Assembly: GCA_015485385.1 (NCBI GenBank)
Contig: WFTS01000064.1
Location: forward strand, 1-40,292
Origin: Kordiimonadales bacterium
Lineage (GTDB): Bacteria > Pseudomonadota > Alphaproteobacteria > Sphingomonadales > Kordiimonadaceae
Length of the DNA: 40,292 nucleotides
Direction: 5' to 3'
Shown here: in pieces, positions 1-40,292 of the stretch
Layout of the letters: each line of letters starts with the position of its first letter
Numbering within the stretch: position 1 is the stretch's first letter
Made by a program: the position numbers and the translations under genes
Notes under the pieces: generated by a model
The model's database searches: none
What the model was told of the DNA's origin: nothing
Seen by the model: the letters and a program-made list of their open reading frames with translations, nothing else

Positions 1-26
1 GCCTTCGCTCCTAAGGACTGCTGCTT

Positions 27-665
27 ATGTACCGCCTATATTATTATCCCGGCAATGCCAGCTTCGCCCCGCATCTGATGCTGCAAGAACTGGAAGTGGA
101 ATTTGAACTGTCTCTCGTGGACCGTAAAACAGACGCGCAAAAATCGGCAGACTATTTGGCCCTGAACCCAGCGGGGCGCATCCCAACGCTCATTGACGGT
201 GATTTGGTGCTGTTTGAAAGCGCTGCCATTTGCATGTATCTGTGCGAAAAATATCCCGGTGCGGGCCTAATGCCAGACGTGGGGACACCCGAACGGGCTA
301 AATTTTTTCAGTGGATGATGTATCTTACCAATACATTACAAGCGGAATTGATGGTGTATTTTTATCCTGAAAAACATACAATAGATCCGTCCGGTGCGCC
401 CTTCATCAAATCAGCGCAGGAAAAACGCATCACCGAAATTTTTGAACTGCTAGATACTGAACTTGCCGGCAAGCGCTATTTGGTTGGCGATCAATTGACC
501 GCCTGTGATTATTATCTGTTTATGCCCGCGATGTGGGCGCGCGGGTTTAAAAAGCCACCACTGTCCTTCCCAAATTTAGGGGCGTATCTGCGCAAGATCG
601 CACTGCGGGATGCGGTTAAACAGGTTTGCAAAAGCGAGGATATTGACCTCAGTTCTTATGCCTAA
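27..665 (+). CDS. Glutathione S-transferase family protein
   Basis: This is a 212-residue cytosolic protein with the two-domain layout and length of the glutathione transferase family. The N-terminal thioredoxin-like domain starts with YRLYYYPGNASFAPHL. It contains NPAGRIPTLIDGD, with the cis-proline that contacts glutathione, and then FESAAICMYL, the Glu-Ser pair that binds the gamma-glutamyl group. The rest is the helical C-terminal domain. An AAGGA-like ribosome site lies about ten bases before the ATG. A second, divergent transferase follows 27 bases downstream, so the two are probably co-transcribed. The substrate cannot be told from sequence. Family assignment is firm; the specific role is unknown. 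Confidence 0.9.
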   Translation: MYRLYYYPGNASFAPHLMLQELEVEFELSLVDRKTDAQKSADYLALNPAGRIPTLIDGDLVLFESAAICMYLCEKYPGAGLMPDVGTPERAKFFQWMMYLTNTLQAELMVYFYPEKHTIDPSGAPFIKSAQEKRITEIFELLDTELAGKRYLVGDQLTACDYYLFMPAMWARGFKKPPLSFPNLGAYLRKIALRDAVKQVCKSEDIDLSSYA

Positions 666-692
666 TTTGCTGTCACACTTTTGGGGGAAGCT

Positions 693-1370
693 ATGTCACA
701 CTTGAAAATCATCATCGGCAACAAAAATTACAGCAGTTGGTCGCTTAGAGGCTGGCTTTCAGCCCATCACACCGGGCTTGCCATCGATGAGGTGTGTCTC
801 AAGCTTGACACACCCTCATTTTACAGCGAAATCGAAAAATATTCTCCCGCGCGCAAAGTACCGACACTTCTGGACGGGGACATTGCCGTTTGGGACAGTG
901 CGGCCATCATTGATTATTGCGCTAAAATCGCACCGGAAAAATATTGGTGGCCCGCTGAAAAGCCTGCCTATGCCTACGCTCGCAGCATATTTGGGGAAAT
1001 GCATTCGGGCTTTCCGCTGGTGCGAAATCACATGCCGATGAACTTAAAGGACCGGTGGCAAGGCTTGGTTTTCTCAAAGGCCCTACAGGCCGAGCTTGAC
1101 CGAATTGAAGCCATCTTCACCCATGCCCGCCTTGAATACGGCGCCGACGGGGCCTTTCTTTTTGGCGCTTTTTCGGCGGTGGATATGATGTTCGCGCCTG
1201 TTGTCACACGGCTTGAGACATACGGCGTGACACTAAGCGCAACAGCACGCTCTTATGTGGATGCAATTTTGAATTACCCGGCCTTTCAGGTGTGGAAATC
1301 TGCGGCACTTTTAGAAAGTGAAATTGTTGAAGCTGACCAATTACCTTATGATATCAAATATTTAGGATAA
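693..1370 (+). CDS. Glutathione S-transferase family protein (second, divergent copy)
   Basis: This 225-residue protein belongs to the GST subgroup that begins with IIIGNKNYSSWSLRGWL, where a serine replaces the usual catalytic tyrosine. The glutathione-site signatures are RKVPTLLDGD and WDSAAIIDY. A TTG lies 12 bases upstream in frame, but GGGGAAG sits directly before the ATG at 693, so the ATG is preferred. It follows another GST and precedes a DJ-1/PfpI protein by 20 bases, which suggests a small stress or detoxification operon (inference). It is quite different from its neighbour, so it is not a recent duplicate. Confidence 0.88.
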   Translation: MSHLKIIIGNKNYSSWSLRGWLSAHHTGLAIDEVCLKLDTPSFYSEIEKYSPARKVPTLLDGDIAVWDSAAIIDYCAKIAPEKYWWPAEKPAYAYARSIFGEMHSGFPLVRNHMPMNLKDRWQGLVFSKALQAELDRIEAIFTHARLEYGADGAFLFGAFSAVDMMFAPVVTRLETYGVTLSATARSYVDAILNYPAFQVWKSAALLESEIVEADQLPYDIKYLG

Positions 1371-1390
1371 AACTAAGAGGCGCCCAACCT

Positions 1391-2065
1391 ATGAAAATTG
1401 CGATTTTACTCTATCCTGGTTTCACCGCCCTTGATGCTATTGGCCCCTACGAAATGCTGGTGCACGCCCCCGGCGTAGAAATGATGCTCGTGGCCAAAGA
1501 AAAAGGGTTACTCACCGGCGAAAAATCAGTGTTTAAAATCATGCCGAGCCATTGTTTCGCTAGCGTAACGAAGTGTGATATCTTGCTTATCCCCGGCGGC
1601 CCGGGCGAAACGGACGCTGCTCTTGATCCAGAAACTATCCAGTGGATTCAACGGGTTGATGCCACAACCACTTTTACAACATCGGTTTGCACCGGATCGT
1701 TAATCCTCGCGAAGGCTGGCTTGCTCGCAGGGAAAAGCGCCACCACCCACTGGGCGGCAGCGGAAACACTGGAGGCGCTCGGTGTCAATTACCGCGCCGA
1801 ACGCTGGGTACAAGACGGCAAAATCATCACCGCAGCCGGTGTTTCCGCCGGCATTGATATGGCATTATTTTTACTTTCAGACCTATTGGGCGAAACCGAA
1901 GCAAAGACCATGCAATTGGGTGTTGAATATGATCCCAAACCCCCGTTTAACTGCGGATCTGTGGCTACAGCGGACCCTGAAATTCACAGTAAACTTAGCC
2001 AAGATTTCGCCCAATCAATGGGCCCACGCTACAAGCGTTTGCTGGAAAACGAACCCTCAATTTAG
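1391..2065 (+). CDS. DJ-1/PfpI family protein (isonitrile hydratase-like)
   Basis: The 224-residue protein has the class I glutamine amidotransferase-like fold of the DJ-1/PfpI superfamily. The nucleophile elbow is TTSVCTGSLILAKAGLLAGK, with the reactive cysteine at residue 100. The acidic partner is in IGPYEML near residue 21, and THWAA follows. This arrangement is closest to ThiJ-like and isonitrile hydratase-type members, which have Cys near position 101. It lacks a C-terminal AraC-type DNA-binding domain, so it is not a GATase1-AraC regulator. An AAGAGG ribosome site precedes the ATG. Family is certain; substrate is not. Confidence 0.85.
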   Translation: MKIAILLYPGFTALDAIGPYEMLVHAPGVEMMLVAKEKGLLTGEKSVFKIMPSHCFASVTKCDILLIPGGPGETDAALDPETIQWIQRVDATTTFTTSVCTGSLILAKAGLLAGKSATTHWAAAETLEALGVNYRAERWVQDGKIITAAGVSAGIDMALFLLSDLLGETEAKTMQLGVEYDPKPPFNCGSVATADPEIHSKLSQDFAQSMGPRYKRLLENEPSI

Positions 2066-2170
2066 CGCTGGAAACGGACACAAATTTAAAACTAGAAACC
2101 AACAGACTTAACACTCGAAACCGATAGATTTAAAACTGAAACCTGACAGACTTAGCACAGAAAATTGATA
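2066..2170 (+). repeat. Degenerate ~22-base tandem repeat after the DJ-1 gene
   Basis: About five imperfect units of roughly 20-23 bases follow the stop codon. Each contains a core like AAACTNGAAACC followed by a GACAGACTT-like block (for example CTAGAAACC, CTCGAAACC, CTGAAACC). No open frame runs through them and they do not form a strong hairpin. The origin is probably slippage or local duplication. Confidence 0.6.
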
Positions 2171-2174
2171 CAAT

Positions 2175-2220
2175 ATTATCGTTGCCTCAGTAGAAAAATT
2201 ATCGTGACCTCAGTAGAAAA
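2175..2220 (+). repeat. Two-unit 23-base tandem repeat
   Basis: Two adjacent 23-base units (2175-2197 and 2198-2220) differ at two neighbouring positions only. Each starts ATTATCGT and ends CCTCAGTAGAAAA. They abut the 3' end of the minus-strand thioredoxin gene and are distinct from the degenerate repeat just upstream. Confidence 0.75.
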
Positions 2221-2223
2221 CCC

Positions 2224-2805
2224 TTAGATTTCACCGGCTTTCAGTGCAGAAAACAGCGCTAAGGCCTCCGGTTTATCCCACGCCAACGGCCCAACATAAC
2301 TGGCCCGAACATCACCCGCCTTGTCGACGATAAAGCTGGTGGGTAGTTTGCCTTCAGCCAAATCAAACGCGATTTTCATGGTTGGTTCAGCATACAGCGC
2401 CAAGCCTTCAACACCCCATTCTTTCAGGGTTTGACGCGCGCCGCCGATACTGCTGCGGTCCACATTGACCGCGACCACTTCAAATTGGTCATCGCCAAGC
2501 TGTCTTTGCAAATTCGCGAGTTCATGCATTTCAGCACGGCACGGCGCGCACCACGGCGCCCACAGGTTCACCAGCAAGACCTTACCCTTCATTTCATCAA
2601 GCGCAACAGGCGAGCCATCCTCGCGCATAATGATATGCCCTGAGACCGGCTTTATGCTTTCAGGCAAGGACAGCTTGGCCATTTCGCCAGTTAAAAAAGA
2701 ATTTATACCGTGATCAGGCGTTGCGGGGCCCGGCAACAGCCGATAAGCTGCGACGCCCAGAACAAGGACGAAAAGCGCGGATACAATCAGGGTCTTTTTG
2801 GCCAT
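2224..2805 (-). CDS. TlpA-like membrane-anchored thioredoxin / thiol-disulfide oxidoreductase
   Basis: This 193-residue periplasmic thioredoxin-fold protein has an N-terminal membrane anchor (residues 5-20, [16 protein letters not shown]). The active site is WCAPC with cysteines 86 and 89, and the cis-proline segment is KLPTSF. TlpA, ResA and CcmG-type proteins reduce periplasmic disulfides, often for cytochrome c or oxidase assembly. The ATG at 2805 is chosen because GGAG lies seven bases upstream; a longer reading from 2862 would overlap argH. It diverges from argH with only 24 bases between start codons. In my experience a TlpA-like gene beside argH is common in alphaproteobacteria. Confidence 0.87.
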
Positions 2806-2829
2806 ACCAATCTCCGGACGGAACATAAA

Positions 2830-4347
2830 ATGAGCAGCGACCAAAATAGAGATGCCGAGCAAATAGGCAAGTCAGCAAACGATCAAAAAGCCTTGATGCG
2901 TCAAAATGCCCGCAAAACGGCGGCAGACGAGGCTGCTCTGCAGTCTTCTGGCACAGGTCAAAGCATGTGGGGCGGGCGCTTTGGGGGCGGACCATCCGCG
3001 ATCATGCAGGAAATCAATGCCTCGATAGGGTTTGATAAACGACTTTACCGTGAAGATATCGCTGGCTCGAAGGCCCACGCCGATATGCTTGCCGCTTGTG
3101 GGATCATCAGCAGTGATGACCAAGACGCAATTCAGGCCGGCCTTAGCCAAGTCCAAGCGGAGATTGAAGCTGGCGAGATGGTCTTTGATCCAGCGCTTGA
3201 AGATATTCATATGCATGTAGAAAGCCGTCTGCGCGAACTTGTGGGCGACGCCGGAGCGCGGCTACATACAGGGCGTTCGCGAAACGATCAGGTGGCAACC
3301 GATTTCCGCCTATGGTGCCGCAGCGCCATTGATCAGCTAGACACTGCCTATGCCCAATTGCTGGCTGAAATTATTGAGCAAGCTGACAGATATGCAGGCG
3401 CCGTGATGCCCGGCTTTACCCACTTGCAAACCGCACAGCCGGTAACGCTAGGCCACCACCTTATGGCCTATTATGAAATGTTCTCACGGGATAGAGGCCG
3501 CTTGGCAGACTGCCGCAAGCGCCTCAATGAAAACCCTTTAGGCGCCGCGGCACTAGCAGGCACAAGCTTCCCCCTTGACCGCGAACAAACATCAAAGGCG
3601 CTTGGATTTGACCGGCCAATGGCAAACTCGCTCGACGCTGTATCTGCCCGTGATTTCGCAATGGAACTGCTCAGCACACTTTCAATTGGGGCGGTACATC
3701 TGTCACGCCTTGCGGATGAAATTGTCTTATGGGCGACATCCGCCTTTAAATTTCTCACGCTATCAGACGGCTTTTCAACTGGCTCCTCGATTATGCCGCA
3801 AAAACGCAACCCGGACGCCGCCGAACTTGTCCGCGCCAAAGTAGGACGGATCATCGGCGCACAGAACGCGCTGATGATTGTGATGAAAGGCCTTCCTCTG
3901 GCCTATTCAAAAGATATGCAAGAGGACAAAGAACCCGTCTTCAAGGCCGTGGATGATCTTGCGCTTTGCCTCGCCGCCATGACCGGCATGATGGCGGATT
4001 TGAAACCCAACACTGACCAGATGGCCGCAGCAGCAGGGCAAGGGTTTTCAACGGCGACCGATCTTGCTGATTGGCTGGTGCGCATATTGGGGCTGCCATT
4101 TCGTGACGCACACCATGTTACGGGGGCCGTAGTAAAAGCCGCCGAAGATGCAGGCGTTGATTTATGGGATTTACCGCTAGATGCCATGCAAGCGGTTGAG
4201 CCTAAAATCACCAAGGATATCTATGATGTTTTGTCGGTAGACGCCTCTGTAAATAGCCGAACATCCTTTGGCGGCACGGCCCCCACTAATGTGAAAAAGG
4301 CCGTCAGCGCCGCCCGCACCGCCCTTCAGCAGGAGCCAAAATCATGA
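2830..4347 (+). CDS. argH: Argininosuccinate lyase
   Basis: ArgH cleaves argininosuccinate to arginine and fumarate, the last step of arginine synthesis. The 505-residue product has the core [27 protein letters not shown] near residue 46, then [23 protein letters not shown], and the fumarase/aspartase superfamily signature [12 protein letters not shown] with the catalytic serine. Family members are usually about 460 residues; here roughly 44 hydrophilic residues precede the core. The ATG at 2830 is supported by GGACGGAAC upstream, but an internal start nearer the core cannot be excluded. Its 3' end overlaps the lptM start (ATGA), so the two are translationally coupled, and lysA follows. Confidence 0.96.
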
Positions 4348-4454
4348 AAAAAATACTGCTCATTTCCTTGATCCTTGCCTCCGCAACAGGCCTTGCAGCC
4401 TGCGGCAGAAAAGGTGACCTGAACCCGCCGCCAAGCCAAAGCAGCCAAGAATAG
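4344..4454 (+). CDS. lptM: Small LptM-like lipoprotein (YifL family)
   Basis: This 36-residue lipoprotein has the signal peptide [20 protein letters not shown], with lipobox GLAAC and modified Cys at residue 20, and then the family hallmark [11 protein letters not shown]. LptM (YifL) homologues in Escherichia coli associate with the LptD/LptE lipopolysaccharide translocon and help LptD disulfide maturation; applying that here is inference from family. The gene starts inside the argH stop (ATGA overlap) and ends 27 bases before lysA. An argH-lptM-lysA order is widespread in alphaproteobacteria. The length is short but complete for this family. Confidence 0.85.
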
Positions 4455-4481
4455 AACACCCCGAAAAACAGGGCAAAACCC

Positions 4482-5747
4482 ATGGACCATTTCCAGTATA
4501 TCAACGGTCACTTGTGCGCCGAAGATGTCCGAGTTGATACAGTCGCCAAGGCAGTTGGTACGCCGTTTTACCTCTATTCAACCGCCACGCTTGAACGCCA
4601 CTTTCGGGTGTTCTCCGACGCCTTTAAAGGCAGCGATGCGCTGGTCTGTTTTGCCGTTAAGGCCAACAGTAACCAAGCTGTTTTAGCGACGTTGGCCAAG
4701 CTCGGCGCTGGTGCCGATGTGGTTAGCCAAGGTGAGCTGATGCGCGCCTTAAAGGCTGGTATTCCAGCTCATAAAATCGTGTTCGCAGGTGTCGGTAAAA
4801 CCAAATCCGAAATTGCCGCCGCCCTAAAGGCTGGTATCAAACAGTTTAACATTGAAAGCGAGGCCGAATTAGAGGCCATCAATGCTGTCGCTTTGTCGCT
4901 AAAAGTATGCGCGCCCGTGTCTGTGCGGGTAAACCCGGATGTCGATGCCAAAACCCACGCAAAAATATCAACAGGCAAGGCTGAAAATAAATTCGGCATC
5001 CCATGGTCTCGCGTACACAGTGTCTATGACCGCATTAAGGCATTAAAAAATGTTCGTGCCGTTGGTGTTGATCTGCATATCGGCTCTCAACTGACCGACC
5101 TAGACCCTTTCAAGGCTGCCTTTGCTAAAGTGGTTGCCCTGACAAAAGACCTGCGCACCAAAGGCCACGCTATCACGCATATTGATTTAGGGGGCGGGCT
5201 TGGAATTCCCTATAGCGCAGAAGGGGCAGTGCCGCCTACCCCAGGGGCATACGGTACAATGATACGCGATGTGCTTGGGGATTTAAATTGCAGCATCATC
5301 TTAGAGCCGGGGCGTTTGATTGCAGGCAACGCAGGCATATTGGTAACAGAGATGCTTTATGAAAAAACCAGTGAGACACGGCGATTTTATATCCTTGATG
5401 CTGCCATGAATGATCTGTTGCGCCCCGCCATGTATGAAGCGCACCACGAAATTATACCGGTCACAGAAAAAACCGGTGAAGCTGTCATTGCTGATTTTGT
5501 TGGGCCAATATGTGAAAGCAGTGATGTTTTCGCAGTGAAACGCAGCACACCGCCGCTAAAGCCCGGTGATCTTATTGCGATCAAATCAGCCGGGGCATAC
5601 GGCGCGGTCATGTCATCAACCTATAACAGCCGGGCTTTGCTGCCTGAAGTGATGGTATCTGGGGACAAATTTGCGGTTGTGCGAAAGCGTCAATCGCTTG
5701 AGGAACTCATTTCCATGGATGTGCTGCCTGATTGGCTAACGGACTGA
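4482..5747 (+). CDS. lysA: Diaminopimelate decarboxylase
   Basis: LysA converts meso-diaminopimelate to lysine, the last step of the pathway. The 421-residue enzyme is a fold-III PLP protein. The PLP lysine is in CFAVKAN (Lys 60), the phosphate-binding glycine loop is GGGLGIPY, and the C-terminal signature GPICESSDVFA supplies the active-site Cys and Glu. Length matches the family. It is third in the argH-lptM-lysA unit. Its last 58 bases overlap the 3' end of the convergent cpdR gene. In many alphaproteobacteria lysA is followed by a large TIGR02302 protein; that gene is absent here. Confidence 0.96.
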   Translation: MDHFQYINGHLCAEDVRVDTVAKAVGTPFYLYSTATLERHFRVFSDAFKGSDALVCFAVKANSNQAVLATLAKLGAGADVVSQGELMRALKAGIPAHKIVFAGVGKTKSEIAAALKAGIKQFNIESEAELEAINAVALSLKVCAPVSVRVNPDVDAKTHAKISTGKAENKFGIPWSRVHSVYDRIKALKNVRAVGVDLHIGSQLTDLDPFKAAFAKVVALTKDLRTKGHAITHIDLGGGLGIPYSAEGAVPPTPGAYGTMIRDVLGDLNCSIILEPGRLIAGNAGILVTEMLYEKTSETRRFYILDAAMNDLLRPAMYEAHHEIIPVTEKTGEAVIADFVGPICESSDVFAVKRSTPPLKPGDLIAIKSAGAYGAVMSSTYNSRALLPEVMVSGDKFAVVRKRQSLEELISMDVLPDWLTD

Positions 5748-6124
5748 GTATCAGACGCTGCCCGGCTATGCGCCAAAGCCTTATTCACTGCATTTAAAAG
5801 CTGGTCCATATTGAAAGGCTTGGTCAAAAGCCCTTCAATCAGCAGGGTTAAATTATGGGCGCGTTGACGCTCATCAGCAAACCCTGTCATTAATAATATT
5901 GGTACATGGGGCCGGGCCGCGCGCACTTTCAGCGCCAAAGAAATACCATCCATCATCGGCATGGCAATATCACTAAGCAGCAGGTCAAAATGATGGTCAC
6001 CCATCAATTCCACTGCTTCAGCGCCGTCCTTGGCCACCAAAACACTATGGCCGTGCATCGTCAAAACACGCACAACAAAGTCGCGAACAGATTCTTCGTC
6101 TTCAACTATAAGTATCCGAGCCAC
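5690..6124 (-). CDS. cpdR: CpdR-like single-domain response regulator
   Basis: This 144-residue receiver domain has no output domain. Acidic residues are at positions 8-10 (VEDEE), the phospho-acceptor is Asp 52 in LLLSDIAMPMMDG, the switch Thr is in LLMTGF, and the conserved Lys is in LLTKPF. The opening MARILIVEDEESVRDFVVRVLTMHGH closely resembles CpdR, which in Caulobacter primes ClpXP for degradation of cell-cycle proteins when unphosphorylated and is controlled by the CckA-ChpT phosphorelay. The Ser-rich tail (about residues 124-144) is unusual, and residues 126-144 are encoded antisense to the end of lysA. The cpdR name is a good inference from sequence, not proof. Confidence 0.8.
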   Translation of the reverse strand: MARILIVEDEESVRDFVVRVLTMHGHSVLVAKDGAEAVELMGDHHFDLLLSDIAMPMMDGISLALKVRAARPHVPILLMTGFADERQRAHNLTLLIEGLLTKPFNMDQLLNAVNKALAHSRAASDTQSVSQSGSTSMEMSSSSD

Positions 6125-6567
6125 GAGGCTTCCTTTAAAACGGACAGAGCAGCATAGCTATCTGAACACTCTAGCGTGTTATTCTGTCAAAATCAGGGCA
6201 CTAATCCCGCAATAAAAACTATGCAAACTTTATTCCATATTTTGACGCTACAGGCGCTGTCTCAACCGATACTAATAAAATGTTAACTATATTAGCTGAG
6301 GAAGTTGCGAATTTGTCAAGCAAGACCAGCCCTTTAGGGGAAAAATAGGCTCTGTTTTTCATATTTTACGAAAAATTTGTGCACTTAAAGAAACCATTGG
6401 TGGCGAAATACTAAGGGAGGTTGCTTCAAGGGCGAGCCTTAGTCTTGAAGCCTTTTGTATGTCAAAAGGGAACTAAAGGCATTTTAAGTCAATAGCCACC
6501 CTTAACAGGCACTGTTTAGTGCGGGCTAGGACAGGCTAAATACGGGCTAAATGCGACTGAGTGCGGC
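6125..6567. other. 443-base gap between cpdR and the zinc-ribbon gene
   Basis: I see no credible coding frame here. The part near 6125-6300 is AT-rich and should hold the cpdR promoter, read on the minus strand, though no clear -35/-10 pair stands out. The segment 6399-6500 has several self-complementary stretches and is listed separately as a possible structured RNA. The end next to the zinc-ribbon gene is a short tandem repeat (6517-6578). Confidence 0.5.
6399..6500. ncRNA. Possible structured RNA element with competing or crossing helices
   Basis: A ~100-base block is closed by GGTGGC (6399-6404) pairing with GCCACC (6495-6500). Inside are an 8-bp perfect stem (GCTTCAAG 6423-6430 with CTTGAAGC 6444-6451) and a 7-bp perfect stem with a 5-base loop (CCTTTTG 6451-6457 with CAAAAGG 6463-6469). 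In addition ACTAAGG (6410-6416) is perfectly complementary to CCTTAGT (6437-6443), which lies inside the loop of the first stem. This gives either a pseudoknot or a two-state fold. Strand is undetermined; on the minus strand it would sit in the region before cpdR. No known RNA family is recognised. Confidence 0.35.
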
Positions 6568-6578
6568 CTAGTGCGGAG
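6517..6578. repeat. Degenerate 10-11-base tandem repeat at the 3' end of the zinc-ribbon gene
   Basis: Six imperfect units are seen: TAGTGCGGGC, TAGGACAGGC, TAAATACGGGC, TAAATGCGAC, TGAGTGCGGCC, TAGTGCGGAG. The array runs across the stop codon of the minus-strand gene, so the last codons of that gene are part of it. Confidence 0.6.
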
Positions 6579-7704
6579 CGCCGGGCACATCGCGTGCATC
6601 ACGGTTAGATTTACTGCCTTCGATCACTTTAACCTCAGCCTTATAAGCCCCCGGCGGGATCGGCGACCGAAATTCTTCAAAGTTAAGTTTCTGATCACGG
6701 CGTAAGATTAAACCTATTGGATTAAATATCCAGCTATCAAGTTCTTGGTTGTTTTTATCCAATATTGCCGCACGCACTTGGGGAACATTCGCGCCAGTTT
6801 TGCCAGTATTTTCTACATAGCCTCGCAGCATCAACCCTTCCCGGCCAGAGCGTGTTTCCACCGACAATCCCCGTGGGGGCGGCAAAAGAAGGGCCCGCAC
6901 ATATACCTTCGCGACCGCATTTGACGGCGTTAATTTTTCACCGTCTTTCGGACGAAAACGGTCCCGATCATCCAAGCCCTCCAAAAGGCCATAAACGGCA
7001 TTCGACGTTCCCGGAAAATAGTAGCGCATATTTTCACTTTGAAAGATAAACACATAAAAAATAAACAGCCAGAACACCAAAAGCCCGCCAGTCAGTATAG
7101 TTTTAAGCTTGAGATCACGCCCCATAAGGTCGCGTAAGCTTTGCCGGCGCTGTTCTGCACGACGACGGGCTAGAAAGTCATCTTCGTCATAATCATCTTC
7201 ATCATAATCTGGATCATGCACATCATCGTTAGCGTCAGGTCCGTCAGGGTGGGTCCCATCATCGGAGAAGCCATCTACAAAATCATCATCGCCGGACGCT
7301 TTTAACGCCGAAGAAACGCCAAAATCATCACTTTGGGTTCCTTCATCCTCAAGTCCGCCGCCTGCGGGGGCCGGAAATGCGTTGTCGTCCCTTGCTGTCA
7401 TCGCGGCTTTTTGTGGTCCAGTTGCAGATCGGCGTAGCGAAGCAGTATCTGCCGCAGCACGGTCCCCAAGTGTGCCATCAAATGACTGGGATTGCTGTGG
7501 ACCCGCTGGCATTTGTGGGCGCCGTGGGGCTTGGACGGACGCTACTGCTGGGCGCACAACCGGGGCCGGCTTGCGCAGTGCATCCTTGGCGTCCGCATGC
7601 CAGCTATTTTTACATTTAGCGCAGCGCACAGTGCGGCCACCGGGCGGGATGGCTCCGTCGGGTACCTTAAATTTCGCATCACATGACGGACAAACAAGGA
7701 TCAT
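6568..7704 (-). CDS. Zinc-ribbon (MJ0042) and DUF3426 membrane protein
   Basis: This 378-residue protein begins with an MJ0042-type zinc finger (CPSC near residue 5, then CAKC and KNSWHA). A Pro/Gln/Ala-rich segment and a strongly acidic linker (HDPDYDEDDYDEDDF) follow. One membrane helix (LTGGLLVFWLFIFYVFIF) precedes a C-terminal DUF3426-like extracytoplasmic domain with LSVETRSGREGLMLRGYVENTGK. Function is not established; members often sit beside ftsE/ftsX in alphaproteobacteria, as here, where it diverges from ftsE. ATG 7704 is preferred over an upstream TTG at 7716. The 3' end runs into a short tandem repeat. Confidence 0.8.
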   Translation of the reverse strand: MILVCPSCDAKFKVPDGAIPPGGRTVRCAKCKNSWHADAKDALRKPAPVVRPAVASVQAPRRPQMPAGPQQSQSFDGTLGDRAAADTASLRRSATGPQKAAMTARDDNAFPAPAGGGLEDEGTQSDDFGVSSALKASGDDDFVDGFSDDGTHPDGPDANDDVHDPDYDEDDYDEDDFLARRRAEQRRQSLRDLMGRDLKLKTILTGGLLVFWLFIFYVFIFQSENMRYYFPGTSNAVYGLLEGLDDRDRFRPKDGEKLTPSNAVAKVYVRALLLPPPRGLSVETRSGREGLMLRGYVENTGKTGANVPQVRAAILDKNNQELDSWIFNPIGLILRRDQKLNFEEFRSPIPPGAYKAEVKVIEGSKSNRDARDVPGAPH

Positions 7705-7897
7705 AAATCGGCTCAAACAGGTGGCTAGCTTTAAAGACTATGCAACAAAATGCACTATAAGTGTTAACCAAGTTTATATGACGCGACAGGAAAAATACAA
7801 GCATCCACTTTCAAGCCTTCATCCATTTGGGGAATGGCATGCTGGACGCCGGTATAATCATATGCAATTCTGCGCATAAATTTGGGTGAGGAAACAT

Positions 7898-8584
7898 ATG
7901 ATTTCGTTCGAAAATGTTGGCATGCGTTACGGCATGGGCAATGAAATTCTCACAGATATTAGTTTTTCGCTGGAACGCAGTAGCTTTCACTTTCTGGTGG
8001 GGCCGTCAGGGGCTGGTAAAACCACCCTATTGAAGCTTTTATATTTGGCGCACCGGCCTTCACGCGGGCTTGTGAATTTCTTTGGAAAAGATCTTGCAAC
8101 GCTTGAGCGCTCTGCCCTGCCCCGTATTCGCCGCCGCATCGGGGTGGTATTTCAAGATTTCCGCCTGTTTGAACATTTGACCGCCTTTGAAAATGTTGCC
8201 TTGCCGCTTAGGCTTCAGGGCGCAAAGAAAAACCAAGTCGCCGATCATGTGGAAGAACTCATGAGCTGGGTTGGGCTTGAGGACCGAATGCACGCAAGAC
8301 CCGCGACGCTCTCTGGCGGCGAAAAACAGCGGGTGGCAATCGCCCGCGCCATTATCAACAAACCCGACCTGTTGGTAGCAGATGAACCCACCGGAAATGT
8401 CGATGCTGAAATGTCAAAACGGCTGATGCATTTATTTGTGGCCTTAAACAAAGAAGGCACCACTACTGTTGTGGCAACCCATGATGAAAGTATCGTCAAA
8501 TCTGTTGGCGCCCCGGTGCTGCGGCTTGAGAAAGGCCACATACATCTTCAACCCGGCGGCAAGCCGATTGATCCGGGATTTTAG
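7898..8584 (+). CDS. ftsE: Cell division ATP-binding protein FtsE
   Basis: FtsE is the cytoplasmic ATPase of the FtsEX complex, which in studied bacteria links the division ring to activation of peptidoglycan hydrolases. The 228-residue product has Walker [10 protein letters not shown] (residues 35-43), signature [14 protein letters not shown], Walker [13 protein letters not shown] and the switch His in VATHDE. The ATG at 7898 follows GAGGAAAC; a GTG 12 bases earlier is part of that ribosome site and is less likely. It is followed after two bases by ftsX. Confidence 0.95.
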
Positions 8585-8586
8585 CC

Positions 8587-9465
8587 ATGTGGGGACGCAC
8601 ATTACAGTTTTTACCAGCCAAAAGCCTGCGTGAAGGGCTGCTGCCGTGGGTTATTGGCGTGATGCTGTTTTTATGCACGCTCTCGCTTACAGGTGCGCTT
8701 GCGATCGGCAAAGGGCTTGCCAACTGGTCGGATAGCCTAACCAGTAATTTTTCAGTACAGATTGTGGTTAAGGACCCAAGTGAGCGCGCGCGCCAAACCG
8801 CATCTGTCATCAAACTTTTAAAGGCAACACCCGGCATATCAAATGCCAATGTACTTGCTGAGGCCGAGATACTTGCCCTGTTGTCGCCGTGGCTGGGTGA
8901 CATGCCAATTGGAAGCGACCTTCCCATCCCCACTTTGATTGAAGTGAAGTTGGCGGACGGCGCTCCTATAGACCTTGCAGCCCTTGGCGAGCGCCTCCAT
9001 GCAACAGCCTCAGGGGCGCAAATTGATGATCATCAAGCGTGGATGACACAAGTGCTTGATCTGGCGGGTGTGATGCAAATGTTGCTCATGGGCGTGGTCT
9101 TTATGGTGGTACTTTCTACAGTGGCGATCGTTATTTTTGGCTGCCGAGCCGGGCTTGCCACTCACCATGAGAGCATAGAAATTATGCATTTAATGGGAGC
9201 CGAAGATAAAACCATTTCAAAAGCCTTTGATCAGCGCTATCTGGCTCATGGCCTGAAAGGAGGACTGTTCGGCGTGATACTTGCGGCTGGTGTTTTATGG
9301 TTACTTGCCGATTTAGCCGTTAAAATGGGGCAAGGTTTGATCAGCAGCAGCATGCCTGATCCAGAGAATTTATTATGGCTGGCACTGTTGCCGCTTTCCG
9401 CTGCAGTGCTGACAATGGTCACAGCCCGTATTACGGTGCGCAAAGCCCTGCTTGAAATGATGTAG
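8587..9465 (+). CDS. ftsX: Cell division permease FtsX
   Basis: FtsX is the membrane partner of FtsE. The 292-residue protein has a first membrane helix at about residues 19-39, an extracytoplasmic domain, and three C-terminal helices (starting near LLMGVVFMVVLSTVAIVIFGC, GLFGVILAAGVLWLLADLAV and LLWLALLPLSAAVLTMVTA). This is the four-helix FtsX/MacB layout. The cytoplasmic loop HESIEIMHLMGAEDKTISKAF is the typical ATPase-coupling segment. It follows ftsE by two bases, and a GTG-started YdcF-like gene comes nine bases later. Confidence 0.93.
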   Translation: MWGRTLQFLPAKSLREGLLPWVIGVMLFLCTLSLTGALAIGKGLANWSDSLTSNFSVQIVVKDPSERARQTASVIKLLKATPGISNANVLAEAEILALLSPWLGDMPIGSDLPIPTLIEVKLADGAPIDLAALGERLHATASGAQIDDHQAWMTQVLDLAGVMQMLLMGVVFMVVLSTVAIVIFGCRAGLATHHESIEIMHLMGAEDKTISKAFDQRYLAHGLKGGLFGVILAAGVLWLLADLAVKMGQGLISSSMPDPENLLWLALLPLSAAVLTMVTARITVRKALLEMM

Positions 9466-9474
9466 GGCAACGAG

Positions 9475-10038
9475 GTGGCGCAAAAGAAATCCAAACATCT
9501 TACGATTTTTCTAAAGGCGCCTTTCTATCTATTTATCGCTTGGATGCTAGGGTTTTTGCTGTTTCTAGCCCGTCTGCCCGGTCCATATTCTGCGGATACT
9601 ATAAAAGCAGATGCGATTGTGGTTTTAACAGGCGGGCCAAAGCGCTTGGAGGTTGGGCTGAACCTCATGACCGGAAAACACGCACAAAAGATGATGGTCT
9701 CAGGCGTGCATAAAGATGTGCGCATCCGCGAACTGATCGCCCTAACAGGGGCTGATCAAGCGCTTTTTAATTGCTGTATCACACTTGATCGTGCGGCCCA
9801 GAACACACTGGAAAACGCGGCAGAAACTGCCAAATGGGTTTCCAAAAATGCGTTCAATAGCATCATACTTGTGACTGCAGATTATCATATCCAGCGCAGC
9901 GTCGTACTGTTTAGGAAATCAATGCCGCAAATTACCGTGATCCCCTTTCCGGTAAAAACACATATGCCTATCTTAAAAATAGCAAAAGAATATAATAAAT
10001 ATCTGGCTACGCTTATACTAGAGCTTGTCGATTATTAG
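9475..10038 (+). CDS. YdcF/SanA-like DUF218 domain protein
   Basis: This 187-residue protein has one N-terminal membrane helix (FYLFIAWMLGFLLFLARL) and a DUF218 domain with DAIVVLTGGPKRLEVGLNLM, MMVSGVH, ENAAETAKW and ILVTADYHIQRSV. DUF218 proteins such as SanA, ElyC and YdcF are membrane-tethered and several affect envelope integrity; their biochemistry is poorly known. The GTG at 9475 directly follows CAACGAG. It lies nine bases after ftsX and is probably in the same operon. In many relatives an acyltransferase (plsC-like) follows; here a DUF2125 gene comes next. Confidence 0.82.
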   Translation: MAQKKSKHLTIFLKAPFYLFIAWMLGFLLFLARLPGPYSADTIKADAIVVLTGGPKRLEVGLNLMTGKHAQKMMVSGVHKDVRIRELIALTGADQALFNCCITLDRAAQNTLENAAETAKWVSKNAFNSIILVTADYHIQRSVVLFRKSMPQITVIPFPVKTHMPILKIAKEYNKYLATLILELVDY

Positions 10039-10047
10039 GGAATCACT

Positions 10048-10986
10048 GTGATCAATCAGCTAAAATATGTTGCCGGCCTTTTGGTGGTTGCTATCCTTAT
10101 ATACTCAGCGCTTTGGTATACGGCTGCATTTCAGGCTGAAAAACATGTCAAAGCCACCTTTAGCCAGTGGCGCGATAGTGGCCTTCTGATCGAGCATGGC
10201 AAGATCGAGCACGGCGGCTTCCCCTACCGTATTACCGTATCGGTAAAAGACTTCACATTCGCCACCCGGGCGGAGGGGTTAAAGCTCGCGGCAGATAAAT
10301 TCATGCTGATCAGCCACCTTTGGACACCAAATCACTGGATCATAAATGCCAGCGGCGTGACAGGAGGCTTGGCCGCAGGGGCCACCACATTTCGCGATGG
10401 CTTTCTCCACGGCAGCTATAAGCTTCATGATAACGGGAAAATCTTGATTGTGATCAACTCGCGCGGGGTGGATGATTTCACTTTACTGCGCTTGATGGGG
10501 CAAGAAGGCCCCAAATTGAAAACTTGGGAATTGGCCTTCTGGCTTGATGACCCCTCAGCGAAACCCGAGGGCGGGTTATACGGCAGCCGTTTCCTCAATT
10601 TCAAAATCAGTGGCGCGGCGGCGGATACAAAATTAGTCCTAACCGGAGGTGTCTCTGGGCCTATTGTGCGGGACTGGCGTAAGGACATGCTTGCCAACTG
10701 GCGCGACCAAGGCGGCCTGATTGAACTGGACACACTGACCGCAAAGGGGGCAAATGGCGCTGTTACAGGCAATGCCAGCATCACTTTAGATGATAAATTC
10801 CGCCCGCTTGGCAGTGCCAGCCTAACCCTAACGGGCGCACCAAATCTCACCGGTTTGATCCAAGGTTTTGGTGTGCAGCCTGACGTGACACCGCGAGACA
10901 CAGGGCCGGCCAGTGTGATGCTTCAAAACGGCACTCTAAGCCTAAACGGCAGGCAAATAGCAACGCTAAAGCCGGTCTTGGATTAA
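10048..10986 (+). CDS. DUF2125 domain protein, membrane-anchored
   Basis: This 312-residue protein has an N-terminal membrane helix (VAGLLVVAILIYSALWYTAA) and a periplasmic DUF2125 region that begins IEHGKIEHGGFPYRITVSVKDF. The protein is rich in beta-strand patterns and small residues. The family is widespread in alphaproteobacteria and has no assigned function that I know of. It starts at GTG 10048, ten bases after the YdcF-like gene. Its 3' end converges on tyrA; the 33-base gap holds a weak hairpin (GAAAAAGC pairing with GCGGTTTTTC) that might end transcription in both directions. Confidence 0.8.
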   Translation: MINQLKYVAGLLVVAILIYSALWYTAAFQAEKHVKATFSQWRDSGLLIEHGKIEHGGFPYRITVSVKDFTFATRAEGLKLAADKFMLISHLWTPNHWIINASGVTGGLAAGATTFRDGFLHGSYKLHDNGKILIVINSRGVDDFTLLRLMGQEGPKLKTWELAFWLDDPSAKPEGGLYGSRFLNFKISGAAADTKLVLTGGVSGPIVRDWRKDMLANWRDQGGLIELDTLTAKGANGAVTGNASITLDDKFRPLGSASLTLTGAPNLTGLIQGFGVQPDVTPRDTGPASVMLQNGTLSLNGRQIATLKPVLD

Positions 10987-11019
10987 CCAGAAAAAGCCTG
11001 AGTTTCTGCGGTTTTTCGC

Positions 11020-11946
11020 TTAATCATCGTGTGGGCGGCCAAAATCAGCCGCCTCATCATCTTGGCCTGCATCAATAATTTTACGGCGAATGTCCCGTGT
11101 GCGCGAAAATAGCTCAAATAACGCCTCACCGTCCCCCCAACGAATAGCTCGCTGCAAAGCGGTTAAATCTTCGCTGAAACGCCCGAGCATTTCCAAAACC
11201 GCCTCTTTATTATTAAGGAACACATCGCGCCACATGGTCGGGTCTGAAGCCGCAATACGAGTGAAATCCCGGAAACCACCTGCGGAATATTTAATCACCT
11301 CAGAGCGCGTAACGGTTTCAAGGTCAGAGGCAGTGCCAACAATATTATAGGCAATCAAATGCGGCACATGAGACGTAATCGCAAGCACGAGGTCGTGATG
11401 CTCGGGTGTCATAATTTCAACCCGACTGCCCAGTTTGGTCCAGAAAGCAGACAAGGCACCAAGCGCCGTATCATCCGTGCCTTCTGGTGGGGTTAAAATA
11501 ACCCACCTGTCATCAAAAAGACTAGCAAAACCCGCAGAAGGCCCTGATTGTTCCGTACCCGAAACGGGGTGGCCCGGTATCAAATGCACACCCTTTGGCA
11601 GCATTGGCGCCACAGCCTTAACAACACCCGCTTTCACCGAGCCGACATCACTGACAATCGCACCCTCTTTTAAGCTGCTTGCCATTTTTTCTGCAACAGA
11701 GGCCATCGCCCCCACCGGCACCGCAAGAAGGATTAAATCAGCATTTTTAACGGCCTCACACACATCAGCACAATATATATCGGCCAGCTCTAGCGCCTTT
11801 GCCTCAGCCAGAACAGCCGCGTCAGCATCCGCTAGTATCAGTGTGCCAACCCCGCCCCCGCGCCTGATCGCACGCGCAAGCGAGGAGCCAATAAGCCCCG
11901 CACCAATGATAGTAATGCGATCAAATGTGGCGTTGTCTTGGCTCAT
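11020..11946 (-). CDS. tyrA: Prephenate/arogenate dehydrogenase family protein
   Basis: This enzyme oxidatively decarboxylates prephenate and/or arogenate in tyrosine synthesis. The 308-residue protein begins with a Rossmann NAD(P) motif ITIIGAGLIGSSLARAIRR, followed by LILLAVPVGA and GAIVSDVGSVKAGVV. The catalytic-site segment is LAITSHVPHLIAYNIV with the conserved His, and a helical C-terminal dimer domain follows. No chorismate mutase or ACT domain is present, so it is the monofunctional TyrC/TyrA type. Substrate preference is not readable. It starts one base after the hisC stop and is co-transcribed with it. Confidence 0.92.
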   Translation of the reverse strand: MSQDNATFDRITIIGAGLIGSSLARAIRRGGGVGTLILADADAAVLAEAKALELADIYCADVCEAVKNADLILLAVPVGAMASVAEKMASSLKEGAIVSDVGSVKAGVVKAVAPMLPKGVHLIPGHPVSGTEQSGPSAGFASLFDDRWVILTPPEGTDDTALGALSAFWTKLGSRVEIMTPEHHDLVLAITSHVPHLIAYNIVGTASDLETVTRSEVIKYSAGGFRDFTRIAASDPTMWRDVFLNNKEAVLEMLGRFSEDLTALQRAIRWGDGEALFELFSRTRDIRRKIIDAGQDDEAADFGRPHDD

Positions 11947-11947
11947 A

Positions 11948-13030
11948 TCAACTGCCCAAAAACTCTTTAATCAGCGCAATCACACCTTGGTTTTGCTCTG
12001 CTGTGCCAAGGGAAATACGCAGGTGATCAGGCAGCGGCGGCAGAGCACGCACCAAATATCCCCTGCTGGTGAGAAATTCATTACAGGCCAAGGCGCATTT
12101 ATCCCCCTTGGGAAATTCAACCAATATAAAATTGGTCTGGCTATCAATGACACCCAAATCAAGCGCACGCAATTGATCGGCCAACCAAAGCCGCCATTTG
12201 GTATTGAACGCGACAGATGCGCGAAGATGGTTTTGGTCCCGCACCGCTTCGATCGCAGCAGGATGCCCCGGCACACACACATTGAACGGCATACGCACCC
12301 GGCCAATCACATCAATGATGCCCGGCGCTCCATATGCCCAGCCAACCCGAAGGCCAGCAAGCGCGTACATTTTGGAAAAAGTTCGTGTCATGATCACATT
12401 ATTGGCGCGCTCAACCAGTGCTTCGCCCGCTTGGTAGTCTTGTGCGGTCACACATTCAGCGTAGGCTGCATCAAGCACCAGAACCACGCTCTCTGGCAGC
12501 GCCGCATGCAGACGCTCGATCTCAGCCCATGTATTATAGGCCCCTGTTGGATTGTTTGGATTATCAATGAAAACCAGCTTCGTATCTTCAGTGACAGCGT
12601 CCAAAATACCGTCAATGTCCGCAGCCCAATTTTTATTTGGCACCGCAATGCCGGTCGCACCAACCGCGCGGGTTTGCACCGGATAGACCATAAAGCCATA
12701 TTGGCTATAAATCACCTCATCACCCGGCCCTGCAAATGTGTGAATAAGCAATGTCAGCAGCTCGTCCGAACCCGCACCGCACATAATTTTATCCGCATCT
12801 AGTTTATGGATGTCGGCAATCGCTTCCCGTAGGGCCTCGGAATTTGCATCCGGATAGCGCATCAAGGTCCCGGCAGTTGCTTTAAAAGCCTCCAAGGCTT
12901 TTGGGCTGGCTCCAAACGCGCTTTCATTGGAGGAAAGTTTCACAGGCTCTGTGATGCCCTCAACCGTCGAGCGCCCCGGCACATAGGGTGCCATTTCTTG
13001 TATCCATTCGTGAGCTTTAGGCAAGGTCAT
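11948..13030 (-). CDS. hisC: Histidinol-phosphate aminotransferase (aromatic aminotransferase-like)
   Basis: This fold-I PLP aminotransferase of 360 residues shows KLSSNESAFG near the N-terminus, the cofactor segment GAGSDELL, FIDNPNNPTGAY, VLDAAYAEC, and the PLP lysine in RTFSKMYALAGLRVGW. C-terminal QTNFILVEF and LRISLGT fit HisC. It transaminates imidazole-acetol phosphate in histidine synthesis; HisC enzymes beside tyrA often also transaminate prephenate or 4-hydroxyphenylpyruvate, which fits its place in front of tyrA. ATG 13030 is chosen because GGAGAAG lies just upstream; an ATG at 13045 has no such site. Confidence 0.92.
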   Translation of the reverse strand: MTLPKAHEWIQEMAPYVPGRSTVEGITEPVKLSSNESAFGASPKALEAFKATAGTLMRYPDANSEALREAIADIHKLDADKIMCGAGSDELLTLLIHTFAGPGDEVIYSQYGFMVYPVQTRAVGATGIAVPNKNWAADIDGILDAVTEDTKLVFIDNPNNPTGAYNTWAEIERLHAALPESVVLVLDAAYAECVTAQDYQAGEALVERANNVIMTRTFSKMYALAGLRVGWAYGAPGIIDVIGRVRMPFNVCVPGHPAAIEAVRDQNHLRASVAFNTKWRLWLADQLRALDLGVIDSQTNFILVEFPKGDKCALACNEFLTSRGYLVRALPPLPDHLRISLGTAEQNQGVIALIKEFLGS

Positions 13031-13123
13031 GGTCTTCTCCAGCATTCAGCGAAATATGCGCATTCGGTAGGCCCTAGAATTAGTGCTATGCTTAGCTAAA
13101 CGCAAAGGAAAGTTTTTACCGCG

Positions 13124-13152
13124 TTGACAATAGCTGAGCTTGCGGGTTTTCT
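13124..13152 (+). promoter_or_regulatory. Candidate metX promoter
   Basis: A perfect TTGACA (13124-13129) is followed 17 bases later by a poor -10 (TTTTCT). The predicted start would lie about 25 bases before the metX TTG. The -10 is weak, so this is only a candidate. Confidence 0.3.
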
Positions 13153-13182
13153 GGGCTACCTGCTGATATTTGGAGCATATAA

Positions 13183-14319
13183 TTGCACAAACCCGAAGGC
13201 CATACTGCCCGTCTGTTTGACGATAGGTGCTTAACACTGGATAGCGGCGCGCAATTGTCGCCCGTTAGTGTTGGCTATGAGCTATACGGCACCTTGAACG
13301 AAACGCGTTCGAACGCCGTTTTGATATGCCATGCATTAACCGGCGACCAATATGTTGCCAGCACCCACCCCATCACCGGAAAACCCGGCTGGTGGGAGCG
13401 CCTTATTGGCCCCGGAAAACTAATTGATACCAACAAATATTTTGTCATCTGCTCAAATGTTTTAGGGGGCTGCCTAGGCACCACTGGCCCGTGGCAAGAA
13501 AATCCAGCAACCGGCACACCGTGGGGGTTAGATTTCCCAGTAATTACCATTCGCGACATGGTGCGCGTACAAGCGGAATTATTGGACCATCTGGGCGTCG
13601 GTGAACTCTTCATGGTGGTTGGTGGCTCGATGGGCGGTATGCAAGTGCTTGAATGGCTTACCACTTACCCTGAGCGCTTACATAGTAGCATTGTCCTTGC
13701 AAGTGCCGCACGCCACACAGCACAAAATATCGCGTTTCATGAGGTTGGCCGCCAAGCAGTGATGGCAGACCCGAATTGGCACAGCGGCGCCTACTATGAC
13801 AAAGATAGCAAACCAGACAAAGGCTTGTCGGTCGCGCGCATGACAGCCCATATCACCTATTTGTCTGAGGATGCTCTGACCAAAAAATTTGGCCGTAATT
13901 TGCAAGCACGCGAAGCCGTTAGCTTTGGCTTTGACGCTGATTTTCAAGTGGAAAGTTACCTTCGACACCAAGGCTCGGCTTTTGTGGATCGCTTTGACGC
14001 CAACAGTTATCTTTATATCACGCGTGCGATGGACTATCTGGATATTGCCCGCCGTTATGATGGCCGCTTGGCTGACGCCTTTAAAGCTGCCGCCCATGTG
14101 CGGTGCTGCGTGATAAGCTTTTCCAGCGATTGGCTTTATCCAACATCTGAAAACAAATCAATTGCCCACGCGATGAATGCCGCAGGCGTACGCGTAAGTT
14201 TTGCTGAAATTGAAAGCCCACACGGCCATGATGCCTTTCTGCTTGATGAGCCAGAGATGGACCAAATGCTAGCAGGGTTCGTAAGTGCCGCCGCCCTTTC
14301 AAGGGGGTTAGTATCATGA
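13183..14319 (+). CDS. metX: Homoserine O-acyltransferase (MetX family)
   Basis: MetX acylates homoserine with acetyl-CoA or, in some proteobacterial members, succinyl-CoA, to start methionine synthesis. The 378-residue alpha/beta hydrolase has the nucleophile elbow [12 protein letters not shown], the acid in SSDWLYP and the catalytic His in PHGHDAFL, plus [11 protein letters not shown]. The acyl donor is not decided here. The start is TTG 13183: GGAG lies seven bases upstream and no ATG or GTG fits better. It diverges from hisC and overlaps metW by four bases (ATGA), the usual metX-metW arrangement. Confidence 0.93.
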
Positions 14320-14978
14320 GCGATACTCTGAGCGATACTCTGAGCAATACCCAGCGCAACGCCCGGAACGATACCCGAAGCGATACGCTGCGCGCTGACT
14401 TGAAATTAATCGCTGATCTGATTGATCCCGGCAAACGTGTTTTAGACGTAGGGTGTGGGGACGGCGCGCTTTTGGACTATCTGGTCACTGAAAAGCAAGT
14501 GGACGGACGCGGGTTAGAAATTAGCCAGCAAGGCGTGAATGCCTGCGTGGCAAAAGGGTTGTTTGTTATCCAAGGGGACGCAGACAATGACCTGAGTGAA
14601 TATCCCGATGATAGTTTTGATTATGTGGTTCTCAGCAAAACACTTCAAGCCGTTTACCGGCCCCGTGATGTTTTGTTGAACTTATTAAGGATCGGCAAAC
14701 GCGCAGTTGTCACCATACCTAATTTTGCCCAGTGGCGTGTGCGGCTCTCGCTTTTGCGCCGAGGCCGGATGCCCGTTACCAAAGAACTGGATAAAACATG
14801 GTATAATACCGACAATATTCACTTCTGCACGATCTTGGATCTGTTTGATCTGATCGAAAGCGAAGGGCTGACCGTGAAAGAGTTTGTGCCGCACAATAAG
14901 ATGGGCAAAAAACTAAACATGAACCGAACACGCGCCAACTGGGTCGCTGACCAAGCCCTGTTTTTATTGGAAAAATAG
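14316..14978 (+). CDS. metW: Methionine biosynthesis protein MetW
   Basis: MetW is a class I SAM-methyltransferase-fold protein paired with MetX; in some bacteria it is needed for, or stimulates, homoserine acyltransferase activity. The 220-residue protein has the motif [15 protein letters not shown] and a typical MetW C-terminal part ([37 protein letters not shown]). It starts inside the metX stop. The first 25 residues ([24 protein letters not shown]) are an extension encoded by a six-unit, 12-base tandem repeat; the conserved core begins about [12 protein letters not shown]. The true start could be later, but no internal ATG precedes the core. Confidence 0.92.
14319..14390 (+). repeat. 12-base tandem repeat within the metW start
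   Basis: Six 12-base units follow the ATG directly. The first two are identical (AGCGATACTCTG); the others diverge (AGCAATACCCAG, CGCAACGCCCGG, AACGATACCCGA, AGCGATACGCTG). The array keeps the metW frame and encodes a four-residue repeat (SDTL-like). Confidence 0.85.
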
Positions 14979-14997
14979 CCGGTTTAGGGTCACCGCT

Positions 14998-15498
14998 TTA
15001 AAGTGAAGGAAGCTCTCGGGTTACAATCACCCCGTCGGCATCGGCGATGATCCAATCACCGGGGTGTATAGTCACGCCCGAGATCGCCAATTCAACATCT
15101 TGCGCGCCACTATCAAGCTGTGCAGGTTTGCGCGGACACGTTCCGGTGGCTTTAATGCCCACATCTTCATGTGCCAATTCGTGCAAATCCCGCACTCGGC
15201 CGTAAATTACCACGCCCGCCCAACCATTTTTTGCAGCACTAGCAGCCAAATTCCCGCCCATCAAAGCCGCGCGGTCACTACCGCCTCCATCAACAACAAC
15301 AACACGGCCTTCACCGGGTGTAGAAAGTAAAGCCTTTAATTTTGAATTGTCGTCCAGTGTGTGAATGGTCACAGCCGGGCCTGCAAAGTCCACACGGCCA
15401 CCATAATCTTTAAAATCAAGCGCAAGAATAGCGGCAGCATCCCCTACCGCATCGCAGACATCAGCAGTTGCCAGCTTTGGTGTCACCAAATCTTCCAC
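14998..15498 (-). CDS. RraA-like protein (possible HMG/oxaloacetate aldolase)
   Basis: This 166-residue protein is of the RraA/dimethylmenaquinone methyltransferase-like family. It starts MEDLVTPKLATADVCDAV and has VVVDGGGSDRAALMGGNLAASAAKNGWAGVVIYGRVRDLHEL, where RVRD and GGNLA form the ligand site. The tail is HPGDWIIADADGVIVT. Family members act either as RNase E inhibitors (RraA) or as class II 4-hydroxy-4-methyl-2-oxoglutarate/oxaloacetate aldolases; sequence alone does not separate these well. The GTG start at 15498 has GGAAAG upstream. It converges on metW. Confidence 0.85.
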   Translation of the reverse strand: MEDLVTPKLATADVCDAVGDAAAILALDFKDYGGRVDFAGPAVTIHTLDDNSKLKALLSTPGEGRVVVVDGGGSDRAALMGGNLAASAAKNGWAGVVIYGRVRDLHELAHEDVGIKATGTCPRKPAQLDSGAQDVELAISGVTIHPGDWIIADADGVIVTRELPSL

Positions 15499-15543
15499 AG
15501 ACTTTCCTTGGTTCGCATGCTTACTTTTAAGCGTGTATGATAC

Positions 15544-15786
15544 TTACTTGGTTTGCTTGTGAATGATCGGAACAAGCATGTCACCCCAAGCGCCTTCTTC
15601 GTCATGGTAACGAGATGCGCGCATAAGTTCAACCGTTACACCTTTTCCAACCGCACTGATCACTGCATCGTTCAATCGGTGCAAAGCATTCGCCACTTGT
15701 CGGATCGCTGTCTCTTGGTTTTCTTCCATAGACGACCTTGCAGAAGGAGCATCCGACGAGGAGGGGTCTGGGGCTTTTTGTGTCAT
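15544..15786 (-). CDS. Small conserved-looking protein of unknown function
   Basis: An 80-residue protein with a disordered Ser/Pro-rich start (MTQKAPDPSSSDAPSARSS) and a compact second half (QVANALHRLNDAVISAVGKGVTVELMRASRYHDEEGAWGDMLVPIIHKQ). The second half looks amphipathic and possibly helical. I do not recognise the family. ATG 15786 is chosen because AAGAGAT lies upstream and the longer reading runs into AT-rich, promoter-like sequence (15787-15870). It lies 45 bases upstream of the RraA-like gene on the same strand. Confidence 0.6.
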   Translation of the reverse strand: MTQKAPDPSSSDAPSARSSMEENQETAIRQVANALHRLNDAVISAVGKGVTVELMRASRYHDEEGAWGDMLVPIIHKQTK

Positions 15787-15908
15787 TTTATATCTCTTTC
15801 TTGTTAAACTGGGTAATATAGTAATTAAAATACTATATATTATGTAATTATAATACAAGAAATATACTACGCCTGCATGTTTTTAGGCTTGTGGACATGA
15901 AGGCATCG

Positions 15909-16637
15909 TTAAGGTGTCTGGGTAAAAACTGGCTTAGTTCTGGCTTTTGCCCCACCTTTTGGGATTGCGCCGTACATGCGTTTGCGCGCTGACACCAACA
16001 GGGCGCCACCAAGCATCCGTCCCAGCGGCCTTATCAAGCGCTCGCTTGTGCGTATCAACTTTGTGGCGCCAGGCCATGTAAAGGGAGGTTGCATCAACAC
16101 TGTGTCCCATTCGTTCGGCTCTAGCATTTGCTCGGTCATCAATTGGAACAATTGCGACTTGCTGAAAGGACGGCCGTGGCCAAAAGGGGTCGCTTCCGCT
16201 GCTGACCAAGTTCTGCGGCGGTTTGGTGTCAGAACCACAATTTGACCTCCGGGGGCCAGTATCCGCCAAGCTTCGCGCAGTAAATTTGCCGGTCGGTGTG
16301 CATGTTCAAGACTATGAGTTACCAAAAGCCTGTCAATGGACGCGTCAGCAAGCGGCAAATGATATGGGTCCACCAGCGCACTTCTGTTATCTGTCAGCGA
16401 CGGCCAATGACAAACGCCTTGCTGGGCTGGCATCAGCGCCATAAACCGGGCAGTGCTACCAGCCGGTTCAGCCGCGATAAGATGGTCCAAAAAAGGCAGA
16501 GCATACCCAAGGCCAACATGAACAGCGCCCGCCTGCGGCGGCATAAATTTGGCAATACGCTCAGCAATCAATTGGGCGGTTAGCCCACCCAGTTGAGTTT
16601 GGTAAAACCGGTGAAGAGATAAAACGTCTGGTCGCAC
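15909..16637 (-). CDS. Class I SAM-dependent methyltransferase
   Basis: This 242-residue protein has a Methyltransf_11-like core: AVHVGLGYALPFLDHL in the place of motif I, DPYHLPLADASIDRLLVTHSLEHAHRPANLLREAWRILAPGGQIVVLTPNRR as motifs II-IV. The glycine-rich SAM loop is atypical. A protein of this kind lies beside gloB in many alphaproteobacteria; gloB is not seen here. GTG 16637 has GAAGGG upstream. The substrate is unknown. Confidence 0.8.
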   Translation of the reverse strand: MRPDVLSLHRFYQTQLGGLTAQLIAERIAKFMPPQAGAVHVGLGYALPFLDHLIAAEPAGSTARFMALMPAQQGVCHWPSLTDNRSALVDPYHLPLADASIDRLLVTHSLEHAHRPANLLREAWRILAPGGQIVVLTPNRRRTWSAAEATPFGHGRPFSKSQLFQLMTEQMLEPNEWDTVLMQPPFTWPGATKLIRTSERLIRPLGRMLGGALLVSARKRMYGAIPKGGAKARTKPVFTQTP

Positions 16638-16684
16638 AGCCTATCCCTTCTTCTGACCGAAAGAAATTGCACCCCTGATACCCA

Positions 16685-16813
16685 TCAGCCCAAATCCGTC
16701 AAAGGGGTCGCTATGGCCCGAGGAAACCCCGAACCCGAAAAGAGGGTCGCCAAAACTACAAAAACAGGGATGCTGATCATACATGCCAGTATAAAGCCTG
16801 AAACAAGAAGCAA
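16685..16813 (-). pseudogene. Possible remnant of a membrane protein (permease-like N-terminus)
   Basis: A 42-codon frame from TTG 16813 reads as one hydrophobic helix (LLLVSGFILACMISIPVFVVLATLFSGSG) and a short tail ending DLG. The helix and the GSG after it resemble the first helix of binding-protein-dependent iron-type ABC permeases, but nothing downstream continues the family and no good ribosome site is seen. It may be a decayed fragment, a small membrane protein, or chance. Confidence 0.25.
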
Positions 16814-16947
16814 AACCCTATTTTCTGTGGTTAGTGTAATTTTCCGGTAAAGATCTTACTTCGAAAATCCTCGAAACATTCGGGCCACTTTCCACCTCTG
16901 CCACTGATAACGAAAACTTGACGCTTTGTTTAAGGCAACTCACCGCA

Positions 16948-17045
16948 TATGTGTGGCATCCTCCCTTTGCACACACTAGGGTCGCAGCTTCATCACAAAT
17001 AACCATCCATTGACCCAAACAAGCCGGACGCTCGGCTTATTTTAG
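16948..17045 (+). ncRNA. Candidate small RNA with CCUCCC loop and terminator
   Basis: On the plus strand a 6-bp stem (TGTGTG 16950-16955 with CACACA 16970-16975) presents a 14-base loop containing CATCCTCCC. About 45 bases later comes a terminator-like hairpin. This resembles the anti-Shine-Dalgarno loop RNAs of alphaproteobacteria (CUYCCUCCC-loop type, the so-called cuckoo RNAs), with one mismatch to that motif. No promoter is evident, and no plus-strand gene ends nearby that would need the terminator. Speculative. Confidence 0.3.
17021..17045 (+). terminator. Terminator-like hairpin without an upstream gene
   Basis: AAGCCG (17021-17026) pairs perfectly with CGGCTT (17033-17038) around a 6-base loop, followed by ATTTTAG. 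The strand is plus, but the nearest plus-strand gene upstream (metW) ends two kilobases away. It could end a small RNA or act as a leader attenuator for the MFS gene 45 bases downstream. Confidence 0.5.
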
Positions 17046-17090
17046 AAATAAAAGGCCTGAATATTAGGCCATTTAAATTAGGCCTCATGA

Positions 17091-18248
17091 ATGCCGATTA
17101 TTTTGTTTGCAGTTTTTATCGACCTCTTGGGTTTTGGTATCATTGTGCCCATCTTGCCGTTCCTAACTATGAAATTTGGGGGCGGGGTATTAACCGGAGC
17201 TATGCTAGTTTCTGTCTATAGTTTATTCGCCTTTGTCATGGGGCCAATATGGGGACGATTTTCAGATAAATTCGGTAGGCGCCCGGCGCTTGCGGGAACC
17301 TTTCTTGGGGCCTCCGCATCCTATCTTGTGCTAGGTTTTGCTGATACGCTTTTACTGCTATTTTTAGCGCGCGCCATGTCAGGGGCGATGGCTGGGAATG
17401 TGGGAATAGCCATAGCCGCTATCGCCGACGTTACAACGGACGAGAATCGCGGCAAAGCAATGGCTAAAATCGGCGCGGCCTTTGGCCTTGGCTTTGCCTT
17501 TGGCCCCGGAATTGGCGGGCTTTTAAGCACACTAGGCGGTAACGAGGAAATCGGCATTAAAGCCGCAGGGCTAACTGCCGCAGCCCTTTCCTTCATTGCC
17601 ATGAGCCTCACCGCCTTTCTGATGCCTGAAACCAACCCGGCGCAAGGGAAAAACCACGGCACACCCTCAAAGCTCCCCCATTGGCAGGACGTTATCAAAC
17701 AACCCGGTCAATCTTTATTGTTTGCAATGTTTATGATAACCGCCGTAGCGCAGAGTGTAAGTTTTGCCCTGACGCCCTTTTGGGCAGAAGCCGTCCTTGG
17801 ATGGAATGCTGTGCAGGTTGGCTACTTGTTGATGGCGTCCGGTATCGCGGTATTTCTGCTGCAAATGTTCGCGGTTGGGCCTCTGTTCAAACATTTGGGG
17901 GAAGTAAAATCCGTCATGGTTGGTGTGGGTCTTAGTCTGCTCGGTTGCAGCATCATTGTCTTCGCGCAACCAAGTATGATGGTTGCGGCCATAGGATTTC
18001 CGATGGTGATGAGTGGCTTAACGCTTGCATTTCCAGCGCTTAATAGCTTGGTGTCTCGGCGCACAAGTGCCAGCTTGCAAGGTACGGCGCTTGGCATGTC
18101 AAACGGATTTTCAGCGCTTGGCCGTGTTGCGGGGCCGATCGCAGGGGCCACTTTATTTGGAGCCAATACCAACGCCCCTTTTCTTGTTGTCGCAAGCGCA
18201 GCCTTCTTGATGCTGGCTTGGGGCATTTATGAAATTTCCAGAAAATAG
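17091..18248 (+). CDS. MFS transporter, TetA-like (TCR/Tet family)
   Basis: This 385-residue major facilitator protein has about twelve membrane helices. It starts MPIILFAVFIDLLGFGIIVPILPFL, the typical TetA-family first helix, and has motif A GPIWGRFSDKFGRRPAL between helices 2 and 3. Members export tetracyclines and other small molecules; a resistance role is not implied without data. The ATG at 17091 is preceded directly by an in-frame TGA, so it cannot be extended, and the N-terminus is a few residues shorter than usual. The ribosome site is weak. Confidence 0.88.
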   Translation: MPIILFAVFIDLLGFGIIVPILPFLTMKFGGGVLTGAMLVSVYSLFAFVMGPIWGRFSDKFGRRPALAGTFLGASASYLVLGFADTLLLLFLARAMSGAMAGNVGIAIAAIADVTTDENRGKAMAKIGAAFGLGFAFGPGIGGLLSTLGGNEEIGIKAAGLTAAALSFIAMSLTAFLMPETNPAQGKNHGTPSKLPHWQDVIKQPGQSLLFAMFMITAVAQSVSFALTPFWAEAVLGWNAVQVGYLLMASGIAVFLLQMFAVGPLFKHLGEVKSVMVGVGLSLLGCSIIVFAQPSMMVAAIGFPMVMSGLTLAFPALNSLVSRRTSASLQGTALGMSNGFSALGRVAGPIAGATLFGANTNAPFLVVASAAFLMLAWGIYEISRK

Positions 18249-18269
18249 CTTTGTTTTAACGGGACAAAA

Positions 18270-18911
18270 TCAGCCGCTACAAGCAGGGCTTTGTTCCTTA
18301 AACCAGCGGCCATAATCACGGGCAACAGCCTTCATAGCCTCACCAAAAGCCTCCACCACACCCCGGCCTCCGGACGATTTTACAGCCATTGTTTGCTTGA
18401 AGGTTGGGTGACTTATCAAATGGCTATCTGCCAAACGGACCAGTGAAAATTGCAGAGCAATCTCGACCACATCATCTGCCGGTGTCAGACCGGGAACAAA
18501 TTCCATTGACCAAACCTTGGTGCCTAAGCGGCACCCGGCTTTAATATCCAGTTCCCCTTCGCTGACCATATTTGCGTTTGACTGTGCCGCAAGCGAGAGC
18601 GTGATATAATCGCGCAGCATATCAGATAGATGGTCAGACCAAGCCGCCCCCGCCAAAGCAGTGTGCCTGTTTCCGTCAAGCCTAACAGCTACATTTCTAC
18701 CGTCCAAAGCGCCTGCCATTTTGGGGCCGTCTACATAGACCACCGGACCAGTTGGATTAGCTTTTGCCGCAGCACCCTCATAGCGCAGGGTGAAGACATC
18801 CCCCGCAGGCCCATCGTCGCCAAAAGAAATTAGCGGCCCACATGACGCCAGCATCAAGGAGCTCAAGCCAACCACCCCAAACTTCAATTTTTGACTGAAG
18901 GTTTCCCTCAT
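18270..18911 (-). CDS. ABC-type transport auxiliary lipoprotein (PqiC/MlaC-like role)
   Basis: A 213-residue lipoprotein with signal peptide and lipobox LMLASC (Cys near residue 24). The mature part has the ABC_trans_aux/DUF330 pattern: FTLRYEG, VVYVDGPKMAGALDGRNVAVRLDGN, AAWSDHLSDMLRDYITLSL. Members accompany MCE-type lipid transporters, and PqiC is an outer-membrane lipoprotein of one such system. It is the last gene of the Mla-like operon and overlaps the MCE gene by four bases. The final segment has a Cys near the C-terminus. Confidence 0.85.
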   Translation of the reverse strand: MRETFSQKLKFGVVGLSSLMLASCGPLISFGDDGPAGDVFTLRYEGAAAKANPTGPVVYVDGPKMAGALDGRNVAVRLDGNRHTALAGAAWSDHLSDMLRDYITLSLAAQSNANMVSEGELDIKAGCRLGTKVWSMEFVPGLTPADDVVEIALQFSLVRLADSHLISHPTFKQTMAVKSSGGRGVVEAFGEAMKAVARDYGRWFKEQSPACSG

Positions 18912-19879
18912 TTTTTATCTTCCTTGATGCTGCGGCTTTTCAGATCGTATTCCACATCTTTTGCGCCAAATATAATCTTCGCAGGATCCTGCTCTAGTCG
19001 TTTCATCAAACGTGAGAGGCTTTGCGCCGTGGCACGCAGGTCTACAATCATTTTCGATACTTCAGGCAAACTTCCGCTAACAAATTGTGTGATAGTTGCC
19101 TCGTTTGCGGCGACCAGATTATCAATACGTTTGATCATATCAGTAGCCGACTGCATCGCCTTGATGGCTTCATGCACCACCTGTTCCCCGTCTTTTTCAA
19201 GCAACGCGTTTCCGTTTGCCGCCAAGCGTGAAATATTCTCCGCTGCCTCTGTCGCCTTCACCAATACCACGCGGGCTTCTGCCACAACTGAATCAAGATC
19301 CGTTGTCGCTCGGGCCAAATTAGACGTAAGCTGCTCTGTATTCTTCAGCGTATTTGAAAGGGACTTCACATTTTCATCCGCGAGAACCTTCTGTATTTGA
19401 ACAATAGTTTTAAGCGTTTGCTTTATAAGGTTGGGCGCCCCTTCATAAACAGCCTGAAATGCGGACGTGCCAGCCGGTATCACAGCGCGTTCATCCTCTG
19501 GCCCGGCAATGATCGGCTTGCCTCCCGGTGGGCCACCGGTTATTTCAATATAGGCAACACCCGTTAATCCTTGGAATTCCAGCTTGGCCTCAACACCTGT
19601 TGTAATCGGCACTTCAGAACGCAACCTGATCCAAACGCGCACCAATTGCGCATCGTGGGGCGCCAAGGTAATATCGCGCACATCCCCCACCGCGATGCCT
19701 GAATAATAGACAATACTACGCTTATAAAGCCCGGAAACTGAGCCTTCGAAATAAATGTCATAATCGGTATATTCTGCGTCTAGATCCACTTTGGCAATCC
19801 AAACAGCAAAGGCAACAAGGCCAGCCAAAAAGACCAGTACAAAACTGCCTACTAGAATATGCGACGCGCGAGTTTCCAT
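18908..19879 (-). CDS. mlaD: MCE domain protein, MlaD-like lipid transport subunit
   Basis: This 323-residue protein has an N-terminal membrane helix (ILVGSFVLVFLAGLVAFAVWIA) and one MCE domain (DYDIYFEGSVSGLYKRSIVYYSGIAVGDVRDITL ... LTGVAYIEITGG). A long helical C-terminal region of about 180 residues, likely coiled coil, follows. MlaD hexamers hold the lipid channel of the Mla ABC transporter. E. coli MlaD is about 180 residues; the longer helical tail resembles the alphaproteobacterial and PqiB/LetB-like forms. It lies between the ATPase and lipoprotein genes. Confidence 0.9.
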   Translation of the reverse strand: METRASHILVGSFVLVFLAGLVAFAVWIAKVDLDAEYTDYDIYFEGSVSGLYKRSIVYYSGIAVGDVRDITLAPHDAQLVRVWIRLRSEVPITTGVEAKLEFQGLTGVAYIEITGGPPGGKPIIAGPEDERAVIPAGTSAFQAVYEGAPNLIKQTLKTIVQIQKVLADENVKSLSNTLKNTEQLTSNLARATTDLDSVVAEARVVLVKATEAAENISRLAANGNALLEKDGEQVVHEAIKAMQSATDMIKRIDNLVAANEATITQFVSGSLPEVSKMIVDLRATAQSLSRLMKRLEQDPAKIIFGAKDVEYDLKSRSIKEDKK

Positions 19880-19964
19880 GCCTTTTTAGTCCTTCAGTCG
19901 TCTTTCTAATTTATGCCAAACGCTGTGTTTATTTTAAACCGTGTCCCTAGCCCATTCTGGCTGC

Positions 19965-20768
19965 TTAACAGTCTTTTGGCGGGCCGCTTCCAAGGCTAGC
20001 GGCAGCACGTCCTCTAGGGCCACCAAAATATTCTTGCACCCATGGATGATCAAACTTGGTTACGTCTTCCAGAGGGGCTACAATCAGAAGCTTTTTATCC
20101 CCCAAAACAGCCACACGGTCGCACACTCTGTACAAAGTGTCGAGATCATGAGTAACCAAAAATACCGTTATCCCAAGGGATTTTGTTAAATCTTTGATCA
20201 ATCCGTCAAAGGCCGCAGCCCCGATAGGATCAAGGCCTGCTGTGGGTTCGTCCAGAAACAATATCTCTGGATCAAGCGCCAGAGCGCGCGCCAGTGCTGC
20301 GCGTTTACGCATGCCACCAGACAAATCTGCCGGAAACTTGCAAGCTGCATCTAATGGCAATCCCGCCATTGTCACTTTACTGCGCGCCAGATCATCCATC
20401 AAATCAGCGGACATGTGAAAATACTCTCTAAGCGGCACCTTGATATTTTGAGCCACAGTCAGCGCACTAAACAATGCGCCATCTTGAAACAAAACGCCCC
20501 ACTCCCGTCGGGCAGCCTGCATTTGATCATTTGTCATAGTTGATTGATCATATCCATTGATTTCAATGGTGCCCGCTTGCGGCTTTCGCAGCCCAATGAT
20601 CGAGCGCAGTAAAACCGATTTACCAGACCCTGAACCACCCACAACACCCAGTATTTCACCGCGCTTCACATCCAGATCAAGCCCATCATGCACGACATGA
20701 TCTCCGAAGCTATTTACAAGCCCCCGCACCTTGATGATGGTATTTAAATCGCTTAAAGATCCGTCCAT
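19965..20768 (-). CDS. mlaF: ABC transporter ATP-binding protein, MlaF-like
   Basis: This 267-residue ATPase energises the MCE transporter. Walker A is GGSGSGKSVLL, the signature LSGGMRKRAALARALA and Walker B ILFLDEPTAGLDP, with His in VTHDLDTL. The LSGGMRKR signature and GLDPIGA are typical of MlaF. ATG 20768 is used because it lies four bases after the permease stop; an ATG upstream at 20816 would overlap the permease gene by 44 bases. The C-terminal tail (EYFGGPRGRAAA) fits the family. An 85-base gap separates it from mlaD. Confidence 0.92.
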   Translation of the reverse strand: MDGSLSDLNTIIKVRGLVNSFGDHVVHDGLDLDVKRGEILGVVGGSGSGKSVLLRSIIGLRKPQAGTIEINGYDQSTMTNDQMQAARREWGVLFQDGALFSALTVAQNIKVPLREYFHMSADLMDDLARSKVTMAGLPLDAACKFPADLSGGMRKRAALARALALDPEILFLDEPTAGLDPIGAAAFDGLIKDLTKSLGITVFLVTHDLDTLYRVCDRVAVLGDKKLLIVAPLEDVTKFDHPWVQEYFGGPRGRAAASLGSGPPKDC

Positions 20769-20772
20769 GCGC

Positions 20773-21912
20773 TTACAGTCCCACACTGGTGAAAAAGACG
20801 CCAAACAAAGCATCAAGGACGATCACAAGAAAGATCGACTGCACCACACTTTTGGTCGTGCGAGCGCCCAGAACATCAGCGCTTCCAGACACCCTAAGCC
20901 CCTGATAACAGCCGCCCGAAGCAATTATGGCCGCAAAAAATGGCGCTTTTATCATGCCCACCAAAAAATGATCAAAACTGACATTATCGTGGAAATAAAC
21001 CAGAAAATTTGCAGGCGCGATATCAAGTTGGACCCAGGCCATCATCACTCCGCCAGCCATGCCCATCACATCCGCGTAAAAGGTTAACAAGGGCAAGCAA
21101 ATCATCATCGCCAGTAAGCGTGGCAGCACCAAAACATCAATGGGGTTCATGCCAAGCGTGCGCATAGCGTCGATTTCTTCATTCAAGCGCATCGACCCTA
21201 TTTGGGCGGCAAAAGCGCTGCCAGAGCGCCCCGCAATGATAATCGCGGTCAACAAAACCGCCATCTCGCGCAAAAGTGTAATCCCCAGCAAATCAATCAC
21301 AAAAACATCAGCGCCAAATTTAGCAAGCTGGATCGCGCCCTGATTAACCATCACCGCGCCGATCAAAAAAGTAATCAGCCCTACGATGCCCATGGCATTT
21401 ACGCCGATCACTTCAACCTGATGTATCATCGGCACCAGCCGAATACGGCCCGGAGCAAGTAAAGTTCCAAACAAGCGCGTTAAAAGGAGCCCTAAAAACC
21501 CCAAAAGCCGTGCTATGGACGCAACCGCGCGCAAAAAAGCCTCACCAACTTCAACAACGGGGCCAATATACCAAGGCAATTGTTCAGGTTCAGTAGCGGC
21601 AGGAGGCGGCCGGCAGCTAATGACGTCTAGCAAGCCTTTATGCTCTGAAGAAACACCGGTAAGAACTGCCGCACCCGCATCATCAATGTTAGAGGCAAAT
21701 CTGCGAATAAGAACCGCACCCGTTGTATCAAGATCGGAAATGCCCGTGCAGTCCAGAACGGCCCCGCAGTCTACAGCGTCCACAGTGGCGTCCATCACTT
21801 CGTCTATTGCCTGTGCATTATCAATTGTCCATGACCCAAGAAAACGCACGAGCGAACTAGGGGTCCCTTGCTCAACACAAACAAAATCTGAGTGATAGAC
21901 GATTTCCGCCAT
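20773..21912 (-). CDS. mlaE: MlaE-like permease with N-terminal STAS-like domain
   Basis: The 379-residue protein begins with about 100 residues resembling a STAS domain (VRFLGSWTIDNAQAIDEVMD, CGAVLDCTGISDLDTTGAVLIRRF), and then the MlaE permease core with HQVEVIGVNAMGIVGLITFLIGAVMVNQGAIQLAKFGADVFVIDLLGITLLREMAVLLTAIIIAGRSGSAFAAQIGSMRLNEEIDAMRTLG. In E. coli MlaB is a separate STAS protein; the fusion makes it unnecessary and is common in alphaproteobacteria. First gene of the operon; a 420-base region separates it from the divergent triad. Confidence 0.93.
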   Translation of the reverse strand: MAEIVYHSDFVCVEQGTPSSLVRFLGSWTIDNAQAIDEVMDATVDAVDCGAVLDCTGISDLDTTGAVLIRRFASNIDDAGAAVLTGVSSEHKGLLDVISCRPPPAATEPEQLPWYIGPVVEVGEAFLRAVASIARLLGFLGLLLTRLFGTLLAPGRIRLVPMIHQVEVIGVNAMGIVGLITFLIGAVMVNQGAIQLAKFGADVFVIDLLGITLLREMAVLLTAIIIAGRSGSAFAAQIGSMRLNEEIDAMRTLGMNPIDVLVLPRLLAMMICLPLLTFYADVMGMAGGVMMAWVQLDIAPANFLVYFHDNVSFDHFLVGMIKAPFFAAIIASGGCYQGLRVSGSADVLGARTTKSVVQSIFLVIVLDALFGVFFTSVGL

Positions 21913-22146
21913 AAGTACTGGCCCTTAAATGCCATTATTTTCGCTGCCGATAAGCCGCTGCATATACAGTACAGAACACCACGGCGCCCATAGAAGTTCG
22001 GCCCCAGCCTTGCTGAATTTCTTGGGAAAAACAACCCTATAATCGCCAGCTTACCGTGTGTTTAGCGCCCCGTAGACGCAAGCGGCATCTTTCTGGCCAA
22101 AAATTCTGTGCATGTGCACGATGACACAGGAAATCACACTTTAATC

Positions 22147-22174
22147 GCGCGGTGATCATAAGCGCGTGATCACC
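22147..22174. promoter_or_regulatory. Palindrome pair with repeated TGATCA
   Basis: GGTGATCA (22151-22158) and TGATCACC (22167-22174) form a perfect inverted repeat with an 8-base spacer. The same sites also form a near-direct repeat of GCGCG(G)TGATCA. It has the form of a dimeric regulator site, but no known regulator is recognised. Confidence 0.5.
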
Positions 22175-22249
22175 CAAAAGTCGCCTTGAAAGTGATTAAT
22201 TCTGTTCCCAAATGACGCTTTTTACAAGTGAAAACAGCTTTGCAAATCC

Positions 22250-22294
22250 GCAAAAATGATATTTCAAATTGAAATAATAACCCATCATTTTTGC
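22250..22294. promoter_or_regulatory. Nested inverted repeat upstream of the triad
   Basis: GCAAAAATGAT (22250-22260) pairs perfectly with ATCATTTTTGC (22284-22294). Inside lies a second perfect palindrome, ATTTCAA-A-TTGAAAT (22261-22275). The structure ends 38 bases before the ATG. Flanking TTTGC/GCAAA copies add to the symmetry. It may be an operator or a transcript hairpin. Confidence 0.6.
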
Positions 22295-22332
22295 CTTAAA
22301 TTTGCGATTTTGTTAAAGCAAAAGGCCCCGCA

Positions 22333-23523
22333 ATGACGCAGCACATAGGATTTCTTTTCAATCACGAGGCAGATCATCAAGTTTGGCATCTCGCCCCAAT
22401 GATCCCCGCGCTTGCGGCTGCTGCTAAGGATGTTAAAATCAGTGTCCTAGCGTCAACAGCTGAACAGCTGGAAACCGTACGCCAAATCGCGGGCAATGTC
22501 TCTGGCTGTGAATTCCACCTGCTCAGCGTTCCGCGTTCGGTTGATTTAATAGACAAGGCCTTCAAAAAAATCGCCCCCTACAAGCGCATAGCCATACTAA
22601 AAAACAATCTTGATCTTTTTGCTGGCTTTGATGCGCTTATTGTACCTGAACGCACCAGCTTGCTGTTGAAAGAAAATTTTGGCCTCAAGGACCTAAAAAT
22701 AATCCGTGTTTGCCACGGCGCAGGGGACCGCGATGTTGCTTGGGCTAACAATATTGCTAAATTTGATTTTGTTATGCTGCCGGGGGAAAAACATCGCTCG
22801 CGTATGCTTGAATTAGGCCTTGTTCGCCCCGAAACCAGCGCCGTGATTGGCTATATGAAGTTCGATCCCCTCATCAATACACCAGCCCCTAAGGTTCAAT
22901 TCAAACAGGACCGCCCGGTAGTGCTCTATAATCCACACTTCGACCCGTATCTTTCCTCATGGTATGATATGGGGCTTGATGTGTTGGAATATTTCGCCGC
23001 CAGTTCAGAGTATAATCTGATATTCGCTCCGCACATCATGCTGTTCGAACGCAATATTCACACGTCTTTATCCTACAAGGTGGCTCGGTGGCGCAAAAGA
23101 CTGCCCCCACACATTTTGAACTGCGATAATATCCATATTGATACTGGAAGCAAAAAAAGTACAGATATGACCTACACCCGCGCGGCAGATATTTATCTAG
23201 GGGATGTCAGCAGCCAAGTTTATGAATTTATCAACTCGCCCAAACCTTGTGTGTTTTTAAACGCGCATAATGCCGACTGGAAAAATAATCCTCAGTATAA
23301 GTTCTGGTCGATGGGGCCTGTCATTTCCTCAATTGCGGCATTGCATAATGGCTTATCGCACTCTATTGAACACCACACTCTGTATAAGTTGGCACAAAAG
23401 CACTTGTTTAGAGAGTCAATAGACCTACAATCCAAACCCTCGGCAGACCGAGCTGCCGAAGCGTTACTGAAATTTATGGATATAGACGCGTGCGAGCAGC
23501 AACCACTGAGAAAATACGGGTAG
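22333..23523 (+). CDS. CDP-glycerol glycerophosphotransferase-like (GT-B) enzyme
   Basis: This 396-residue soluble protein resembles the TagF/CDP-glycerol glycerophosphotransferase family (Glyphos_transf). An HG motif is at 128-129 (RVCHGAGDRDVAW), a YNPHFDPYLSSW segment at 199-210 matches the nucleotide-site region, FAPH at 231-234 may hold a second His, and the family DxSS signature appears as ADIYLGDVSSQVYEFINSPKPCVFLN at 286-310. TagF-type enzymes polymerise glycerol-phosphate in teichoic acids; in a Gram-negative the product is unknown. The next gene overlaps by 34 bases. Confidence 0.7.
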   Translation: MTQHIGFLFNHEADHQVWHLAPMIPALAAAAKDVKISVLASTAEQLETVRQIAGNVSGCEFHLLSVPRSVDLIDKAFKKIAPYKRIAILKNNLDLFAGFDALIVPERTSLLLKENFGLKDLKIIRVCHGAGDRDVAWANNIAKFDFVMLPGEKHRSRMLELGLVRPETSAVIGYMKFDPLINTPAPKVQFKQDRPVVLYNPHFDPYLSSWYDMGLDVLEYFAASSEYNLIFAPHIMLFERNIHTSLSYKVARWRKRLPPHILNCDNIHIDTGSKKSTDMTYTRAADIYLGDVSSQVYEFINSPKPCVFLNAHNADWKNNPQYKFWSMGPVISSIAALHNGLSHSIEHHTLYKLAQKHLFRESIDLQSKPSADRAAEALLKFMDIDACEQQPLRKYG

Positions 23524-24284
23524 TTATTCTTGCAGGGCAACGCCCAGGTGTTGATCCGGTTGCGTCCATGTTCAACGAACGTTACAAAGCTGCGGTTAAG
23601 ATTGCAGGCAAAACCATGCTGAACCGCGTGATGGAAGCCATTGATGCCTCAGGCCGAGTTTCAGACACATATATCCTGCTTCAAGAACCAGAGTTTTTGC
23701 GCAGCAGACCAGAGTTTCATGAACTGGCAAACCGCAGTGACGTGCATCTGATGGCCAGCAAACCTTCTATCAGCGAAAGCCTATTGGAAATTCTGAATGA
23801 AGCGCACATTGAGCTCCCCCTTTTAGTGACAACCTGTGACCATGTTTTGCTACGCGGGAAGGATATTAATGCTTTCATCGAAGCCCAGCCCGATGTTGCA
23901 GACATGACCGTAGGCTTAGTATCCGCCGAAATCGTCTTATCGGCCTATCCAGATATCCAGCGTACTTGGCTCACGTTTGCAGATGGACGCTTCACCAGCT
24001 GTAACCTTTTCATGATCGCAGGGGACAAGGCCAAAGCCGCGCTGACTTTCTGGGCCAGCATAGAGCAGGACCGCAAAAAAGTGTTATATATGGCGTGGCG
24101 CTTTGGCCCGCTGACCCTCATTGGATATATGCTTAAATTGCTCACCCTTGTGCAAAGCTTTAAACATGCTTCCAAATCCATGGGGGCAGACATCAAGCCT
24201 ATTTTACTGGACCATGCTGATCTGGCCATTGATGTGGACAAAAAATCAGATGTTGAATTTGTTCAACACCATTTAGAGCAATAA
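23490..24284 (+). CDS. MobA-like nucleotidyltransferase
   Basis: This 264-residue NTP-transferase starts with VVILAGQRPGVDP (residues 11-23), a variant of the LAGGxxxR nucleotide loop. GKTMLNRVMEAI follows, and LLVTTCDHVLL holds the metal-binding Asp 117. AIDVDKKSDVEFV near the end matches the last acidic motif of the family. It would activate a phosphate as an NDP, perhaps a CDP-polyol for the upstream enzyme (inference). The GTG start overlaps the previous gene; the first in-frame ATG lies after the nucleotide loop, so GTG is needed. Confidence 0.75.
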   Translation: MRAATTEKIRVVILAGQRPGVDPVASMFNERYKAAVKIAGKTMLNRVMEAIDASGRVSDTYILLQEPEFLRSRPEFHELANRSDVHLMASKPSISESLLEILNEAHIELPLLVTTCDHVLLRGKDINAFIEAQPDVADMTVGLVSAEIVLSAYPDIQRTWLTFADGRFTSCNLFMIAGDKAKAALTFWASIEQDRKKVLYMAWRFGPLTLIGYMLKLLTLVQSFKHASKSMGADIKPILLDHADLAIDVDKKSDVEFVQHHLEQ

Positions 24285-24287
24285 ATC

Positions 24288-24950
24288 ATGGGCAGGATCA
24301 TTGTTTTTGATCTTGATCGTACTGTGATCCGCTTTGGGTCTTATACTCCGTTTCTACTATTTTATGCACGCAAGTGTGCTCCTCTCAGGCTGTTGTTTGC
24401 CCCTTTGGTAATATGTGCCATGCTGGCCTATACAGCGCGCCTTATTAGCCGCGACCGTCTAAAGGAGATTATGCTGCTACTGCTTGTTGGTCGGGTGGAA
24501 AAAAGCCGCATGGACAAAGTGGCAAACCAGTTTGCAGATTATATCCTTGCTGAGAAATGTTACAGAAAAGCTGTAAGTGCTATCAATGACCACCTAAAGG
24601 CAGGTGACACCCTAATCCTTGCGACAGCCAGCTTCGCTTTTTATGCCAAACATATTGCCAAACGACTTGGCTTTCACCACACCCTCGGGTCTGAGGTGGC
24701 GACAAGTGACCACCATTATCACCCAAAAATGGTTGGCGAAAATTGCTATGGGCAAGCCAAGGCCAATAAGGTGAGTGCATTTTTAAAAGCACATGATTTA
24801 CCAAGCACCCCGGACCTCTTTTACACCGACGATTACAGCGACATGCCAACCATAAACCTGTCACGGTCCTGCGTTCTTGTGAACCCTGATACAAAGCTTC
24901 GGGCATATGGTGAGGCCACAGCCAGCGCGACGATTGTGAACTGGCAGTAG
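24288..24950 (+). CDS. HAD-IB family phosphatase (SerB-like)
   Basis: This 220-residue HAD hydrolase has motif I FDLDRT (Asp 8 and Asp 10), motif II LATAS (Ser 115), a Lys in KANKVSAF (Lys 161) and motif IV YTDDYSDMP (Asp 181 and 185). The cap insertion after motif I and the overall length fit subfamily IB, which holds phosphoserine-type phosphatases and relatives active on phosphorylated lipids or polyols. A hydrophobic stretch at residues 33-50 suggests membrane association. It starts three bases after the nucleotidyltransferase, completing the triad. Confidence 0.8.
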   Translation: MGRIIVFDLDRTVIRFGSYTPFLLFYARKCAPLRLLFAPLVICAMLAYTARLISRDRLKEIMLLLLVGRVEKSRMDKVANQFADYILAEKCYRKAVSAINDHLKAGDTLILATASFAFYAKHIAKRLGFHHTLGSEVATSDHHYHPKMVGENCYGQAKANKVSAFLKAHDLPSTPDLFYTDDYSDMPTINLSRSCVLVNPDTKLRAYGEATASATIVNWQ

Positions 24951-25018
24951 CAGCAATCCCTTGTTTTCTTAAATATTCAGTCATAGTCTATAGAAAACAT
25001 GCACGAAGGAATTAACCG

Positions 25019-25984
25019 GTGCGGGCAGACAGCACAACCACCTTTAGAACTCTATACCCTCCTATCGAAGCCTATAAAAGCGAGCGGCTTTTGGTTCAAG
25101 GTGGGCATGAAATATATCTAGAGCAATCGGGCAACCCTAGCGGCATACCCATATTATTTGTACACGGCGGCCCCGGCGGCGGAACAAGCGCAATCCAGCG
25201 GCGATTTTTCAACCCTAAAAAATTCCATATCATCCTGTTTGATCAGCGCGGCTGTGGACAAAGTCGCCCACATGCCTCGCTTGCACATAATACCACTGAT
25301 GCCTTAATTGATGACATGGAAGCCATTCGCTTGCATCTGGGCCTTAATAAATGGGCGCTTTTTGGTGGGTCATGGGGAAGTACGCTTTCCCTTTTATATG
25401 CTGAAAAGCACCCCGAGCATGTCAGCAATTTAATCCTGCGCGGGATTTTCCTGATGCGCCAACGCGAAGTGGATTGGTTTTACCAAAATGGTACACGGTC
25501 GATTTTCCCCGAGGCATGGGCGCGCTTTGCGGGGGCTATCCCAGAACCAGAGCGTAATGATTTGGTTAAAGCTTACCATAAACGCCTGACCGACCCCGCC
25601 TTTGAAAACGAGCGCCTGCATTTTGCCAAGGAATGGAGCCTGTGGGAAGGCAGCACAGTAACCTTAGTGCCAGACAGTGAACAGCGCGCCCATTCAGTTG
25701 ATCCCGTTTTTGCCACCGCTTTTGCACGAATTGAAGCACATTATTTTTTCAACAAAGGCTTTCTGGAAGCTGATAATCAAATATTACGCGATGCTGGGCA
25801 ATTAATGGGTATTCCAACAACCATAATCCAAGGGCGCTATGACAGCATTTGCCCACCCATCTCCGCTTTTGAGCTGTCGCAGGCTATGCCGTGGGCCAAA
25901 TTAAACATTGTCCCTGTCGCCGGACATTCGGCGTTTGAGCCTGCTATTCAGCACGAATTAATCTGTGCAACGGACGCCATTTAA
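25019..25984 (+). CDS. pip: Proline iminopeptidase
   Basis: This 321-residue alpha/beta hydrolase of peptidase family S33 releases N-terminal proline from peptides. The oxyanion segment is HGGPGGG, then DQRGCGQSRPH. The nucleophile elbow is GGSWGSTL, the acid is in GRYDSICPP and the His in VAGHSAFEP. The length matches proteobacterial prolyl aminopeptidases (about 315). It starts with GTG 25019 after GAAGGAATT. It follows the triad by 68 bases and may be read with it, but its function looks unrelated. Confidence 0.93.
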   Translation: MRADSTTTFRTLYPPIEAYKSERLLVQGGHEIYLEQSGNPSGIPILFVHGGPGGGTSAIQRRFFNPKKFHIILFDQRGCGQSRPHASLAHNTTDALIDDMEAIRLHLGLNKWALFGGSWGSTLSLLYAEKHPEHVSNLILRGIFLMRQREVDWFYQNGTRSIFPEAWARFAGAIPEPERNDLVKAYHKRLTDPAFENERLHFAKEWSLWEGSTVTLVPDSEQRAHSVDPVFATAFARIEAHYFFNKGFLEADNQILRDAGQLMGIPTTIIQGRYDSICPPISAFELSQAMPWAKLNIVPVAGHSAFEPAIQHELICATDAI

Positions 25985-26015
25985 CACCAATCCGTATCTT
26001 TGACAGGACATTTTA

Positions 26016-26474
26016 ATGAAAAATCTTGGCGTACTTATATCTTTTTTGATGCTTATCAGCTGGCCAGTAAGCGCACACGAAAGCAGCGAACACGACGGCT
26101 TGATGATCGAAACGGCCTGGGCACCACATACCGGCAGAAGAACCGCATCAGCAGCGGTTTATCTAACCATCAAAAACTCTAGCAATACAGCCGATGCCCT
26201 TATCGACATAAAAACAGACCGCGCCGCTAGTGCAATGTTGCATGTCTCAAAAGAGGTGGGGACAATTATGCAAATGGAGCATGTGGCGCGCTTGCCGCTT
26301 CCAGCGCACACTAGTGTTAGCCTCACACCTGGCGGTCACCATATAATGCTGATGCGGTTAACCAAGCCCTTAAAACGAGGTGAGATATTTCCGCTAAACT
26401 TAACGTTCGAGCAACAAGGTGATGTGACAATTTTGGTAGAAATAACCGGCATTGGCGGCCCTGAACACAACTAA
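26016..26474 (+). CDS. PCu(A)C-type periplasmic copper chaperone
   Basis: This 152-residue exported protein has the signal peptide MKNLGVLISFLMLISWPVSA. The copper-binding motif is spread over MLHVSKEVGTIMQMEHV and PGGHHIMLMRL, giving the H-x(n)-M-x(n)-H-x-M pattern of PF04314. These proteins deliver Cu(I) to the CuA or CuB sites of cytochrome c oxidase, often with Sco. The exposed H-rich start (HESSEHDG) may add a metal site. It converges on hemH; both serve respiratory cofactors. Confidence 0.9.
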   Translation: MKNLGVLISFLMLISWPVSAHESSEHDGLMIETAWAPHTGRRTASAAVYLTIKNSSNTADALIDIKTDRAASAMLHVSKEVGTIMQMEHVARLPLPAHTSVSLTPGGHHIMLMRLTKPLKRGEIFPLNLTFEQQGDVTILVEITGIGGPEHN

Positions 26475-26506
26475 TTCCAAACCAATCCACCGAGGAGGCC
26501 GTGTGT

Positions 26507-27529
26507 CTAACTGTCTTGGTTGTCTATCCAGCCGGCCAACTCTGTGCGACTGATATCTTCCAACATAGCCATACCGTGATCACTATCATTTAAGCATGGG
26601 ATATAATGGAAATGGCTACCGCCGGCCTCTAAAAAGCTGGCCCGCAATTGCATATTGATTTCCTCAAGTGTCTCTAGACAATCAGCGCTAAAAGCAGGGG
26701 CCAAAACCGCAAGTTTTTTTACGCCCTCTGCCGCAAGTTGTTTGACCATTTGGTCTGTATAAGGTTGAACCCATTGGGTTGGCCCGACGCGTGATTGAAA
26801 ACTGGTTAGCAGATCGCTTTCGCTTATCCCAAGTTCAGCGCGCAGCAAGCTGCTGGTATCTAAACACTGGTCTGGGTATGGGTCTCCCTTATCCCAATAT
26901 GATTTTGGGATCGAATGGTAGGACGCCAATATCTTATCAGGGTTCCATTCTAGTGCATCTAAAGACTGCGTCACAGACTGAGCAAGTGCTTTGATAAAAG
27001 CGGGTTTATCATAATAAGCCGGCACAGTGCGTACCGCCGGTTGCCAACGCATGGTTTTCAGAACGTCAAAGGCTTTATCGTAAGCTGTCGCTGTTGACGT
27101 AGCGCTATACTGTGGATACAGCGCAAACAATAAAATCCGGTCACAGCCTTTTTCTTTCAAATCAGCAAGCCCCGCCTCAATCGACGGCGTGCCGTACCGA
27201 AAAGCCCAAGCAACTTCAGCGTCGCTTTCGAGCAAGGTTTGTAATATTTCTGCTTGGCTACGGCTATAGGTTCTAAGGGGTGATTCGTTACGCTCATGAT
27301 CCCAAATTTTGGCATAAGCACGCCGAGACCGAATCGGTCGCAGCGTTAAAATGGGGCCATAAAGGATCGGAAACCAAAAAAGTTTCGGTGTTTCGATCAC
27401 TCTTTTATCAGACAAAAACTCTTTAAGGTAGCGACGAACCGCGCCATATGTCGGCGCATCAGGTGTGCCAAGGCTGATCAATAAAAGACCGATTTTTCTG
27501 CACCTTAATTCCATATGTTGATCCAGCAT
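26507..27529 (-). CDS. hemH: Ferrochelatase
   Basis: HemH inserts ferrous iron into protoporphyrin IX, the last step of heme b synthesis. The 340-residue protein shows GLLLISLGTPDAP, YLKEFLSDKRVIE, LFALYPQYSATSTAT, ASYHSIPKSYWDKGDPYPDQC with the catalytic His, FQSRVGPTQWVQPYTD, and FSADCLETLEEI with the active-site Glu. Length and motifs are complete. ATG 27529 is preceded by GGAGGG ten bases upstream; an ATG five codons later has a weaker site. Confidence 0.95.
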   Translation of the reverse strand: MLDQHMELRCRKIGLLLISLGTPDAPTYGAVRRYLKEFLSDKRVIETPKLFWFPILYGPILTLRPIRSRRAYAKIWDHERNESPLRTYSRSQAEILQTLLESDAEVAWAFRYGTPSIEAGLADLKEKGCDRILLFALYPQYSATSTATAYDKAFDVLKTMRWQPAVRTVPAYYDKPAFIKALAQSVTQSLDALEWNPDKILASYHSIPKSYWDKGDPYPDQCLDTSSLLRAELGISESDLLTSFQSRVGPTQWVQPYTDQMVKQLAAEGVKKLAVLAPAFSADCLETLEEINMQLRASFLEAGGSHFHYIPCLNDSDHGMAMLEDISRTELAGWIDNQDS

Positions 27530-27756
27530 TAAGTCAAAGCCCTCCTATGCGGCACACCAAAGGCCTCCACACAAACACACCAAGAGGTTGGTTGATCATA
27601 AAACCCGCCCCAAGTAGCTGTGTTACGCTTTCATATAATTTAAAGCAATTGCTGCCTAAAATTCAGATATAAAAAGTTTCTGGCACCCTCGCATATAATC
27701 ATGCGGCTGGTTCAGAAGGAAAACCAAAAAACAGTGAAAAACGCGGTGAGACAACA

Positions 27757-28278
27757 GTGGGCATAAGCAGAGAAAAAGATGATCTTCTGATCGACATCAA
27801 AGCGTCGATTGAAAAGGCTCTGGATGCCCGCATGACAGATTTAGCCGGAGCTCTATACCGATTGCAAGGCAGCACAAGCGGCTGGTGTGATCACGCAGAC
27901 TGCGGCCCGTGCCCTTTGGCCCCTTTGAAATGTGTCACCCAATTAGACGAACGCGTGAACGAACTTATCACAAAGCACCACCATGCCAAAGGCACAGAGA
28001 AACCCGAAAACACCAAAAAAGTTGAAGACAATAGCTTAGAGGAAGCATCCGCCGCTAATTCCCCCAAGGGTGAGCTTAGTGAGACAGAGATCAAACTATA
28101 TGCATATAGGTTGCACCACCAATTGGGCGACAGAGCGCCAGACTATATTTCAAAAAAGTTGCGCTCGATCAATCCGATGCAAGAGCCGACCAAAGTCAAA
28201 GACTGGAACCGCATTCGGGCAGAACTTACAAACGTTGTGCTTAATGGCGATGAACCAAATCCTCACAAAATAGACTGA
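27757..28278 (+). CDS. Unknown protein with an N-terminal cysteine cluster
   Basis: I do not recognise this 173-residue protein. A helical start (KDDLLIDIKASIEKALDARMTDLAGALYRLQ) leads to a compact cysteine cluster WCDHADCGPCPLAPLKC (Cys 44, 49, 52, 59), which could bind zinc or an iron-sulfur cluster. A charged, probably disordered linker (70-105) separates this from a C-terminal segment rich in charged helices (ETEIKLYAYRLHHQLGDRAPDYISKKLRSI). The GTG start has GAG six bases upstream. It diverges from hemH across 227 bases. Confidence 0.6.
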   Translation: MGISREKDDLLIDIKASIEKALDARMTDLAGALYRLQGSTSGWCDHADCGPCPLAPLKCVTQLDERVNELITKHHHAKGTEKPENTKKVEDNSLEEASAANSPKGELSETEIKLYAYRLHHQLGDRAPDYISKKLRSINPMQEPTKVKDWNRIRAELTNVVLNGDEPNPHKID

Positions 28279-28448
28279 AAATTTAACGTCTTTGCACCTC
28301 CTTGGTTTTCTGTTGCGCCGTCTTCACCGGATGCCTCAACACCCTCTGATCCTATGAAATATCTGCACTGGCAATGTCATCTGGCAAGTTTCATGTTGCG
28401 CCGTCATCATAGCTTGTGCCTAATGGCGGCAAGCCAGTGGGGAAAGCT

Positions 28449-29075
28449 ATGGGTGCCAATTGTTGCCATGATGTAAAGTTTGATGGGATGGACCCAGCGT
28501 ATAAGCGCGCGCTCATTTGGGTTATTTTAATCAATGCAGGTATGTTCTTGGTTGAAATGCCTATGGGCTTTGTCGGGCAGTCCCAAGCTTTGAAAGCCGA
28601 TGCTTTAGACTTTCTCGGCGATACATTCACCTATGCAATCTCACTCGCGGTCATTGGCAAAGCGGCCAGTTTGCGGGCCAAAGCAGCTCTGGCCAAAGGC
28701 GTTAGCCTTTTGTTGATGGGCATTTGGGTATTAGCGTCCACTATATATAGCGTCTTTTACCAGCCCCAGCCTGAAGCTATTATTATGGGTTCAATTGGAT
28801 TTGCAGCCTTGGTCGCCAACCTTTTAAGTGTCCTATTTTTATTACGCTTTAAGGACGGTGATGCCAATGTGCGCTCCGTGTGGCTGTGCAGCCGCAATGA
28901 TGCCATTGGGAATATCATGGTTATGCTGGCCGCTTCAGGGGTATGGGCCTCTGGCACCGGCTGGCCTGATCTGATCGTTGCGGCGATTATGGCAAGCCTT
29001 TTCCTGTGGAGCGCTCTTAGCATCATCCAGCAATCAATAGGAGAATTGAGGCAGCATCGCATGGACACAGACTAG
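28449..29075 (+). CDS. Short CDF-like cation transporter (membrane domain only)
   Basis: This 208-residue protein has about six membrane helices. Its second helix carries KADALDFLGDTFTYAIS, which matches the first metal site of cation diffusion facilitators, and the fifth carries RNDAIGNIMVMLAA, matching the second half-site. The cytoplasmic C-terminal CTD of classical CDF proteins is missing. A CC-H start (MGANCCHD) may bind metal. ATG 28449 is preferred because GGGGAAAG precedes it; a GTG lies 33 bases upstream. Confidence 0.8.
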   Translation: MGANCCHDVKFDGMDPAYKRALIWVILINAGMFLVEMPMGFVGQSQALKADALDFLGDTFTYAISLAVIGKAASLRAKAALAKGVSLLLMGIWVLASTIYSVFYQPQPEAIIMGSIGFAALVANLLSVLFLLRFKDGDANVRSVWLCSRNDAIGNIMVMLAASGVWASGTGWPDLIVAAIMASLFLWSALSIIQQSIGELRQHRMDTD

Positions 29076-29175
29076 CATGGTGGTGCCGGCCCGCACTTCA
29101 AAATAGATTCATTTGAATCAAAGACTTGAGCCCACACACTGCTGTTGTTTATACTGGTCGCAATCAGGAGGCAAA

Positions 29176-29892
29176 GTGAGCACACTTTTTAACAGACGCA
29201 AGAAACCAATTCAGCAAGCCATCGGACAACTGCTGTTACTGGCGTCCTTCATCGTGGCCGTCGTTTACGGTGGGGGATGGTACCCCGCAGATTGGCTGTG
29301 GTCTGTGATTGTTAAAGGCTCTGCTGTCGGGTTGCTGGCAATTTTTGTCTTGATCAGCATGCAAAGCCTCAATCATTTTTTGTTGTTTCTAGCTTTGGCT
29401 GTTTCAGTTAGCGGTGATGTGCTTATATCCTTGCCCGAAGAAAACAGCTTCACGCACGGGCTGATGGCTTTCCTGTGTGCCCATATTGTTTTTATCGTTT
29501 TATTCATTAAAAATCGTATGTTAACCGAGGATATCACAGCCTCAAGGGTTCGCGTTGCGGCACTGATGTGGGCGTTGGCTGCGGTAAGCGGATATTTCTT
29601 ATATCCCCATTTGGGCAATATGCTTATACCGGTCTTAGTTTACTCAGTCACACTTGCTGCCATGGCAACCACTGCTATTTTCAGTAAATATCCAGTAAAA
29701 TTAGTAGGATTAGGAGCGCTATTATTTGTCTTTTCGGATACGGTCTTAGGCGCGCGGCAATTCCTAACTATTCCAGATTTTTGGGGCTATATTGTATGGG
29801 CTAGCTATTATCTCGCGCAGCTTATGCTAACGCTCGGTGTGATGCTAACCGACGAGCGGCCAACCAATTATGGCGGATATCGATTTGACTAA
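29176..29892 (+). CDS. YhhN family (lysoplasmalogenase-like) membrane protein
   Basis: This 238-residue protein has about eight membrane helices. FLALAVSVSGDVLISLPEENSFTHGLMAFLCAHIVFIVLF and FVFSDTVLGARQF carry the family's conserved Asp residues. Eukaryotic TMEM86B hydrolyses lysoplasmalogens; the bacterial role is little studied. GTG 29176 is chosen because AGGAGG lies five bases upstream; a reading from TTG 29113 would add an odd Cys-rich start. It lies between the CDF-like gene and argB. Confidence 0.82.
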   Translation: MSTLFNRRKKPIQQAIGQLLLLASFIVAVVYGGGWYPADWLWSVIVKGSAVGLLAIFVLISMQSLNHFLLFLALAVSVSGDVLISLPEENSFTHGLMAFLCAHIVFIVLFIKNRMLTEDITASRVRVAALMWALAAVSGYFLYPHLGNMLIPVLVYSVTLAAMATTAIFSKYPVKLVGLGALLFVFSDTVLGARQFLTIPDFWGYIVWASYYLAQLMLTLGVMLTDERPTNYGGYRFD

Positions 29893-29943
29893 TACTTCAT
29901 TTGGCCGCACAAGGAGTGCCCTTTTGCAGAAAGTATTGAGGTC

Positions 29944-30846
29944 ATGATCGTGGTAGACCGGGATAAGAAAAAATTACAGAAAAAAGCCTCAATATTAATT
30001 GAGGCCCTGCCCTATCTGAAAAAATATGCCGGCGACATTTTTGTCGTGAAATACGGTGGGCATGCGATGGGCGAGCCTGAGCTTGCGCTACAATTTGCTG
30101 AAGATATCACTTTGTTAAAACAAGTCGGCATCCATCCTGTGATCATCCATGGCGGTGGGCCACAAATTGGCCGCATGCTAGAGCGCCTTGAGATTAAATC
30201 TGAATTTATAGACGGCCTGCGCGTAACCAACAAAACCACCGTCGAGATTGCTGAGATGGTCTTGTGCGGGAACATTTGCAAATCAATAGTTGCCGATATT
30301 CAAATGGCGGGCGGACGGGCAATAGGGCTGTCGGGCAAAGACGATGGCTTGGTAACAGCCACCAAAGTGGCGCGGACCCAAATTGATCCGACATCTAATA
30401 TTGAAAAAGCAATTGATCTGGGTTTTGTGGGTGAACCAACTGCGGTGAACCCAACCCTCCTGCTACAAACAATTGAGGCTGGAGTTATTCCGGTGATCTC
30501 CCCCATTGCCGCTGGCACAGATGGCCACACATATAACATCAATGCCGACACCATGGCGGGAGCCATCGCTGGCGCCCTAAAAGCGCGGCGCTTTTTCCTG
30601 CTTACGGATGTCCCTGGCGTTTTGAATAAAGACGGTGAAATGTTAACCGAGCTTGACCACGCGGAAATTGAGACACTGAAAGCTGACGGCACCATCTCAG
30701 GCGGCATGTTGCCCAAAGTGGATACCTGCCTGAAAGCTGCGGAACAAGGTGTAAACGGTGCGGTTATCCTAGATGGCCGTGTGAAACATGCCGTTTTACT
30801 TGAAATATTTACCGAAAGCGGCGCAGGGACCTTAATCAGGGTCTAA
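29944..30846 (+). CDS. argB: Acetylglutamate kinase
   Basis: ArgB phosphorylates N-acetylglutamate, the second step of arginine synthesis and the usual point of arginine feedback. The 300-residue protein shows [34 protein letters not shown], the NAG site [23 protein letters not shown] and [11 protein letters not shown]. The N-terminal helix ([18 protein letters not shown]) is the form seen in arginine-sensitive hexameric enzymes. GAGG is only two bases from ATG 29944 and eight from GTG 29950, so the true start may be the GTG two codons later. Confidence 0.96.
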
Positions 30847-30896
30847 AGCAAATGCGTTTCACACTATATCCAAAGCTATAAAGCCCTATTACAGCC

Positions 30897-32162
30897 TTAG
30901 TCCTGATCAAGAAAATAGCTTAAATGCCACTCAAGTTCACTGGCGTCGATAGGATATTTATTGCCGTTTTTACCAACCAATAATTGCGCTGACGGCACGA
31001 GAGCAAATTTAGTTTGCAGTTCATAAGCTGTTCGCATGGCCAAATCACACCGCCACGCCATCGCAGTAACCGCGCGGCCACTTTTTGAATGAATGATTTG
31101 ACGAACCGTGTCGGCGGTAAGGTCTCCCATCACAGCGAGGCACTGCACCAAAAGTTCCCGATTGTTGGCTTCGATTTGTTCAATAACAAATTTATCGTCC
31201 AACATACCGCGCTGGAAATAATCAAGCGCTGATTTCGCCAGTTTAGCCTCTTCGCTTTGGCCAAGTCGTTCACCCGCCAACCTGTCCCTGACCCTGTCTA
31301 AAATATCCTCTGCCTGTTCTTCCTCAAGGCCCGCTTGGTCCATCATCGCATGCACCAGTGCCGACGCCACAAACCCAGCAACACGTTTCATGGCCCGGAT
31401 CGACAATTGTGGGCGCAAGGCAACCGGCTTATGTAGATCCTCAACAGTTTCCGCCTGTGCGATAATTTGGTCGAGCGTATCTTCGCGGATTTGAGCATTT
31501 TTATTGGTCAAAAGTGCCGCTATTGCAGGAATTTCAAGGCTGGCAGCAATATCACCGGATACGTCTTCTGATACCTCGGACCGGTTTGCAATGGCCTCTA
31601 GCGCTGATGCCGAAGCTCCTGCCGCAATAATTTCGCGCAGATCATCATCATTCAGCAAAGGGCTATATTGCAGCACAGGGCCGCACACAATTTCCTCAAT
31701 GTCGCGGGCAAGTTTATCAACAATGCGTTTTGGCACTTTATCTGAGGATTTAATGGCCTCAGCGATAACAGCACGCACCTTGGGTAATTGATCCTGCGCC
31801 AAGGATTCTAGCGTTGAGATCGCCTTATCTCTTAGTGCCGCGCGCTCTTCATCTTCAAGGCCGGGAACCAGACGACCAATTTTACGGGCCAGTTCTGTAC
31901 GGACATCCGCATCTTCATCATCTTTAAGTTTGTCATCTGCTTGTTGCGGTGTTGCAGGGTTTTTGGCTATCTGTTTGCGCACCGCGGCCGAGCTGTCATC
32001 AGCCAGAAAATACAAAACCTCAGGCCGCACATCTTTACGGGCAGCAAGTTGCTCGCGCTGGTTATCACTGCCCTCTTTTAAAATATGTTGCTCAACCTCA
32101 GCCGAGAGCTTTTCAGGTAGCTTTTTGTCCCCAGAGAACAGGGCTTTTAGTTTGTTTAACAT
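30897..32162 (-). CDS. DUF2336 protein with HEAT-like repeats
   Basis: A 421-residue soluble protein built of helical repeats: LAARKDVRPEVLYFLADDSSAAVRKQIAKNPATP, then DADVRTELARKIGRL and LPKVRAVIAEAIKSS. The C-terminal part has the DUF2336 pattern. This family is frequent in alphaproteobacteria and its function is not known. ATG 32162 has GGGGAG upstream. It starts six bases after the diguanylate cyclase stop on the same strand, which suggests a shared signalling role (inference). Confidence 0.85.
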   Translation of the reverse strand: MLNKLKALFSGDKKLPEKLSAEVEQHILKEGSDNQREQLAARKDVRPEVLYFLADDSSAAVRKQIAKNPATPQQADDKLKDDEDADVRTELARKIGRLVPGLEDEERAALRDKAISTLESLAQDQLPKVRAVIAEAIKSSDKVPKRIVDKLARDIEEIVCGPVLQYSPLLNDDDLREIIAAGASASALEAIANRSEVSEDVSGDIAASLEIPAIAALLTNKNAQIREDTLDQIIAQAETVEDLHKPVALRPQLSIRAMKRVAGFVASALVHAMMDQAGLEEEQAEDILDRVRDRLAGERLGQSEEAKLAKSALDYFQRGMLDDKFVIEQIEANNRELLVQCLAVMGDLTADTVRQIIHSKSGRAVTAMAWRCDLAMRTAYELQTKFALVPSAQLLVGKNGNKYPIDASELEWHLSYFLDQD

Positions 32163-32168
32163 CTATTT

Positions 32169-33812
32169 CTACTCCCCATCTTCGCTGCTATTTGGTGCGA
32201 AGGCGATAGCATTTTTGCCTGCCTTTTTCACCTCATACAGGGCCGCATCTGCACGCTCGGTTAAGTCTGTCAGACATAAATCTTTTCCCGGCGTTGACCG
32301 ACAAATGCCCACCGAAGCCCCTAAGCCCAGATCTGGGTTCCCTATTTTCTCTCGCACATCTGGCATATATTCCAAAAGCTTCTGTGCCTTAATTTCAGCT
32401 GTTTTTTCATCTGCATCTTCTATCCATAACACAAATTCATCGCCGCCAAAGCGCCCTGCATAATCACTTGCCCGAATGATTTTCTGTAATTTGTTAGCAA
32501 CCAAAATAATTGCTTCGTCACCAGCCTTGTGGCCTAAAGTATCATTGACTTCTTTAAAATGATCCAAATCTATAAAAACCAAGCAGCCAGCTTTGCCGGT
32601 GCGGCATTGGTGCTTTAGGCGCCTCTCAACAGATTCTTTAAATGCGCGGCGATTTAAAAGATCGGTCAGTTCGTCCTTACCAGACAAACGTGACAAACGG
32701 TCGATCAATTCCGCTTTGCCAAACGCTGCTGTTAGCACATCGCCAATATCGTCCAGAAGCTGCAATTCTTGTTTGGACCACGGACTAACGCTGGTATCAC
32801 GGCTGATCACCACCATACCAATACCGCGCTCTGCACGGTCAAGACGCAGTGCGAGGTGATTTCTGTTTGCGCCCTTGATTTCGCGGACACCCTGCTCTGA
32901 TTGTTCTAGCTCAGACCAAATATTTTCTAAATTAAGATCTTCCGCACTGTCCCCACATGTTGATACCGGCACCAAGCCATCTCGATTTTTCATGACAGAC
33001 CAAACCAGATCGGCACGCAGCACATCAATAAGTTCAGTTGACGCGCTTTCAAGCAATTCCTGTGCGTTTTCTGAAGCGTTCAATATGCGGGTAATGCGTT
33101 GCTGCACAGCCACCCGAAGGTGCTCTTGCCTTTTTTGCCGATCTTTCTCAATACGGTCAGAAATATCGCGGCATGTCCCGCGTATCCCCAGCGGTGTGCC
33201 ATCCTTTGCAAACGCAGGCTCTACCGTCATGGCAACGCTTCGCTTTTTATCGCCGCTAATCTCGATTCTAACAGGTTCAAACCGGGTTTTTTCATTCACA
33301 ATCAAAGGGCTTCGTGCCGGTGCTCGACCAGAAGACCAGAAAATATCTACAGCTTTGCGGCCCAACCACGCTTCTGTTGAGCACCCAAAAGCTTCAGCAG
33401 GTGAGACAAAACTAAAGCAGCCATCCACTCCTACTTGGAAGGACAGGTCCACAGCCCCATCAAGCAAGCTTTTAAGAAGTATTCGGCTTTCCAACAGCGC
33501 TTCCGCCATCTTTTCAACCAATTCGGTGTCACGAGCGATTAACAAAGTTGCTCCCGCCTGTGGCACAGTTGTCAGCCATATTTTGGCGCCTGCTTCATTC
33601 TCAAAATGATATTCCCCGAGAACCCCGCTTGCTTGCGTTTCAGCAACAGCTTCCACAAGAGGAGCAAAATCTCGCCGCCACATTTCAGCCAAGCTTTCAC
33701 CCAGATGAGAGCGGTCAATCAGGCGCCCATCGTCCGCCACCAAGATAGCAGCAGAGCGGCTATCTTCTATGCGAGCACTTGTGGCCCCACGTTTCTTTAA
33801 AGATTTCAACAC
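32169..33812 (-). CDS. PAS/GAF-containing diguanylate cyclase
   Basis: The 547-residue protein should make cyclic di-GMP. Two PAS-like regions (near residues 15-120 and 130-230, the latter with SFQVGVDGCFSFVSPAEAFGCSTEAWLGR) are followed by a GAF-like region (about 240-370) and a GGDEF domain. The active site GGDEF is at 456-460 and an inhibitory-site RASD at 447-450, five residues ahead, so product inhibition is expected. There is no EAL domain and no membrane helix. The GTG start at 33812 has only a weak ribosome site. Confidence 0.9.
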   Translation of the reverse strand: MLKSLKKRGATSARIEDSRSAAILVADDGRLIDRSHLGESLAEMWRRDFAPLVEAVAETQASGVLGEYHFENEAGAKIWLTTVPQAGATLLIARDTELVEKMAEALLESRILLKSLLDGAVDLSFQVGVDGCFSFVSPAEAFGCSTEAWLGRKAVDIFWSSGRAPARSPLIVNEKTRFEPVRIEISGDKKRSVAMTVEPAFAKDGTPLGIRGTCRDISDRIEKDRQKRQEHLRVAVQQRITRILNASENAQELLESASTELIDVLRADLVWSVMKNRDGLVPVSTCGDSAEDLNLENIWSELEQSEQGVREIKGANRNHLALRLDRAERGIGMVVISRDTSVSPWSKQELQLLDDIGDVLTAAFGKAELIDRLSRLSGKDELTDLLNRRAFKESVERRLKHQCRTGKAGCLVFIDLDHFKEVNDTLGHKAGDEAIILVANKLQKIIRASDYAGRFGGDEFVLWIEDADEKTAEIKAQKLLEYMPDVREKIGNPDLGLGASVGICRSTPGKDLCLTDLTERADAALYEVKKAGKNAIAFAPNSSEDGE

Positions 33813-33909
33813 CAGCGAACACCCATATTCGTAAAATCATTACTATGCACTGTATCGTTAACACTATTAATGTAGGTTTAAAGTGACGCAGTAAATAATT
33901 AAGGTAAAA

Positions 33910-34611
33910 ATGACCCAATCCCCAAGCACAGCATACCATGATGCCTTTCATAATGATCGTGACACATGGGTTTTTGATCTTGATAACACCCTCTATACGG
34001 CAGAATGCGCCCTGTTTGATCAAATCGACAAGAAAATTGGGGCCTATGTGCAATCCGTAGTGCAAGTTGATGCCGCCGAAGCAAAGAAGATACAAAAACG
34101 CTATCTGCTGGAATATGGCACCACGCTGAACGGGCTGATGAAAAACCATAAAGTGGATCCTCCCCATTATCTAGCCACCGTCCATGCGATCGATTTTTCC
34201 CCGATCAAACAGGATAAAAAGCTACAAAAAGCTATTAAGGCACTAAAGGGTCGCAAGCTTGTTTTCACCAATGCAGATAGACCCTATTCAACTGAAATCA
34301 TGCGACGCCTTGGGGTTTTAGACCTTTTTGAGGGTATCTTTGATATTGTCGAAGCAAAGCTTTTGCCCAAGCCGCAGATGCAAGTTTATGAGATGTTCCT
34401 CAAAAAATTTGATGTAGACCCAGACCGCGCAGTTATGTTTGAAGATATGGTGCGCAACCTCAAGCCAGCACATGCATTAGGAATGGCTACCGTTTGGATC
34501 AATACTGGCAGTGTTTGGGGAGAGGCCGATTATGACGCCAATATCGTTCATGCCGAGGCACCAAGGCTCAATGATTGGCTTCATGATTTTGCGCATCACC
34601 GGGCTGGTTGA
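33910..34611 (+). CDS. Pyrimidine 5'-nucleotidase, HAD family
   Basis: This 233-residue HAD hydrolase of the SDT1/PhoG-like type has motif I WVFDLDNTLYTAECALFDQIDKKIGAYVQ, motif II VFTNAD, Lys in KLLPKPQMQVYEMFLKKF and motif IV VMFEDMVRNLKPAHALGM. These enzymes dephosphorylate pyrimidine nucleoside monophosphates or related compounds. The gene diverges from the diguanylate cyclase and lies 195 bases before dapD; a separate dapD promoter is seen in that gap. Proteins of this type often sit beside dapD in alphaproteobacteria. Confidence 0.88.
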   Translation: MTQSPSTAYHDAFHNDRDTWVFDLDNTLYTAECALFDQIDKKIGAYVQSVVQVDAAEAKKIQKRYLLEYGTTLNGLMKNHKVDPPHYLATVHAIDFSPIKQDKKLQKAIKALKGRKLVFTNADRPYSTEIMRRLGVLDLFEGIFDIVEAKLLPKPQMQVYEMFLKKFDVDPDRAVMFEDMVRNLKPAHALGMATVWINTGSVWGEADYDANIVHAEAPRLNDWLHDFAHHRAG

Positions 34612-34724
34612 CCCCACGCGGTTATCTGAACAAACTTTTTTGGCCCCAAAACGGCACAGAACATCCCAATCATTAATTATTCCCTGACATAAAATATTCT
34701 AAACCGTGAGAAACAAGGCGTGAA

Positions 34725-34752
34725 TTGACTTGCGCGCCCGCACCGCTATGGT
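34725..34752 (+). promoter_or_regulatory. Likely dapD promoter
   Basis: TTGACT (34725-34730) and TATGGT (34747-34752) are separated by 16 bases, a good sigma-70 arrangement. Transcription would start near 34759, leaving a leader of about 48 bases with AAAGGA before the dapD ATG. Confidence 0.6.
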
Positions 34753-34806
34753 GCTGGAAATTTTATACGGGGCCAAAACCATGCCCAAACGACAAAGGAC
34801 TGCTCC

Positions 34807-35652
34807 ATGAGCTACGCTAACTTGGAAACGACCATAAACACCGCCTTCGAGGCCCGCGACACTATAAGCGCAGCAACCTCAGGCGAAGTGCGCGATGCCG
34901 TGGATACGGCTCTTGGCCTCTTGGACAGCGGAACCCTTCGTGTCGCCAGCAAAGCAGACGGTGTATGGACCGTACATCAGTGGCTTAAAAAGGCAGTACT
35001 GCTTTCATTTCGTCTTAATGATATGACGCTCATTGGCGGGGGGCACGGCACCAACAATGGCTGGTGGGATAAAGTTCCAAGCAAATTTGATGGGTGGGGG
35101 CCTGAGGCCTTCCGCAAAGCCGGATTTCGTGCCGTGCCGGGGTCAATCGTGCGACGCTCTGCTTATATTGGCAAAGATGTGATTTTAATGCCGTCTTTCG
35201 TGAATTTAGGCGCGCATGTAGGTGATGGGTGCATGGTTGACACTTGGGCCAGCATCGGCAGTTGTGCCCAAATCGGCAAGGATGTTCATGTGTCTGCGGG
35301 CGCCGGTATTGGCGGTGTTCTGGAGCCTTTGCAGGCTGGTCCTGTGATTATTGAAGACAATTGCTTTATCGGCGCGCGCTCTGAAATTGTTGAAGGCGTT
35401 ATTGTTGAAGAAGGCGCCGTTATATCCATGGGTGTCTTTATCAGCGCGTCGTCAAAAATCATTGACCGTACCACGGGTGAAATCTTCACAGGTCGTGTGC
35501 CTGCTTATAGTGTTGTTGTACCCGGTAGCATGCCCGGAAAACCACTGCCGGATGGTTCCCCTGGGCCAGGGCTGGCCTGCGCGGTTATCGTCAAACGGGT
35601 TGATGCCCAAACACGCGAAAAAACATCCGTCAACGATCTATTGAGGGATTAG
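34807..35652 (+). CDS. dapD: Tetrahydrodipicolinate N-succinyltransferase
   Basis: DapD succinylates tetrahydrodipicolinate in the lysine/diaminopimelate pathway. The 281-residue protein has the N-terminal helical domain, [72 protein letters not shown], and further left-handed beta-helix hexapeptides. [24 protein letters not shown] is typical of the family. It is followed after five bases by dapE, the enzyme that acts two steps later. lysA is elsewhere in the window. Confidence 0.96.
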
Positions 35653-35657
35653 ATATT

Positions 35658-36812
35658 GTGACGCTCATTGATCCCATAGAGTTGGCCCGCGCGCTGATCC
35701 GCCACCAAAGTGTAACGCCCGATACGGGTGATGCGCTTGATCTTTTGGCGCGGCATCTGACCGAACTGGGATTTAACTGCCACAAACTAACTTTCGAGGA
35801 AGACGGCACGGACCCTGTCCCCAATTTATATGCACGGCTTGGCAGTAAAACCCCAAACTTCTGCTTTGCTGGTCATACAGACGTTGTCCCCGTAGGCGCG
35901 GCTAATCACTGGTCAGTTGAGCCATTTAATGCCGACGTGAAAGACGGCATGTTATGGGGGCGCGGAGCCGCTGACATGAAATCAGCAATTGCTGCTTTCG
36001 TTGCGGCGGTATCAAGGTTCCTTGCAAAGAACAGTGGGGACTTCTCTGGGTCTCTGTCGTTTTTGATCACCGGTGACGAAGAAGGCCCTGCCATCAATGG
36101 CACAAAAAAGATGTTGGATTGGCTTGTAGAAAACGGCGAAAAAATTGATATGTGCTTGGTTGGGGAACCAACAAACCCAACCGAATTAGGCCAAATGATC
36201 AAGGTAGGGCGCCGCGGAAGTTTGCACGGCATGCTCTCGGTACACGGTACACAGGGCCATGTCGCTTACCCACATTTGTCACATAATCCGATCCCTGATC
36301 TGGTAAAAATTCTTGCTGAATTAAACCGGGAACCGCTTGATGCTGGTAACGAACTTTTTCAACCCTCAAACCTAGAGATCATCAATATTGATGTTGGAAA
36401 CGATAGCCATAATGTAATCCCAGCAGAAGCGAAAGCCCGCTTTAATGTACGCTTTAATAACGAATTTACACCCGAAGCCCTCAAAGCGGAATTAACGCGG
36501 CGCATGGCGCGCGCCAACATAAACTATGAAATCGACTGGTGGGTTTCTGGCGATAGTTTTTTGACCCCCGAAGGCCCGTTGTCAGACGCAGTCGCTGCTT
36601 CGGTCGAGCATCATACAGGACAAACACCAGACCTTTCCACCACAGGCGGAACATCTGACGCACGATTTATTAAAAATATGTGCCCCGTTGTTGAATTTGG
36701 TTTGGTAGGCGCGACCATGCATAAAATTGACGAACATGTTGCTCTTTGTGACATTGAGAAATTGACCGATATTTACGGTGAAATCATCTCTCGTTTGATG
36801 GCTGGAAAATAG
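35658..36812 (+). CDS. dapE: Succinyl-diaminopimelate desuccinylase
   Basis: DapE removes succinate from N-succinyl-L,L-diaminopimelate. The 384-residue M20 metallopeptidase-fold enzyme shows FAGHTDVVPVG with a zinc His, WGRGAADMKSAIAAFV with the bridging Asp, TGDEEGPAINGT with the catalytic Glu pair, VGEPT, and MHKIDEHV with a zinc His at the end. Length matches the family. It starts with GTG 35658, five bases after dapD, and is clearly in the same operon. Confidence 0.96.
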   Translation: MTLIDPIELARALIRHQSVTPDTGDALDLLARHLTELGFNCHKLTFEEDGTDPVPNLYARLGSKTPNFCFAGHTDVVPVGAANHWSVEPFNADVKDGMLWGRGAADMKSAIAAFVAAVSRFLAKNSGDFSGSLSFLITGDEEGPAINGTKKMLDWLVENGEKIDMCLVGEPTNPTELGQMIKVGRRGSLHGMLSVHGTQGHVAYPHLSHNPIPDLVKILAELNREPLDAGNELFQPSNLEIINIDVGNDSHNVIPAEAKARFNVRFNNEFTPEALKAELTRRMARANINYEIDWWVSGDSFLTPEGPLSDAVAASVEHHTGQTPDLSTTGGTSDARFIKNMCPVVEFGLVGATMHKIDEHVALCDIEKLTDIYGEIISRLMAGK

Positions 36813-37473
36813 CCGCTTTTCAGCCCCAAAAAACGGATTCGCAAAAAATTATGCGTTGCACAAAGCATCAAGGATCATTTTCATCTAAATTTCTGGATTT
36901 AATTTTCAGAAAAACACCGGGCAATCAGCACCCCTCAAAAAGCTAGGATTTTCTGCTAATTCTGCCTTTACATGATACTCAATATTGCTAAATTTTCCCA
37001 AAATATCCGAAACCCGTGGTTGAGAACAGGCTAGAGCCCACGTGCACGCTATTGGTGTTTTGCAATTGTTTGCCGGCACGATCCAATAACAAAATATCGT
37101 TCCGCCTTCATAACGATCTTGACTGGCTATGAGTTCCTCTTGATTTAAACGTTCGCCTAAAATGAAAAATCCGCTTTTCTCAATTTACAGACACATCCAA
37201 ATCCTGATTTGGTTCCGCCATCTAAAGTTTTTAAACTCCATTTTAACAGCTCAGGCCCTTCAGAAATTTTCTGCGCAAGCCCGCCTACTGTGGTTGCATC
37301 CAACACGGATGGGTTTAAGCGCTAAGGCCTTGCCTTGAGCGCCTCTGACCTGCCTGTGAAAAGCTTTTGTTAAGGAATTGCTTGCTACATTTATGCATTG
37401 CTAATGGCTGACTTCCTTGCGTGGGGCAGGGTCGGAAAATCTTTGGCCGAGCAAACCGATGAAGGAGTAAACG
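36813..37473. other. 661-base gap after dapE, holding a gene remnant
   Basis: No intact gene lies here. The minus strand carries a broken coding region (36906-37306). A hairpin (GCGCT-AGGC pairing with GCCT-AGCGC, 37319-37342) lies just beyond its 5' end. The 37315-37518 minus-strand frame overlaps the next gene's start region and is not credible. Confidence 0.6.
36906..37306 (-). pseudogene. Frameshifted gene remnant, family unrecognised
   Basis: From GTG 37306 one frame runs 49 codons (LDATTVGGLAQKISEGPELL ... GCVCKLRK) before stopping at 37157. A second frame covers 92 sense codons from 37184 to the stop at 36906 (ERLNQEELIASQDRYEGGT ... KFSNIEYHVKAELAENPS) but has no usable start. They overlap at the run of four A (minus strand, 37175-37178): a fifth A would join them as CKLRKSGFFILGERLNQ, giving one protein of about 133 residues. 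So one lost base, or a sequencing error, breaks the gene. No upstream ribosome site is seen, so the 5' end may be missing too. I do not recognise the family. Confidence 0.6.
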
Positions 37474-37785
37474 ATGGGCAAATCCTATCGTATTGATCTT
37501 ATAGACGATAATGATCAAAAATCACGGCTTGGTTCGGTCGGGAAAGACAGTATCCACTGCACTGCCGATACCAAACGGCCGATCAGCGTTGAGGGCGAAT
37601 TGCATTTCTCACCAGAAGATAAGCAAATCTACCTGAAAACAGCCTCAACCCATGGTGATACTTTGAAATTGTCGATATCAAACGATACTCGCACTTTTTT
37701 AGGTGATTTTTGTCTGTATTTTTTTGACCCACAATCCAACCGAGCTGTGTTTCGCTCTGTCGGGGATGTCACTGTGATTTGCTAA
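37474..37785 (+). CDS. Unknown small protein, paralogue 1 of a tandem pair
   Basis: A 103-residue protein I do not recognise. It reads as mostly beta-strand: YRIDLIDDNDQKSRLGSVG, then LKLSISNDTRTFLGDFCLYFFDPQSNRAVFRSVGDVTVIC. No signal peptide or membrane helix. It aligns without gaps to the first 103 residues of the next gene: Ile 7, Lys 16, Leu-Gly 19-20, Gly 41, Leu-His 43-44, Phe-Cys 79-80, Phe 84, Pro 86, Ala-Val-Phe 91-93, Ser 95, Gly 97 and Cys 103 are shared. GGAG lies about eight bases before the ATG. Confidence 0.7.
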   Translation: MGKSYRIDLIDDNDQKSRLGSVGKDSIHCTADTKRPISVEGELHFSPEDKQIYLKTASTHGDTLKLSISNDTRTFLGDFCLYFFDPQSNRAVFRSVGDVTVIC

Positions 37786-37892
37786 GACCAAAAGCCCAAC
37801 TCCGTCCGTTTAGTGAGGCGCGAAACGGAGACTGAAACGTCCTCAAACATCAACATCCCCACAATAACAACACCCAAAGGCAGGGGGCATTA

Positions 37893-38426
37893 TTGAAAAA
37901 TATGTTTGAAATTAATATAATTCACTCAGATGGCAGCAAAGAGTATTTGGGCCATATGGAACCGCGACATGTCACCTATAACCGCTATAATGAAGGCCTG
38001 TTGATCGGCGCTGGAAAACTGCATGGCAGCAACATGCGCAAGGCTGGCTTTCTAAGCCATGGAGCCCAATATCGTAACACGGCAGAAATGGAATTTAAAA
38101 TCAACGACATCGCCTATCGCGGCACCTTCTGTTTCATCAACTTCATTCCAGAAAACCAAATTGCTGTTTTCGGTTCTACCGGCGCGGTTTATGAATGGTG
38201 TCCTATAAAAGATCGCGCATTCACGCCCGATGAACTGACCGCGCGGGATTTAGCCCAGAGCGAAGCGGAGGAAAATAAAGAGAGTGCGGCAAAAGATGAT
38301 CTGAGAGAAAATAGAAACGCGGATCACAATAAGCTTGATCTTGATGAGGACACCCATCCTATTGAGACTATAGACCCCGTTATCCCAGCCCAAGCACAAC
38401 CCACGGCAAGCGCGGTAACACCGTAA
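37893..38426 (+). CDS. Unknown protein, paralogue 2 with acidic tail
   Basis: A 177-residue protein. Residues 1-103 match the preceding gene position by position (FEINIIHSDGSKEYLG, then GTFCFINFIPENQIAVFGSTGAVYEWC). Residues 105-177 are an acidic, Ala/Glu/Asp-rich and probably disordered tail. The TTG start at 37893 has AGGGGG five bases upstream; an ATG three codons later is too far from it. The ungapped match to the paralogue also supports the TTG. The 107-base gap between the two genes holds a hairpin (CCGTTT with AAACGG) but no U-tract. Function unknown. Confidence 0.7.
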   Translation: MKNMFEINIIHSDGSKEYLGHMEPRHVTYNRYNEGLLIGAGKLHGSNMRKAGFLSHGAQYRNTAEMEFKINDIAYRGTFCFINFIPENQIAVFGSTGAVYEWCPIKDRAFTPDELTARDLAQSEAEENKESAAKDDLRENRNADHNKLDLDEDTHPIETIDPVIPAQAQPTASAVTP

Positions 38427-38437
38427 CACCAGAACTC

Positions 38438-38490
38438 TGCAAAGCCAGAACTCAGAAAAGCCTAATTCAGAAAAGCCTAATTCAGAAAGG
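38438..38490 (+). repeat. 15-base tandem duplication with degenerate flanks
   Basis: GAAAAGCCTAATTCA occurs twice in perfect tandem (38455-38469 and 38470-38484), flanked by degraded copies such as AAAGCCAGAACTCAG. The array lies between the stop codons of two convergent genes. Confidence 0.75.
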
Positions 38491-38513
38491 CCAAAGCCTT
38501 ATAATATCAAGGC

Positions 38514-38900
38514 TCATTTCGGGTTAAATGCGGCGATACTGGCTTCCCAATTTGCACCGTCAAATTCATCCACCGTAAGGCTGGTGACAGTATCTTTGTC
38601 AATGCAATTCACATTCACCGACCAACCATCTGGATGGCTACGCGGCACATAAAAGGCCTTCACACCGCATGTTTTACAAAACAGATGCTTCGCCACTCTA
38701 GTATTGAAGCGGTAATCAGTAAGATTGTCCGTACCCTTGGTAATGCGAAAAGCCCCATCTGTTGCGATCAGATGCAAAAAGCCGGTCATGGTGCAAATGC
38801 TGCATGTACAGCGCGTGGCCTCTATATCAGAGGGGGCTTCGACTTCGAACCGCACGGCACCGCAGTGACAGCCGCCTTTGTGGATAATATGATCAGCCAT
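38514..38900 (-). CDS. GFA family (CENP-V-like) zinc protein
   Basis: This 128-residue protein has the GFA fold seen in glutathione-dependent formaldehyde-activating enzyme and CENP-V. Zinc ligands are in GGCHCGAVRFEVEAP, RCTCSICTMTG and HLFCKTCGVKAFYVPRSHPDGWSVNVNC. The single-domain proteins of this family are mostly uncharacterised, and a formaldehyde role should not be assumed. Its ATG overlaps the recR stop by one base (TAATG), so it is translationally coupled to recR. Confidence 0.88.
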   Translation of the reverse strand: MADHIIHKGGCHCGAVRFEVEAPSDIEATRCTCSICTMTGFLHLIATDGAFRITKGTDNLTDYRFNTRVAKHLFCKTCGVKAFYVPRSHPDGWSVNVNCIDKDTVTSLTVDEFDGANWEASIAAFNPK

Positions 38901-39505
38901 TACCTAACATCTCCGCGCGCTTTCAAAGCCGCTGCCAACGTGCCGTCATCCAGATAATCCAGTTCTCCGCCCACAGGCACACCGTGCGCCAACGCCGTTA
39001 CTTTAACCCCCGTGCCCGAAAGCCGTTCCGCCAGATAATGGCTTGTGGTCTGCCCGTCCACGGTGGCATTAAGCGCAAGGATCACCTCTTTGACCTCGCC
39101 GCCTTCGACCCGTGCCATCAGGCTATCAGCGGTCAGGTCCTCAGGCCCGATTCCGTCGAGCGCCGATAGTGTGCCGCCCAGCACATGATAGAGGCCTTTG
39201 AAAGTCTCCGACCGGTCGAGCGCCCACAAGTCAGCCACATCTTCGACCACACATACTATGGTACGGTCGCGCCTATAATCCTCGCAGACATGGCAGGGAT
39301 TATGAGTATCCATATTGCTGCACACATCACAGATTTGGATTTTATCAGCCACCGCCATCAAGGCATTCGACAGCGGCACCATCACGCTGTCACGCTTTTT
39401 CAAAAGCTGGAGCGCCCCGCGCCGCGCAGAGCGAGGCCCAAGCCCTGGCAATTTCGCCAGCAGCTGGATCAATACATCAATGTCACTACCGTGGGATCGG
39501 GGCAT
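38900..39505 (-). CDS. recR: Recombination mediator RecR
   Basis: RecR works with RecF/RecO to load RecA at gaps. The 201-residue protein has the helix-hairpin-helix [21 protein letters not shown], a zinc finger [16 protein letters not shown], and a Toprim domain ([30 protein letters not shown] ... [23 protein letters not shown]), with C-terminal [22 protein letters not shown]. Complete. In many bacteria recR follows dnaX-ybaB; here a small membrane protein gene lies between ybaB and recR. Confidence 0.96.
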
Positions 39506-39514
39506 GAAATTTCT

Positions 39515-39745
39515 CTATGCTTTCCTGATTGCGACAATCACTAAGCTGGTCAATTTTATTATACCAAGCGAGAACAACCAAAATATGATGCTGAATGTAA
39601 TCACAATAGATCCGCCATCTCTACTACCACGACTATCCCAAACTTCAGATAGGCTCATATATGGATAGGCGACAACAAAGTAAGCTAGAATAAATGCTGC
39701 ACAATAAAGGCCGGTCGCAACTCCAATTTTTTTCACGACATGCAT
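39515..39745 (-). CDS. Small two-helix membrane protein
   Basis: A 76-residue protein with two membrane helices (VATGLYCAAFILAYFVVAYPYM and IVITFSIIFWLFSLGIIKLTSLVIVAI) joined by a charged loop (SEVWDSRGSRDGG). I do not recognise it. It lies in the 256 bases between ybaB and recR on the same strand, with GGA about seven bases before the ATG. Base composition is more AT-rich than its neighbours, so it may be a recent insertion or a little-conserved gene. Confidence 0.5.
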   Translation of the reverse strand: MHVVKKIGVATGLYCAAFILAYFVVAYPYMSLSEVWDSRGSRDGGSIVITFSIIFWLFSLGIIKLTSLVIVAIRKA

Positions 39746-39761
39746 TCAAAATCCTTACAAT

Positions 39762-40085
39762 TTAAAACGGCATCTTGAAGCCGGGTGGTAATTCTAGGCC
39801 TCCGGTTAGGCCCTTCATTTTTTCTTGGGCGGCCTCAGATGCTTTGGCCTTGGCTTGCGTGTGGGCGGCGATGATTAGGTCTTCAACCATTTCTTTATCT
39901 TCGCTGGAGAACAAGCTGGGGTCGATATTCAGTTTCTTCATATCGCCCCCGGCTGACAAGGTTACCGTAACCATGCCCGCGCCTGCGCTGCCTTCCACTT
40001 CAACATCCGCCAATTCAGATTGCATGTCACCCATTTTTGACTGCATTTCCTGCGCTTTTTTTAGCATTTCTGTTAGACTTTTCAT
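39762..40085 (-). CDS. ebfC: Nucleoid-associated protein YbaB/EbfC
   Basis: This 107-residue protein is the YbaB/EbfC DNA-binding family. It has the helical start LTEMLKKAQEMQSKMGDMQSELADVEVEGSAGAGMVTVTLSAGGDMKKLNIDPSLF, the conserved EDKEMVEDLIIAAHTQAKAKA, and the C-terminal KGLTGGLELPPGFKMPF. It dimerises and binds DNA with little sequence preference. The usual upstream partner dnaX is not within this window. Length and motifs are complete. Confidence 0.95.
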   Translation of the reverse strand: MKSLTEMLKKAQEMQSKMGDMQSELADVEVEGSAGAGMVTVTLSAGGDMKKLNIDPSLFSSEDKEMVEDLIIAAHTQAKAKASEAAQEKMKGLTGGLELPPGFKMPF

Positions 40086-40120
40086 TCTTTAAAACTCGTT
40101 TTCTTCGTTGTCATTCTAAT

Positions 40121-40228
40121 TGTCATTCCGGCGTAGGCCGGTTCGCGAAGCTGACGGACCATCAATCCATCTTTACCATAAAGCTCTACACCCGACATGG
40201 ACCCCGGCCTTCCTTCGCCGGAGTGACA
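40121..40228. repeat. REP/MITE-like imperfect inverted repeat
   Basis: TGTCATTCCGGCGTAGGCCGG (40121-40141, shown in part) and its imperfect complement CGCCGGAGTGACA (right arm 40202-40228) face each other about 60 bases apart. The TGTCATTCCGGCG-type arm is common as a dispersed intergenic repeat in proteobacteria. A further CGTCATTC at 40280 hints at another copy past the window end. Confidence 0.6.
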
Positions 40229-40292
40229 GAAGGGGGCTGGCTGTCAGTCTCAGCTAAAAATCAAAGCCGCTAGTCTCATCGTCATTCACCGC

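Follow-up and report, generated by a model that had tools for sequence, protein, structure and literature searches.

A three-gene operon beside an Mla-like transporter

The window, a stretch of 40,292 nucleotides from a Kordiimonadales bacterium, holds at 22333-24950 three forward-strand open reading frames packed as an operon. They encode a TagF/TarL-like protein (GTB), a nucleotidyltransferase (NTase) and a HAD-IB phosphatase (HAD) (Table 1, in which the start codons are a mechanical choice). The genes overlap by 34 bases (GTB/NTase) or lie 3 bases apart (NTase/HAD). This packing, already described in the first-pass annotation, agrees with the ORF list and is repeated in both congeneric copies of the operon (L023 and L024), at protein identities of 49-61%. 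There is no glycan gene within the operon itself. The site that holds it has conserved edges, namely the MlaE-like permease (matched at E<=1e-80 in 29 of 31 genomes) and the alpha/beta hydrolase, which was close to MlaE in all nine congeneric loci examined. An NTase occupies this Mla-flanked site in 17 of 19 congeners.

Table 1. Genes of the operon and its surroundings (window coordinates).
Feature	Coordinates	Strand	Evidence
GTB, TagF/TarL-like GT-B protein, 396 aa, ATG	22333..23523	+	PF04464 relatives, AlphaFold, invariant residues
NTase, MobA/IspD-like nucleotidyltransferase, 264 aa, GTG	23490..24284	+	PF12804 E 7.8e-8
HAD-IB phosphatase, 220 aa, ATG	24288..24950	+	PF12710 2.5e-26; TIGR01490 over cut-off
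MlaE-like permease, divergent neighbour	20773..21912	-	PF02405 6.1e-74
MlaF-like ATPase of neighbouring transporter	19965..20816	-	PF00005
MlaD-like protein of neighbouring transporter	18908..19879	-	PF02470
ABC-type auxiliary lipoprotein of neighbouring transporter	18270..18911	-	PF03886
alpha/beta hydrolase	25019..25984	+	PF00561

Protein families, folds and conserved residues

The motifs previously named in the three proteins are all present (HGAGDR and GDVSS in GTB, LAGQRPG and TCDH in NTase, DLDRT and TDDYSD in HAD), and they are not chance occurrences: their key residues are invariant or nearly so across the families. Over 18 GTB family members H128, G129, D132, H234, D291, S293 and S294 do not vary (patterns HG..D, APH and GD.SS); the invariant histidines are presumably those of TagF.

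The earlier designation of GTB as a TagF-like GT-B enzyme holds for the fold and not for the protein's own Pfam score, which falls under the cut-off of PF04464 (Glyphos_transf; E 0.04, 13.3 vs 22.1 bits). Among its relatives, 17 of the 18 family members match PF04464 at E<=1 (best 3.9e-7) and 13 of 31 at E<=0.01 (best 2e-8), the one from L031 barely at the cut-off with 22.1 bits, and no other Pfam family is matched by more than one of the 31 at the latter limit. The link of the window protein to Glyphos_transf thus derives from these matches and from structure. Its AlphaFold model (pLDDT 88.9) shows a predicted GT-B fold that matches TagF (3l7l; VIA Z 23.5, 324 residues, 3.8 A) and TarL (8va1; VIA Z 22.7) over the catalytic domain, in a tie with UDP-GlcNAc 2-epimerases (VIA Z 23.4), which Foldseek ranks higher. 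Capsule and teichoic-acid polymerases are among the nearest PDB relatives, and the GDVSS region aligns, weakly (E 0.03), with the SDYSS region of TarL; a PDB sequence search with GTB alone returned nothing significant (best E 1.7).

GTB shares the GT-B fold, and probably the HG, APH and D.SS regions, with the wall teichoic acid polymerases TagF and TarL (PF04464), and would share a CDP-activated donor. Identity is 12-17%, and the alignment extends only over TagF residues 351-722 and TarL residues 209-561. Unlike in TagF/TarL systems, the NTase here is not of the TagD type, the organism is Gram-negative and there is a link to ceramide genes. The GTB family occurs in at least 581 stretches of public genomes; in Sphingomonas and Acetobacteraceae two dissimilar copies stand in tandem.

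The NTase, first labelled MobA-like, belongs by profile and Foldseek to the IspD/KdsB/GlmU superfamily, its nearest solved structure being 2dpw (TTHA0179; family profile E 6.4e-41, Foldseek 2e-16). Over 63 matches G16 is conserved in 98% and R18, K33, D117, D248 and D250 in 100%. For the phosphatase, the HAD-IB call is borne out by TIGR01490, and D8, D10, T12, K158, D181 and D185 are conserved in 100% of 36 matches. HAD is fused to NTase beside GTB in L031 (by Pfam) and in L030, L033, L034 and L039 (by a shared open frame).

Gene combinations in relatives

As a unit, the trio singled out by the first-pass annotation is conserved in only some relatives. GTB was found in 17 of 59 relatives' genomes, with all three genes contiguous in only seven of the 17; the others have only NTase near GTB, only HAD, or neither. 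NTase and HAD occur with GTB in G000, G001, G004, G007, G010, G021 and G028, all without a CDP-OH_P transferase, with a CDP-OH_P transferase in G029 and G052, both without GTB, and in G026 and G035 without either of the two. Since GTB and the CDP-OH_P transferase are found together in seven genomes, the idea that one strictly replaces the other is rejected.

GTB relatives adjoin sphingolipid genes

The surroundings of the operon had been taken as silent. The relatives' copies speak otherwise: they adjoin ceramide, CDP-alcohol-transferase, flippase-like and glycosyltransferase genes, with ceramide/phosphosphingolipid genes next to GTB in several alpha- and gammaproteobacterial lineages. Among the best 80 of at least 581 loci, picked by likeness to the window family, 19 have a ceramide-kinase-like gene (CerK) no more than about 10 kb from GTB, 19 have the CerK partner at that range and seven have serine-palmitoyltransferase (SPT). 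Once exact duplicates were removed, SPT, CerK or the CerK partner was found within 10 kb of GTB in 20 of 94 loci, compared with fewer than two that we would estimate by chance; 21 of the 94 have no NTase, HAD, flippase, SPT, CerK, partner or CDPOH within this distance. Neighbours were counted by tblastn, and ORF picking sometimes took antisense frames at some loci. Copies of other loci (L087, L134, L111 and L143) were left out of the NTase and HAD residue conservation, the GTB tree and the 94-locus count, and L167 was left out of the tree.

GTB adjoins SPT in Nevskia (L158) and AasR in four of 12 further SPT regions (L206, L208, L210 and L212), and an Algimonas locus (L104) has the order CerS-NTase-flippase-like-HAD-GTB. 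Homologues of the window NTase (P0002) adjoin CerS in L093, L104, L108, L115, L122, L205 and L209. The window NTase itself lies away from the cerS of its genome, and neither there nor in the two congeners sharing the operon are ceramide genes beside it. On a quick GTB tree the ceramide label, which includes LptF/G and CDP-OH_P genes, needs nine forced changes, both gains and losses, with tandem copies counted twice. The window GTB groups with GTBs of Hyphomonadales ceramide clusters at weak support (SH-aLRT 85).

Co-occurrence of GTB and serine-palmitoyltransferase

SPT was called at E<=1e-100, a limit that the E. coli control genome also passes and at which many passing hits lie under the curated cut-off. 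By this measure 48 of 50 tested GTB genomes have an SPT match, compared with 49 of 385 genomes of the class. The 50 come from the 80 genomes of the named loci, of which seven others show SPT inside the locus. Sphingomonadales (by title), where SPT is the rule, make up 20 of the 50; outside them and outside the window's genus the count is 26 of 28. Within the class sample, SPT was matched in nine of 11 strong GTB genomes, 40 of 374 others and none of four weak GTB hits (Fisher 2e-7 for the association, 1.3e-6 without the window's own genome, kinship uncorrected). GTB genomes with no SPT match were G148 and G388, both strong, in this sample and those of L098 and L110 among the named loci; at most 4-5 candidates per genome were scored in the class searches, so misses are possible. 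In the order, 58 of 59 genomes match (only eight over the curated cut-off), which makes co-occurrence uninformative at that level.

All 12 SPT regions checked from GTB genomes hold a further ceramide-pathway gene. Their SPTs score 494-560 bits on a profile built from 31 SPTs, on which Kbl and BioF of E. coli K-12 and the ALAS and Kbl of the window's genome reach at most 289 bits.

Comparison with the Caulobacter pathway

On a different contig (L056 = G000:C89:25001-45000), the window's genome encodes SPT and a ceramide cluster resembling that of Caulobacter. CerS, CerR, AasR and ceramide kinase are present there by Pfam family and gene order, and the SPT scores 602 bits on NF047603, under the curated 670; the ceramide-kinase partner (L056 12552-13490) matches no Pfam family, and nothing significant came up for it in the PDB. 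In this genome, 93% complete, we found no close match to a CpgA-type CDP-alcohol transferase (best E 2.7e-4) or to a CpgD-type (LicC/IPCT-like) cytidylyltransferase (best E 4.9e-6, a level reached by general NTases in most of the 59 genomes), the queries being counterparts by family and gene order rather than Caulobacter sequences. With both counterparts missing, a simple equation of the operon with CPG2 synthesis is rejected.

With the CPG/CPG2 pathway of Caulobacter crescentus (CpgA-D; CC_1152, 1153, 1158-1161) the genome shares SPT/CerS genes for ceramide, a ceramide kinase to phosphorylate it and second LptF/G copies in the ceramide cluster, and it would also share a nucleotide-activated small phosphate compound and the CofC-like NTase (CC_1153) that Caulobacter requires. 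The differences are a GT-B protein in place of a CDP-alcohol transferase type, an extra HAD-IB phosphatase and the lack of a close CpgD-like NTase. L205 and L209 hold CerS-NTase-NTase2 and MPE-CDPOH-CerK-partner-SPT, which in L209 is the gene order of CC_1154-1152 and CC_1158-1162 (PMC11324152). The window NTase family is therefore probably that of CC_1153, a gene needed for CPG2. The NTase tree was discarded as proof of a ceramide-linked placement, its ceramide-linked rows lying mostly apart from the GTB-linked ones, so that orthology to CC_1153 is still read from gene order. According to one report (PMC12275187), this pathway, the closest of those characterised, draws on an acid, CDP-glycerate, and CPG2 helps Caulobacter to survive without lipopolysaccharide. 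When that report was published, CpgB and CpgD were the only ones of its head-group enzymes to which an activity had been assigned.

Proposed function

We consider it fairly probable that the operon is a phosphosphingolipid head-group module, in which the TagF-like GTB takes the step proposed in Caulobacter for the CDP-alcohol transferase CpgA; donor, acceptor and product are inferred. The NTase would join a nucleotide, probably CTP, with X-P, a small phosphorylated acid or polyol, to give CDP-X and pyrophosphate. GTB would then transfer X-phosphate to a hydroxyl of an inner-membrane phosphosphingolipid, and HAD may remove a phosphate from either the X-P precursor or the product. The acceptor, which the first-pass annotation had left unknown, can be narrowed by the ceramide-gene neighbours and the SPT co-occurrence to a candidate such as ceramide phosphoglycerate or ceramide-1-phosphate, whose synthesis would fall to the SPT/CerS/CerK-like genes on the other contig. 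For transport to the outer membrane, the lipid would depend on the LptF/G-like system encoded in the ceramide cluster, perhaps together with the Mla-type transporter next to the operon. The chemistry suggested at first is reasonable, and one of the first-pass guesses, a modified lipid, is now favoured; that interpretation is partly supported, and the observation behind it stands.

A further related system is di-myo-inositol phosphate synthesis (inositol-1-phosphate cytidylyltransferase/DIPP synthase), where a cytidylyltransferase is combined with CDP-alcohol transfer. The transfer step is followed there by a phosphatase step, and the product is soluble. The transferase is of another type, and the window NTase is only distantly similar (E 0.033).

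The main rival, which we regard as possible, if unlikely, is that the operon attaches the CDP-activated phosphate of a polyol or an acid to a surface or capsular glycan. The sphingolipid linkage would then mean no more than that exopolysaccharides and glycosphingolipids are also made by many of these bacteria. Signs of such a glycan are flippase-like genes, present no further than 3 kb from GTB at 28 of the 94 loci, GT4 glycosyltransferases, at 22 of the 94, and a Sphingobium plasmid with GTB among GT2, GT4 and a flippase annotated 'teichoic acid transporter'; the polymerases among the PDB relatives fit it as well. Against it speak the SPT matches in nearly all tested GTB genomes, the ceramide clusters of several lineages that contain GTB and NTase, and the lack of a glycan gene in the window operon. 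It is very unlikely that the product is instead a modified glycerophospholipid moved by the adjacent transporter: the operon is divergent to this four-gene Mla-like system, at a site usually holding an NTase in congeners, yet among the best 80 of at least 581 loci MlaD/MlaE stand beside GTB only in the two congeners, whereas ceramide genes are recurrent neighbours. That GTB is an ordinary sugar-nucleotide enzyme (a glycosyltransferase or UDP-GlcNAc 2-epimerase-like) and not a CDP-X phosphotransferase is highly improbable, as the epimerase tie and the low Pfam score are set against the 13 Glyphos_transf matches, the weak GDVSS/SDYSS alignment and the frequent NTase and phosphatase neighbours.

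An extension of the head-group proposal, quite unlikely in our judgement, is that Gram-negative bacteria use the TagF-like enzyme to extend ceramide phosphate by chains of X-phosphate, short or even processively made, and so possess an equivalent of teichoic acid anchored on a sphingolipid. The tandem GTB copies would then be a primer/polymerase-like pair, and the Mla-side site would hold exchangeable cassettes that vary the head group between species.

No description of the operon or its proposed lipid chemistry was found in the literature covered, which mostly did not extend to subscription papers. If the phosphosphingolipid reading is right, the GTB family would be a new, testable enzyme class for phosphosphingolipid head-group chemistry, one that would tie Gram-negative sphingolipids to teichoic-acid biochemistry, and anionic sphingolipids are predicted in Sphingomonas, acetic acid bacteria and Nevskia.

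Structure and conservation of the operon

The open reading frames of the TagF/TarL-like GT-B protein (GTB) and the MobA/IspD-like nucleotidyltransferase (NTase) overlap by 34 bases in the window, and a 3-base gap separates the latter from the HAD-IB phosphatase (HAD). Both spacings are kept in the two congeners with the operon at the same site (L023 in G004 and L024 in G001, ORF starts picked mechanically). Since identities to the window proteins are there only 49–61% (GTB 61 and 61%, NTase 54 and 49%, HAD 50 and 52%), the sequences indicate that the trio is an operon under selection.

Operon genes in the window and serine palmitoyltransferase (SPT) region of the same genome (G000)
Feature	Location	Strand	Remarks
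GTB	22333-23523	+	ORF
NTase	23490-24284	+	ORF
HAD	24288-24950	+	ORF
SPT	G000:C89:38544-39728		NF047603, 602 bits (cut-off 670)
GNAT protein	around SPT		in place of CerS
MatE protein	around SPT
Two LptF/G proteins	around SPT
DUF2141	around SPT
DAGK_cat protein	around SPT		in place of ceramide kinase
313-aa partner	around SPT
Epimerase-family protein	around SPT		CerR
AMP-binding protein	around SPT		AasR

Of the 59 relatives, 17 have GTB, 51 an NTase-family protein and 21 HAD. All three are contiguous in seven of the 17 GTB genomes (G000, G001 (twice), G004, G007, G010, G021, G028); elsewhere HAD adjoins GTB (G031, G048, G057), NTase adjoins it (G030) or lies about 3–4 kb away (G045, G050, G054), and in G037, G042 and G043 neither was near GTB. 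NTase and HAD can also form a single protein of 521–609 aa beside GTB (L030, L031, L033, L034, L039; e.g. L031:7619-9328), as judged by Pfam for L031 and by a common open frame for the other four.

Protein families and predicted structures

The GTB of the window scored under the PF04464 cut-off (13.3 bits, E 0.04; cut-off 22.1) and had no useful NCBIfam match. Its relatives matched this family in 17 of 18 cases at E≤1 (best 3.9e-7); in a larger set, 13 of 31 members passed the limit of E≤0.01 (best E 2e-8). An 18-row profile matched Cps3D, a capsule polymerase of the TagF type, at E 2.8e-4 and TarL at E 0.031; with a broader 31-row profile TarL was reached only at E 0.03 and Cps3D dropped out of the matches. 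The AlphaFold model (pLDDT 88.9) was closest to TagF (Z 23.5, 324 residues, 3.8 Å; TarL, Z 22.7), in a tie with UDP-GlcNAc 2-epimerases (Z 23.4), which rank first by Foldseek. The predicted fold is thus GT-B, and it is the sequence that tips the protein toward the TagF side.

The NTase is an NTP_transf_3 protein (E 7.8e-8). Its family profile found the uncharacterised TTHA0179 as nearest solved structure (6.4e-41), with GlmU, IspD and KdsB far behind, and the model (pLDDT 93.9) agreed. All 63 rows share R18, K33, D117, D248 and D250; the first three are putative counterparts of the IMPCT active-site residues R16, K26 and D112, which PMC12275187 gives as kept in CpgD. HAD matched TIGR01490 above its cut-off, with the catalytic set intact.

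Sphingolipid genes in GTB genomes

Judged by its genes, the window's own genome makes sphingolipids. The cluster around its SPT, its genes named by family and order, fits the content given for Caulobacter CC_1168-CC_1152 in PMC11324152, from which CC_1154 is taken, by elimination, as cerS.

An SPT match (E≤1e-100) was present in 58 of 59 genomes of the window's order (only 8 over the curated cut-off), a near universality that leaves only wider samples informative on co-occurrence. Across the class, 49 of 385 genomes had a match, as did nine of the 11 whose GTB hit is strong (E<1e-50; the own genome is counted); G148 and G388 had none in this sample, nor did four genomes with weak GTB (G126, G307, G320, G404). 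Fisher's test, uncorrected for kinship, gave 2e-7 for the strong set, 1.3e-6 minus the own genome and 1.2e-5 with the weak ones included. Two strong GTB genes lie in tandem in G388, where no SPT was detected.

A scan of named genomes returned at least 581 GTB-encoding stretches, the best 80 of which were kept. SPT matches were found in 48 of 50 genomes tested from these (by the taxon in the record title, Sphingomonadales 20/20, window's genus 2/2, others 26/28), L098 and L110, both metagenome bins, lacking one. The named E. coli control genome also passes the SPT limit, although a 31-SPT profile gives low scores to K-12 Kbl and BioF.

To check the SPT calls, we looked at the surroundings of 12 SPT matches in GTB genomes outside the window's order (five of the eight such class genomes and seven named genomes). 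At least one further ceramide-pathway gene was present in all 12 regions and AasR in 11; GTB stands directly before AasR in four (L206, L208, L210, L212). Those SPTs scored 494–560 bits with the 31-SPT profile; Kbl and BioF of E. coli reached 289 and 208, and the window genome's own Kbl and ALAS 245 and 217. Loci L205 and L209 both hold CerS, NTase, a second nucleotidyltransferase family (NTase2), MPE, a CDP-alcohol transferase (CDPOH), ceramide-kinase-like CerK, its partner and SPT, and the gene order of L209 is that implied by the Caulobacter numbers CC_1154, 1153, 1152 and CC_1158-1162. This content and order support assigning NTase to the CC_1153 family and equating NTase2 with CpgD and CDPOH with CpgA.

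Genomic neighbourhood of GTB

In the best 80 of the at least 581 loci, the flanks of GTB, up to 10 kb long on either side, held NTase in 47, HAD in 26, CerK-like genes and the partner in 19 each, SPT in seven and CerS in five. SPT, CerK or partner lay within 10 kb in 20 of 94 loci without exact duplicates, and a wider ceramide-pathway list (including LptF/G, CDPOH and NTase2) was met in 28 of 95. Ceramide-linked lineages are Hyphomonadales, Acetobacteraceae and kin, Sphingomonadaceae and Nevskiaceae; on the GTB tree the ceramide label requires 11 changes, nine of which supported branches make unavoidable; tandem copies enter this count twice. The layouts that speak most for the linkage are AasR-CerR-(93 aa)-SPT-GTB in Nevskia (L158) and CerS-NTase-flippase-like-HAD-GTB in Algimonas (L104, flippase assigned via a 54% identical Hyphomonadaceae counterpart).

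The main doubt about a sphingolipid role is that the operon may instead decorate a glycan, which we consider unlikely. Within 3 kb of GTB, the 94 loci hold flippase-like genes in 28 and GT4 in 22, besides NTase in 48 and HAD in 32, and a Sphingobium plasmid locus combines GTB with glycan-type neighbours. NTase, HAD, flippase, SPT, CerK, partner and CDPOH were all missing within 10 kb in 21 of the 94, several of which have GT4. With a glycosphingolipid as acceptor, the two readings might even coincide.

Other neighbours were noted. In Nevskia, SPT-GTB is directly followed by a fatty acid desaturase whose domain is of the sphingolipid Delta4-desaturase type (L158:8701-9681). In Acidisoma, a gene with the GINT1_N domain of glucosamine inositolphosphorylceramide transferase separates two copies of GTB (L122:9078-9998). 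Just upstream of NTase-GTB in L120 lies a fusion of CTP_transf_3 and an RraA-like aldolase (L120:7843-9144), whose cluster has members in 11 loci. The metagenome bins of L136 and of L091, L097, L110, L121, L125 and L155 carry seemingly doubtful titles (Klebsiella pneumoniae or Candidatus Marinimicrobia), their GTB-type genes falling among alphaproteobacterial relatives.

A possible shared donor and a variable site

Strong CDPOH matches occurred in nine of the 59 relatives and NTase2, whose best solved relative is CTP:phosphocholine cytidylyltransferase (E 1.1e-17), in ten, including all nine; the same search found neither in the window's genome. In G029 and G052, which have no GTB, NTase and HAD stand beside CDPOH; in seven genomes without a strong CDPOH match they adjoin GTB, and G026 and G035 have them next to neither transferase. 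The pattern fits a single activated donor that serves two unrelated transferases, GTB and CDPOH. Plain replacement of CDPOH by GTB is ruled out, as seven genomes have both.

For the phosphosphingolipid reading, we propose that NTase would form CDP-X, GTB would move X-phosphate onto a phosphosphingolipid, HAD would trim off a phosphate and Lpt-like, perhaps also Mla-like, systems would export the lipid. As CpgD makes CDP-glycerate in Caulobacter (PMC12275187; PMC13228409), this or a similar small compound is, by analogy, the first candidate for the donor; GTP may be the nucleotide instead, because a profile search placed guanylyltransferases among distant NTase relatives. Among the open-licence papers listed, going by titles and abstract openings, none deals with a TagF-like protein in sphingolipid synthesis.

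The operon's site, between MlaE of a divergent Mla-like operon and an alpha/beta hydrolase (window 21913-25018), varies among the 19 genomes of the genus (G000-G018), holding the GTB operon, MmgE/PrpD, an ATP-grasp ligase or nothing. GTB-NTase-HAD occupies it in three, and in one of these an MmgE/PrpD protein together with an NTase is present too; MmgE/PrpD occurs in eight altogether (including the one with GTB and at least two that have an ATP-grasp protein as well) and ATP-grasp without MmgE/PrpD in eight, and G011 is empty between MlaE and hydrolase, with two other ORFs beyond the hydrolase. The layout was seen directly in L023, L024, L198-L204 and the window, and elsewhere by tblastn in 1.5-kb flanks. 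In 17 of the 19 the site carries a member of this broad NTase family, the exceptions being G011 and G006, which is broken across contigs. A lipid transporter next to exchangeable activation genes suggests that lipid head groups may be varied at this site.
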